Positions 1 through 64,000 of a stretch of DNA of 64,000 nt are shown piece after piece. The translations under genes and the position numbers were made by a program. Source of the DNA: Amphiura filiformis (lineage: Eukaryota > Echinodermata > Ophiuroidea > Amphilepidida > Amphiuridae); the NCBI RefSeq assembly GCF_039555335.1, contig NC_092628.1:62326735-62390734 (forward strand), in the 5' to 3' direction. Positions within the stretch are counted from its first letter, which is position 1, and each line of letters begins with the position of its first letter. The notes beneath the pieces were generated by a model. It saw only the letters and a list, made by a program, of their open reading frames with translations. It searched no databases and was not told the origin of the DNA.

Positions 1-544
1 TTACTTAAAAGTTGACGCAACGACTTATATCAACTTTTTAAGTAATGCCAACAAAGTTCGGAACTTTTTGAGCTTTTTCAGCATTTTTTAAGTTCGGATA
101 ACTAAAATTTTGTTTTGGCAACTTTTACACTATTTTTGAGTTGTCCAAACTTACTCCTTTTGAATTGTGCCAACAAGGCGAACAAGTCATTTCTATGAGT
201 GTAGACTAGTAGACTAGTCAGTGAATTCCATGGCTTGGAGTGCATGAATGTAGTTGAATAGAACTCAGGACGAAGCATACAGTACACTGACATAATATTA
301 TGAGCCAAGTTTTGGTCTAACCCAACTTCTTGCATGCCAATCTGGCAACAAATAGCAGTATGAGCCCAAATTAAAGATGTTATTAGACATAAATTCCGCC
401 AACATTGGGTGTAATAAATAAAGTTATTAAAAGATAAGAGACCCACATAGCACCCGAATGGGCTATTTTTTAAGTGCAAATTTGCCGTGGCAAAAAAATC
501 CCATAATAATTGCTTGAAAAATTTGAAATTATATTTCGATTCAG
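1..544. other. Intron sequence upstream of the first visible squalene-monooxygenase-like exon
   Basis: No coding exon is recognisable here. The stretch is AT-rich and opens with an 18-base imperfect palindrome (1-46, TTACTTAAAAGTTGA facing TCAACTTTTTAAGTAA). It should be intron of the gene that continues at 545, because that exon starts inside the protein and not at an initiator Met. Confidence 0.5.
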
Positions 545-757
545 AGCACATGAAGAAGCCAGTGATGGAAAGTATTGCCGATGGTCTACGTGTTGTGAGA
601 TGTCAAAGAATGGCAGCCAACTTTGACGTAACACCAGGACTGCTGATCCTAGGTGACGCCCTGAATACCCGTCACCCTGTTACAGGATCCGGCATGACAG
701 TAGCTCTGAATGATGTCCTTTTTTGGTGGAAAGTATTCACCAATATTCATGATCTCA
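545..757 (+). CDS. SQLE-like exon with GD FAD-binding motif
   Basis: The acceptor is CAG at 542-544 and the donor is GTAAGT at 758. The exon enters in phase 1 and leaves in phase 1. It encodes the LGDALNTRHPVTGSGMTVAL segment, in which the GD and RHP residues bind FAD in this family. A start after the AG at 546 would also be possible. Confidence 0.75.
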
Positions 758-3700
758 GTAAGTATTTTCATGGAACTATAACCTAATCATAAAAACATTG
801 CTTTGGATTTTTTGGTCATTTCGTGGAGACATTGTTGGTTTTTAAATCGTTATTTAATTTTGATTTTTCTTCGTTTAGCTAATGATGAAGCTATTATGCA
901 GCAGAAACTCATCTTTCGAAAGGAACGAGTGAAGTATTCTTACGTTATCAACGTGGTTGCCGAAATAAACATACTCTTGATAAATGATCACGACCGTAAG
1001 TGCACCAGCCCAGTAGCTTGAGATTTAAATTTATTAAAATATATCATTTTAGGCAACAAAAAAAAAAAGATAGTATGTCTCAGACACATTTGATTAAAAA
1101 AGCTAAGTGCTATGCCTTCTTTCTTTTGTTGAGAAAATGAGCTATGCGATATTCCATTTTTTTACGGTCAAGGCACAATTTATGTACTTTTTGATATTCA
1201 ACAACGAAACATAGTAAGCTATAGTAATACATACACAATGAAGTTTTGTTTGTCTCCTTTACAATCATGGCGAAATGTGTACTACCCCCCATGCAAAAAA
1301 AAAATATGATACTAAAAATATCAACAACAACAAAAGGAATATCGGGCAAAAAAAAAAAAAAAAAAATTACGGCCAACGCAGAGACAGATCTTTTTTGGGC
1401 CATAAAGCCATATTATAACATTTGCTGAGGAGAACGCCCTCAGTATTTTTCTTTTTTTACATGATTATATTGTACTTTATTAAACTAACATACCTTGCAA
1501 AAATCAAGATTATAGGTGCTGTAGTTTTGTCAAAATCTGACATTTTGAATATTCAGACGTGCTACGCGATTCTTTCATCATTTTAGATGTCAGCTTTCTT
1601 GTGCGATATACGTGAGCATATGTTATGAAATCTTAATTTGTCTTACACCTATATTCTGCATGTTCTTTATTCATCTTTTTTTTCTGCTTAGCTCTACATG
1701 AATGGTATGAAAGAGGGTGGTGATGGGGGGGTGTTGTGTTTGTATGTATGTAATTGGTGTTTTTTTTATTAGATAAATTATGAAACTTAGTTATTAGGTT
1801 AAGGGGGTGTTTGTTCAGGCCTTTTTGGCCTTCTGAGCATCTCCTCATTCAAATGTGTATGTTTTGCTGTTATTGTATTGTTGTATTTTGAATGAAATAA
1901 AGATGATTGATTGATTGATGGAAGATCTAAGCACATTTCGATGTTTCAGTTTCATGCATGCCACCATGATCATGATCTTCTAGCCCCTACTTGTAATGCA
2001 TCTCATACGGTTCTTTTGATTCAAAAAATGATTTGATTTATCATTGTCTACTTCATTTGAACTATTTTTACAGCAAGTACCGTGGCTCTTCAGCACCAAT
2101 TGCTCAAACTTTTTCGTGAAGTAGCCAAAGCAGAGGGACCACAACATACGATGGAAGCTGCTACCAACACTATTGGCGGGCTATATGGGGGGTAATTATG
2201 CACATAAGAGTTTTTTCCCATTATAGGCACATGTAAAAACACCCCACACGATTTCGTCAATTCTCTCTTTTTTGCGCATACAGGCTGTATCATACAATTG
2301 CAATTTCGTTTCTGCCATTATACAATAGCGATTTCGTTTCTGGCATTGTATAATTGCAATTTCGTCTCTGGCATGATACAATTGCAATTTCGTTTCTGGC
2401 ATTATACAATTACAATTTCGTTTCTGGCATTATACAACTGCAATTTCGTTTCTGGCATGCAATTGTAACTTCGTTTCTGGCATTATATAGTTGCAATTTT
2501 GTTTCTGGCATTATACAACTGCAATTTCGTTTTTGGCATTATACAATTGCAATTTTGTTTCTGGCATTGTATTTTTATAATATGCTAAATAAGAAATCAT
2601 CAGAAGCACTTAAGTTTTGACGAGCAAGCGGTACCACAAGCTCGATTCGGTCCCAACCACCGAAGTAAAATAGCTACTTGTATTGTGCAATGGTATTGTC
2701 ACGGATGTTGTATTTCTGTATAGAACAATTGGGACACAGAAAACACAATTATTAACAATTAACACAGCTAGCGCTATGTACCTTGATGTTTAAAGGATGT
2801 CTCTGGCAATCACAACATTATGCCTTATGTCTGGCGACATAGTACGTCTTTTCTGATAGGCTGAACATCAACGCCATAAATACTGGCGTTAAATTTTGCT
2901 GTCAATTAACGCTGGGCTTCAGCGCATGCAGTGGTTGGTGGACAGCTATGCGGTTACATAAATCCACACAATGTAGGCTACGTGAGTACGCGCTGCAAGT
3001 CGCGTACATAAAAGGCGATATCGGCCGATCGGCGCCTCAGTGGCTGCTCTTAGCTAGCGTACATTTTTCATTTGCGGTATCTACAAAGACTACAAATAGT
3101 GTCACTTACACAAGTCACGTCCTGTAGCCAATTGAAAACAGTTTTATTTGGAAATCCATTAACCAATCAGCGATTGTAATTTCAGGGTTGTCGCTAGACG
3201 GTGTGTTTAGTGACGGAGGAACACAAACCGGCTGGGACCGAGACAAGCTCTCCACATACGATATTCAAAATTCCCGCGCCGAAATTGTCTTGTGCAATGA
3301 CGTCATGGGTACTTGTGCTCAATTGTTGTCAGCCTTCATTGTATTACTGGGACGTCATTGCACTGGACAATTTCGGCGTCCGGGAATTTGGAATATCGCG
3401 TGTTGAGAGACGACTGTATTAATTTGTTTTACGTTCAATATAAGTTTGTTTCAAATAAAACCATGATTCGTGCTTGATAATTAATTTTCTATTTAGGCCA
3501 AAAAATAATGGTTTGTCTCAAAGCTCACGAGTGGTTTGAAAACAAATGCGAAATGCGATTTTTTATTTTATTTTTTATTCCCGACTTTTTTCATGGTATT
3601 TGGAGAAAAAAATCGGAATTTTGCCGAATTTTTCTGGAAAAACTATAAGGCATAATGTTGTGATTGCCGGAGACACCCTTTAAGCAGGTAAAAACTCAAA

Positions 3701-6700
3701 CTATGTGTACGTTTTCTGTCTTTGTATTATATTTCTATATCCGAGGCGACATGGCAAACTATGGGTAGCGTGGACGAGTGGTCCAATGCGCTGTATTCTG
3801 TCGCTATTCCGACAATAGTCGTTAAGGGCGAAGTGCGGCGTGGGTTCGAGTTTATCTCAACTTGTCATCCTTTTAGGGAAATCGGCCTAGGCAAATTTAT
3901 GTATGGCGTAGAGTGGTGTGGCTTGGTTAATTTAAGCGTCAAGAAAACGAGTTTAGCCACTTTTGGCATGTTTGTATAAAATTATGTGTATAGTGTGAAG
4001 TAAAACCTATTGGTATTGTTATCATGCAAGCGCACCAACGAGGAAAAAATGCCGTTTATATAATATTAATTATATTTTCTTCATTTACTTAAAGGAGGAT
4101 TTCGTGATCCTAGCATCCTCTTTTTATGACATTTTTCAGTAGATATACACGAAAAAAGCCTATTCCCAAAATTTCAGTTGATTCCGATTTTGGGTTTGCG
4201 AGTTTTGTGTATTACACTGCTTCATAGGCCACTGTTGTAATTTCGTTCTGGTATGAAATTCAAATTTCACGAGATTTTTACTAAACGAATTAATCTGCAA
4301 GAAATTTTTTGCATAAACATTATAGCAAGAGGTGGTATGATTAAAAACTTTTGTTGAGAAAAGTGGCGGAGGGGGGATGAGGTTGTAGATCACGAAATGC
4401 CCTTTTTAAAGTACTTCATTAAAAAGCATGTTATTTTCATATTTTTATTTAGAATTCATGAAAAACAACCTCACTGCTCATCCTTGATGAAAATATAAAA
4501 AGCGTTCACTGCCATAAAAGTCAGTTTCTGCTTCTGCTAGCTCTTCTGGTGTAGCGTAGTGACATAAACATGTAAAGGTTAACACCCCCCCCCCCCTCCA
4601 AAACATTCGGTTGCATTAACATTTCCACGGTTTGAAAAATTCAAAACCTATGAAAAGAGGAACCATAATGGGATTGCCACGGGCTACCCAAGTTGACCTT
4701 TTCGCTTAAGTGTTAGGGGCTGTGCAATAATTATGAGCCCTGGGGAGGGTAAAATTGGGGGTGGGGGGGCAAGAATTTTTGGCGAGACGAAAGGGGGGCA
4801 AGCAATTTTGGCAAGCCGAGAGGGGGGGCAAGCGATTTTTGGCACGCATTCACGGGGCACCTTTTTAATAAAATGCTTTAAAAAGGCTTAGGAAAACGGT
4901 ACGGAAACGCTTAAATATGCAAATTTTCCTGCTCGCTGCGCTCGCAACATACATCTAGACCATTTAAAGTTTGGAATTTGGGATCCCAAAAATTTGGCAT
5001 GTTCAAGGGGGGGCAAAGAATTTTTGGCGGGCCGAGGGGGGGGGGCAAGCGGTTTTTGGCGGGCCGAGAGGGGGGCAAGCGATTTTTGGCGAGCCGTTCG
5101 AAATTTTACCCCCTGGGGCTGATAATTATTGCACAGCCCCTTACAGATAGGTCAAACTAAACTCTTTCCGAATCCTAAAAGTGGCCAAAGAAATATTGAA
5201 ATTCCACCCCTATATCGAGAAACGTCCCTTTAAATTAAGAAATTTAACCACTTCACCCAAGTATTTTCTACATGCAGCGAGTCCAAACTGGGTACTCTCA
5301 AATTGACCTAAAATACCTCTCAGATCTGCACTATCTTACTGTCCTTGAAGATTGTTTCAGATCTTGATTAAGATATTTCTTGGACCCAAACATTCAACAT
5401 TTTTTTGTAAAAACCCCTATGGTACCGGGGGCATGCCTTTGAGTGGTTCATGAGTTAACTTTGTTGTTTATAATGATCACATATCGTCACTGAGTTCTGT
5501 TCAATGTGGTGTTCCACAAGTATCGGTTTTAGGTCCGACACTACACCAGGCACAAAAAGAAACTCGTCAGTTATATTCATCCTTGCTGTTCATAACTTGA
5601 TCATTTTGGATTATTCTGAAATATACATTTTGATAATTGGACTTTGCTTTCTCATTTGACACCCTGTTCGTGAAAAACGAACAAGAATTGACCAAGATAT
5701 GCGCCTCCAAAGCCTCAAACCCCAAAATCAAAAGTTGTATTTTCAACGATTTTCAATGGGAACGCATCGTGGCCAATTAATAAACCACACAGTGTAATTC
5801 AGGCACAATTGAATCGTTAAAATTGCAACTTTTCATTTTGGGGTTTGAGAGTTTGAGGCGCATATCTTGGTCAATTCTTGCTCAATGTTCACGAACAGGG
5901 TGTCAAATGAGAAAGAAAAGTCCAATTAACAAAATGTATATTTCAGAATAATCCAAAATTATTAAGTTATTGAACAGCAAGGATGAATATAACTGACGAG
6001 TTTCTTTTTGTTAGTTAGGGGAAAAAGTTCACTTTGGTGACCACTCTCTGGCTAGTAAGGTTTGACGATTGATTCGACTTCTATGGACCATTTAGAAAAA
6101 AAATAGCCACCATGTCCCTCGCGAAAATCCCGGATTTCTTGGGGTCGACTTACCGCAAAAAGTGTCTTTGTACACGATTTTAGGTAATCTGGTTCAAAAC
6201 TTATTTTTTTCAAGATGGCGCCGGCGGCCACCATCTTGGATTTCTGGGTAAATATGAGTTCGTAATGTCAAAGTAATGTCAAATTTGAAATCCTTGTGGT
6301 CGACTTATCCAAAAAGTGTCTTTGTACACGATTTAAGGTCCTCTTGTTCAAAACTAAATTTTTCAAGATGGTGCCAGCCACCATCTTGGATTTCTGAGTG
6401 AAAATGATGCCGTAATGTCAAACTAATGTCAGAATCGGAATCCTTGTACTCGACATATCCGAAAAAGTGTCTTTGTGCATGATTATAGGTGCTCTGGTTC
6501 AAAACTTAAATTTTCAAAATGGTGGTGGCGGCCATTTTGGATTTTGGCCTCTAGCGAAAAGCGCCGGGATTTTCGCGAGGGACATGGTGGCTATTTTTTT
6601 TCTAAATGGTCCATAGAAGTCGAATCAATCGTCAAACCTTACTAGCCAGAGAGTGGTCACCAAAGTGAACTTTTTCCCCTAACTATGTGCCTGGTGTATA

Positions 6701-8933
6701 TATCTTATATTTTTATATTTAAAAATATTTTCCTCCAATATACCTTCATCTTCTTTACTTATGCTGATGCTATAAATATCATTGTCTCGAATCACGATTA
6801 TTTTTGTTCTAAAAAACTCAATTCACGGTTACTTTACCTGCACGTCTCAATTATATCGCCCTTACAATATTAATCTTGCCAGAAACAATTAAAAGACGTA
6901 ACAGTGCCCTTTATGTTTATTATGAAATTCAACCGATGCCAAATCCCAATATACCTTCAAACATTATAGGGGCATTTCGTGATCCACAGCCTCACCCCCC
7001 CACATTTCAAAAAAAAAGTTGAGATTTTTACACCACTGGATACCTCTGGCTACATAATGTTTATGTACCAAATATTTCTTGCAGATTAAGGGCTGGGGTA
7101 TGAACGTTTGGACAGTATTTATTTTGGGACATTAGAGCACATCAGACATATCGAATTGCATTCTGAATACGAAGAATGTCATTCTGATATCAAATAATTT
7201 TGATTTTTGAAATTTGCAATTTAATACACATTTTATGGCAAATCATTAAAAATTGATATTTTTGATATTTAACAGTACTTGAAGTAAACTTTATAAATCT
7301 GATGCTTTATACTTAAAGTGTATGTAGGTGCGATGAAAAGCCGACGATCAATTGAAAATTTTGACCTTTCGTATTGAAGATATGGATTTTTTTCCCCAAA
7401 ACACCAAAAAAAATTAGGTCTTTTGGGGAAAAAAATCCATATCTTCAATATGAAAGGTCAAAATTTTCAATTGACCGTCGGCTTTTCCTCCCTGCTACAT
7501 ACACTTTAAGAATATATCATTAGATTTATATAATTTACTTCGAGGACTGTTATATATCAAAAATTTGAAAAATATCAAATTTTTATAATTTGTCATAAAA
7601 TTTGTATTATATTGTGATTTTTAAAAATGAAAATTATTTGATATCAGAAAGACATGCTTCGTATTCAGAATGCAATTCGATAGGTCTGAGGTGCTCTCAT
7701 GTCCCACAAAAAATACTGTCGAAACGCAATAAACGCCCATTTTGGATCCCTTAATTCGTTTAGCAAAAATATCGCCAAATTTGAATTTCGTTCTGGTGCA
7801 CCAGAACGAAATTATAACACATTGTCTATGGAGCAGTGTAATACACATAATCATGCATAACTCGCACACGCAAAACCTGAATCAACTGAAATTTTGGAAA
7901 TAAGCTTTTTTCATGGATATCTACTGAAAATGTCATGAAAAGAGGATGCTAGGATCACGAAATCCTCCTTTAATAGGCCTACAAGTTAAATTTTCCGTGC
8001 AGTACAATAAGTTCGAATTATGAGACTTATTACTACATGTAATAAATCGGTGTCTGTCTGCGCATATCTCGTCAGTCCTTTGACTTGCACTCCTACCTTG
8101 TCTCATTTGTCCCATAATTTCTTCACTTTCATGGCAGTAGCGTAGCCAGCGAGGGGGGGGGGGCAGGGCAGAGTGCACCCCCTGACAAAAAAATTAAAGA
8201 AAAAGTGGCCCTCTGACAAAAAATGAAAAAGAAAATCAGGAGGGCAAAGGAAAAGAAAAAGGGCAAGGAGCTCCTTTTCTAGCAAATTTCAGGGCCAAAA
8301 TAGTGTAAAATACAAAATTTTTCCTCGCTACGCGCGCACATTGTAACAATAAAGCCCTTTTTTAGCCGGGTAATGGGCGAAAATAGTGTAAAATACCATT
8401 TTTTTCGCGCTACGCGAACACATCATCCCAATAAGGCCCTTTTCGGGAAGCTCGAAGACATACAGTCTCTATGTATTGTATGATGCAACTGCAATTTTTT
8501 CGTCTGTGCCCCCAAAATTTTATTTTGCCCCCCCCCCCCCGACCAAGAAAGCTGGCTACGCCCCTGCCATCATGGTGGCCAATTTATTCGAATTTGGTTT
8601 AGCTGCCATGCAATTATTGTTTCCATTCTCATTGTATTAATTTGTACCAAAGCATGATGAAATAAAAGAAAGGTTTACTAGGATAATTTTGTTCAAAAGG
8701 AAGTCCACTGATTGTACCTCCTAACCATTATACCATCGATTACTTTGTTGTGTTTATGCAGGACTATAACGGATCCCAACGTGATGCAGAGTGTACTAGA
8801 TAGTCTTCTCGAGCGTACTGTGAAGGAAATCTATAAGACCCGACCATATCTCTCTGCGGTGTGGGAGTCCATGCAGGTCCGAAGAAAATGGAAGGCCATG
8901 TGTAGTGTCATGCAATTGGAAGCAATGTCCTAA
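545..8933 (+). CDS. Squalene monooxygenase-like FAD-dependent enzyme, C-terminal four exons (gene partial at left edge)
   Basis: The visible exons are 545-757, 879-995, 2074-2191 and 8762-8933. Junction phases are 1, 1 and 2, and all three joins keep the frame open to a TAA at 8931-8933. The first exon carries GLLILGDALNTRHPVTGSGM, matching the family's second FAD-binding signature (GDAxNMRHPLTGGGMTVA). Squalene monooxygenases oxidise squalene to 2,3-oxidosqualene at the ER membrane, in sterol synthesis. The next exon (LIFRKERVKYSYVINVVAE) aligns with the conserved block containing FYWARK in the human enzyme. The last two exons do not resemble the human C-terminus, which is hydrophobic and membrane-associated. 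Here the tail is charged and ends in QLEAMS. So this is a divergent member, or a relative with another substrate. The N-terminal FAD domain lies outside the window. The gene converges with CPSF6. Confidence 0.75.
879..995 (+). CDS. SQLE-like exon, helical segment after the FAD domain
   Basis: The exon follows a TTTAG acceptor and ends at donor GTAAGT (996). It enters and leaves in phase 1. It encodes NDEAIMQQKLIFRKERVK and then a hydrophobic stretch, YSYVINVVAEINILLI, at the place where squalene monooxygenases have the FYWARK block. Confidence 0.65.
996..2073. other. Intron of the SQLE-like gene
   Basis: This intron of about 1.1 kb holds long A/T homopolymer runs (around 1057, 1295, 1350, 1446 and 1678). 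Its right half contains a LINE-type 3' tail, listed separately. I see no other coding potential. Confidence 0.6.
1640..1920 (+). mobile_element. 3' tail of a truncated non-LTR retrotransposon (LINE-like)
   Basis: The sequence includes the short palindrome CAGGCCTTTTTGGCCTTCTG and ends in AATAAAGATGATTGATTGATTGATG. That is an A-rich end with short tandem GATT copies, typical of 3' ends of CR1/L2/RTE-type LINEs. No reverse transcriptase is left, so the family assignment is open. Confidence 0.5.
2074..2191 (+). CDS. SQLE-like penultimate exon
   Basis: The acceptor is TTTTTACAG and the donor is GTAATT (2192). It enters in phase 1 and leaves in phase 2. It encodes STVALQHQLLKLFREVAKAE followed by GPQHTMEAATNTIGGLYGG. 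It can be placed loosely on the human SQLE segment containing HQLRKACFLYFK, but similarity is weak. The call rests mainly on splice sites and matching phase. Confidence 0.6.
2290..2573. repeat. Minisatellite, about 28-bp unit, roughly ten copies
   Basis: The unit is approximately TTCTGGCATTATACAATTGC plus AATTTCGT. Copies differ by single substitutions, and one has an internal deletion near 2450. The open frame across it is a by-product of the repeat. Confidence 0.9.
2794..3679. mobile_element. TTAA-flanked non-autonomous DNA transposon (piggyBac-like MITE), 886 bp
   Basis: The ends are inverted repeats of about 36 bp. The left end is AGGATGTCTCTGGCAATCAC, and the reverse complement of the right end is AGGGTGTCTCCGGCAATCAC. 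Both ends are flanked by TTAA (2790-2793 and 3680-3683), the target used by piggyBac transposases. Inside, 3253-3306 and 3350-3400 form a second inverted pair. The stretch 3496-3650 is similar to the element at 11157-11413. No transposase is present. Confidence 0.75.
4093..4405. mobile_element. Inverted-repeat element 'X', intact copy, TTAA-flanked
   Basis: The left end is AGGAGGATTTCGTGATCC. The right end reads GATCACGAAATGCCCTTT, its imperfect inverse. TTAA lies on each side (4089-4092 and 4406-4409). A reverse-oriented relative lies at 6968-7969 and carries an insertion. This copy has the uninterrupted site. Confidence 0.65.
4716..5140. mobile_element. PIF/Harbinger-like MITE, 425 bp, TTA target duplication
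   Basis: The left end is GGGGCTGTGCAATAATTATG, and the reverse complement of the right end is GGGGCTGTGCAATAATTATC. It is flanked by TTA at 4713-4715 and 5141-5143. Inside are several copies of a G-rich motif, 'GGGGGGCAAGCGATTTTTGG'. The 3-bp TTA target and G-starting ends fit PIF/Harbinger non-autonomous elements. Confidence 0.75.
5554..6011. repeat. Long palindrome, arms about 200 bp
   Basis: The left arm starts AAAAAGAAACTCGTCAGTTA and the right arm ends TAACTGACGAGTTTCTTTTT. The arms also share a CCAAGATATGCGCCTC / GAGGCGCATATCTTGG core. It sits inside the left end of the element at 5544-6696. Confidence 0.8.
6144..6540. repeat. Tandem repeat of about 153 bp, 2.6 copies
   Basis: Units begin near 6144, 6299 and 6449. 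Each contains AAGTGTCTTTGTACACGAT (third copy GTGCATGAT), GGTTCAAAACT (TGTTCAAAACT in the second) and a short hairpin (CAAGATGG...CCATCTTG). The third copy is partial. Confidence 0.8.
6968..7969. mobile_element. Element 'X', second copy in reverse orientation, interrupted by a 661-bp insertion
   Basis: The left end is AGGGGCATTTCGTGATCC and the right end is GATCACGAAATCCTCCT, the inverse of the copy at 4093-4405. The TTAA flank is intact on the right (7970-7973) and degraded to TTAT on the left. The middle is split at 7086-7754 by a palindromic TTAA element. Confidence 0.7.
7090..7750. mobile_element. Palindromic TTAA element (piggyBac-like MITE) inside element X, 661 bp
   Basis: The element is nearly all palindrome. 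It has a GGACAGTATTTATTTTGGGAC arm near the left end, its inverse near the right end, and a centre near 7415. TTAA lies at both borders (7086-7089 and 7751-7754). The sister copy of its host (4093-4405, around 4287-4300) reads AACGAATTAATCTGCAAG, with a single TTAA at the matching place. A truncated relative is at 31171-31364. Confidence 0.85.
8135..8566. mobile_element. hAT-like MITE, first copy, 432 bp
   Basis: The left end is CAGTAGCGTAGCCAGCG, and the right end reads GCTGGCTACGCCCCTG. It is closely related along its length to 44816-45242, which has an exact 8-bp duplication. Here the flanks no longer match exactly. C/G homopolymer runs mark both terminal regions. Confidence 0.8.
8762..8933 (+). 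CDS. SQLE-like terminal exon
   Basis: The acceptor is TTTATGCAG. The first base completes a GGG codon left by the previous exon (phase 2). The exon then encodes TITDPNVMQSVLDSLLERTV and a basic tail ending VMQLEAMS before TAA. This tail is amphipathic and charged. It is not the hydrophobic C-terminus seen in vertebrate squalene monooxygenase. The exact phase match supports the join. Confidence 0.6.
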
Positions 8934-8990
8934 CATTATAATATTTCCCTTTATACTATGCCAGGTATAGACCGGGCACAAAAACACACA

Positions 8991-8996
8991 AATAAA
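8991..8996 (+). terminator. Possible polyadenylation signal of the SQLE-like gene
   Basis: AATAAA lies 58 bases after the stop codon. No other evidence is visible. Confidence 0.5.
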
Positions 8997-9216
8997 CACA
9001 CAAAAAGCACACACTATATGATTCCTTGTGCATTAAAGTGAAGAAGTTTTATTTGTTACAAACATCACAATTACTTTACGGTCCATAGGTGCACAATTTA
9101 CTAAATAATTAGACTTGTCTAGAGGATTTATTCCCCTGAATGAAAGAGGGTTGTATAAGGTTGGTATCCTAATAAAACCGGTATTACATTATAAATTTTT
9201 CCTTGAAACATAAGTA

Positions 9217-10031
9217 GCCCAGTCAAATTAAGAAAAAAATATGGGGTTAACCCACCACTAATTGTAAGTAACTGAATCGATATAATCACCATTCATTTCA
9301 GAAAAGCATATTAAATAAAGCAGTATGCAGACTTTTTAATAGACGTACAATATTGTATGTAACATATCTACGTTATTTAATCTATTGCTATTCTATTTCC
9401 AGTAATGTTTAAGTTCTAACGAAGATTTGATGACGTAAAATCGATAATATATTTCTACCAGAATCAAAATGATAAAAGTTGCTTTGTTTTGAATATTTTG
9501 TTACATAGATAACATCACAAAATAGGTCAAGGTCAACAGGGCTCAATGGATTTTGATCTTTTTTCACCATGTTACAAACCCCCTGACATATATGACATAC
9601 TATTCTTTTTCTTAAATGTTTTTGAAAGCTGAGCAATCTGAGATCATTGAATAATCAAAATCGAAGATTTTTTTCCCATTTTTGTCCCCTGTGGAATCCA
9701 CATTTTGACATTTGACCTTACCCCCTATCCGGGCCCCTATCACTCAAGAACTGTACATCAGAGATAGAGCAAACCCGGGAGAGCAAACTACACTTTTTCT
9801 CAATCCTCTACATTACACAGGGAAGCTAGGAGAGCAATATAGAGGAATACATTGGTATGGTTTTTAACAAAATTTGATTACCTTGGAAATTTCACCCCCA
9901 AAAAAAAAAAGCTCCCATTTTGGATTTATGCAGGACTTTCAATGTTTTTGTGTGAGCTTTTAGGAGATGGAGGCATGTGAAATGGATTCTGTTGCAATTT
10001 AATTGTGGGTGATTTCATAATTTGACTGGGC
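9217..10031. mobile_element. Possible TA-flanked inverted-repeat element, about 815 bp
   Basis: The left end is GCCCAGTCAAATTAAGAAA, and the reverse complement of the right end is GCCCAGTCAAATTATGAAA. TA lies immediately outside each end. The interior has no open frame of note. Confidence 0.5.
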
Positions 10032-10076
10032 TAATGCTAATCCAAACAGAGAACACAAAACAGGGAGACACTTTGG

Positions 10077-10340
10077 GAGCACGTGTGGCCGAGTGGATAA
10101 GGCGCCCGACTCATAATCCATAGGTTGCGAGTTCAAACCCCGCTTGTGCCAACGTGTTGTGTCCTTGGGCAAGGCACTTTATCCTCATTGCCTACTGGGG
10201 GATGGGGTTGGGTTGGATTGGATGTTTGTATAGTTGTTTGTTTCAATGTTGCAATATTGGCGCTGATTAAGCTGCTGCCTGCAAATTGCATTGTGGCTGT
10301 TTAGTTGTGTTTAATGTACAATTCTAGCAATTTGACCTCG
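10077..10340 (+). mobile_element. tRNA-derived SINE
   Basis: The head looks like a tRNA. Box A is TGGCCGAGTGG (10086-10096), the anticodon-like loop is CTCATAA, and box B is AGTTCAAACCC (10130-10140). The acceptor and anticodon stems do not pair properly, so this is not a working tRNA gene. The head is followed by GTGTCCTTGGGCAAGGCACT, which also occurs in the SINE at 54642-54961, and by a T/G-rich body. The 3' boundary is approximate. Confidence 0.75.
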
Positions 10341-10483
10341 CACGCGCTAGCAGTACACGCAACAAAAGATGTGAAGTTGTAAACAAGTTTCGTTCATTTT
10401 AGAAAAAGGGGAGTTTTTATTACCGTAACTTAATTTTTGCTTTAAAAAACAGTTAACAGTTATTAAAATAATATTTAACTAAG

Positions 10484-10660
10484 AATGAGAACAAATGATA
10501 GGAATTTTTATTTACTCCTCTACCTATGATAGACGACAGGCAGGTCCAATATTTTTATCGTAGTGCTGCGCCGGCATCCACTACTTAAAATATTGGACCT
10601 GCCTGTTGTCTATCACACGGTAGAGGATAGTCAAAATAAATATTCCTATCGTTTATTCTC
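10484..10660. repeat. Hairpin of about 177 bp
   Basis: GGCAGGTCCAATATTTT and AAAATATTGGACCTGCC are the inner arms. Outside them CCTCTACC faces GGTAGAGG, and GATAGGAATTTTTATTT faces AAATAAATATTCCTATC. The loop is about 35 bases. It is probably a foldback element or a young palindromic MITE. Confidence 0.8.
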
Positions 10661-11156
10661 TAATGAAGGTCTTGTTTGTTTGTTGAGATTGTTACTTGTT
10701 TGGGTAACTTTCTTCTTCTTGCCTCAAATGGTCTGCATCTCCTCCATGATTAATTTGAAGAGTTCACATGCAAAAATGCGATATATGCCATTTTTGAACT
10801 TTTTGCATTAAAGCCACCAACATATGCCTATAATGCTAGCTTTAAATTGACACCCTACTTTAAAACATGTATATGTTTATTTTTGAAACCATGATAAAAA
10901 ACGAATATTTTCATATCGTGTACTTTTATATATTTGACGGGTTATATTTGTCAATATCTCAAATCGAGAAAAATGGATTTATCGGTTTTGCATCTATACT
11001 CTCCATTTTGTAAACTGTAATGTTATACTTTGGTATTTTTAATGTGAATTATGGAAATAAATTCAACTTGAATCTTGAAAAATTATCATTACTATGGGAA
11101 TCATTATTAATCACTACTACTAGTACCTCTTTCTTTGAAATGATATACTTACCTTA

Positions 11157-11413
11157 GGCCAAAAAAAAAGTTTGTCTCAAAGCTCACAAGAAATTTAAAA
11201 ACAAATGCGAAGTGCGATTTTTTTAATTTTTTTATTCCCGACTTTTTTCATGGTATTTTGAGAAAAAATTCAGATTTTCGCTGATTTTTTATGGAAAAAA
11301 CTATAAAATTTGTTTTTTTTGAAATAAATAAAATTTCTGCATTTCTTTTTTGTCAAATCGTGCGATTTTACAAACGCGCGCGCAAGCTTTGAGACAAACC
11401 TTTTTTTTCGGCC
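11157..11413. mobile_element. PIF/Harbinger-like MITE, 257 bp, TTA target duplication
   Basis: The left end is GGCCAAAAAAAAAGTTTGTC. The right end is the inverse, GACAAACCTTTTTTTTCGGCC. It is flanked by TTA at 11154-11156 and 11414-11416. The interior is related to 3496-3650, inside the TTAA element at 2794. Confidence 0.75.
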
Positions 11414-11811
11414 TTATATGACTTGTCTGGAAGAACAATTTCCTATTCGCTCTTTGCACAAATCCGCCATCTTGCTACCAAAACGAAGTTCTCCCTGCAA
11501 ACGCATGCGTAAAAAGTGCATTTTTGTTTCTTGCGCTTTTCTAGCAACACGCTAGATGGCTTTTGGAAAGCATATGCGGTAATAAAAGCATGCGTTCGCA
11601 AACACAACACACACTTTGCAGGTAGAACCTCATTTTGAGGTGACCATGTGATCACTGAATATGACCCATTTCCACAAAACCAGGAACATTTTTTGCTTTT
11701 TTAGTATTTGAACATGGCTGTGAAGATGATTACACATGTATAAAATTTTTAACGTGGCACCAAACTTTGTTTTTGTACCACATGTACTTTTGAAGATAAT
11801 TATGATACAAT

Positions 11812-12012
11812 GGTCTATTCCAATTGAAATCCATACACCTCCTATGAAAGACATGACCTTCATCTCCTACATAGGGGTGTAGATTTCAAATGGAGTCACC
11901 CATTTAAGTTACCCCATTTGATATTCACACTCCCTATGTGGAAGATTAAGGTCACATCTTCATTAATGTCATGTCTTTTATAGGGGTGTATGGATTTCAA
12001 CTGGAATAACCC
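11812..12012. mobile_element. Short inverted-repeat element, copy 1
   Basis: GGTCTATTCCAATTGAAATC faces GATTTCAACTGGAATAACCC. The arms continue with ATACACC and GGTGTAT motifs. A relative with the same ends is at 21555-21740. Confidence 0.7.
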
Positions 12013-12667
12013 AATTTGTCCAAATATCTTTAGATATTAGTGTAATTGAAATTCTGCCATAAGTAATGAATTTATCCAATTACCCAGCATTGAATATGAA
12101 AGAACAAAAGTCGACAGACAATAATTGAGTAAAAACAGGGCGAGGTCAAAAGATCTGTTCCCAACCTTACTATTTTGCAAGACGTCTGCTGATACAAAGA
12201 TAAGAAAAAACTTTTATTCTTTTTAAAAAAAAAACTACACAATTTTTTATGAATGCATAGTTTCAATACCTTTATCTCAAAATCTGGTCTGCCAACAGGT
12301 TCTGGGTTTTTAGGAAAGGGTCAAATATTCAGGCTGCATGGTCTAACAAAGAGCTAATGGTGGGTAGTGATTTACAACAATGGAGAAATCTAACAGTAAG
12401 TTGCTATGCTCATGCAACCGCAATTTATTGGTGATTTTTGTTACTAGGTTAGAAGTCATTGAACAAAACTGGTTAAGCATAAACACTAGTCTCAAAGAAT
12501 AACATAGCAGACATAACTGGTGAGGTTTTGATCAAACTTTACCATGGTACATGCTGCATATCTTTCTGGGTTCTGCTATGCAATTTGAATGGATAAAACT
12601 GTGTGCAACAACTTTCTGGATACACACAGATGATGGTTTTAGTTCCTGATTTCTTGTACCACACCTA

Positions 12668-13060
12668 CTCCCCTCCCCGTTCCAGAAAAGTACAGCACTG
12701 TTTTTCTTTTGTGACTCCAAAAATATTATCCTGTTTTGCCAAATGAAACAAAGCTACATCCTAATCAGTTGGTTAGTTCTAACTGGCAATGAAAACATGC
12801 ATTTTTAGGGTGTTTTTTGTATGCTGTGAAAATCAAGTCCAAAGACTTGTATAAAGACTAATTTCAAGTTATATATCCTAATTTTTGAAAAATACATTTT
12901 CTAATCTTTTTCATAACCAATTATCAAAAATAAGATGAAATATTGCAATTGTGAGCTAACTCAGCCTATACTCAAGATTTGAATTATGATTTAGCTATGT
13001 TTCATAATGATATTTTTTTAATTCCAAAAAATTATTGCTGTATTTTTCTAGAATCCGGAG
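12668..13060. mobile_element. TA-flanked MITE of the 'ACTCC-TTCCAGAAAA' family, copy 1
   Basis: TA lies on both sides (12666-12667 and 13061-13062). The left end contains GTTCCAGAAAAGTACAGCAC, and its inverse lies at the right end. Interior words such as GCATTTTTAGGGTGTTTTTT and CCAAAGACTTGTA recur in 62544-63102. A fragment is at 36356-36458. Confidence 0.7.
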
Positions 13061-13062
13061 TA

Positions 13063-16000
13063 AGTGTAAAAACATCTGCATTTTTATATATATATTCACC
13101 GAAAGCAATCACAAATTAATGAATCCATGCAGGAAGGATGCTTGCAAATGCTATAGACCTGCTTATGAGAGAAGAAAAGATAAATTAAACATGTTAACAT
13201 GTACTAGATGTTAATTATTGCTTCCAATTCATTTATTCATGACATAATTCTATCAGAAAATAAACATTTTGCTTGTGACATTTGGAGTAAAATAAACAAG
13301 TACAGTGTATTTAAAACATTTTTGAAAGTTTCCTTATTCAGAAGTTAAGTTCCTTATATAGAAGTTAAAGTTCCTTATTCAGAAATTATGTTTCCTTCTA
13401 CAGAGGTAAAAGTTTTCCCTATTCAGTATGACTTAATAATAGTCCCAAATGATATGAGTTTTTTTTTCATTGAATTGTGTCAAAAGAGTGATATAAAATA
13501 TTTCCACAACTGATAACAATCATGCAACTTATAAATTTGCTGACAAAGGTTTCTCACTGCACATACATTCTGTGATGCATGCAACATGACATTATAACCT
13601 TTGATGCTATGCACTTTATTTTCAAGTTTAATTGCAAGCTTTCAGCTATCAGAAAAATAAAAGTTAAAAAGTTGTTTTCCTCATTATGTTGATAGTTTTG
13701 TGGATTTTTTTCATGAATTACAATTACTTTTAACAATGAAAGTTATTATACTTGTTTGACATCAAAATGATAAAAATTCCATCCATCTAACATAACGGAA
13801 AGCTACAAACATAAAAATCTATTTACATACATACAACCTTTTGATCCCAATCATGTACCCTAGATATGTGTCCCTGGATCCCATCCACCTGCTGTACATC
13901 CCTGCTATCTATTCCTTTGATCTGCTCCTGTAATCGCCTCATCCTTTCTTCTGTCATCTTCTCTGACAACAAATCCACTCCTGATGAGCCAAACTATGTT
14001 ATCAAGTTCCACCATCTACTTCCAGGATAACCTTCCAAATTCATATTATGATCCAGAACTCCAGATGACACTGCTACATGATACTGCCTCCAATGAAGAC
14101 TTCTTGCTGTAACTACGCTGATGACACAGAAACTTGGAAAATGTTGACACTTCTTCAGAAGATTCCAATATTTTTTTATGTTCCTCTTCAAAAGCTGCTT
14201 TTCAATCCATCCTCTTCCGTATTTATTTTGAAGGATCCAGTCACCAATCTTCACCATTACATTATATACAAGTTTATTAAATTGTTATGTTCTACTACAA
14301 ACATGACACAAGTTGTTTGAGTTACATTGTAGCACGCATTGGACACTTCAGTGGTATGTGATGTGCTTGGATGATAACACAAATCACATACAGCGACACC
14401 TATTAGTGGCAGATAAAGGGATGAAAAAATAGCATGGTTGATACAGGACTCAAAATATTATAGAACGGGTAACTCAGTATTACATGTATGCATGGGAAAA
14501 TGGTGTCAAGTCTCAGAAACACGTCAAGTAAAACTGCCGTTCATGCATGACATACCAACGTTTATAAATGTACTACTTGTGCTCAATTTGCCATTATGAT
14601 GCCTGCATTCTAAGGAACATGTTTTCATTTTGTTTTTCACTTTCAGAATTATTGACAAATAAGAAAAAAAACACTTTTGAGTAGAAAAGTCATTGGTCAA
14701 TAATTCAAAAATAAGGCCAATATCCAAAAGTGAAAACACACCCCTAGAATGGAGTCTTAAGATTTTAAAAAAAAAACACAAAAGGACACATTTTACATGT
14801 TTTTAAGGGTCAAAACATTTTTGTGATACACTATATCTCAATAATGGTTGTACCAAATCTGTGTCCATATTTAGATTCCTTAACCCTTTTCTTTTGAAAA
14901 TTGAATAAATAAGAAGTTATATATATACAACCATAGACTCAATTACTTGGTGCATTTCTGAGACTTGACAGCCACCTTAAACTCGACCTGTTAAAGAATA
15001 GCATTCAATGGACATGTATTGTTAGCATGACAACATATTATTAACTTGCTTTTAAAAGAAACCATGCAAAAATACTTTTTGAAACTTTGATGCAAATACC
15101 TATCCTTCCCTCCATTTAACTTTGGTCCAACAATCTCCCTAATCGCAACATTTGGTACTTTGGTGTACCATTCAAATAATATGTGTCATATTGGAATGCT
15201 TTTATCTGTACCCATGAACAAAAGTATGGTGATAAAGCAATTACTACGTTGCTGACATTACATTGCAAACATATAACATTAAATCAGAATGAGACAAGAA
15301 TCCTACTGCAGGATTTAATAACAATCAAACCACTGATGTCATCAGCGTATACAATGTACATGTCTGAATCAATCATTCAGCACACCTAATTCTGACCTGA
15401 TTTGAAAACCACGTATTTCAGTCATGCATGCATGCATGTGGTATGCTACATCTTACTATTTTGAAGCTTATTACTACATCATTAGAAGCAAAACTTATTA
15501 CAGAGAGGTAATTTAATTAAATCACATGGTGTTTACTACCTTACATGATGGCCCATCACCCAAACACTTACTCACATGTGTAGATATTAAAAGCAGAACT
15601 AACACAGATGGTTAAATAGAACAGTATGTATTCTTGAGGTGGTGCACCACGCAGCTACCATTTCTTTTTTCTTACCATCTAAACAAAACATGTCTCAAGC
15701 CTACACATTTAATGGGGTTATTATGTTATAGGGTTTCTTTGGATGCAAATATCTTTATCAAAGTATTTTACATGTCTGATAAAACAACATCTACAACATA
15801 CAGTTTGTACACAATTGGTATCCATCAGTTTTTGATAAGAAATAATTGCACATTCAAATGGAACAATGGTCAATTAAATTTTGAAATGATCATGATTTCT
15901 AGGTTTAAGACTTTTCACTACATAACATTATGCTACACATCGTCAAACTACTACACTAATTGCCTAAGTCATTTTTTGTAAAATAAGTACAAAATGTGGT

Positions 16001-18340
16001 TCAAGCATGCATCAGTTACGTAATCACCCTAATTATTTTAGACTATTCCATTTACTTTGTATCATTATCATTTGTTCTTGTGCAAAGATTGGTGAAAAAT
16101 TATGTTTAAATGCATGCTGGAACCATATTTTGTACTTTGTTCTCAAAATTACAAAAAAAATGACTTAGGCAATTAGTGTAGTAGTCCGACGATATTTGGG
16201 CAGGATTTCACAAAGATTGAACCAAACATTTCACCCTGTTTTTAAAAAGGTTTTTATTTGAAAACAAGTTTGTTTCACAATCATGAGTCTGTAAAAGCGG
16301 GTGAAAATACTTTTTGACCCAATGGCTTTAACCGTTTCTTCTTTCCCTTCCGATAGCAAAAAACCAAAACATCCCGCTATATACAGTACAGTAACTCATT
16401 GCAAAATTATAAAATTGTTTACCATTATATCTTCTTACACCACCTACATTATTAATGCATACAAACCTTCTTTGTGAAGTGAACCCATCATAAACAGAAA
16501 TGCATTTTATTTTGCAAACTGATAGGTACCAATAATGTTGACATAAGTTGTACAGGAACTACAAATCATAGTGAAATAAGCACTGGTAACTTCACTCAAA
16601 GCAAAAATGAGTTTTAATTAAATAAACCATTTCTAGACTAATGTGCAACTTTATCCACCAAGTAGATCACAAAGCATTGTTGTGAAGTACACTTCCATGT
16701 ATAATGAAGCTATAACACAACATGGTGAACAGATAAAACAGGACAGGAAAAGGTACAATTTTACAAACACATCACACCGACACAGAACAAAAATTTGACA
16801 AAAAATCACAAAATACACAATTGTTGCATCTTCACATCTGTAGGTAAATGTATTGTTTACAAGTAAATAACATTGAGTTAATTCCTAAAATAATAGTCTA
16901 TTTACATATGAATAAAAGAAATTGACATAAAAATACAAAATATACAATTTTCACATCTTGAAGCTGTTGGTAAAATATGCATTGTTATGTGTATCTACAA
17001 CATTGAGCTAATTCCTAAAATAATATTCACATGTTGCTCAAGTTACTTTTCTTAGAAAGGTTTTTTATGCATGGAAGCATGTACAAATGTATGAACAATT
17101 ACAAACTCAATACTAACAATAATATTCTGCAAGAAACAAAATGTTTCAGGATTATGTATACAATTGCAATGAAAAACCTACAAAAAAAATCATTATTTGC
17201 CATATAATTTAAAAGAATATTTGACATGCCTGAATAGCACCCAGAACATAGTCCAAATTAAGCTTTGTGGTGCTGTGGAACACTTTACACAATACAACTG
17301 CAAAAGAACAAAGAATAGTCTAAATAACACTTTAGGTATTGGCAAAAGAGATCTCTAGTATGACTGTGTGTTTATTCTAACACATGTCAACCGCTGATGG
17401 ACACACAAACTTAATGGAGTTTGAACTCTGTAGTTTACATTTAACCTCTTTATAGGGAATAGGTACTATTACAGTGGAGAATGGGGATGTAGGTATTACA
17501 TTCATGGAGCATTTATTCTCCAAATGGTCATTTGATGTACAAGCATAAGTGAAGTGTTCCAACAAAAATTAACTTGTTTAACAAAGTATGACACATTCTT
17601 TAAAAATACCTAGTGCTCATCATTTGGTTTAATACGTGTATGTGGATCCAGAGTTTCTCTACATGAAGTCATTTTGACCGAAATACCTCCCTCTATTGTA
17701 TAACAAAGGAGATGGATTAACCCCCAAGCTGTATCTATTGTTATGCAATACGCCTATTACCTTGTGGGAAGAAATTTTGGTCAAACTAGCTTCTGGTACA
17801 GAAATCCAAGATCCATGTATACCTATCCCAACAAGCATGCAGCTTTGTAAATACACATGTGACACACATAACACAGTAATTCACGCCGATTTTCCTGTAA
17901 AAAATGTGTTTTTTAGCTTAAGAGTTTATCTTGGAAGCTGCAAATAAATGGGTTAATATTACACAGTGTAACATAACCAGTTACAAAAGAATAGTAAGAT
18001 AAGACAGTCTGTATTACATGCCCATAGAAACATAAGATGGTCACACAAAGATGACTTTTGATTGGCTAGAATCAGAATCAGTGCAACGCCACAGATATGG
18101 ACCATCGTGCTGTCACATTTTTGTACCATCGACCTAGTCTCTGGCCCAGTTTGTATGTGGCATATTCATGAACATAAAGAAGGCAGCTGAGAAGGAGACT
18201 GGGTCAATGTTACAAAAATATGGCCGCTTGATGGTCCAATCTGCAGCACTGTTTCAAGTTGTCCTCTTGGAGTGTCGAGGCCTGGTAAAACAAAATTTTA
18301 CAATTTTACTCAAAAATTGATGTTACTTAATCCTTCCTTA
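13063..18340. other. Intergenic AT-rich DNA with no confident gene
   Basis: I find no exon with convincing family similarity here. There are scattered A/T runs and TGCATGCATGCATG (about 15425). One short orphan frame is listed separately. The region could include a very long CPSF6 3' UTR, but nothing in the sequence proves it. Confidence 0.4.
13823..13993 (-). other. Orphan 56-codon open frame, possibly an exon or relic
   Basis: Read on the minus strand, this frame gives FGSSGVDLLSEKMTEERMRR and then LQEQIKGIDSRDVQQVDG, ending VVCM and TAA. Its composition is charged and coiled-coil-like, unlike the surrounding AT-rich frames. It is preceded by an in-frame TAG at 13994-13996, which could be part of a splice acceptor. 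The same frame continues upstream as an 87-codon open stretch to 14257. I do not recognise the protein, and chance is a real alternative. Confidence 0.2.
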
Positions 18341-18977
18341 GGCCAAGAAAAAAAAAAAAAATTGTTTGCTTGCCCTCAAATGAATTTTAACAATTGGGTC
18401 GGTCGGGATTTTTCTTTTTTTTTTTCTAGCAAACTCTACTGTTTGTATCAATTAAGGCTCAAAATATGAAAAATCAGACAATTTTGGTGTCACAATGAAT
18501 CAACTAACATTACAAAACAAGTAAAATATTGAACACAAGCTCTAAAATGTGACATGATCAAGGGGAATGAGTCGGATGTCGCTAAAATTGTTTTTGAGAT
18601 ATTGGCAAAAACAGTGTTCAAATTCTTTTGTTTTATATTGTTTTCAGTCATTGATAAATTGCTCATAATTCAGTAACCAGATGTCTGATTTTGATGGGGT
18701 TTGCATCAAAATGTAGCATTTGTAAACTGACAGAAAATGATTTTAAAAACTTCTTTCCGAAAATTGCCGACATGCGACTCATTCCCCTTGATCATGTCAC
18801 AAATATGTTTTTTTTACATCTTCAGAATGCAAAAATGTGAAAAGAAAAAAAACTTTTTCAGGAATTTCCAAAAATAGGGTCGGTACTCTTTTGTACAGTA
18901 AATAGAAAAAAACTTTTTCTGATTTCCAAAATTAGGTCGGTCGGTTGAGGGCAAGCAAACATCTTTTTTTTTTGGCC
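18341..18977. mobile_element. PIF/Harbinger-like MITE, 637 bp, TTA target duplication, with a nested element
   Basis: The left end is GGCCAAGAAAAAAAAAAAAA followed by TTGTTTGCTTGCCCTCAA. The right end is the inverse (TTGAGGGCAAGCAAACATC...TTGGCC). TTA lies at 18338-18340 and 18978-18980. Both arms also carry GGTCGGTCGG / CCGACCGACC type motifs. A second inverted element sits inside. Confidence 0.8.
18549..18800. mobile_element. Inverted-repeat element 'GTGACATGATCAAG', 252 bp, nested in 18341-18977
   Basis: The perfect ends are GTGACATGATCAAGGGGAAT and its inverse. A partial copy in opposite orientation occurs at 30233-30452 and shares long interior stretches such as AACACTGTTTTTGCCAATAT (inverse here). 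Confidence 0.8.
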
Positions 18978-19262
18978 TTACTACAGTTATCATATCCATG
19001 AGTTATCAAAATCGAATATTTTCTGCTCTTCTTAATCAAAGGAATCATCTTATCTTTATTTTCTTCTAATTTGTTTAATTTTCTTTGCAGTATCCAGATC
19101 AACAAAATAACCTTGTAGAAAGTTTGGCTTTTGCTCAGACTTAGTCTAGTCACCCAGCATATTAAAAAAAAGTAAAAATATGACAATTATTACTTTTTGT
19201 CAAAAATCTCTTTGAGCAAACATATTATTCAGTTCTACTAAAATAAATCAAGAAATGCTTAA

Positions 19263-19618
19263 GGGTACTACACCCTCGATAATGTGTGTCTATTTTGCAT
19301 TTTTCTCAAAAACTAACTAAAAAACACAGTGGTAACAAAAGTTATGTATATTATAGGGCAAGGAATCAAATTACTACACTGGAATGTCAGTGACCCAAGA
19401 CAAGCGGTTCGTTATTTATGGTAAGAAAAGAGGTACCGCTAGAATGTACCTCATTTCCTATCATATATACTGAACCGCTTGTCTTGAGTCACTGAAATGT
19501 CAGTGTAGTAATTGGATTCCTTGCCCCAATAATATACATAACTTTTGTTACCAGTGTGTTATTATTTTTAAGAAAAATGCAAAAATAGTCACAATTTACC
19601 ACAGGGGTGTAGTACCCC
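19263..19618. mobile_element. Palindromic TTAA element, 356 bp
   Basis: The left end is GGGTACTACACCCTCG, and the reverse complement of the right end is GGGGTACTACACCCCTG. TTAA lies at 19259-19262 and 19619-19622. The arms are nearly complementary throughout, for example CAAGACAAGCGGTTC facing GAACCGCTTGTCTTG, so the RNA would form a long hairpin. It is a piggyBac-like MITE with no coding capacity. Confidence 0.85.
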
Positions 19619-19622
19619 TTAA

Positions 19623-22600
19623 GTACAAAGATTAGCTGTTGATCTGAAATACTACTTTGACTACACACACACATTACTTGCATATCCTTGTGGCACTTCC
19701 AATTAGAGGTTAATTACTGTAGTGTACATCAGTTCTTTTCTAGAGGGCATAGTGAAAAACCTAAACAATTAGCTTTCGGACAAATTTGATTTTAGGTCCA
19801 AGCAATTTTTTTGATTTTTCACAATAATATAAAAAATACCTGATGTAAAGTCAGTTACCTCATTCAAAACATACATTTTCAGTTTGTTTGATTCTATTTG
19901 TATAATATTATCATATTTTTTTTGAAAACAAAAATACATTTTAAACTTCTCTTTAATTTTCCATTTATTAAAATTGAATAGCTGACCCGCTAGTGACCAT
20001 TAAAAAGCACTTAATCATGTGATGTAAAAATACGGTAGCTGGGTGTGCATAAATTGTTCGTTCGCATACGATACAGGTATGTGAAAGTCATTATAGTGCA
20101 TACATCACACATGGAGGTCCACTGTTAAAAATTAGTGACCAACTGACCATGCAAATACATAAGTTTGATTGAGTCTCATGCATCATGTTTGATATATCAA
20201 ACATATGAAGGGTAGACGAGGTATTGTTGGTCGAAACAGCCAAAAAAAAAATCTAATTTCATTGTCTAAATCAATTTATTATTGAAAAATAACACTTTGA
20301 TGTTTTGCAAAAGTTCATTCTACAAATCATATACTTTGAAAACTTGCTTGATTTATCGTTGTTTATGAGTAATTATGTACGTTTTACAAAAGTGTTGTTG
20401 TTTCAGAGCTCTTTACAACATAACTCAAGAACCACAGGACCTACAAAAGTATAGCTGTGATATTTGAATTCTTCTACACACTCACTTTAAAATAGTCAAT
20501 GCAATTTTTGCCAAAACTCGCTACCATTCGCAAGATGCTGTGAACTACCAAATCGCAACAGTTTAAAATAGTTGCTAACCTAAAATAAGTACAGTCTTGC
20601 TATGATCCACATCTGATACAAACTTCATTTAACATACAATGGCTGCTGGCTGTACTGCAATCTTTATCACAGAGGATGTTGTACTCACAGCATGAGAACA
20701 ACATGTTTTCTGGCGATTGCAAAAACAAAGTATCAACAACACACAAGTAATCAAGATGGTAGTCTTGCCATCAAAGAGCAGAAAGCTTTCAATTGATTAA
20801 TGAATTGGCTCCTTCACTTTTAATGTCAAAGCATACCCATACTATAATATAGATATGTATTAACTAATTATGTTACTTCGAAGTTTGTTGTGAACAAGCA
20901 TTTCATTACTTAGTTCAGTTCTAATAATATAAAGCCATAAAAAGACTAAAATTTTAAAGTTTTTAACATGCCACACACGAAATAAATGCCTAAAGCAATA
21001 TAATTCATTTGGTAATTGAATTAGCAATCATAAGACTTCACATTTTGTTTTTAAAGATACCTGTCTGGCCATTCACATTTACATAATAAAAATCAAGGTG
21101 TACAAGAAATATTTAATATGTTATATTACAAAGGCACAGTGAATTTTGAATTTTCCCACATATATTGCCATTTTGGTTTGCTTTATACATCATTGATATC
21201 TACTTATTATTGTGCCTTTTCTTTAAAGTGATGGTTGCTGGCAGAATTAGTAAATTAAGCTTAAGCAAGTAGCTGATCTTAATTCTATTTTAAATTACTC
21301 TGCATTAAATTATGACTATAAAAATCCACATGGAGTTTTTTAAACATTTACATTTTCATAAATATTTAAATGATTCATTGTTTTCTTTGTACATCAAATG
21401 TAAACGATATATAAAAGGATCGGTCAGTGAAAGTTGATCTGCGATGGATTATTTTCATGACATTTCTTTATGATCACATAAATACTCCACCTTTGTCTTT
21501 CAAACAACAAATGTATAAATAATACCACACTCTTGATTACGTAATGGCATTCAAGGTCTATTCCAGTAGAAATCCATACACTCCCCACGGAAGACACTAA
21601 CTTAATCTTCCACACAGGGAGTAGGCATTTTAAATGGGAGTTACCTGAATGGGTGACTCCATTTGAAATCTGCGCCCAGTGTGTGGGAGATTAAGGTCAT
21701 GTCTTCATATTAGGTATATGTATTTAAAATCAATGGTCTACATCCACTGTGTGAGAATGAGGAGTTTCATTCAAATAGATAAAGACACTGGAATGAGGTA
21801 AATTGTTATAAATTTTTGGTCTTCTCTGGAATTAAAATATAGAGAACCCTACCTTTCGGAATAGTTAGTAGAACACCAACTTCCAGATCATAAAGCCTCC
21901 TTTGTTGAGCTGGAAAGTTTTTTAGTTTATTTATAGTGTGTTCTCAAATAGGTGTTATTTTTTGACAAAAACAAGGCTTTTTTCTGGTATAAATATTTGG
22001 ATATTGTTAAGAAAAGCAAACATGGAAATTTAAAAAAGCCAGCTTTGTTGCCTACAGTCAGTCTACTCTGAAGTACAAAGTAGTTAAAGTACTGACGTGG
22101 ACATACACATTGTGCAGACTTCAAAGGCACGCATACAAGCAGCAGAGACGCAGCAATGAGCAATGTTTATGCGCTGTATAATCGCAAGCATTGTCGGTTT
22201 GTACTTCAGAGTGGACAAATTGTAAACCCTAAACAATTAAAAGAGAGTTTCCCTAGAAAATATCTAAAACCATGATCAAAATAACTTCTAAATATTCTAC
22301 AATTGTTACATTTATACAAAAAAGGAGTGGTACAAAGTGAGAGGTCATCGTTTGAATGAGAAATTTATATTATTTTATTACAAATTTGAGGTCGAGATCA
22401 TTTAGAAAAACTCACACAAATGATCAAACTTCTATTTACATAGCATTTTTAAATATTTTAAGCCTTTTTCAAGAAAATTTCGCAATTTTTACATATTTCC
22501 AGCATGTTGTACTTGTATTGGTATTATCACCAAAAAACACCCCTCACATTTCCCTATAATCCTGTAATTCAGAATATCCTGCAAATTTCCTAGAAATTAA

Positions 22601-24913
22601 ATAAAAATTAAATTTCAAGCATTGTACTGCCCATCATTTCATTGATAAAATATGTTGTCTAATCCACTATTAGTTGATACATAGGAGTATTATATGCTAA
22701 TGTACATGGAAGCAATTTATCAGAGAAAATATAATTTAGCACTTAGTAAAACTAGCATACAAGCAGTGCACACAAACAATTTCAAAATTAATAATAATAA
22801 TAATAGCATAATTATTTATATCATTTCTAAATAATAAGTACTTGAATGCTATTTAGGCTACATATTAATTGACCAGCAAGCTACAACAAAGCAATCCTAA
22901 TCCCACAGTTATTTCTAAACTATGTATTCTTGGCCTCTCTTTGTTATATTTCAATCTTTAAGTCAACCTACACTACTTTGTAGTCCCCGTTTGATCAATT
23001 TGCACAATCTGTTTCCTTCAGCAAAATACATCACATCCCCAAAGAAAAAGGGGACTACTAACTTTTGAATATGACACTGTGACCCACCGTATTGTCAACA
23101 CATGTGCTCAACCCCTTTGGTCTGCTATCAGGGATGAATGTCTCCAAGTAAATAATGCTTGAGGAATTCAATGAATTGTTAGTTTGCAGGAACTAATTTA
23201 ATTAGTATCAATTCAATGAATTACTAATTCAAATCTACCTTGGACAAGACATGCATTTAAAGCATGATCAAATTTGACATGATAAACATTGGAATTACAA
23301 TGGTCACGTCATAGTCACAGCTATGCTTCATTATGCTACATAAATTGCTTAATGTAATATCATTAGGATACATATGCAGTCCTTCAATTATAACTAGGAA
23401 CTAATCTTTTTTTATGATGTTAATTCCTAAAACAAATGAAGAGTTTGGTTCTAGTATTTGTGTCTTTTGGGTATCGTGGATCCAGACAAGAAGGATCTTT
23501 TATTTTCCCTAACTTTCATTATTAAATGCTTGTTATACAAGGTTAATATGCTTTATGTTTTTCTAAAGCTGCTTAAAGTAACTGTCCACAACTTATCCCT
23601 ACAACTTATTTTGGAATGATATAAGTCTAGCTACAGATGGTTATGCATTTCTTGTGCAAGTATTGCCTTTGTTATTTTATCAAGCACAACAGTTTGATAA
23701 ATGATATAATTCCATGAATATAAAAAGAATACGGCAACTTTTTCAAATACAGTAACGGCTTATTACACAGATTACAAATAACATGGCATCTTCACTGTGT
23801 GGTGTAGTGTTCATACCACACAAAAGCATTGGACTTGAGTTTTCTGGATTTCATAACTTAGTTTCCTAACTTAGAATTTCATAACTTAGAATATGCTCTA
23901 AGCAGATATATTACCTAAATATAAATATTATTATCAATTACAGATCATTTAAATCTAGTAAATTTAAGATTGTAAGTTTAAGTCAGATAAAAAACAAATA
24001 CATCCTGTGATGGCAAAAACATCCTGAAAAACTTAACTACCATTCTTTTCAGGTGCATGTTGCTGGTGGTCAAGATTGTATCCTTACAGCAAACATGTTA
24101 GACATGGATTAAATACACTACTTGTCAGTTGAAATCACCTTTAACATATTGACTTAAATTTGGTACAATGTAAAATCTAATTTTATCTATAATATCTATT
24201 TATCTGACATATCTGAACAAGTTTGAATCATTTTCTAAGTTACTCCAAATCTGTTGGAAAGGATTACTTGCACAGACATAAACTTAAGACAGATTGGAAA
24301 CCCAACAATGCTAACATGCATCTTGTATAATAATTACCCAAAAATATTGCAGTGGCTATGAAAAGCAAATATTTCTAACTTGAATTTTACCCAGTACATT
24401 ACACATTTCCTCATAGAAAATGATAGTATCATAGTCACAGCATTAACACATCAGATTTAATAACCAAAGCTAAAATTTGTAAAATGATTCAAACAAAAAC
24501 CTACCTACATGTACTGTATGCAGCAACAGTTCGTTTAGGCTGATTAAAATATGTATCGCATTTTACTTGCATGTCTTGATTTCACCCAAAGGGTTGTGAT
24601 TTTTTTTCTTATAATAATAATAATAATAGAAATTTGTGCAACATCTTGATTGTACTAACATGAGAAAACATTAGAATAGATAACTTGTGGGAGATTTATC
24701 CTGAGAGCAACATTGTGCATTTCTTGATTTTGATTTAAACATTTGATCCAAACACAAGGAATTAATTCCTACCATGGAATTTTCAGATGGTACTCCATCT
24801 TTCATCAGTGAGTGAGTGACTGTATCGGGTCATGATCTTTTTGAACTTTGACCTTATAACAGACTCGTAGACTCCTGAAAGTTTGAACTAGTTGGTTGGT
24901 TGGTTTGATCTGA
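19623..24913. other. Intergenic AT-rich DNA with no confident gene
   Basis: I see only short microsatellites (ATAATAATAATAATA near 22792 and 24608), one short inverted-repeat element at 21555-21740, and no recognisable exon. The short open frames lack family similarity. Confidence 0.5.
21555..21740. mobile_element. Short inverted-repeat element, copy 2
   Basis: It begins GGTCTATTCCAGTAGAAATC and contains ATACACTCCC, GTGACTCCATTTGAAATC and AGATTAAGGTCATGTCTTC, all shared with 11812-12012. The right end is more decayed than in copy 1. Confidence 0.65.
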
Positions 24914-25115
24914 ACTGCTTCTTTGACTCCACGTAGGAACCACCTGCTGTCCCTGTCAGGTATGTGAACTTTGTCCAAGTCCATGAAGTGTCCAGGAGAC
25001 TCGATGTGAATGTGGTTTCAGAACTCAGATGCTGCACTACTAGGCCGTCTATGTTCATAAAAGCGCATTTTGACAGGGACAGCAGGTGGTTCCAATGTGG
25101 AGTAAAAGAAGCAGT
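24914..25115. repeat. Hairpin with 45-bp arms and a 112-bp loop
   Basis: CCACCTGCTGTCCCTGTCA (24940-24958) faces TGACAGGGACAGCAGGTGG (25071-25089). Pairing continues outward through ACTGCTTCTTTGACTCCACG. The arms differ at only a few bases. No target duplication is obvious. Confidence 0.8.
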
Positions 25116-26320
25116 AACCACAATAATATGTCCAGTTAGCCATAAAGGGTATATCATACTAGCAGTCACAGTATAGTAATCAAACACTGGTAGCATTTTC
25201 ACAATCGCTACCGGGGTTTAGTCATGGCTAGCGACATAACAACAAAGTTGCCTTCAAGTCAACTGGTTGCAATTTGATACTACAGCATGATTCTGACTTA
25301 TCGATCAGATATCAGCAAATGCTTTTCTGATAAGTGACCGAAATTATGTCACCAAAAAATAGCTATGCTTCTTGCAATTGCCTAGTATGATATGCTCAAG
25401 AGTGTTTAGAACATCTCTGCATCCTAAATAAACTATCAATTGATAAATTGAACTAATGAACATCTGTAATGAAGTGGATGTCATATTTTATTAACCTACT
25501 TTGTCCTGAACCATGCTCAAAATAGCCACAATAAACAGGATTATTGACTGCACAAATTATGTGCATACTAGTAGGTGTGTGATCTAGTAACACAGAGTTA
25601 CATAAACATTTATTGGTGATTGCAGTAAATCTTGTTTATCATAATATTAGGTTTTTACACTCATATCTACACAACAACAAAACCTGTTCACATTACAAAA
25701 TTGGCATCTTTATCCTGTGGAGCTTAAAATGGAAGCAGTACTGCTGGAAATGTTAATACAAATACATATTTTTTCTACATATTTTCAGTTCAATAGCCAT
25801 CACAAGCTTTTTTGCACTGTTAACACCTGTATCGTCACTACCTATGTGAAATACCAGGATTTCATCACCTAATTCCATCTGTCCACCAATACCCTCAACT
25901 ACATTAGCTTAGTAACATGCCAGACAGTACTGAAGCATTGTGATTTAACTATTTCCCCATTACCAGCCCAATAAATGAGAGTACTACAATGTATGTAACA
26001 GGTTGATGTGTGACACGTGACTGCAAAAGAGAGGTTACTCAGGTTAGTATAAGATACACATTTAAAATGTATTCAACATTGATTGTTTTACAATATTTAC
26101 AATACTTTTCATGTTAAAAATACAACATCACCATGAAAATTGTACACTTTTTTTTTTATTTCAAGTTGTTGTAGATTATGCTATAATAAGAGTATCACAC
26201 ACATATAGAAAATAAGCATTTCATGGATGTAAGCAATGTTCATTTGCAACAGAAATTTGAGGTCATTCAAATGAATCAATTGGTTTCATAAAGGAGAGTA
26301 CTATGTAACAGGTATCTTCT

Positions 26321-26937
26321 ACATATGAAGAGCTTGTTTCCAAACCATGTTAAGTCCACAACCACATGTTTCTCATTTATAAGTGTAATACAATCCCAAT
26401 TACTTTGACAAGTTTGACATTAGGAACAATGAGTTGTACCATCAACAAGCCATTATTTACCACAAAAATGCTGTTTAACAATATGCAGACTACTGTTCTC
26501 ATTTTGGAAACAAAGGCCTCACAAAGTATTGTTACTGTGCATCCATCCACTGTTTGCTTTGTAATGGTGTATCCAAATGAAATTACTATATGTGACACGA
26601 TCTGCTCCATGGGGCCAAAGGAGGCATTTTTGACAATTGAGTTACTATAATTATTACCTTGTAGTAACATTAGGCTATCAGATACTGAAAACACCAAAGG
26701 TCTAGCATACTTGGTTCTAAAGTTATGAGGTTTTGTGATGTGTATTTTCTTATGTATTTTATTGTTTTTTACACCATATTTTTGCCTTTATCTCAGTTTC
26801 AAATTTGCCGCCTTTGGCCGCCATGGACCAGATCGTGTCACATATATAGCATCACAACACATTGAAATATCACACAGGTAAATCAGAAACATGTGCTCGT
26901 GGACTTAACATGGTTTGGAAACAAGCTCTTCATATAC
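26321..26937. mobile_element. Inverted-repeat element of about 617 bp with 55-bp ends
   Basis: ATGAAGAGCTTGTTTCCAAA followed by CCATGTTAAGTCCAC at the left faces its inverse at the right. An inner pair lies at 26587-26622 and 26813-26848 (TATATGTGACACGATCTGCTCC type). The open frames on both strands inside it are products of the foldback and show no known domain. Confidence 0.75.
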
Positions 26938-27504
26938 TTATGAAAATCATCTGTCCCTAATCACTCACATAGATATATGCAGGTCGAAGTGAACATTTTG
27001 AAAGCAAATAGGTACTAACAGACAATAAAACATTATACACATAATTTCAATCAACTTTCATAATTTACAAACAGAAGGAAGGTTTCCTTATTACAAGATA
27101 ACCATTGCACTTATTTTTCAGATCATTACATGAATGTTACAAACATATCTAAATTCAGATGTAGTTAGAAATGGAAAATAAAGAATCTTCAAGTAGATGT
27201 GTTGTGCTGAAATAGGAAATGATCATGTGTAATACATCAAGTCATATCGTTACCATAATATTCAAGTAACCTTCAGACTTACTCTTAGTGATGTACATAC
27301 TGTACACTTGTGTACTTAGGCACAAAAATATATACAAACCTTGCTTCCCAATTTGCAAAGACAAATCTTGCATCGGTCAATTCTTCACCTGCAATTATCA
27401 CTGAAACAAAAGGACTGAATACAAAAGCAACTACATACAACAAACACAGCACATAATTGACAGGCAAATGGTTCCAATCCTGCAAAGTTCCATCATGACT
27501 ATAC

Positions 27505-27510
27505 TTTATT
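27505..27510 (-). terminator. Possible polyadenylation signal of CPSF6
   Basis: AATAAA on the minus strand, 370 bases after the CPSF6 stop codon. A more distal site is equally possible, because the intergenic space is long. Confidence 0.3.
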
Positions 27511-27879
27511 TCACCTTAAGTTTGATAGTGACATAGGTTCGTATTTCATTGGTCTCAGTATCATATGCCAACCTAATCACACACAGAATTTTCATATGTA
27601 CACTGGCATTTTTTTGCATTTTTTTTTCTCAACCATGTGTACACTGGCATTTTTTTTTACATTATTTTGGCACAACTGCTCAACCAACGATGTCACTACC
27701 AAATTTGCGGTGAAATTAAAGTGTAGTACCACTTTCTTGAAGCATATATTAGCACTTAATATAAGGTATCAAAATATAAAAGCTCATAATTAGCACTTTT
27801 CATGTACTTACCAAATATATATATATATATAAACACGTTTAAGTACTTACCAAATATCATACAGAAGGCACTAGGGAAA

Positions 27880-28099
27880 TCAGCGTCGACGGTATTCCGT
27901 TCTATCCCTATCTCGTTCTCTCTCCCTGTCCCTATCACCACGTTCACCCCTGTCACGATATTCTTTGTCACGGCTTCGTTCACGGTACTCTCTACTTCTG
28001 GAACGTTCTCGGCGCTCTTTGTGTCTACTGCTTTTTGATTCACGGCTGCGATGTCGGCTACCTTCTTCTCGTTCTCTAGAGCTACGTTCTTTACGTGAC
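27880..28099 (-). CDS. CPSF6: CPSF6 exon 14, RS/RE-rich tail and stop
   Basis: It encodes [20 protein letters not shown] and then RE/RD/RS dipeptides to EYRRR and TGA (27882-27880). Such tails mediate splicing-factor contacts and transportin-3 import. It enters in phase 2. Confidence 0.96.
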
Positions 28100-31000
28100 C
28101 TGATAAAATCAAAATGTATTGTTATCATCTTTTAAGATGAAAAACTCAGATTGTACATGTGTTCAGAATAGCATTATGTTCTTGAGGCTAGTGTACTCAC
28201 TGCAGCCCATTATTACAGGATTTGAAAGGTATGTCCAATACATTTCAACATAAAAATACAATAGCATACACATACTATAAGCCCTGGCCACTATAACCCC
28301 TTACCGTGATCCTGATCCATATGACTTGGACTCAATACCATGCAGGCAATCTTGTAGAGAGCTGACCAGTACTTTGCAGCGGTCATCATTGGCCACTTTG
28401 GATTGTTTAATGAGTGAGACGGCTGTCACAAGTGTTTCTATAGCACTGGCATAATCACCTGAAAAATTCAATGTAACAAAATACATATGACAAATACAAG
28501 TTAACTTTTAGCACATTTGCGAACTGTTACAACAATATGGGTAATATTTTGACAGGTTTGAATGTTAATACAGACTTGACATTTAATATGGAATATTTTT
28601 TGAAAAATTCCAAGACTGGTCTGGACGGAGTCTGCATAGACCGCACGGGCTAAATATTAATCAGGGTGTGTAAGGAGGTGGTGTAAAATAACTCTTTGAC
28701 AGAAAATGTGGTTTCTATATGTTTACATTATGGTGCTCATAATGTACCGAATCTGCCTAAAATGGCGGATTTTGGGAGTCTGAATTTGAGCTTTGTGGGT
28801 GACACAATTTCGGACTTTATGCAACATGGTTCTGTTATTATCAAATTTATAGGGGTTTGAGGTGATATTTCTTAAACTTCGTCAGCAACTGGCATTCATC
28901 ACAGCTGAAATACGCACAATGTACCAAGTTTTTGTACAGGGAGGAGCTTAAGAATAGGGCTCTTAAAAGCTGTATGTACTCAGAAAGTTTGAATGGCCCT
29001 GGGGTCAAATGTTATACACTTACGGTACAAAAATAACTGTGCGGATTCCTGGTTGTCCAATGAGCTCACACTGTTTCTTTGTGTACAGTAAGTTTATAAC
29101 ATCTGGCCCCAGGGGACCAATCAAACTTTCTGAGTGCGTATCACTTTTAAGAACCATATTTTCAAAGCTCCTTCCACTTTCAAAACTGGTAAATCACAGG
29201 TGCATTTCAGTTCTGACGAACACCTATTGGTATTTAGGTTCAGTAAAATCGCCTCAAACCTCAATACATTTGATAATATCAGAATAATGTTGCTCAAATT
29301 CAGAAATTTTACCCCAACAAAAATCAAATTCAGTCTCCTTAAATCCGCCATTTTAGGCTAATTCACTACATTATGAGCGCCATAATGTAAACTAATGGAA
29401 AGCACATTTTCTGTCAAACAATTATTTTACACCATCTCAAGACACACCCTAATTAATATTTAGCCCGTGGCGTTTATGCAGACCTCTACCAGATCAGACT
29501 TGGAATTTTGCGAAAAAATATTCCATATTAAATGTCAAGTCTGTATAATAATAAAAAGACAATAAAGTTTCAAATGATTAAAAAAAATACCATTGTGGTT
29601 TCATTGTGAAAATTATGAAGAAAAACCACTGCATAGCACCTAGCTTTTTTACCAAATGAGTCTGAGACAGACTTTATTTTGGCCTAATGTGAATTAATTA
29701 TGTGAAGAATATTTTTAAAACTACTTTGTTTCTCAGGCTTCTTTTCAATTCAAATTGTGATATTATTTCAACAACAAAAAAACCACATAGCACTCATACT
29801 AATTTTTATTTACATATGGGAAAGATGGTAATTCCAACATCTATGTGATCAGTATTTTACATAATACAAACATACTGACAAGATTTGTGCTTTTAGCCAA
29901 ATTGAGACATAAAAAGTAGAGGACTCCCCCCCCCCCCACCACCACCACATTTGACCTGGTGTAAGGTGATGCCACAAAAATTGCCACATATATCACAACA
30001 GGGTTTTAGCTAGGATTTGACAAGTGCCTATCATTTTCACAAAAACTGCCTGTCCAAAAATATGATCCTGATAAACTTAAACCAGACCTTTGCACCTTCT
30101 TGGGGTTCAATCAGTTAAAATAACCATTGCTATAGCCTTCATTTATTAGTCTGGTCTTATTTTGAGTTCACAGAATTTATTCCAGCATTATTTTTAGATT
30201 TTGCATATTCCACATGCATTAATTTTGATTGAGTCACATGTCGTCAATTTTCAATTTTCAATCATTTTCTGGCAGGTTATGAATGCTACACTTTGATGCA
30301 AACCCCATCAAAATCAGACATCCGGTTACCAAGTTATGAGCAATTTATCAATGGCTGAAAACAATATAAAACAAAAGAATTTGAACACTGTTTTTGCCAA
30401 TATCTCAAAAACAATATTAACGACATCCAACTCATTTCTCTTGATCATGTCACATATGATAATGTGTGTACATTCTAACTACATTCAAAGCAAGATTGAT
30501 TAGATGACATACATACCTGCACTGGCATCCATAACAGCTCTTGATATGGCACTACTTGATACATTACGGTTTCTAGTCATAATCTCCTCAAACTCAGTTT
30601 CACCTAGTTGTGCAGCAGAGCCATTAGGGGGAGCTGCTGCTGCTGCTGCTGCTGGTAGAGGAGGAGGATCATGTCTGAACAAGAAAAGGAACATTCATTG
30701 TTATGTCATATGGTCATTGATACATTTGTTGTCTTTATTTCAACTTCTCAAACATTTTTCAAAAAGTTACAAAACATGGTGACAGTCACCGACACCCGAA
30801 TTGTGATACCATAAGGTTTTTCCTTCAGACATCAAAAAAATTTTAAATAATAAATTTACATGTTGGGTTATTAAAACATTCTATATAGCAAAAGAACAAT
30901 TTTAAAATGTTAAAATGTTATACGTTAAAAAAATGCTTGGTCAACATTTAAATAACATTATGTTATAATATTTTATGGCAACTTGCAACATTTTTTTTCA

Positions 31001-34000
31001 GAAACATTCTTTTGAATATGTTATGAAAACGTTTTATGCTTGTCAGGAGATTTTGCAATGAATGTGGTTGAAATTGAGTCATTGAGGAATTTTAATTTCA
31101 GCACCTCTTTCTTTGCTGTTTGACTTAAATTGAGCCAACTCAAGAAATTAGCATCCCAATTTAGCTTTAAGGGAAGGGGTATGAGCGTTTGGACAGTATT
31201 TATTGTGGGACATTAGAGCACATCAGACATATCGAATTGCATTCTGAATCGTCCTTCTGATATCAAATAATTTTGATTTTTTGAAATTCGCAATGTAATA
31301 CACATTTTATGACAAATCATTAAAAATTGATATTTTTGATATTTAACAGTACTCGAAGTAAACTATGATGCTAAAATTTACATTAGGATTAGGATTATAG
31401 TTGGATGTGCAGCCACTATTCTAATGTTGCTACCTAAATTCTTTAGACATGTGTGGACTTTCAATATTACAGTTTTAAGGGTATCTTTTGGGGGCCTTTT
31501 GAAGTAGAATATAAGACAAAAGTTGCAGGATAAAAGAATAAATGAAGTCCAGATGGATTGTGATATTACCTTTCTGGTTGACGGTACTGGTCACTTCTGG
31601 CTGGTGCTGCAGCTTGTTGATCATATCCCTGCTAAGTTGAAAACAATCAAGAATATGATATTGAAAAAGTGTGTGTAACAAAATGTGTACATGTGCACAA
31701 AATTAATTCTTTGTCTCATGTCGCCTGCATGCGCAAAATCATCGTAAAATGTAAAAACCATGACATATTAAATCATCTCGCTCCAGCTCTTTTCCTCACC
31801 GTGCAATGATACACTAGCCTGGCTGGTGATCACATTAAACCGTGTCAGAGACTGACATGTACAGCTGTTGTCAGGCGACATTTACCTGAATTTACCTTAC
31901 ATTTTTATGTCTTTTTCTTATTTTTGCCTAGTGTTTTTCCTACTTCTTTCTAATAATTTTTAATGAAAATGGCTTCAGGTACGTCAATAATACGAGTGAA
32001 GGTGTTGTATGAAAGAGAAAGCATATGGTTGGTATTATACCAACAAAGTCATCAGCTACGTTTGCGGCAATTTTGCAAGAAATTTTAGATGGAAAAAAAA
32101 CCTTGTGTCACTGAATTCACTGGACTGAACTTGACAATATGCAATTTGGATGCAAGATGCACTATTAAAGATCGAGATCAGGCTGTGTGGGCCTCGATGC
32201 CGTTGTGTTATCCACTTGATGGCCGAGGAGGTCCATTGAATTTTTGAAGTCAGAAGTGACGTGAGACAAAGAATTTAAAAATAATGTTGTTAAAAAGCCT
32301 CATTCTGCATTAAATTTTTGATGTGAGACAAAGAATTAATTTTGTTTGGCCTAATAACAATTATATTAATGCTCATCTAATGCAGGGCTCCAAAAATATA
32401 GCAGAAGATTCATTTTATTTGAATGAGCCATCAAATGCATTGCAAAATTATATTTTATAATTAATTTAATAGATATGCAATAAAATGTTACGAAACCATA
32501 AAGTAAGTTTGGTATAGAAAATTATCATACTTAAGCTAATAATTTTGGATTAATTCACCAGATTCAGTTTTTGGTTTTAAACCAAAAACTGAATCTGAAT
32601 CAGTTTTTGGTTTTAAACCAAAACTGAATCTGGTGAATTAATCCAAAATTAAAATTAAAATTCTCTCTAAGGACAAGCCTTGAAAAATATGTACTTGTAC
32701 TCACCGGTGATGCTTGAGGTGCAGGGGATGGCCCTGAAGGAGGAGGACCCTGTCCTGGGAAAAATGCAGGATTAACATGAGGTGCTGGAGGCCCACCATG
32801 AGTAGGAGGAGGGGTTGCCTGACTTGTTGGGGGTGGTCCACTGTGTGGAGGATGTCCTCCATGTGGGGGAGGTCCACTGTGAGGTGGTGGTGCTCCACTA
32901 TGGGGTGGGAGTTGTTGATGTTGTGGAGGGGGTCCACCATGTGGTGGTGGGGGTCCAGCATTAGGTGGAGGTGGTCCACCACGTTGTGGAGGTGGTCCAC
33001 CATGTTGTGGCGGTGGTACACCATGTTGTGGTGGTGGTCCACCATGCTGTGGTGGTGGTCCACCATGCTGTGGCAGTGGTCCACCATGCTGTGGAGGTGG
33101 AGGCATGGGTCTTGATGGGGGAGGTCCTTGCATTCCTGGAGGTGGAGGACCACCTGGAGGACCTTGTGGTGGGGGCATACCTTGGGGTGGTGGAACACCT
33201 TGTGGGTATCCTCCTGGGCCAGGGGGTGGTGGTCTGGGTGGACCACCAAATTGTCCAGGGGGTGGGGGACCTCCAAATTGTCCTGGAGGTAGTGGACCGC
33301 CTGGTGGAGGACCTCCTGTGGACAAAACAAAAACGAAAGTGGTAACACATAAGAGAAAGTTTGGTGCTATAACATACCAGAGATATGCATACAAAATTGT
33401 TTACAGAGATTCATTTAAAATGTCTGGTATTAAAACATTGGGATAATAATTAATTAGACTCATAACACATGTGTATTGATATAGAATGGCGTGTATATGC
33501 AGTTGGGCACAGCACTTATGCACCTGTCACTTGTATGACACACTATTCGACCCCGGGAAAGGTGCATCATGGGTGGGTCATTTGCCGTCAAATTATCGAC
33601 ACAGTGTACAGTCAGAGAAGCCACTGGTCAGTTACAACATACATACATTAAAAATGCTTATAGAGTGCTGCTACATAAAGAAAACACATAGGTGTGTCAA
33701 TGTCAGTCACTTTACCTTGGTGCATCAAATGTCCATCATCAGTGGTTTCCCTAGCTTTCAAGCAACATATCAAAACCTGATGAGCCCATGAGAAGTTATG
33801 ACTACCATGGGCCATCCATAATAATTGCTCATAAATCATCAGTCGAAATACAGTTTCATCTTCCTTTAAAAATCCCAATTCCCCGAAAAAAATACATTTG
33901 GGTATCAGCATGCGGGAACTGGGGTTACTGAAAATTTGCTATTTTTTATGTCATCAAAATGATGGTATAACGGTCATTGGACAAATGACACACCATTCCC

Positions 34001-37000
34001 GGGGTCGTAAGATGCGTCATACAAGTGACAGGTGCATTACGCTAGTTGTGAGTTGCGTAATGTGTGACTGGCAAATACTTATATGAATTTACGTGAGCTA
34101 TGCGCGCAGTAACAAAAGCCGAATAATTTTCACCTATTACAGCCCGAACAAACTTGAGTAAGCAATAATTGTCCTTGAGTGGCACTGATACCAATATCTA
34201 TTATCAGCTGAATATTGTACTGTAATTGGTGACCAATGGATCACATAGCAAAGAGATGCAGTTAATACCAATATTTGGTAGTAAATACTAAATAGTACTT
34301 TCATACCTGGTGGTGGTCCTCTGTCCCATTCAGGTCGAGGGGGTGGTCCTCTAGGATCGTGCATGGGTCCTGGTCCTCTTGGTCCTGGCCCACCTGGTCC
34401 TGGAGGCTGCAGAAATTGGACAAGAATTTGAGACACCATAGTTAAGCTACTTTATAGCATCTATTAATGCTTTGTCTATCTCTTCATCATGCTGCTTGTC
34501 TTTATCTGTCTGTCTGCTGCTTTCTTTCATGCTTTCTGTCTGTATGTCTGTCTCTTTCTCTCTCTACACATATCAATTGTGGGACCTTTACAATACACAT
34601 ACCGTAAAATTCCGTCTACAAGCATATATATGCCTCTAAACGAGGTTTTTTTGACACAAGAGACAAGAGGCAGACACTCTCAACAAAAACGTTATTTGGA
34701 GTTTGAACAACTATATTACTGATAAAGGCGGCTGTACAAACATGTATATTTGTAAGACCAATCTATTGCACCAAAACCCAGAGAAGGGTATTGGCCTTTC
34801 ATATCTTTCGTTAAAAAAAACCCTCGTTTAGAGGCATATATGCTTCTAGACGGAATTCTACGGTACTTGATTGGTGTTTGGAAAATTACAGAGTAAGTAA
34901 AGAGTAAGAGTCTAATAGTACAAATTACATACACAGTACAATTTATGACACCTCTTACATATTCATGAGTTAATGGTGCCAATTAATTTGGTCAATCGTG
35001 TATGAAACAACAAAAATAGACCAAAAAAAAAACCGTAGCTACCATCAGCTAACCTATGTAACCAGACTATTAACCATTTGAATATTGTCTGCTATTTGAC
35101 TACAAGTTCGATCCCAGCGTCAAAATGTGGCACCAGAATTAAATTGCATGTCAGACTTCTATTGAATGTAATATTTTTGTTGTCACTTTTCTAAGGAACT
35201 TGGAATTTAATTTTGGAATGTTGGATCAATGACGAATGGCAAGTTACCATGTAGGCCTATTTATTCGAATTAAGATAAATGAATAATTGGCACCATTAGC
35301 TCATGTAAGAGGTGTACTAGAACAAGTACTACATGGTTCATATCTGGGAAATAGATCAAACCCATTTCCCTTGGTACTGGCTACAGGCCTATCACCCCTC
35401 ATCCTCTGGGTTTTGGTGTTATAGGCCCGTTGCCTGTACCTTAGTATTTGTATAATTTCATATGCACACAGGCATTTAGAATCTTGAGCTACTGTTCTTG
35501 AGCTACTGCTCACCTTGAATAAATACATAACAATGAGTCCCACTTAAAACTATATTCATATATTCATTTACATCAACACTACAGATTCTGATTCACAATA
35601 CATGACAAGACAAAAAGTCAAGAAACAAACTAATACTAATTAACAAAATTATATACCGGAAATCTAAAACCCCATTTATTAAAATATTTATGCCAATGGT
35701 ACATGTACATGGATTGGCAAATCAAAAATGTCTGAAGATTTTAATTAATTTACTACATTTATTTCATTTTTGATCATCAAAATTGGAAGAAAAATTACAA
35801 TCTGCATTTGTTTAGAGTCAGTCAGTAAAAAAGCTACTAATACTACATAGGACATCAGTCTACATAACATTTACTTTGTTGTTGTTGACATGCACTCCTA
35901 CACATTTACTTTTATTGTGCAGGCCCTTAATTATAAGCGTTTCATCTAACAACCACTGAAGACCTCTTTCAACCTAGCAATTACAACATATTATCAAAAA
36001 AAGTTAACAATAATGGGTAGTGTATGCTTACGATCTGATAGTAAGAATTATGTTACTTGTAGCAGTAACAGTACAATCAATTAACATTGTTTCAGAATTC
36101 AGATCACCATTAATTCTAGCAATCATTATGAGCAAACACCTGATTTACAGACTTAGTCAGTGAAATATACAATAATCAAACCAGGTTTTGGTAGTCTCAC
36201 TTTCCAAACATTGGTTGAAAATTTCCAGACGTATATAATGTACACACATTTTCACCCATTATTGCAGGAGGTCACTAGTCCTTTTACAAGGATAAAGAGA
36301 TGACCAGCTATTAAAGGCCTTGTATATACAGCATTAATTTTTGTAAGTTAAAAAAAGTTCTTAACTTAGTTCTAACTGGCAATAAAATTTTTAATATTTG
36401 GCCAATTTTTAGAACTAAGGGCCAAACAATTTAGTGCTGTATTTTTCTGGAACTACTGTTACTTATCCCTTACGGGTGGTCTTAACCCTGGAATTATGGA
36501 AACGTTTGGGCCTCATAAAAGTATACATATCTAGAATGGCAAAGACCTGATGTATCCATCTGTGATTCCAGAAAACTTTCAGGTCTGATATTTGAAAAAA
36601 TCTTTGGGAAGAATAGAGCAATCTTCACAAATAAAGTAGTCTAAGAAAACCCACTTAATTTACAATGGTAAATCTGCAATCCTGAGTCAGCAGCATGTCA
36701 GCCGCTACAACTCACCTAGCAATAAATTATTATGAATCATGAAATCCACACAGGTGCATTGCGCTATTTATGGTCACGCCCCCATTCTGGTGAAATTATT
36801 ATGGAGTACTCAAGCTGATGGTTGGGGTGCCCATTATACATACCAGCATGGGTTTCATAACATAATACGGTTACAATAATATCTACTTGCTAGAACAAGT
36901 ATTTTAATATTACCTGGTACTGGATAGGTGGTTGGTTCCACTGTCCAGGCTGTATTGATTTAAAAGGAACATTTTCATGTAAAATACATTTGAATACATG

Positions 37001-40000
37001 TGCATGTATCACAATACTAATGTTTTTCCACTGACTTCAACTAGGAGAACTCTGATTCAGCCATGTTTGTGTGTTGCTCATGAAGTGGAAAATAGAGAGT
37101 CTATAAAATATTTGTGATAGACAAGATACATGCATAAACCTTTGCAATGCTGAATGCCATTTGAAATTATTGCTTGATCACCTTATTTTCATCACCATGA
37201 GTGACAACCCAACAGGTAGCTTATTTTCATCACCATGAGTGACAACCCAACAGGTATCTTATTTTCATCACCATGAGTGACAATCCAACAAGTAGGGTTT
37301 CTCATAATATTAAGCATAGTGCTATACAGAATTCTCCTAGTCTATTCGTTAGGTTTTCCACACATCCCAAATTACAAAATCTACCAAATGTAGTCTGTAG
37401 TAGCTACAGATTATACACCAACAACCAACATGTGAAGTTTCAGCATCACCTGTTAATGAAGGCCGATTGGTCCATGAAGTGCGATATGGCCATGCGTTTT
37501 GAGGTGGGCCCATTTCTGTTTCACCGACTGTTTTTCCAAAAATCGCGCCGTTTTCGGTTCAATGAAGTATATTTTTAATGTTTGACATCCTACACCGATA
37601 AAAGTATACATTTTTCAACAGGAAATTGTCTCAGGAGTTCAGAAATACAATTAAAAAAAGCATAGGGTGTAGTCATATAGAGTTAGAGATCAAAATATGT
37701 TGAAAAATATAGAAAAAATTTTATATTTTAAAATTTACAGTTAAAAAACAACCATACACCCTATTGAAATTTAACCTGCATTTTTCAATTCTCCTCAGTT
37801 AGACCTTTCCAGTGATATATAACTTGATAGGTGTTATGTTTGGTAAAATAATTTTGTGCGATCATTTTTTCAGATAAAATTTGAGTTGCAAATTTTCAGC
37901 GATTTTTGATACACATACTATAATCTCAAAAGTTGAAGAGTACATTGCTTTATAACCTTTATAAACATTCAAACTACTTATTTGCAAATATAAGAGACAG
38001 TAATAAATAAATAAAATCACTTACATTGCTTTAAAAAAATGAAATGCACGACTCTGACTGAAGTGCTGGTGGGTATCGTATCATGGCTTAATTACCAGCC
38101 AACCAACAAAATTTTGCAATATATCTAAATTAACTTTGCAAACATAGTTTGGGACAGTTTCATGAATTTAAACAATATTTAAAGCTAAAACACAAAAACA
38201 ACTTACTGACAAATGCAGTTTAGACTCATCTTAATAGATTATAAATAAATAAATAAAGTAAATAAAAGAAGAACATAAAAATTGGATGAAATTATACCCC
38301 AATGTCCAGGGGCCGCAGGTTTTTTTTATGTTGAGAAAGATGTTTGAAAAAAACAGTGGAGGCTATGACAGTGTTGAACGGACTCTTTGGCTGATTCTGA
38401 TGCATTTATAGTCTTATAGATACAGTTACCTCTTGATTAAATACAAATCTAGTTAGTGAGGATTCATTTGTAGCCATAAAAAATCCTCATCTGATGCCAT
38501 ATGATAAAATACCGATTTGGACCTTCATCGGTCTGGCTGGACGTTCTGCTACCCCCCCAATTTTCTCATTAAAACTATGGGTTTGATCTTGTAATTAAGC
38601 CTACATTTTTTATACATGTTTACTGGCCTGCACTTTATTTAATTCTACTCAGAGCATATTAAATTTGTAGTGGACACAAAAATTTCACTCCATATTTTCC
38701 AGCACGATCTTGCGCGCAACTTTTAGAATTTCAATGGCATTGCTTTAAATTAAGTACCAATTAAGAATAAAAAAGTCTTCAACCTTGGTTTATAATTAAG
38801 GAATAACTCAATGATTCAATAAAGTAATATTTCTTGGGTATTGTGATCTATATAGCTTACTCTTATAATGTTCCCATATTTCCTGCTCCCCCTCATCCTG
38901 CTCCCCCTCATCTACCACCGTGCAAAAATGGCTATTTGGGGTTAATTAATTAGCAATTACTCAAAAACAAGATAACAACAGGCATTTTTGTGACTTTTAA
39001 GTAGCTGACATATATATTCCCTTCAATTTGGTACCGTACCAAATTTGACTACATGTACATGTAGCACATGAATTTAAAATTATACACCCTTGTCAATTTC
39101 CATGTTGGTTGCACACATGAAACAATACCACCTATTTGTGGGCTCAGCTCAAAACGCACGGCCATATATAAACTGCTGCGCACACATTTTTATGTTTTTT
39201 TGTGTGAATGCAAAGATACACATCGCTCTATCGCTTATCACGAAGGCACTTGATGCTGGCGTGATTTGGAAGACATGCACGATCGAGCAATTGGCCCTCA
39301 TGACTATGGGGACTATTGCTGTTGGCGCAGAGATACTGTCATTTACAACTTGGTGCAGGTAATTCACAGTTTGTACATCCCAGGAGAGTATTTTTTATAT
39401 TGTGTTTGTATATAATACACCATTGGCAAGGACATTATTACAAGTATACACAAACTATTAAGCCTACATTTATAACTGGCTTGGAAATATGCAATAATTT
39501 CAAAATCATCTTCTTCTGCATTTACACATTCATATGTCCTATATCAATCAGTATGGGTGTCAGCTAGTTGCTAATCATGGCCATGAGGTGGATTGAAGTA
39601 AAACTGTTGTTGGAGATGCTAGGATATCCTTACAAGTCATTAACTTATTAAATACCACATTCAACCTTATCACTACTACATGTAACTACACTACATAGCA
39701 CAATCTTGCTGAACAGAAATTCCCAGATTATTAAACAGTACATAGTGAGCAAGGGGGGTTGATTTCACAACATCTTGCAAGACATTGCCATCGCTACTAT
39801 AGACTTGGCGGCTACTTGATGATGCAAGACGAAGGTTTTGTGAAACCAAGCCCTGTCAGGTGAGACAAATGTCCCATGTATCATGGTATGCATATCCATA
39901 AGGTATTGATCCATTCCATGAATCCAATCATGTACTATTTCTGTAGGTCATTTCTGCCACTGGCATCATCTTAGATATATTTGAATGAGTGTTTCACTTT

Positions 40001-43000
40001 CAAGCATTCATCTTATTTTCAAACTTGCATGAAGATAAGAGTGCAAACTGCTATGTGACCTATGGACTAGTGCATGATGGGAAAAGGAAATGGTCTAAAC
40101 ACAATTTCTACTTAATCCCACACACATACATCGGAATGTGGGCATGTTGCCTGTGGGGGTTGACACTAAGTCAGGTTTGGGAGCGAACTCAAAAATAGCG
40201 CGAGTGCACACAAAAGAAACTTTGTGCGTAAGATGAGTGATGTCACCAGGTCCGAACGCTGTACTGTCGTCATCTGAATTCAAGTATGCTTAGAGAGCAC
40301 AGGCGTGAAATATTCCAATCTATGTTATTAATCTATGCCCACACACCTTGCAAAAAATGCACCTGCTTAAAACATGGGATAAGGCCAGACTGTATTGATA
40401 TTGAATAGCATTAGCATTACACACAGTTAGAGTGCAGCACCTACACCTACACTAAATAGCATAAACGTTGAGTTAATAGCTGTCAGGCATAATGAGCATG
40501 TCCATGATTGCCTGTGACTTTTGTATGTACAACAGGGTTTCATAAGTCATGTACAGCTGCAATGTACATCATGCTCAGGGAATGCATGTGACCAAAGAGT
40601 GTACCGCAACTTCAAACACTAATAACAAGTTTAGTGCACTTTGCGTAATGTGTAACCGGAGCACTTTCCTAATTTTATGCAGGTATAAGTTGACTTTATT
40701 TTGCTCCAAAAGCATCTCAAAAACTCCTCCAGCCTTGACAACCATAACAGTGATAATATATTCTTGTATAAATTGTTACATAGACATAGTCAAATCATTG
40801 TACAGAAAGACCTAAATACTGCACCTTTCACCTTCAAGTAGTAAATGCAATATACTTGGCACACAAGTGGACTATTATGGTCGATAACCAAATAACCAAG
40901 GAATAACCAAATAACCACTATTATAAGCATAAAATGAATGATAAATGAGCCTCTATGGCGCAGCATATTGTATTAGTACATGTAGGATTTTCTAAAACAG
41001 ACATTCTCAAATAGTAGTGCACGGCAGGGTTCCAAGTGGTACGCTACCTCACTTCTGGAACCCTGCCACAGCTTACACTCCTGGACCACATTGGATAGTG
41101 GCACTAAAGATTCATTTCATTTCACACAGTGGCACTTCAGAATATCCATTTGAGAATGCCTGGTTTAAAACAATTACTGAGTTCACACTACATGTGGGGA
41201 TTGAAAACTTAGGGATTCAATCATGTTTCACCATTGTTCATCACCGTTTAACAACGATACGTCTGCGTTGGAGTGTCCGGCACGTCTGCTTGGTTTACTT
41301 CGCTCGTGCAGCTTTAAGCCCGAGCATAGTAAACCACGCAGACGCATGGTTGTTAAATGGTGATGAACAACGGTGAAACATGATTGAATCCCTTTCAACA
41401 ATGAAAATAAGCTAAAGATTGTATAATTCAAAGGATTATTTCATGAGGAATGTGTCAGTTAGTCATTGTCACTCAGCCTTGGAAAAAAGATTGGTGATTT
41501 CAGCAATAAAACTACAGAATAACGCGGCAATGTTTATAGCCGCTATCTCCAAAAAGTACGTAATTCAACTTATAAGTATGTATGCACATGCACATCGGTT
41601 CCAGGCATGAGGAATTTATGTGCTCTCACGTAACGCGTATTCGCTACTGTACAAGTGTGGATTCATCACAGATTAACAACGGTTGACTCCTGCACAAAGG
41701 TATAGGAAGAGTTGTTGAACTAACATTTTACAACTAATTCATTATACCAATACTGATCTAGATGATCAATTTACAATTAATTTGTCAGAGTGATCATCAT
41801 GAACAAAGAATACATTCATTCAGGTGTTGGTGCACAAACTAAACTAAGTTGGGTTGGGTAAGAAGCTTCTTTCACCCATTCATCTACCATCCCTATTATA
41901 GGTGGCAAACACCTTCATAAACAAAATATAATATGTGCTACACTTACCCCACCAGGTCTTGGTGGTGGAGGTCCTCTCATACCAGGTGGTGGACCTTGCA
42001 TCCCTGGGGGCCCTTGGTTGGGCGGAGGCCCACGTGGAGGTCCTTGGTGCGGAGGTCCTTGGTGTGGAGGCCCTTGGTGTGGTGGCCCTTGGTGTGGTGG
42101 CCCTTGGTGTGGTGGCCCTTGGAATGGTGGCCCTTGGTGTGGTGGTGGCCCCTGGTGGGGTGGTGGCCCTTGGTGTGGTGGTGGCCCCGGATGCGGTGGT
42201 GGCCCTTGGTGCGGCGGTGGCCCTTGGTTTGGTGGCCCTTGGTGTGGTGGCCCTTGGTGTGGTGGCCCTTGGTTTGGAGGTCCTTGATGTGGGGGTCCAA
42301 AATGTGGTGGCCCTTGATTGGGTGGCCCTTGATGTGGAGGGCCTTGATTTGGAGGTCCTTGATGTGGTGGTGGGCCACCATGAGGTGGAGGTGGTCCTTG
42401 ACCAGGTGGTGGTCCATGTGGTCCTGGTGGTGGAGGACCTCGCGGTGGAGGTCCACCTCTACCTGTGAGGGAATCAATGAAATAAATGTGTAGACACATG
42501 AAGTTTGACCATATTAGCGGCCCTCCTCTAATGCACCCCCTAAAGAATGTTTTTTGCGAAAACAATCTTAGTGCCCACTTTCTGTATTCCTCATAACATG
42601 CTCAATCGGAGGTTATTAACGGACGTGTTGATACTATGCTTTTTTCCGTACAGTACGCGTATTGTTACAGAGAGCCTTACTACGGGATGTGTGCACTGTA
42701 CTGAAGTAGCCTGGGTTAGGAACAGTAACCTCAGATTGTGCACTGTTTAGTACTCCTGTACTACAAATTCAATCAACTGTCTCATTAAAATCACCAACTA
42801 AACATTTCCGTTTAGGGAAATGATTTCATTTCATAATTTTAATAAGCGCCCCCTTAAAATGACTGACTTAAACGCTTGGGGTGCTAATTCGGTCAAAATA
42901 TGATACATAATCTTTTGTGGAAACAATTTAAATATTTATAACATTGTTTATTTCTCTAACAGATTTAAACCAAAGTATCCTGTGGAAAAATGAACTTTAG

Positions 43001-46000
43001 AAATAACACCTTACCTGGCATGAAGGGCTGCTGACCTGGAGGTGGTGGCCCTTGTCCATGTGGTGGACCCATAGGACCACGTGGAGGTGGCCCTCCAGGG
43101 CCTGGCCCCATACCTGGTGGACCACCAGGCCCTGGGAAACGCTCCCTTGGTGGTGGCCCCATTCCTGGAGGTCCTCCAAATGGAGGCCCACCAGGACCCA
43201 TGCCTCTTGGTCCTGGGGGACCTCCATGACGATGAGGTGGTGGTTGATCATGGTTATTGTATTTATTATTCTCATTTCTTCCGCGGTATTCCCCAGTTGG
43301 AGGGCCTGGTCTGCCATCAGTTCCACCTTGGGCTTTAAATAAGAAAATAATTGGAATCATAAAATAACACCTGTTCTTTAATATAAGAATGCTTCTTTAA
43401 ATTTTTAGTTGGTTAATCAATTAAAAAAAAGGAACTAGTAGAGCACTCATTCTATATTTCTGTTTTTCTATGTTTCCATTTCAGTCTCAGATCCTAGACA
43501 TGTGCAGCCATGAATCAAAAGTTACAATCTATTGATGGCAAATCATACACTCCAAGATAGTGAGAACCAATCAGAGCAAACGTTAGTAAATTACTAGCCA
43601 TGCATAATGTTGTACAATTGCACGGGCCGCACTCCGCATAGTACACAGTGTATTTTCAAACATTTTTAGTGACAATTTTGTTATAAAAATTGCAAAAATT
43701 ACTGTATTTTTTTTCTCGTGTATGAAATAGGTTGATAAATGCGTATATTAGATGCATCAACATCTCAGTACGCGTGCGTTATTTTGTACAATTTCACTCC
43801 CAAAAAGTGATACACATGTATAAACCTATAAATCATGCAGTAGATGTGTCACAAGCCCTTACCTTTCCTTGAAGCAGATTCAAACTGTTGTAGATTCTGT
43901 CGATTAAATTGTGTTACAACAGGTACTTGACCATGCAACTCTCTGAAATAAAAGAAACAATGATGCATAGTTTTGTGTCTGTAAATATATATATATGATA
44001 CTTGCTTCCAACTTGCCAAGCAAGTGCTTGTTCAAAAAAGGTCTGGTATACTTAATTTGTGTTCAAAAGGGAAATTAACCTGAAACATAATGTGACATAG
44101 CTAACCTTAAGGTCAAAATATTCTACAAGTGTACTGATTTCACTAATTGTGAGAAATAATTTGACAATTCAACTTCTTTTAAACAACATTTGTACCAAAT
44201 TCCAATCCCAACCCTAACCCCAAAACACAGGAAAACAAATTAAATGAAGAATATTATACAAGGTTTGTCTTTCAAACATTTTCCGAATAAGCTATGTGCT
44301 ATGCTTTAATACTTTTATTTTAGAATAAGTTCTATGCAGGATTTTTGTTGTTGTTGTATTTTTAGCCCACCTTTTCTTGGCCCAAAAACATGCCTGTAAA
44401 AACCCAATTACCTTTTAACCAAGCCTTGCATTATGAGTCTGAATGATTGATCTGAACCAACAAAAATGGCTGCAAATCCCTTGGACTGTCCATTGGCACG
44501 ATTCTCGTAAAACTTGATCTCAAGCAAATCGTTGACCCCTAGATCTGCGACAGCATCTGACAGATCCTGGTCAGTTGTCCACTGCAATGTCAGAAATAAA
44601 TATGTACTTGACAGTTATAACAAAGCTCACAAAGTCAGTAGAAAATATATTTAATGACAAAATGTTAAACAAGGGAAGAGGCTTATACATCATACACTGG
44701 AACATAGAAACATTCAAATATTACAAACAATAGTGGGAATTCCAACTGAATGAACGTAGCTTTCAATAGCGTGACGATTTTTTGTGTACGCCAGCGTGTG
44801 CGACTGTGCGTGAGTCAGTAGCGTAGCCAGCGGGGGCAGGGGGGCAGAGTGCCCCCCCCCCCCTGACAAAAAATGAAAGAAAAACGGGCCCCTTTGCCAA
44901 AAAATGAAAGAGAAAATCAAAGGGCAAAAGCAAAAGAAAAAGGGCAAGGAGCCCCTTTTCTAGCAAAATTTAGGGCCAAAATAGTGCAAAATACAAAATT
45001 TTTCCACGCTACGCGCGCACATTGTAACAATATATAGCCCTTTTAGCCGGATAATGGGCGAAAATAATGTAAAATACCATTTTTTTTTTTTTTTCTCGCA
45101 CATCATCCCAATAAGGCCTTTTTCGGGCAGCTCAAAGACATACAATCTCTATGTATTGTATGATGCAACTGCAATTTTTTTCGTCTGTGCCCCAAAATTT
45201 TTATTTTGCCCCCCCTGACCAAGAAAGCTGGCTACGCCCCTGGCGTGAGTAACGCGGAAGTGAATCCAACCATGCCAACGCACTCGTGATTGGTTAGCAT
45301 TGTATCCAAGGTCGTGCATTCGCGTTGTAATTTGAAATAAAGCGATATGCGATATAATTAGAATTCCTACTATAGCGCACAAGATGCTATAATATTATAG
45401 CTCCAGCTGGATTAACTCAGGGCAATGTTTATAACAGTTTAACCCTATTTGACCCCATTTGACATTTGACCCATAACCTACCTCTAACTCAAACCACTGC
45501 CTACTCGAGATAAATCAATGCTGTGAAGATGGACACCAATACTCACTTAGATCAAAAGACATCACATAATCGGACACACAAATGGAGGGACATACAGACG
45601 GCAGAGGACTTCAAATATTTACAGTAAATTTTAATGTCTACCAACACAGCTAGTAATTACTTGCTATCTTTCACACATATATTTTGCCATTCCCAGAGTA
45701 CACTACTACTATTTAACACAAATTGATTGTCTCACCCATGTTAGGTTGCCAACATAGAGGCCAATCCTCCTTGATGAATGTGAGAAGTTACTACTACTAC
45801 TACTGGATGATGTCCGGTTGACTTGGGCAGGTGGTTTCCCTGGAGGACCAGCATCACCACCAGCTGAATACCTCTGTACAAAGAAACAAATCAGTTTAAG
45901 AAACTCACTAACCTGTGACAGCACATGGGCCATAAGTTTAATGGTGGTTGTTTTATAATAAACTAAAACATGTCATATAATTTGCCTTGAACTGTCCTAA

Positions 46001-49000
46001 AAGGTAGTACCTTGCCAATTGTTTTAAGCTTGAACTTTAAAAAAAATGACACCCAGAAAATCAGAAATGTAATTATTTTCACAAAATCACAGTTAATCCC
46101 AGAAAAGTGACCCGATTCATGCAACAGGTTTGCTCAATAGGGGTGGTAGGTAGCCATATATATAGGTCCTTATGGTCTACCCGATAAAATCAATCCTGAT
46201 GATTGATAAAATGACAAAAACACAACACAATGAACTACACCTAGAGATTAGTGTTTTTTTAGTTCAAGTTCAATCTCTCTTACAGATCTGTCCATATCAT
46301 GTTGGGTGATCTTCAAAGGAAAAATTGTCTTTAATGATTTTCCAGATTGTCACCCTAATTTCATTCAGGACATATATATTGCACATAGCACTCAAATACA
46401 TCTTTCAGTGTTATAACCAGCTTGAACTTTAAAAAAAATGACACCCAGAAAATCAGAAATGTAATTATTTTCACAAAATCACAGTTAATCCCAGAAAGGT
46501 GACCCGATTCATGCAACAGGTTTGCTCAATAGGGGTGGTAGGTAGCCATATATAGGTCCTTGTGGTCTACCCGATAAAATCAATCCTGATGATTGATAAA
46601 ATGACAAAAACACAACACAATGAACTACACCTAGAGATTAGTGTTTTTTTAGTTCAAGTTCAATCTCTCTTACAGATCTGTCCATATCATGTTGGGTGAT
46701 CTTCAAAGGAAAAATTGTCTTTAATGATTTTCCAGATTGTCACCCTAATTTCATTCAGGACATATATATTGCACATACATGTAGCACTCAAATACATCTT
46801 TCAGTGTTATAACCCCATATTGAGTATTATTTTGTAAAAATTGAAGCACTTCAAACATTCAATGCAGAATTACACATAACATAATTACTTAAAACCAGAT
46901 TTTTACTTATTTGTTTGGTTCCATTATGGCCAGATAAAATGTTGGACTGTAGAGAGTGGCTCAGTTTGTGCTATTTCAATGAACAAAACGGTCAAAATTT
47001 CACAAAATATGAATATTGAGAATTGATAGAAACTTTTTTTTTTTTCTTTTGCATTGTGTTAAAAAAATTAATTTACAGCTTAGCCTATTGATTCAGAATT
47101 TGATTACATACACGTTGATTATTAGTCTGTCCTCCATCTACTGTGCCTGAGGCTGTGATGACATCATCATAGAGATCAACTGCTCCAGAACTTGAGTTGA
47201 ACTGCTCTGCTTCCTAACATAAAAATACCAATAATATTACAATTTCATTAAAATCAATCAACACTGTTTTGTCGGCAGCAAGTCCTTCATAAATACACAC
47301 ACACAAAATGCTACACCAACACTAAATTATATGTCAAATTAAACACTACTGCCTCACACAGTCACTGTACGCATAGGGTCGCATGTCATGAATTGGTCAT
47401 CTTTTGTGTAACATAATGTAAAATGATAAAAATATCACCAATTTTGATTTACTTCAACACAACTTTTAATGAATACATTTTAGACCATTATAAGTTTATA
47501 TTTCTGGAAAGCTTATATTACAAGGATGCCAAATCAACAAAGTATGATATTATAATACAGGGTGGGTAAGAAATATACAGGGTGGAACATCAACAAAATT
47601 AGCATCTTTATTGTCATGGTGAACCCCATATTTTCCTTTTCTGAAAGCTATGTAGCTCAAAATAAATATTGATTCAGAAAGACATTACATGGGCCCTTCA
47701 AACAAATTAGGAAGAAAGAGCTTGTATCCCTTGCGTTAAACATACAGGGTGGTCAAAAATTGTAAAATAATTTTACAATTTTTATGACATTATCAATCAA
47801 AACTTTTTTCCTCCATGTCTGGCACTAAAACTAATTGCATAATTGAATTCCTCATCAAATTTCACTAAAAATATGTGTATTTTTGAATAAGCAGGGTGAC
47901 TCGGGCAAGAGATAGGGCATTTAGAAATGTCGGAGCATTACGTGCACACTTTGTACAGTAACATATTGGGAAACCTGTCCTAATTAGCATTTAATTAGGC
48001 AATTAATTAGTTACATCTTTTGTTATAGTTGATCTAGTATAAGGTAGATGTTCAACCCAGGATGATATATGTGCAATTTGTGGTCCATGCTTTGTACTTT
48101 TTAAGATACAAAGGTTTAAAGTTTGCCATATTTTCACAATTTTGTGTACAACCCTATGGGGCTCCCCCGCCCCGGCTCCCCCGACACGGCTCCTCCATTG
48201 ACACATCTTACATTTGAAGTATAAATCTCAAAGTAGTTGTCCGATTGACTTGGGGTTTTTTGTATTTGACAAAGAACATAATTATCTACAAAATGACACC
48301 ACACTTTCTACAATAGGTATTATACTTTTAGAATAAACCAAACTTGAAATGTGAAGAAAGAATTTTCATGTTACGGCTCCTCCATTTTTGGGTGACCTAT
48401 TTGTGACATGCGACCATAGTGGGTATTCTTGTTCAGTGTGGGTTGTTTACAATGCAGGTTGAATGTTCTAAATTTGATCAGTTCCTGTGCATCCTTTTTT
48501 GAGAACAAATTATTAGATGGTAGTCTCCGTAGTGTGTCACAGATTTTTCATAATAGTGTTTTCTATCTTACAAAAGCCTTAATAATTTAGAAATTCTGGG
48601 TGAGTCCTCAAAGTCTTCTGAATGTACGTCCGCAACTACGTATACGGAATCTGAAAATGAATCCACATTTTAGGTCTTACTTTTTGAGAAAATTAGCGCT
48701 ATATAAAAAGGCAAGATTTCCTTGTGTTTACAAATTACATCCGACTGCTAGCCGCGTTTGAACTTTCGACCTTGTTTGTTCATCAATCAAGTTCTAGTAA
48801 AACATGACTTTCAAAACTAAAATTGTTTTTGATGCAAATAAACTTTTCCCGGAAACCGCTTCGCATGTGCATTTATTTAGTGGTATGAACCAGACATGAG
48901 CTCATTCCGTCTAAAAGTGGATTTTCTTATTTCTAAAGATTGGTTGCGCATTCATGAGATGCTAATTTCTATTGTGTTAATTTCTGTTGTGACGAACACG

Positions 49001-51256
49001 CATCTATTCGATTCTCTCTCACTTCAATGGACATGGTGAATAGAAATGATGGCCATCGAGGTCGCGTCACTGTCTGAAGTCATGAAAAGATTACGTATTT
49101 TGTATTGTTCTCAGAAAAACCCTGGGTTTTCTACCTATGGCGCTCTAGCTGAAATACAGCAAGATAATGTCATGATATAGTAAAATGTAAACCTGTATTT
49201 TAGCTAGAGTATCTCGAGCTAGTATGAACTCCAGACGTGGTCTAATTCTGCATAAAACCGGGCCACGTTATTTCTATAGATCTGCTGCGCATTCAAATTG
49301 CATTGTATTGCATCGTTATTTCATTTGTGTTCATGCTAATTATGTTTACACAACATGAACTCACATGTTTTCAAGCAAATTTGCCGATAATAGGTGATCA
49401 AAAGTGATCGGAATGTTACAAAAATACAGATCGCATTCAGCTTATTTCATATGAGATGATCTTTGGAAAAATTTGGCATAATTTGTCATGGTGCTTGCGG
49501 AATGCCATGCAGTAAAATACTAAAACGTTGCTCGAGAACTCTAGCCAAGAATTTGCTCACCGGTAGCTTCACATTCTAGGCTAGAGACCTTTGCATTCAA
49601 AATCTAGTCGGATTCGCTGAAGCATGACACCGTGTAAAGCAATGGAAGGTCAGAAGTAAACACAGCCGATCACGACAGGTGATTGCATCAAAAATGTTGC
49701 TAAAATTACACTTCAGCAAAATTTTAGACTGTCCAAAATACGCAAATCTTGCTCAAAAGATACAGTTGATTTAGGGCTGCTAAGAATACGCAATTGCGTT
49801 ATTTGCGCCGCAATTTGCGTATTTTGGCTCCAATTATGCTTTTTTTTTTTTTTTTGCGATTTTTAATTTTTTTTCACGGATTTGAAGAGTCCCTGGACCT
49901 AACATCAAGTGCTACCATCATTAAAAACAAATTAAAAAAAAAAAAAATTGGAAAAAAGATACAAACAAATTACAAGTTTGTATCCAAATGGGACCAATTT
50001 GTAACTTGTGTTCACTTCAAAATCTATCCAAGATATAGACTTGTGTACAAAACCAATGCATTTTTATATCTTCAATAGACTATGCAGTGAACACAAGTTA
50101 CAAATCGGTCCCATTTGGATACAAACTTGTAATTTTTTGGTATCTTTTTTCCAATTTTTTTAAAATCAACCACAAATGATTGCAGTACCTCAATCTAGGT
50201 CAAGGGATTCTCTAAATCCGCAAAATTTTTTTTTTTAAACGCAATTTTTTTTTTTTTTTTTTTTTCTTTATTTTTTTTTTTTTTTTCTTTTTTTTTTAAA
50301 TGATGGTAGCACTTGATGTTAGGGACTCTCCAAATCCATGAAAAAAAAATATTAAAAATCATAAAAAAAACACAAAAAACATTTATTTTTTTAATTTTTG
50401 CGTTTTGGCGGAAATCACGGATTTTTGCGTTTTTGGAAAATCGGGGTGCGTTTTTGGCCTCCAAAATCGCGTATTCTTAGCAGGCCTAAGTTGATTCATC
50501 GAAATAACTTTCATTCAAATTTCAACATTAACAGAATAAATAACCTCCGGTGTAAAAAATTGCACCGCTGTCCGACCGAAAAACCATAGTAAAGTACTCT
50601 AGCATCGAATGCGTAACTATCGTGTGCAAATTCGAAGCTAGAGTTCTCGAGCAACTAAAACGTTGCGGCAATTCATGATTGACAACTAAAAACCTCCGCT
50701 GTCAATTTCTTAATCCACTCACTAGTCCTCACAAAAGCTTTGTGTTGATTACGTAATGTGTGGAGGCATATTGCAATAAGTACAATGAAATAATGAGTAG
50801 GGCGGGCTCCGGGCGCGGCGGGGCGGGTTTCTTCTTCGTCTTACGTAACAGTGACTAACAGTATTGTATTATTATTGTTCTCCAAAAAAAACCCGGAAGC
50901 GCTACATTAGTGCATGTGGCGCTCTAGCTGAAATATAGCAAGATAATGTAAGACAGTAAATGTAAACCTGTATTTTAGCTAGAGTATCTCGAGCTAATGA
51001 ACCCTTTAGTTTAAACACACATGGCATAGGTGACGAATTCTGCAGTTTCAAGCACAATCAAATGAATTAGTGCCACTAAAGAAAACACAATTTCTGCGTC
51101 TTCCTTCCATAGTATTCCATCAAAATCAACATACGCAATCCTTAAACAATAATCAATACAATGAAAATAGTTTTAGAGGTAAAATATCTATTTTACCTGA
51201 TTAAATTCTTGATCTACATCGTCGGCGTACAAATCGATGTCCACTGCGTCCGCCAT
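27880..51256 (-). CDS. CPSF6: Cleavage and polyadenylation specificity factor subunit 6 (CFIm68), complete 14-exon gene with expanded proline-rich domain
   Basis: The 14 exons are listed individually. Joined, they give 2,721 nt (906 aa and stop), and every junction agrees in phase. CPSF6 pairs with NUDT21 in nuclear cleavage factor Im, which reads UGUA sites and guides poly(A)-site choice. The N-terminus is [13 protein letters not shown]. The RRM spans about aa 89-165, with RNP2 LYVGNL (93-98) and RNP1 GQSKGFA (131-137). It is followed by RELHGQ, as in human. A proline/glycine-rich region fills about 184-730. The conserved [15 protein letters not shown] and [16 protein letters not shown] blocks come next. 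The C-terminus is an Arg/Ser/Glu/Asp-rich tail of the kind bound by transportin-3. Human CPSF6 has about 551 aa, and the extra length is repeats in exons 7 and 10. CPSF7 is the main alternative, but the N-terminus and tail favour CPSF6. Confidence 0.96.
28305..28458 (-). CDS. CPSF6: CPSF6 exon 13, most conserved C-terminal block
   Basis: It encodes [20 protein letters not shown] and then [20 protein letters not shown], nearly identical to human. It enters in phase 1 and leaves in phase 2. Confidence 0.97.
28571..29543. mobile_element. Foldback element of about 973 bp in CPSF6 intron 12, TA-flanked
   Basis: CAGACTTGACATTTAATATG starts the left arm and its inverse ends the right arm, with TA outside both. 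Arms of over 100 bp stay recognisable (GGGCTAAATATTAATCAGGG facing CCCTAATTAATATTTAGCCC). Inner inverted pairs continue toward the centre (GAGTCTGAATTTGAG, CTCAAATTCAG). Confidence 0.8.
30233..30452. mobile_element. Partial copy of the 'GTGACATGATCAAG' element in CPSF6 intron 12
   Basis: It is the reverse-oriented relative of 18549-18800. The right end CTTGATCATGTCAC is intact and the left end has decayed. It lies about 60 bp upstream of the exon 12 donor on the plus map. Confidence 0.75.
30517..30674 (-). CDS. CPSF6: CPSF6 exon 12, poly-Ala and conserved FEEIM block
   Basis: It encodes HDPPPLP, seven Ala in a row from a GCA trinucleotide run, and then [20 protein letters not shown] and RAVMDASAG. 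The last part matches human EAEFEEIMNRNRAISSSAIS. It enters in phase 2 and leaves in phase 1. Confidence 0.95.
31171..31364. mobile_element. Truncated copy of the palindromic TTAA element (7090-7750 family)
   Basis: It starts directly after TTAA (31167-31170) with GGGAAGGGGTATGAGCGTTT and GGACAGTATTTATT. Similarity stops after about 194 bp, so only one arm remains. Confidence 0.75.
31570..31628 (-). CDS. CPSF6: CPSF6 exon 11
   Basis: It encodes [19 protein letters not shown] and two bases of an Arg codon. The acceptor is TTAGCAG. It enters in phase 0 and leaves in phase 2. Confidence 0.85.
32705..33315 (-). CDS. CPSF6: CPSF6 exon 10, large proline-rich exon with (GGPPPQH)n repeats
   Basis: This exon codes for about 204 residues. 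It opens with two copies of PPGQFGGPP. It then has PQG/PPG sequence, an array of PPPQHGG-type units, and ends with the conserved [13 protein letters not shown] before a Pro/Ser segment. Human CPSF6 also has [10 protein letters not shown], which anchors the alignment. It enters in phase 1 and leaves in phase 0 at GTGAGT. Confidence 0.93.
33518..34038. mobile_element. Inverted-repeat element in CPSF6 intron 9
   Basis: ATGCACCTGTCACTTGTATG at the left faces CATACAAGTGACAGGTGCAT at the right. Pairing continues through GACCCCGGGAA / TTCCCGGGGTC and TGGGTCATTTG / CAAATGACAC. The borders are approximate. Confidence 0.75.
34307..34406 (-). CDS. CPSF6: CPSF6 exon 9
   Basis: It encodes [20 protein letters not shown] and then [14 protein letters not shown]. 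It enters in phase 0 and leaves in phase 1 at GTATGA. Confidence 0.88.
34602..34863. mobile_element. TA-flanked MITE (Tc1/mariner-like ends), 262 bp, in CPSF6 intron 8
   Basis: The left end is CCGTAAAATTCCGTCTACAA, and the reverse complement of the right end is CCGTAGAATTCCGTCTAGAA. The arms run about 44 bp to AAACGAGG / CCTCGTTT. TA flanks both ends. Confidence 0.85.
36356..36458. mobile_element. Fragment of the 'TTCCAGAAAA' MITE family
   Basis: It shares TTAGTTCTAACTGGCAAT, TTTTTAATATTTGGCCAA type words and TTTAGTGCTGTATTTTTCTG with 12668-13060 and 62544-63102. Only the inner left part and right end remain. Confidence 0.6.
36914..36949 (-). CDS. CPSF6: CPSF6 exon 8, 36-nt small exon
   Basis: It encodes [12 protein letters not shown], with phase 0 on both sides, so skipping it keeps the frame. 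The acceptor is AATACAG and the donor is GTAATA. It is a plausible cassette exon. Confidence 0.8.
37182..37295. repeat. Tandem repeat, 38-bp unit, three copies (CPSF6 intron 7)
   Basis: Each unit is CTTATTTTCATCACCATGAG followed by TGACAACCCAACAGGTAG. The first two copies differ at one base; the third has several changes. Confidence 0.95.
37296..41947. other. Main part of CPSF6 intron 7
   Basis: This is AT-rich intron. It has a small hairpin at 41024-41068 (GGCAGGGTTCCA / TGGAACCCTGCC), a perfect 20-base palindrome near 39029 (AATTTGGTACCGTACCAAATT region) and an inverted-repeat element at 41211-41394. I found no exon. Confidence 0.5.
41211..41394. mobile_element. Palindromic element of about 184 bp in CPSF6 intron 7
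   Basis: GGGATTCAATCATGTTTCAC faces GTGAAACATGATTGAATCCC. Pairing continues as TTGTTCATCACCGTTTAACA / TTGTTAAATGGTGATGAACAA and CGTCTGCGTTGG. The arms are almost complete, so the transcript would form one long hairpin. Confidence 0.85.
41948..42462 (-). CDS. CPSF6: CPSF6 exon 7, (GPPHQ)n repeat exon
   Basis: This exon codes for about 172 residues. The core is around 20 QGPP units ([10 protein letters not shown] and GPPPHQ variants) written by an 18/21-bp minisatellite. It enters in phase 1 and leaves in phase 0 at GTAAGT. Long open frames also exist on the opposite strand, purely because of the repeat. Vertebrate CPSF6 has no comparable QGPP array as far as I know. Confidence 0.9.
43015..43332 (-). 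CDS. CPSF6: CPSF6 exon 6, Gly/Pro-rich
   Basis: It encodes about 106 residues starting [19 protein letters not shown] and then GPP/GMG-rich sequence ending QPFMPG. It enters and leaves in phase 1. Confidence 0.9.
43863..43942 (-). CDS. CPSF6: CPSF6 exon 5, end of RRM
   Basis: It encodes [20 protein letters not shown] and then FESASRK, matching the human RELHGQNPVVTPCNKQFLSQ segment. It enters in phase 2 and leaves in phase 1. Confidence 0.94.
44412..44581 (-). CDS. CPSF6: CPSF6 exon 4, RRM core
   Basis: It encodes [20 protein letters not shown] followed by [17 protein letters not shown]. This is near-identical to human over the RNP1 strand. The NUDT21-binding surface lies in this RRM in the human protein. 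It leaves in phase 2. Confidence 0.96.
44816..45242. mobile_element. hAT-like MITE, second copy, 427 bp, in CPSF6 intron 3
   Basis: The left end is CAGTAGCGTAGCCAGCG, and the reverse complement of the right end is CAGGGGCGTAGCCAGC. An exact 8-bp target duplication, GCGTGAGT, lies at 44808-44815 and 45243-45250. An 8-bp duplication with CAG ends is diagnostic of the hAT group. Confidence 0.92.
45736..45873 (-). CDS. CPSF6: CPSF6 exon 3, start of RRM
   Basis: It begins [15 protein letters not shown], has a run of seven Ser encoded by repeated AGT, and ends [10 protein letters not shown], which contains the RNP2 motif. The donor is GTGAGA, phase 0. Confidence 0.94.
46027..46811. repeat. Tandem duplication, 392-bp unit, two copies (CPSF6 intron 2)
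   Basis: Copies 46027-46418 and 46419-46811 both begin AGCTTGAACTTTAAAAAAAA and end at TTTCAGTGTTATAACC. They differ by a handful of substitutions and small indels (ATATATATAG versus ATATATAG; an extra TACATG in copy 2). The event is recent. Confidence 0.97.
47112..47213 (-). CDS. CPSF6: CPSF6 exon 2
   Basis: It encodes [20 protein letters not shown] and continues to NNQR. The DLYDDVI block is conserved in CPSF6. Both phases are 0, and GTATGT is the preferred donor. Confidence 0.92.
47376..48416. mobile_element. Possible TA-flanked inverted-repeat element, about 1.04 kb, in CPSF6 intron 1
   Basis: The left end is GGGTCGCATGTCATGAATTGG, and the reverse complement of the right end is TGGTCGCATGTCACAAATAGG. 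TA lies outside each. The interior holds several copies of ACAGGGTGG and the words GGCTCCCCCG / GGCTCCTCC, but no open frame of interest. Confidence 0.6.
49139..50997. repeat. Pair of 80-bp direct repeats bracketing CPSF6 intron 1 sequence
   Basis: GGCGCTCTAGCTGAAATACA...TATCTCGAGCTA occurs at 49139-49221 and again at 50918-50997 with few changes. Between them lie an inverted pair (ACGTTGCTCGAGAACTCTAG near 49525 and its inverse near 50640) and a hAT-like insertion. The bracketed block may itself be an element. Confidence 0.75.
49772..50488. mobile_element. hAT-like foldback element, 717 bp, with 8-bp target duplication
   Basis: The left end is TAGGGCTGCTAAGAATACGC, and the reverse complement of the right end is TAGGCCTGCTAAGAATACGC. 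AGTTGATT is present at 49764-49771 and 50489-50496. The inner palindrome includes ACAAGTTTGTATCCAAATGG facing its inverse. Long T runs (50226-50299) lie between the arms. Confidence 0.92.
51197..51256 (-). CDS. CPSF6: CPSF6 exon 1, start codon
   Basis: It encodes [20 protein letters not shown], closely matching the human start MADGVDHIDIYADVGEEFNQ. The start ATG is 51256-51254. The donor is GTAAAA, phase 0. Confidence 0.95.
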
Positions 51257-52341
51257 GTTTGCAGATTTGATTTACCCTAGTCACAATGTCCTCAGGCCTG
51301 ACTTGAAAGTTATTTTTAAATCAGTAACTTAAATAGAGAAATATGCCATAGTTCAAAACAAATGTAATATGGAAATTACAAAGAAAGGTTTAAACTTATT
51401 ATAAAAATAAAATTAGAGAGAAATTTTATATATGCCAGTTAAAATATTTTCAATATAGGGTATATGGTAAACACTAAAACCATGTGACCAAGTCAGCTGA
51501 TCACAACAAAGTCACTGAACCAGACCCTTGCTTGCTTGCTTGTTGTTGTTGTTGGCTGTGTTTGTATTTGATCTGATCTGGATATCATGATATGCATTGA
51601 ATCAAAACAAGGTACGTAGAGATCGAGTGAAACATTTAACAATTTTTCAGAGATGGAAAACGTTACGACCGAAAAGTTTCTTTTGTTGAAAATTTATGAT
51701 TCAAACTCTCTCTCTCAGTGCAGAGGCCAGAGCCAGCTACATCATACATCGAATCCATGGGTTCCTATAGTCCGAATAATCAGACCCAGAACAAAATATT
51801 AATTTCTGACATGATCGTGTACTGGGTCTGAACTGTTTCCATATGAAATCTTGATGGCAAATTGGACAATAGAAGCACATGGTTCTACGTGACAGCTTTT
51901 TAATCCCTATTCAGGTTACGTGAATCACGCTATTGTGGACCATCCTTCTGATACTTGAGTGTTTGGACAAGCGGAACGGTTTTTTGTCTACCTCTCTGTT
52001 TGTAAACAAACCATTCCAAACCAGGAGGTCGAAATCGTCCTCCTCGCCGAATACGAAAGTCAGCGTAATAGTACGGCACTGGGGTTCCTACAGTCACCGG
52101 GCCGATGACACACATTCGATGGGTGTACTGTAAGAGCCAGCAGAGATCAGAGTGACCCACTGGCATTGATGCACACCGACATCGCCTGGCTAATAATTAC
52201 TTTGTCAGCAGAGATACTAAAATAAATACCCGGGATCGATACACGTGAATTTGCTATGCACGACTTTGATATGACTGATGAGAAGAAAATCTTTGGATAC
52301 CGGGGTAGAAAATGATATCTCCCGTAAATGATTTCGTATAA

Positions 52342-53107
52342 GGCCAAGGAAAGTCGATTTTGAGTTTCCCGTCACCCGCCCTCACTTCATTTTCTGACCC
52401 TCACTTGAATTCATTATTGTGATTTACCAAAAAATACCGATAAAAACTGGTTATATTTGCAAAAAAATTGTGATTATCCCTTTATTTTTTGTGGAAAAAT
52501 CAAAATCAAAACATGCATTTTACTGTCAACCTTGCAGACTCTTTTTAATATACTTTTGAATCTCATTTTGGCTAAATAACATCCATCTTCAAGTGAGTGA
52601 GCGGCAAATAACAACACATTTTACATGCGTGTTGGTCATATATGAAAGGCAGAAAAATAATGAATAATGAAAAAGTTACCTCACTTGTTTTCAGAAATTA
52701 TGTGACGGGAAACTCAAAATTGACTGTTAGGCCCTTCGCACTTGATTATTAGTTTCCTGTTGAAGATTTTGAAAAAAGGACGAGGTGACTTTTAATTATT
52801 AATTATTAATTATCTTTTATTTTCTTTATTTAGTTTGAACTATTACTAGCAACCTTCAACTCATTTTGACTAGAGCGGGCATTTAATTATTTCACAACAA
52901 TATTTGATTTTATAAATAAGTGATGGTGGAGTTGTACTCTCTGTTCGATCATCATTATTGTTGACATTATTAAAGTCAGAAAATGGCAAGTAGAAGTACC
53001 CGGTAGTTGAAAGTTATTTTCAAGGAGAAAATTAGAAATAATAAATAATTATTTTGAGATTTTCAATTTTGGAAACTAATAATCAAGTGCGAAGGGCCTT
53101 AGGGGCC
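52342..53107. mobile_element. PIF/Harbinger-like element with TAA target duplication, host of a nested copy
   Basis: The left arm GGCCAAGGAAAGTCGATTTT and GAGTTTCCCGTCAC faces GTGACGGGAAACTC...TTGACTGT and GGGGCC at the far right. TAA lies at 52339-52341 and 53108-53110. The right arm is split by the element at 52730-53098. Without that insertion the element would be about 394 bp. Confidence 0.8.
52730..53098. mobile_element. PIF/Harbinger-like element nested in another, 369 bp, TTA target duplication
   Basis: The perfect ends GGCCCTTCGCACTTGATTAT and its inverse are flanked by TTA at 52727-52729 and 53099-53101. It lies entirely within the right terminal repeat of 52342-53107, so it is the younger insertion. 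Confidence 0.9.
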
Positions 53108-53570
53108 TAAAGAAACCAGATGTGGTCCCTTGCACTTGAATATATATTTTGAACAGATATGATAGTCGTTAATTAGCTTGCGTCTTGAGAAAGAATCATG
53201 CGTCTTGAGTCAAAAACTGACAATAATTCTGATTTATATGTGCCGAATTATATAGCGCAGTGTATAGGCCAATCGTTGAGGTAGTCTAAAAGAATATGAC
53301 CTATGGCGTCATGCTTGACCCACACATCAGCGAGGTCAGTAACCGGCTAATCGGGGCTATTGTCAGTAGCCTTAGTCAGATGTCCTTCGGCCCATCAAAA
53401 CTATTAAACAGGTCAATACAAAATGGCCATGCGTGGCGGTGGATTCAACCTACCATGGCGATTTCTGCCATGAAGATATCGGCCCATTATCGGGGCGATG
53501 ACACTGTGTGATGTAGGCATGGAGCTAGTAAAACCTGTAGGATCAATGAGATTATGTAATATGTATTATA

Positions 53571-53728
53571 GATGAGGGAGGCATGGGGAGGTGGGGATAT
53601 GGAGAATGAGAGGATCCTGGAGGAAGAGAGAAAGAGGAGGAAATGAAGAGAAGGGAAGAGAGAGAGAAGAAGAGTGAGGGAGTGATAAAGTGTAGGCCTA
53701 GGAAAGAATAAGGATATACAGAGAAAGT
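53571..53728. repeat. Purine-rich direct repeat, copy 1 (158 bp)
   Basis: It begins GATGAGGGAGGCATGGGGAG, has an AGAGAGAAAGAGGAGG core and ends ATATACAGAGAAAG. Copy 2 is at 54265-54421. The strand is over 80% purine, so the mirrored open frames on the other strand are Ser/Leu/Phe-rich noise. Confidence 0.9.
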
Positions 53729-54264
53729 ATTGCATTGTTCCTTTGTCATTGTGCCTATTTCAGTTTCCGACAAGCTATTCATCAAAACTCGAAAGGTACA
53801 TTTTGTTTATGACAAAGAGTTCCACCATTAAATCGGTAACTGACCTGACTTTACAAGGCTGGGTACTGTCAAAAGTTGATCAAACGAAAGTTGTGTGAAA
53901 GCGCCTACTTGAAACGAAAGCCTTTAGGGTACCTTTTCAAGCCCAAAAACAAGGGTGTGATTGAGTAGCCGAAAGCACAAAAGGCACACGTTAGTCATCG
54001 ATGTACAGTTCGTTATCACCTACCTGACTTTAGGCGCTTCATTTAAATAAATTAAATGCATTTGCTGAATGATTACACATGAGAATGTACGTATTAAGGC
54101 TGCCAGGTCCATGTGTTTATAGTATAGTATTTTTAAGCATTATAATAGGCCTATAAGTGTTTTTTCACAAATTTCCATCTAATTTTATTTCAAGAAGGAG
54201 ATTGGCATGTAAACAGTGGTGTACAGGGCGGGGTAGCTTCCCCCTTTGAGAAGTCTTGGGATTG

Positions 54265-54421
54265 GATGAGGGAGGCATGGGGAGGAGGGGATATAGAGAA
54301 TGAGAGGATCCTGGAGGAAGAGAGAAAGAGGAGGAAATGAAGAGAAGGGAAGAGAGAGAGAAAAAGAGTGAGGGAGTGATAAAGTGTAGGCCTAGGAAAG
54401 AATAAGGATATACAGAGAAAG
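54265..54421. repeat. Purine-rich direct repeat, copy 2 (157 bp)
   Basis: It is nearly identical to 53571-53728, with about six differences. The 536 bp between the two copies are unique. No LTR signature (TG...CA ends, primer site) is visible. Confidence 0.9.
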
Positions 54422-54641
54422 GAAAAGAAAGGAATGATATTGATAAATAAAATGTAATAATTATTATACACTGCAAAAACAGTGTTTAAAAATTAAACAC
54501 TTTTCTAAACCCAATTTTTGCCTTCACTTTGTAAACACGTTTAGAAGCTAAACATCATGTGTCAAATTTCTGAACATTGGTCAGTGATGGTGTTCAATTT
54601 CTAAACATCTGACATCCATATTCTAAACATAACATTTCTAA

Positions 54642-54961
54642 ACAAATAAATAAATAAATGTAGACATTTATATAGCGCTTTATGCCGTAAACAGCCTCTA
54701 AGCGCTTTACATTTATTCGCCGTCATTAGAATATGTCGGAACCACGTTTGCAGCCTACAAGTGGCGCAGGGTCCATCAGTACAACGACTGTGACTACCCC
54801 TAACAGCTTCCCATTGCACCTGGGTGGGGTGAGGCAAGCGAGGCAAAGCGCCTTGCCCAAGGGCGCAACACGGTGGTGGGACGGGAATCAAACCCACGCA
54901 CGCCGAGCAAGCTCTCAGATTATGAGTCCACGGCCATAACCACTGAGCCACCGTGCCCTCA
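54642..54961 (-). mobile_element. tRNA-derived SINE with GCGCTATATAAATGT-type tail
   Basis: Read on the minus strand it starts GGCACGGTGGCTCAGTGGTT. Box A is TGGCTCAGTGG, the CTCATAATC loop follows, and box B is GGTTTGATTCC. Next comes the CCTTGGGCAAGGCGCTTTGC word, also present in the SINE at 10077. The tail is AAAGCGCTTAGAGGCTG...AAAGCGCTATATAAATGT, ending in TTTATTTATTTA. It looks nearly full length. Confidence 0.9.
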
Positions 54962-55801
54962 CACATACTTGCTTTCACTTCACTGTTTTTGCAGTGAGTG
55001 TATAGATAAACACATAACAGCTCTAGGCAGCCATTCGATAATGTCAATGCCTTTAAGCGTTACGTAATTGATACGCCCAGTCAGATGTATTTCACACCTG
55101 CCAAACACAAGTCACCCAATTTTGAAAACTGGACGTTGAATGCACACACTCATGAATATTGATTGGCAGCATTTTCCAATATGTCAGCGCTCAAATCGGA
55201 CACAATAGAACAATAAACCATTCAGTGCGCTGGATGTAGGTATGAGAGGCAAACCTAATATAGCTAAAATAATCAGTGTTTAGTCACATTTGCTAGTCAG
55301 CCAAATTGTTCTAAACAGGGGCGCAAACACAATTACATATATTTACATAGAAATTAGCCTTGATCAAGGCTTCCTCCTTACTTTTGCTCTATTCATGCTC
55401 TTGACTAAGACCCACGGTCGAAGCATCATATACTGGACTCCCTGAGATTTTTAGTCAGGTCAGAATTTTTGTGTAGGACTTGGCACTGGCAACATGAGCT
55501 GGGGAGGAAGTGTACCTTGTGGGCATGGTGTGCATTTTGCTCAAACACTACCCCTGCAGTGCACAGTACATGTATGCCTGGGGTAAAGTATGATAAGAAA
55601 GTCCACTATCTAGCAATTCAAATGTCAAATAGATTTTCACAAAGTTATGATGGTAAATAATTATGTTGAAAGAATAACTTCAATACTTTGGAAAGAAATA
55701 GAAATTTTTGGAAGATGTGGCAAAGCTTCCATATATTTTACATTCACTAACTATGGATGCCAAAGGACTTGAAACAAGTCTAATAGAAATTTAAAAGAAA
55801 A

Positions 55802-56673
55802 GATTTGTCAAGGAAACCTACATAAATATGTTGTCTATACTTCACTTGACCCAAATATATGATAAGAGAAAGTAGTGTCACTCAAATGTTGGAAGATCTT
55901 GGATGAGACACTCTAGCTGTCAGAAGGGAGAGAAATCGTTTAGCTATGTTTTACAAAATCCAAAATGAGTTGGTAGGAATCAACAAAGAAGCCTACATTC
56001 AAACCTCTTCTGCTGCAGGTTTAAGAAGAAACCACCACCTAGATGTTGAAATTCCATTCATCAAGAAGGACGTCTATAAAAACTCATTTTTCCCGAGAAC
56101 TGGAAGAGCATGGAATTCCCTCACTCAAACCATTATATCAGCCCCATCTTTAGATATTTTCAAGAAAAACCTCACCAAATAGTTAGCGATTTGCGATTTT
56201 TGCCCTGCTGACTACAACTTCAGAAGGTTCAGAAGGTTATATTTGTGATGAGACAATCGCACATGGAATACTCAAGGGCTTTAATTTGATATAAAATTAT
56301 GCAGTTTGATGGCCCAGACACAGTCTTCAGCAGTGAAGCAATATTAGGTATGAAAGGTGAATTCAAATTTGCCATCAAAAACCACATCATTTTATATAAT
56401 TAAAGCCCTTGAGTAAAGAAAGCCAAAACTGAAAACCATTTTGTCATAGCACTTTCCGGTTTATCGTGTTACAAAGGTTGACTTTCATCAAAAATATTCA
56501 GCCAACTTTTAATGCATCAATTAAAAAACAAAATCAGCATAGTCTCATGATAGAGCAGCTTTTCTTTGTAGGACTGCTATCAAAATCCCTCTAAAATTCC
56601 TTGTGCGATTATCATATAATATTGGGTCAAGTGAAGTATAGACAACATATATGTAGGTTTTCTTGAAAAATCT
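55802..56673. mobile_element. Inverted-repeat structure with 62-bp ends enclosing a LINE relic
   Basis: AAACCTACATAAATATGTTG followed by TCTATACTTCACTTGACCC (55815-55853) faces its inverse at 56622-56663. A second inner pair (CTCAAGGGCTTTAATT near 56270 and AATTAAAGCCCTTGAG near 56400) lies within. The reverse transcriptase fragment sits between the arms. Confidence 0.75.
55870..56181 (+). pseudogene. Reverse-transcriptase C-terminal remnant of a non-LTR retrotransposon
   Basis: The frame reads SSVTQMLEDLG, a TGA stop where family members have Trp, then DTLAVRRERNRLAMFYKIQN. It ends KNSFFPRTGRAWNSLTQTII and SAPSLDIFKKNL before TAG. The SxxxML-DLxW, R-R-R-RL-MFYKI and FFPR-xxxWNxLP patterns are the usual end of animal LINE (CR1/jockey-type) ORF2 proteins. 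Only the last hundred or so codons remain, with one nonsense change. It is dead and has no link to the sulfatase gene downstream. Confidence 0.85.
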
Positions 56674-56906
56674 GTCCATTTAATTTTCTATGTAATTGTA
56701 AGAATATTATAAGAAAATTATAATTATTCTTTAGAAACTTATAGCGTTATACACTTATACTTTAACTTTTATAGCTGCCATGCTATGGAAAATAAGACAA
56801 ATAAATCTGTTTAAAAAACATCCTCAATGTTGACAGGTTTTTGCAGCTGATTACATAACAACAATTTATGAAATTTTTGACTGTCTTTTTAATTTTCAGA
56901 TCTAAG

Positions 56907-57026
56907 ATGAAGCATTATTACCACTGTCCACTAGTATTCACAACTTTGATATGTTTGCTAGTCTTCTACACAGTTGAAGCAACCAGCACAAAGCCAAACA
57001 TTATCTTCATTGTAGCTGATGATTTG
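56907..57026 (+). CDS. Arylsulfatase exon 1: signal peptide and first catalytic Asp pair
   Basis: It encodes [20 protein letters not shown] and then [20 protein letters not shown]. The hydrophobic core [12 protein letters not shown] is a signal peptide, with cleavage probable near VEA. The DD pair binds the active-site metal in this family. A TTTTCAG precedes the ATG by seven bases, so the exon may start with a spliced 5' UTR. An upstream in-frame ATG at 56868 would add 13 residues, and the downstream ATG gives the better signal peptide. The donor is GTAAGC, phase 0. Confidence 0.88.
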
Positions 57027-60000
57027 GTAAGCTTACTATACCGGTACTCAAAGGAATTTGTTAATGTGGTTTTAATAATATTTGTTCAAATTTAGTCTTG
57101 TATTTTTCTGGATTTGTGAGTAATTAGTATTCAGATTATTTGGTTTATGATTTTAAAACCAAAAAAAAAAATTGATTTTGATTTGATTTGATTTATTGAC
57201 AATCCAGGCAAGCAAACATACAAAAGCTGAAAAAGGGAAAATATATAGTCAACGGGTTACCTGGTGGATTCCGTAGTAGCAAACTAAATCACTTTAGTGG
57301 ATCACCGACAACCCTGTGAACGAAAAAGAAAAATGTGACCGTACACCACGAATGAGCCGTAAATTCAGCCCACGTTCAATTTAGTTTTATTTTGTGTTTA
57401 GAAAATATATATCATAAGCTTTAAAATGGTATATCATTTGACTTCAAACGATATCCAGAAGCGGGGTTATGGTTTGTTGAACTTTGCTCCTTCAACAAAA
57501 TGGTACCTTTTATCGGTTCTACGTGTGTCTCTTTTTCGACATTGCTGGAAATAAATATCAAACAGTCACAATTGATGGTCACTTGAAATCATCCTCAAGT
57601 CAACTGAGGGAACAGCAAAAACATGTTGGTAAAAAGCATTGTAGAAATAACTTGTTTTCTGCTTGTACACAGGGTTGGAATGATGTCAGCTTTCATGGCT
57701 CAGACCAGATCCCAACACCAAATATTGATAAGCTAGCTCAAGAGGGCATCATTCTTATGAATTATTATGTGTCACCAATATGTACACCAACACGTAGTGC
57801 CATCATGACAGGGAGACATCCAATACACACAGGCAAGTATCTTACAAGCTAGCCTATGAAGGCATCATTCTTATGAATTATTATGTGTCACCGATATGTA
57901 CACCAATACGTAGTGCCATCATGACAGGGAGACATCCAATACACACAGGCAAGTATCTTACAAGCTAGCCTATGAAGGCATCATTCTTATGAATTATTAT
58001 GTGTCACCAATATGTACACCAACACGTAGTGCCATCATGACAGGGAGACATCCAATACACACAGGCAAGTATCTTACAAGCTAGCCTATGAAGGCATCAT
58101 TCTTATGAATTATTATGTGTCACCGATATGTACACCAACACGTAGTGCCATCATGACAGGGAGACATCCAATACACACAGGCAAGTATCTTACAAGCTAG
58201 CCTATGAAGGCATCATTCTTATGAATTATTATGTGTCACCAATATGTACACCAACACGTAGTGCCATCATGACAGGGAGACATCCAATACACACAGGCAA
58301 GTATCTTACAAGCTAGCCTATGAAGGCATCATTCTTATGAATTATTATGTGTCACCGATATGTACACCAACACGTAGTGCCATCATGACAGGGAGACATC
58401 CAATACACACAGGTAAGTATCTTACAAGCTAGCCTATACATGAGGGCATCATTCTTATGAATTATTTATGTCACCGATATGTACACCAACACGTAGTGCC
58501 ATCATGACAGGGAGACATCCAATACACACAGGTAAGTATCTTACAAGCTAGCCTATGAGGGCATCATTCGTATGAATTATTATGTGTCACCAATATGTAC
58601 ACCAACGCGTAGTGCCATCATGACAGGGAGACATCCAATACACACAGGTAAGTATCTTACAAGCTAGCCTATACATGAGGGCATCATTCTTATGAATTAT
58701 TTATGTCACCGATATGTACACCAACACGTAGTGTCATCATGACAGGGAGACATCCAATACACACAGGCAAGTATCTTACAAGCTAGCCTATGAGGGCATC
58801 ATTCTTATGAATTATTATGTGTCACCGATATGTACACCAACACGTAGTGCCATCATGACAGGGATACATCCAATACACACAGGCAAGTATCTTACAAGCT
58901 AGCCTATGAGGGCATCATTCTTATGAATTATTATGTCACCAATATGTACACCAACACATAGTGCCATCATGACAAGGAGACATCCAATACACACAGGCAA
59001 GTATCTTACAAGCTAGCCTATGAGGGCATCATTTGTATGAATTATTATGTGTCACCGATATGTACACCAACACATAGTGCCATCATGACAGGGAGACATC
59101 CAATACACACAGGCAAGTATCTTACGCTACCCTATGAGGGCATCATTCTTATCACCGATATGTACACCAACACATAGTGCCATCATGACAAGGAGACATC
59201 CAATACACACAGGCAAGTATCTTACAAGCTAGCCTATGAGGGCATCATTTGTATGAATTATTATGTGTCACCAATATGTACACCAACACGTAGTGCTATC
59301 ATGACAGGGAGTCATCCAATACACACAGGTAAGTATCTTACAAGCTAGCCTATGAGGGCATCATTCTTATGAATTATCATGTCACCGATATGTACACCAA
59401 CACGTAGTGCCATCATGACAGGGAGACATCCAATACACACAGGCAAGTATCTTACAAGCTAGTCTATGCGGGCATCATTCTTATGAATTATTATGTGTCA
59501 CCAATATGTACACCAACACGTAGTACCATCATGACAGGGATACACACAGGCAAGTATCTTACAAGCTAGCCTATGAGGGCATCATTCTTATGAATTATTA
59601 TGTCACCGATATGTACACCAACACGTAGTGCCATCATGACAGGCAGACATCCAATACACACAGGTAAGTATCTTACAAGCTAGACTATGCGGGCATCATT
59701 CTTATGAATTATTATGTCACCAATATGTACACCAACACATAGTGCCATCATGACAGGGAGACATCCAATACACACAGGCAAGTATCTTAAAAGCTAGCCT
59801 ATGAGGGCATCATTCTTATGAATTATTATGTGTCACCGATATGTACACCAACACGTAGTACCATCATGACAGGGAGACATCCAATACACACAGGCAAGTA
59901 TCTTACAAGCTAGCCTATGAGGGCATCATTCTTATGAATTATTTATGTCACCGATATGTACACCAACACGTAGTGCCATCATGACAGGGAGGCATCCAAT

Positions 60001-63000
60001 ACACACAGGCAAGTATCTTAAAAGCTAGCCTATGAGGGCATCATTCTTATGAATTATTATGTGTCACCGATATGTACACCAACACGTAGTACCATCATGA
60101 CAGGGAGACATCCAATACACACAGGCAAGTATCTTACAAGCTAGCCTATGAGGGCATCATTCTTATGAATTATTTATGTCACCGATATGTACACCAACAC
60201 GTATTACCATCATGACAGGGAGACATCCAATACACACAGGCAAGTATCTTACAAGCTAGCCTATGAGGGCATCATTCTTATGAATTATTATGTGTCACCG
60301 ATATGTACACCAACACGTAGTACCATCATGACAGGGATACACACAGGCAAGTATCTTACAAGCTAGCCTATGAGGGCATCATTCTTATGAATTATTTATG
60401 TCACCGATATGTACACCAACACGTAGTGCCATCATGACAGGGAGACATCCAATACACACAGGTAAGTATCTTACAAGCTAGCCTATGAGGGCATCATTCT
60501 TATGAATTATTTATGTCACCGATATGTACACCAACACGTAGTGCCATCATGACAGGGAGACATCCAATACACACAGGCAAGTATCTTACAAGCTAGCCTT
60601 TGAGGGCATCATTCTTATGAATTATTTATGTCACCGATATGTACACCAACACATAGTGCCATCATGACAGGGAGACATCCAATACACACAGGCAAGTATC
60701 TTACAAGCTAGCCTATGAGGGCATCATTCTTATGAATTATTATGTGTCACCGATATGTACACCAACACGTAGTACCATCATGACAGGGAGACATCCAATA
60801 CACACAGGCAAGTATCTTACAAGCTAGCCTATGAGGGCATCATTCTTATGAATTATTATGTGTCACCGATATGTACACCAACACGTAGTACCATCATGAC
60901 AGGCAGACATCCAATACACACTGGCAAGTATCTTACAAGCTAGCCTATGAGGGCATCATTCTTATGAATTATTTATGTCACCGATATGTACACCAACACG
61001 TAGTACCATCATGACAGGGAGACATCCAATACACACAGGCAAGTATCTTACAAGCTAGCCTATAATGAGGGCATCATTCTTATGAATTATTTATGTCACC
61101 GATATGTACACCAACACGTAGTGCCATCATGACAGGGAGATATCCAATACACACAGACAAGTATCTTACAAGCTAGACTATGAGGGCATCATTCTTATGA
61201 ATTATTTATGTCACCAATATGTACACCAACACGTAGTACCATCATAAAGCAGCAGAAGAGGATAATAAGTTCTACATGTACACTTCATTGTGACATATCA
61301 ATTGCCTTTGTTGATGTGTTTGACAAGTTGTTTTAATCAGGCTTGACAGGATGTGTTGGGTTTTTTTCTTAGGTATGCAGCATCTGGTTCTTGGTCCTGA
61401 AGCATGGGGATTAGGCCTTGAAGAAGTCACCATTGCACAGAGATTGAAAACTCTTAAATATAAGACACATATGGTGGGAAAAGTAGGTGTATAAACATTG
61501 ATGTGATCACATGGAAGAAGTAATTTTGTCATGGTTCATATTGGTTTGGTTTGGTGTTGCTTTAAATCAGTTGCACGGTTTGCTTGCTCAGTGAATCTAA
61601 CAGCACTGTCTTATGACAAGAGAACAGCGCTGTTGCTTCAACCTAGTTCCAATTTACTCTTTAACTCCAAAGCCTATAATTTGGCCAAATTTTATTTTTT
61701 TGGCCCAATTTTATTTTTTGGCCCAATTTTATTTTTTTGCCCAAAATCAGTTCTTAGCCCTCAAGCCCAATACCATCTGGAACAAGGGAATATATTTGAC
61801 AGAGAAACTGGCCTCAGAGCCCCGTGTGCAATACTGAAAATCCACCATATTGGAATATATACATTACAACATATAATATTGTGCTTAGTATATCCATATT
61901 TGCAGTTTACAAATACTGTTTTGGAATATCATTTTGTCAATAACTGCTAACTGTGTTTGCAAAGCTCATGCTATCAAAGACACCAGTCATTGTACAATTC
62001 CAGTCTTAACTGAAAATTGCTGGAATTCTACTTTCGCCTCTTGTATGACAATATGATTCCATCATGATTTGATAGAGTTCACATAGGGCTGTGGAGTCTG
62101 TCTTCATCAATTTTGAGGACACTGAGCAAAAGAAATGCCCCATCTAAAAAGTATATAATACTTGAGTATTACTGTTTTTTTAGGTTGTTTGTGTTGAGAA
62201 TGTATTAATGTGTTGCAAGTACGTTCACCCCCACACACCCCATACACATACAATTTGGTATCTTGTGACCCAGAAGTTATTCTTAACAGAAATGTTTTCA
62301 ACACAAAAGTGGCTCTAAAGCAAATTAATGCACAACTTTTCACCCCAGGCTTACAACATGGCAATTGTGGAGCATGTAAGCAGAAAGCATTGAGTGTCAA
62401 TGAAATCACCATAGCACAGAAATTAAGGAGTCAAGGGTACAGGACTCACATGATAGGCAAAGTAGGTAACATCTCCAGTCCCTCTTGTGCCAAAATTAAG
62501 GTTCTCAATTTGTGGACTAGCTAACTGTGCATGTATATAACTACTCCCTATTCCAGAAAAATACAGAACCAATTTTTCTGAATAAAAATGAAATATAGCT
62601 AAATCCTAACTAGCAAAAAAAGTCAAATTTTAATATTTAGCCAAATTTTTGGAAATAAGGGCCAAAAACATGCATTTTTAGGGTGTTTTTTGTATGTTGT
62701 GACAATCAAGCCCAAAGACTTGTACTAAGGCTAATTTCAGTTTATGCATTCTATTTTTTGGAAAAGACATGTTTCATTCTTATAAGTTATAACCAACCAT
62801 TAAATTAAAGTAACATAACAAAATTGAAAATTAGAGCAAAATTTTGGCATATACTCAAGATTTTGAATACTTAGACTTGTTCCAAGTCTGTGATTTTTGT
62901 GACTCAATTGTCAGGAAACATACCGTAAATGTATGTTTTTTTGGCTCTTTTTTCAAGAAATTAGTAAAATAGTGAATTTTTTCGTTTATCTCCAGTTAGG

Positions 63001-63406
63001 ACTAAATGAATGATTAGGATTGAGCTATGTTTCATTTGGCAGAACTTGATAATAATTTTTTAATCCCAAAAAATTAGTGCTGTATTTTTCTGGAATGGGG
63101 AGTAATGAGTTCACCCTATTCATTCCACCTGTCTTTTCGTCTGCTATTGTTTTTGTAGCATACACCTTTGCTCTTTTAGCTGTTGAATTAGCTATTCCAC
63201 CAAACCAAACCAATGACATGCTGCTGTTAAACAGAGACTGACCTAAGAAAAATGCAGTATTAAAAATAAGTTGCTTCAATTTCAATATTTTAGGCATGCA
63301 GCATGGTACTATTACTGGTCCGCATCCATATGGACTTCCATTAAATGAGACCACAATAGCACAGAGACTAAAAATGCATGGTTACTCTACACATATGGTT
63401 GGTAAA
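56907..63406 (+). CDS. Arylsulfatase B-like (N-acetylgalactosamine-4-sulfatase family) gene, 5' part, with alternative exons
   Basis: Exon 1 (56907-57026) encodes a signal peptide and [12 protein letters not shown]. Exon 2 (57673-57832) continues with [10 protein letters not shown] and the catalytic [12 protein letters not shown] motif. Three alternative versions of the next exon follow. Sulfatases hydrolyse sulfate esters with a formylglycine made from the Cys of C-x-P-x-R. The family's two metal-binding Asp (ADD), the Cys and the Arg are present here. The order ADDLGWND - HGS - CTP-R - TG - GMQH - HMVGK follows human ARSB, a lysosomal enzyme of dermatan/chondroitin sulfate breakdown. The signal peptide means secretion or lysosomal delivery. 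The C-terminal two thirds lie past the right edge. Many marine deuterostomes have numerous arylsulfatases, so I give no specific symbol. The 31-unit repeat in the third intron is unusual. Confidence 0.9.
57027..57672. other. Arylsulfatase intron 1
   Basis: It holds a (TTTGA)n-like run near 57175 and no coding exon. A 369-base open frame runs through its 3' part into exon 2 but shows no family similarity before the acceptor. Confidence 0.7.
57673..57832 (+). CDS. Arylsulfatase exon 2: formylglycine motif, GC-type donor
   Basis: The acceptor is ACACAG and the exon enters in phase 0. It encodes [20 protein letters not shown] and [15 protein letters not shown], then the catalytic [19 protein letters not shown]. 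The Cys is the one converted to formylglycine. The donor reads ACACAG|GCAAGT, a GC in place of GT with an otherwise ideal consensus. It leaves in phase 1. Its last ~103 bases and the first bases of the intron are the founder of the array that follows. Confidence 0.93.
57730..61246 (+). repeat. 31-unit tandem array of the catalytic half-exon (about 116-bp unit)
   Basis: The first unit is the end of real exon 2. Each unit runs from AAGCTAGCCTATGA through the C-T-P-T-R coding stretch and CACACAG to the donor-like GCAAGTATCTTAC, then straight into the next unit. I counted 31 copies by their TGTACACCAA core. About half carry a 1- or 2-base deletion (ATTATTTATGTC or ATTATTATGTC for ATTATTATGTGTC) that breaks the frame. 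Six have GTAAGT at the donor place, most have GCAAGT, and unit 30 has ACAAGT. Units at 58945, 59060, 59158, 59726 and 60640 read CAT where the catalytic Arg codon CGT should be. Units 16 and 23 share a deletion of GACATCCAA. The last unit stops inside the motif. Confidence 0.97.
61373..61482 (+). CDS. Arylsulfatase exon 3, alternative version A
   Basis: After TTTTTTTCTTAG it encodes [20 protein letters not shown] and [16 protein letters not shown]. It enters in phase 1 and leaves in phase 0 at GTAGGT. The final K corresponds to the active-site Lys of the GKWHLG motif of ARSB, whose WHLG should be in the next exon. It has the best polypyrimidine tract of the three versions. Confidence 0.88.
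61483..62348. other. Spacer between alternative exons A and B
   Basis: The sequence is AT-rich and contains three near-copies of TTTTTGGCCCAATTTTATTT (61680-61745). No further exon copy is seen. Confidence 0.6.
62349..62461 (+). CDS. Arylsulfatase exon 3, alternative version B
   Basis: After ACCCCAG it encodes [20 protein letters not shown] and [17 protein letters not shown]. Phases are the same as in version A. It is the only version with Cys residues in the variable loop (NCGACK). Human ARSB has two Cys in the matching loop. Confidence 0.88.
62544..63102. mobile_element. TA-flanked MITE of the 'TTCCAGAAAA' family between alternative exons B and C, 559 bp
   Basis: The left end is CTCCCTATTCCAGAAAAATA, and the reverse complement of the right end is CTCCCCATTCCAGAAAAATA. 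TA lies at 62542-62543 and 63103-63104. The interior is shared with 12668-13060. It makes up two thirds of the B-C spacer. Confidence 0.85.
63294..63406 (+). CDS. Arylsulfatase exon 3, alternative version C
   Basis: After ATATTTTAG it encodes [20 protein letters not shown] and [17 protein letters not shown]. It enters in phase 1 and leaves in phase 0 at GTAAGT, the best donor of the three. NET is a possible N-glycosylation sequon. Confidence 0.88.
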
Positions 63407-64000
63407 GTAAGTATTGGGACTAAATTTGAACTACACAATATGCTTGCTTATGCATGAATTAATTGACTTTGTACAGGGCCTCAGCAATGTTGATAACCGG
63501 TTAGATGATCAAGATAGATCAGCAACAGTCAAAATTATTATAAAAGTATAACTTATTACATGTACTTCAAAAATGGAGTGACCATGCCAGACCCAGCTTA
63601 AGCCACCTTTGCAATGGCTATGACTAGTGCATTTTTCATATCTCTATTGCCTTCTGTTTCATGTGGTCTGTTTAAGTTTGGTTCCTGTGCTGTTAATAAT
63701 ATATGTTGAGTAATTTGTTACATTTTTCCCTAGCTTTCCCTGTTACACAATGGTAATTTTGACTATCCCTCATAATTCAACCTTGCTACAGCCCTGCTTT
63801 ATGGTGATCTTAAAATGCTAGTCTATGGTCTATTTGGTGAGATTCATTGCATACTAATACTGTTACCAACCTAGATTTTGTTGATAAACTGTACAAAACT
63901 GTGATATCAACTTGGCAGCAACACTGTGTTTTCAACTGATAACCATGCAACCCAAACTATATAACTTGGTTGCACTGTCAATGTTATAAAGTTGTCAACA
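63407..64000. other. Arylsulfatase intron, continuing past the window
   Basis: I see no fourth copy of the alternative exon and no exon beginning with WHLG in this stretch. Confidence 0.6.

Follow-up and report, generated by a model that had tools for sequence, protein, structure and literature searches.

Sulfatases change substrate while keeping one catalytic core, and how they do so is an open question. An arylsulfatase B-like gene of the brittle star Amphiura filiformis may bear on it: between its formylglycine exon and its WHLG exon lie three tandem copies of a single exon. Does the gene choose among these cassettes, or does one of them do the work? We approached this question in a 64-kb window, i.e., the whole stretch of DNA that was analysed. 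We lean towards one gene with three alternative tandem exons, one of which is chosen per mRNA, likely tuning the active-site loop. The cassette set itself is real and probably functional.

On its plus strand the window contains the 5' part of a single gene, namely exon 1, exon 2 and cassettes A, B and C (Table 1). A homologue search, in which 2515 of 3003 candidate proteins had an E value of 0.001 or lower (the best 120 listed), returned P0001, "arylsulfatase B-like [Amphiura filiformis]", a protein of 584 aa that is identical to exons 1, 2 and C joined together. Cassettes A and B therefore sit within the exon 2-C intron of a known gene model. The WHLG exon expected 3' of the cassettes was not found in the window; its entry in phase 0 was read from P0001, in which K131 is followed by W132. 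Predicted proteins with A, B or C all match PF00884 (E 6.8e-22, 4.6e-21 and 4.8e-23, respectively), and CTPTR in exon 2 is the C-x-P-x-R formylglycine motif of type I (S1) sulfatases. No match to NCBIfam passed the cut-offs.

Table 1. Features of the sulfatase locus within the 64-kb window.
Feature	Positions	Strand	Length	Description
Exon 1 of the arylsulfatase B-like gene	56907..57026	+		Start codon, hydrophobic N-terminus, ADDL motif; 100% to P0001 over 40 aa
Exon 2	57673..57832	+		CTPTR formylglycine motif; ends in phase 1; GC donor (gcaagt); 100% to P0001 residues 41-94
Tandem array	57730..61245	+		~116-bp unit, 30.7 copies (TRF); 3' half of exon 2, donor and intron start
Cassette exon A	61373..61482	+	110 nt	Phase 1 to 0; AG/GT ends; HMM 57.6 bits
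Cassette exon B	62349..62461	+	113 nt	Phase 1 to 0; AG/GT ends; HMM 47.7 bits; loop Cys100 and Cys103
MITE-like insertion, B-C intron	62542..63104	+		47-nt inverted ends, 85% complementary
Cassette exon C	63294..63406	+	113 nt	Phase 1 to 0; AG/GT ends; HMM 72.2 bits; 100% to P0001

The initial annotation had described three homologous exons in a row, each with its own acceptor and donor and each entering in phase 1 and leaving in phase 0, and this description is exact in its coordinates and splice ends. A cassette HMM trained on 274 family members, the two Amphiura proteins being excluded, matched only A, B and C in the six frames of the window (the next best hit reached 5.4 bits), so the cassettes are not a product of chance. 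All three have lengths of 2 mod 3. A single cassette keeps the reading frame, omission of all three shifts it, and all six ordered pairs as well as ABC run into stop codons, with A followed by B ending, as had been proposed, at a TGA within B. It had also been claimed that the frame allows only one cassette per mRNA. The frame break stands, but it only makes double-spliced mRNAs useless, not impossible. One copy would be picked per mRNA, and messages with two cassettes or none, having lost their frame, would themselves be lost, presumably through truncation or decay.

Each cassette ends in the active-site Lys, to which the segment had been said to lead. The equivalent residue of human ARSB, Lys145, is named in Table 3 of PMC7404199, and it is kept in 253 of 253 cassettes of length 38. 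In the predicted structure, residues 93-114 form a coil (pLDDT ~98) between a helix (77-86) and a strand (125-131), and cassette choice would exchange an ordered loop of 14-16 residues between the formylglycine helix and the strand ending in that Lys. That the loop "differs completely" was an overstatement: over 38 aligned positions A and C share 24 residues, B and C 19, and A and B 17, with B being the outlier. Given that the catalytic Lys and the scaffold are kept, we infer that the swap probably tunes substrate choice or stability. An N-x-T sequon (NET) occupies positions 111-113 in C only, where A has EEV and B NEI; judging by these motifs, cassette choice could also toggle a glycosylation site.

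The rival that survives best, though we hold it to be unlikely, is that C is the working exon and that A and B are old duplicates no longer spliced in, or rare noise. Of the three cassettes, C alone is represented among the database proteins listed, by way of P0001. Its name has no isoform label, which suggests a single annotated isoform; further isoforms could be among the six members of its cluster. Neither A nor B occurs in the database proteins listed (the best 120 of 456; 229 proteins compared). The cassette of a second Amphiura protein, P0005 (arylsulfatase J-like isoform X2, from another contig), is closest to C, with identities of 82% to C, 68% to A and 50% to B. Cassettes A and B also match the family less well than 95% of its members do: the family HMM scores are 75.1 for C, 59.8 for A and 52.0 for B, while the family has a 5% quantile of 63.8, a median of 80.2 and a minimum of 43.1. 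Moreover, A has lost a near-invariant Gly (Gly123Lys).

Against this reading, both A and B have kept their frames, their splice ends and a set of ten conserved positions nearly intact despite high or saturated dS. Among those ten invariant or near-invariant columns, C breaks none, A only the Gly just mentioned, and B one (Val129Ile). The NG86 method gave dN 0.38-0.46 and dS 1.08-1.28 for A/C, the range reflecting gap placement, and dN 0.445 and dS 3.1 for B/C; for A/B, dS was saturated and not computable. We also simulated neutral drift with C as the stand-in ancestor of A and B, asking in how many runs the frame stayed open, the splice ends were retained and the HMM score did not fall below the observed one. 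At 0.2 substitutions per site this held in 0 of 400 runs for A and 4 of 400 for B, and at 0.1 substitutions per site in 27 and 102 of 400, respectively (for C the simulation is uninformative, because its stand-in ancestor A already scores below C at the start). On the strength of the sequence, A and B look selected, with dN well under dS and neutral simulations soon losing the pattern. The losses in the simulation make long-standing neglect of A and B unlikely, while a recent loss of use is compatible with them. All three cassettes have T114-I115-A116-Q117. Few other cassettes have A116 (25 of 253), and the shared motif fits one common ancestor of A, B and C.

A further argument against disuse comes from the cysteines, because Cys565 of P0001 finds its usual partner only in B. 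We take positions 103 and 565 to be those forming a disulfide in human ARSB (C117-C521). Of 303 fetched proteins, the 285 with a length of 400-720 were aligned, leaving aside 18, and co-occurrence was counted: C565 is present in 45 of 50 proteins with the loop C103 versus 7 of 235 without it. The control pair C107/C141 gave both residues in 64 of the 285 proteins, C141 only in 1 and neither in 220. P0001, with Pro at 103, is one of the seven that have C565 but no C103, the six others being P0017 (Clytia) and P0048 (Ptychodera), both named isoform X2, and P0049, P0276, P0293 and P0299. The converse, C103 without C565, is found in five proteins, of which three are gapped at position 565 and two (P0250 and P0252) carry Ser, preceded in the tail by a Cys at a distance of four residues. 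In the Amphiura gene Cys103 is supplied by B only, which aligns ungapped at 38 residues with a Cys at 103, while A has no Cys. All 45 double-Cys proteins fall in P0150-P0229 and are, as far as named, fish; as a single group, they make the association count for about one evolutionary event, and the Fisher value of the count carries little weight. We regard Cys565 in P0001 as modest independent evidence that B belongs, or once belonged, to this protein. Cassette B may close a disulfide between the loop and the C-terminal Cys565, which A and C cannot do. Human arylsulfatase B (1FSU) has two Cys in this loop; the second loop Cys and the WHLG-segment Cys of vertebrate-type ARSB are absent from P0001, which has Gly107 and Tyr141 in their place.

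The arrangement is also shared by amphioxus gene models, which again speaks against A and B being mere leftovers. The initial annotation knew of no sulfatase with such a cassette, and at the level of the database this is contradicted by the arylsulfatase B-like isoforms X7, X8 and X9 of Branchiostoma lanceolatum, which differ solely in the cassette and are the same before residue 98-101 and over the 418-421 residues after it. Isoforms X3, X7-X10 and X12 of this protein (P0004, P0075, P0081, P0029, P0032 and P0033) have the 38-residue cassette at the same place as Amphiura. Unlike in Amphiura, the amphioxus cassettes are less diverged (71-82% identical), have no loop Cys, and are accompanied by a swap of the WHLG segment: X9, X10 and X12 (P0029, P0032 and P0033) differ only in that segment, of which there are three versions. 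Two neighbouring segments, the cassette and the WHLG segment, therefore vary in B. lanceolatum. Isoform X3 (P0004) has two cassettes linked by 25 residues starting with VS, and this link reads as a retained short intron would.

At least two cassette domains were found in 8 of 303 proteins. In three they are adjacent (P0004 and the Mactra proteins P0006 and P0037, the second cassettes of Mactra being without their first residues), in two a WHLG segment lies between them (Tigriopus P0232 and Petrolisthes P0234), and the remaining three (P0002, P0003 and P0261) were rejected as double-cassette genes because they are fused gene models. The bivalve Mytilus offers a pair, P0060 of M. edulis and P0097 of M. 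galloprovincialis, with 100% identity over the 60 residues before the cassette, 99% over the 120 after it and 76% in the cassette, although two species are compared here and P0097 passes into unrelated sequence within its second half. A pair filter returned 118 pairs, many of them across species or genes and uninformative, and only the amphioxus and Mytilus pairs were used. Sea-urchin X1-X3 were rejected as a clean case, since the overall identity of P0012 and P0015 is 74%, despite shared blocks that include 59 residues ahead of the cassette, and that of P0026 to either is 53-55%; Batillaria P0101 and P0119 were rejected because their gene names and N-termini differ. The amphioxus, Mytilus and Mactra cases are database gene models, and those of Mytilus and Mactra hint at the same cassette swap. 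Tentatively, a disulfide toggle confined to B could, together with the loop change, give one gene several sulfatase specificities or stabilities, with the same exon having been recruited for swapping in brittle stars, amphioxus and bivalves, either on repeated occasions or from early bilaterians onwards.

How would a single cassette be chosen? The A-B and B-C introns measure 866 and 832 nt and the cassette splice sites are GT-AG and, by eye, of the major type, which argues against steric blocking and against mixed U2/U12 spliceosomes. Docking/selector pairing above background was not found, either for the array unit against four stretches or for six intron pairs, the downstream intron lying mostly outside the window. 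Duplex energies were mostly no better than those of shuffles, the strongest (z -2.2) pairing the A-B intron with sequence that follows C, and U1 duplex energies are weak and alike (-4.8 for A and B, -5.1 for C). Exon B lies between the arms of a perfect inverted repeat of 17 bp (61540-61556 and 63198-63214; 0 of 300 shuffles), but this was dropped as evidence of pairing since the window has 39 inverted repeats of at least 17 bp within 2.5 kb. A term search of PMC9013439 found no terms for an exclusion mechanism. This leaves frame damage as the means by which double-spliced mRNAs would be removed, with other regulators setting the choice.

The same observations bear on a second rival, which we regard as improbable, in which A and B are poison exons: their inclusion together with C would be a regulated event whose frameshift lowers the level of the sulfatase, and no other enzymes would be made. 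Every double inclusion does lead to a stop, and with major-type sites and introns of this length nothing that we saw physically prevents double splicing. Yet a poison exon has no need of sulfatase-like sequence, and both the active-site Lys and the scaffold are retained in A and B; single inclusion of either also keeps the frame. Least likely is that A, B and C are separate neighbouring genes, a possibility raised by the initial annotation, or were joined by an assembly error: neighbouring sulfatase genes exist (e.g., those of the two differently named Batillaria proteins, whose contigs are of equal length) and the nearby 30-copy array is hard to assemble, but the window offers A and B no separate exon 1, exon 2 or WHLG exon, none lies among the three cassettes, C is joined to exons 1 and 2 in P0001, and the A-B and B-C introns are without long similarity to each other or to other introns, sharing short or repeat-derived pieces only. 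With one gene and three alternative exons as our preferred reading, we infer that A and B are used as well as C, one at a time in the cell.

Tandem duplicated exon substitution, or mutually exclusive exons, is well known, with 236 human cases given in PMC9741552. As described there, the human cases resemble Amphiura in having homologous tandem exons, a constant remainder of the protein and conserved key residues; the Amphiura case differs in being a sulfatase and in being known from the gene sequence and the C protein. A term search of the main text of that paper found neither sulfatase nor ARSB, and sulfatase is likewise missing from the main text of the genome paper of A. filiformis (PMC11310086). 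PMC9146820 contains the word sulfatase and lists mutually exclusive exons only as a type of splicing; both terms also occur in PMC9691389. In our searches of the open-licence literature, outside of which most subscription papers lie, we found no sulfatase described as having such alternative cassettes. The Amphiura gene is probably a new example of mutually exclusive splicing of tandem exons, in an arrangement already present in amphioxus database models. If true, a glycan-degrading enzyme would join the genes diversified by tandem-exon choice, and nature would have supplied an experiment in which the loop beside the active site is exchanged while the remainder of the enzyme stays constant. 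Arm regeneration in A. filiformis has been linked to chondroitin/dermatan sulfate (reference cited in PMC11310086).

The stretch between exon 2 and cassette A is taken up by the tandem array, which has 31 unit starts; the 30 units between them carry 23 GCAAGT donors, 6 GTAAGT donors and in 1 case none. Six units thus have a perfect GTAAGT donor, whereas the real exon 2 uses GC. The units were considered as extra exons and rejected: 16 of 28 exon-like pieces (including the exon 2 tail) are open and in phase, 12 are shifted or stopped, which indicates no apparent coding constraint, and P0001 does not use any. Further 3' than the window, residues ~420-510 of P0001 contain three near-identical in-frame repeats (PGRVSCP.RPANATTNC), in a stretch mostly of low pLDDT, which gives the impression that the gene model has taken in a second exon-intron tandem array. 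The MITE-like element occupies most of the B-C intron, and related pieces lie at ~12.7-13.1 kb and 36.3-36.5 kb. Elsewhere in the window, the translation of an open frame at 451-786 presumably resembles squalene monooxygenase, and repetitive Gly/Pro-rich open frames are found on both strands at 32600-33446 and 41862-43396.
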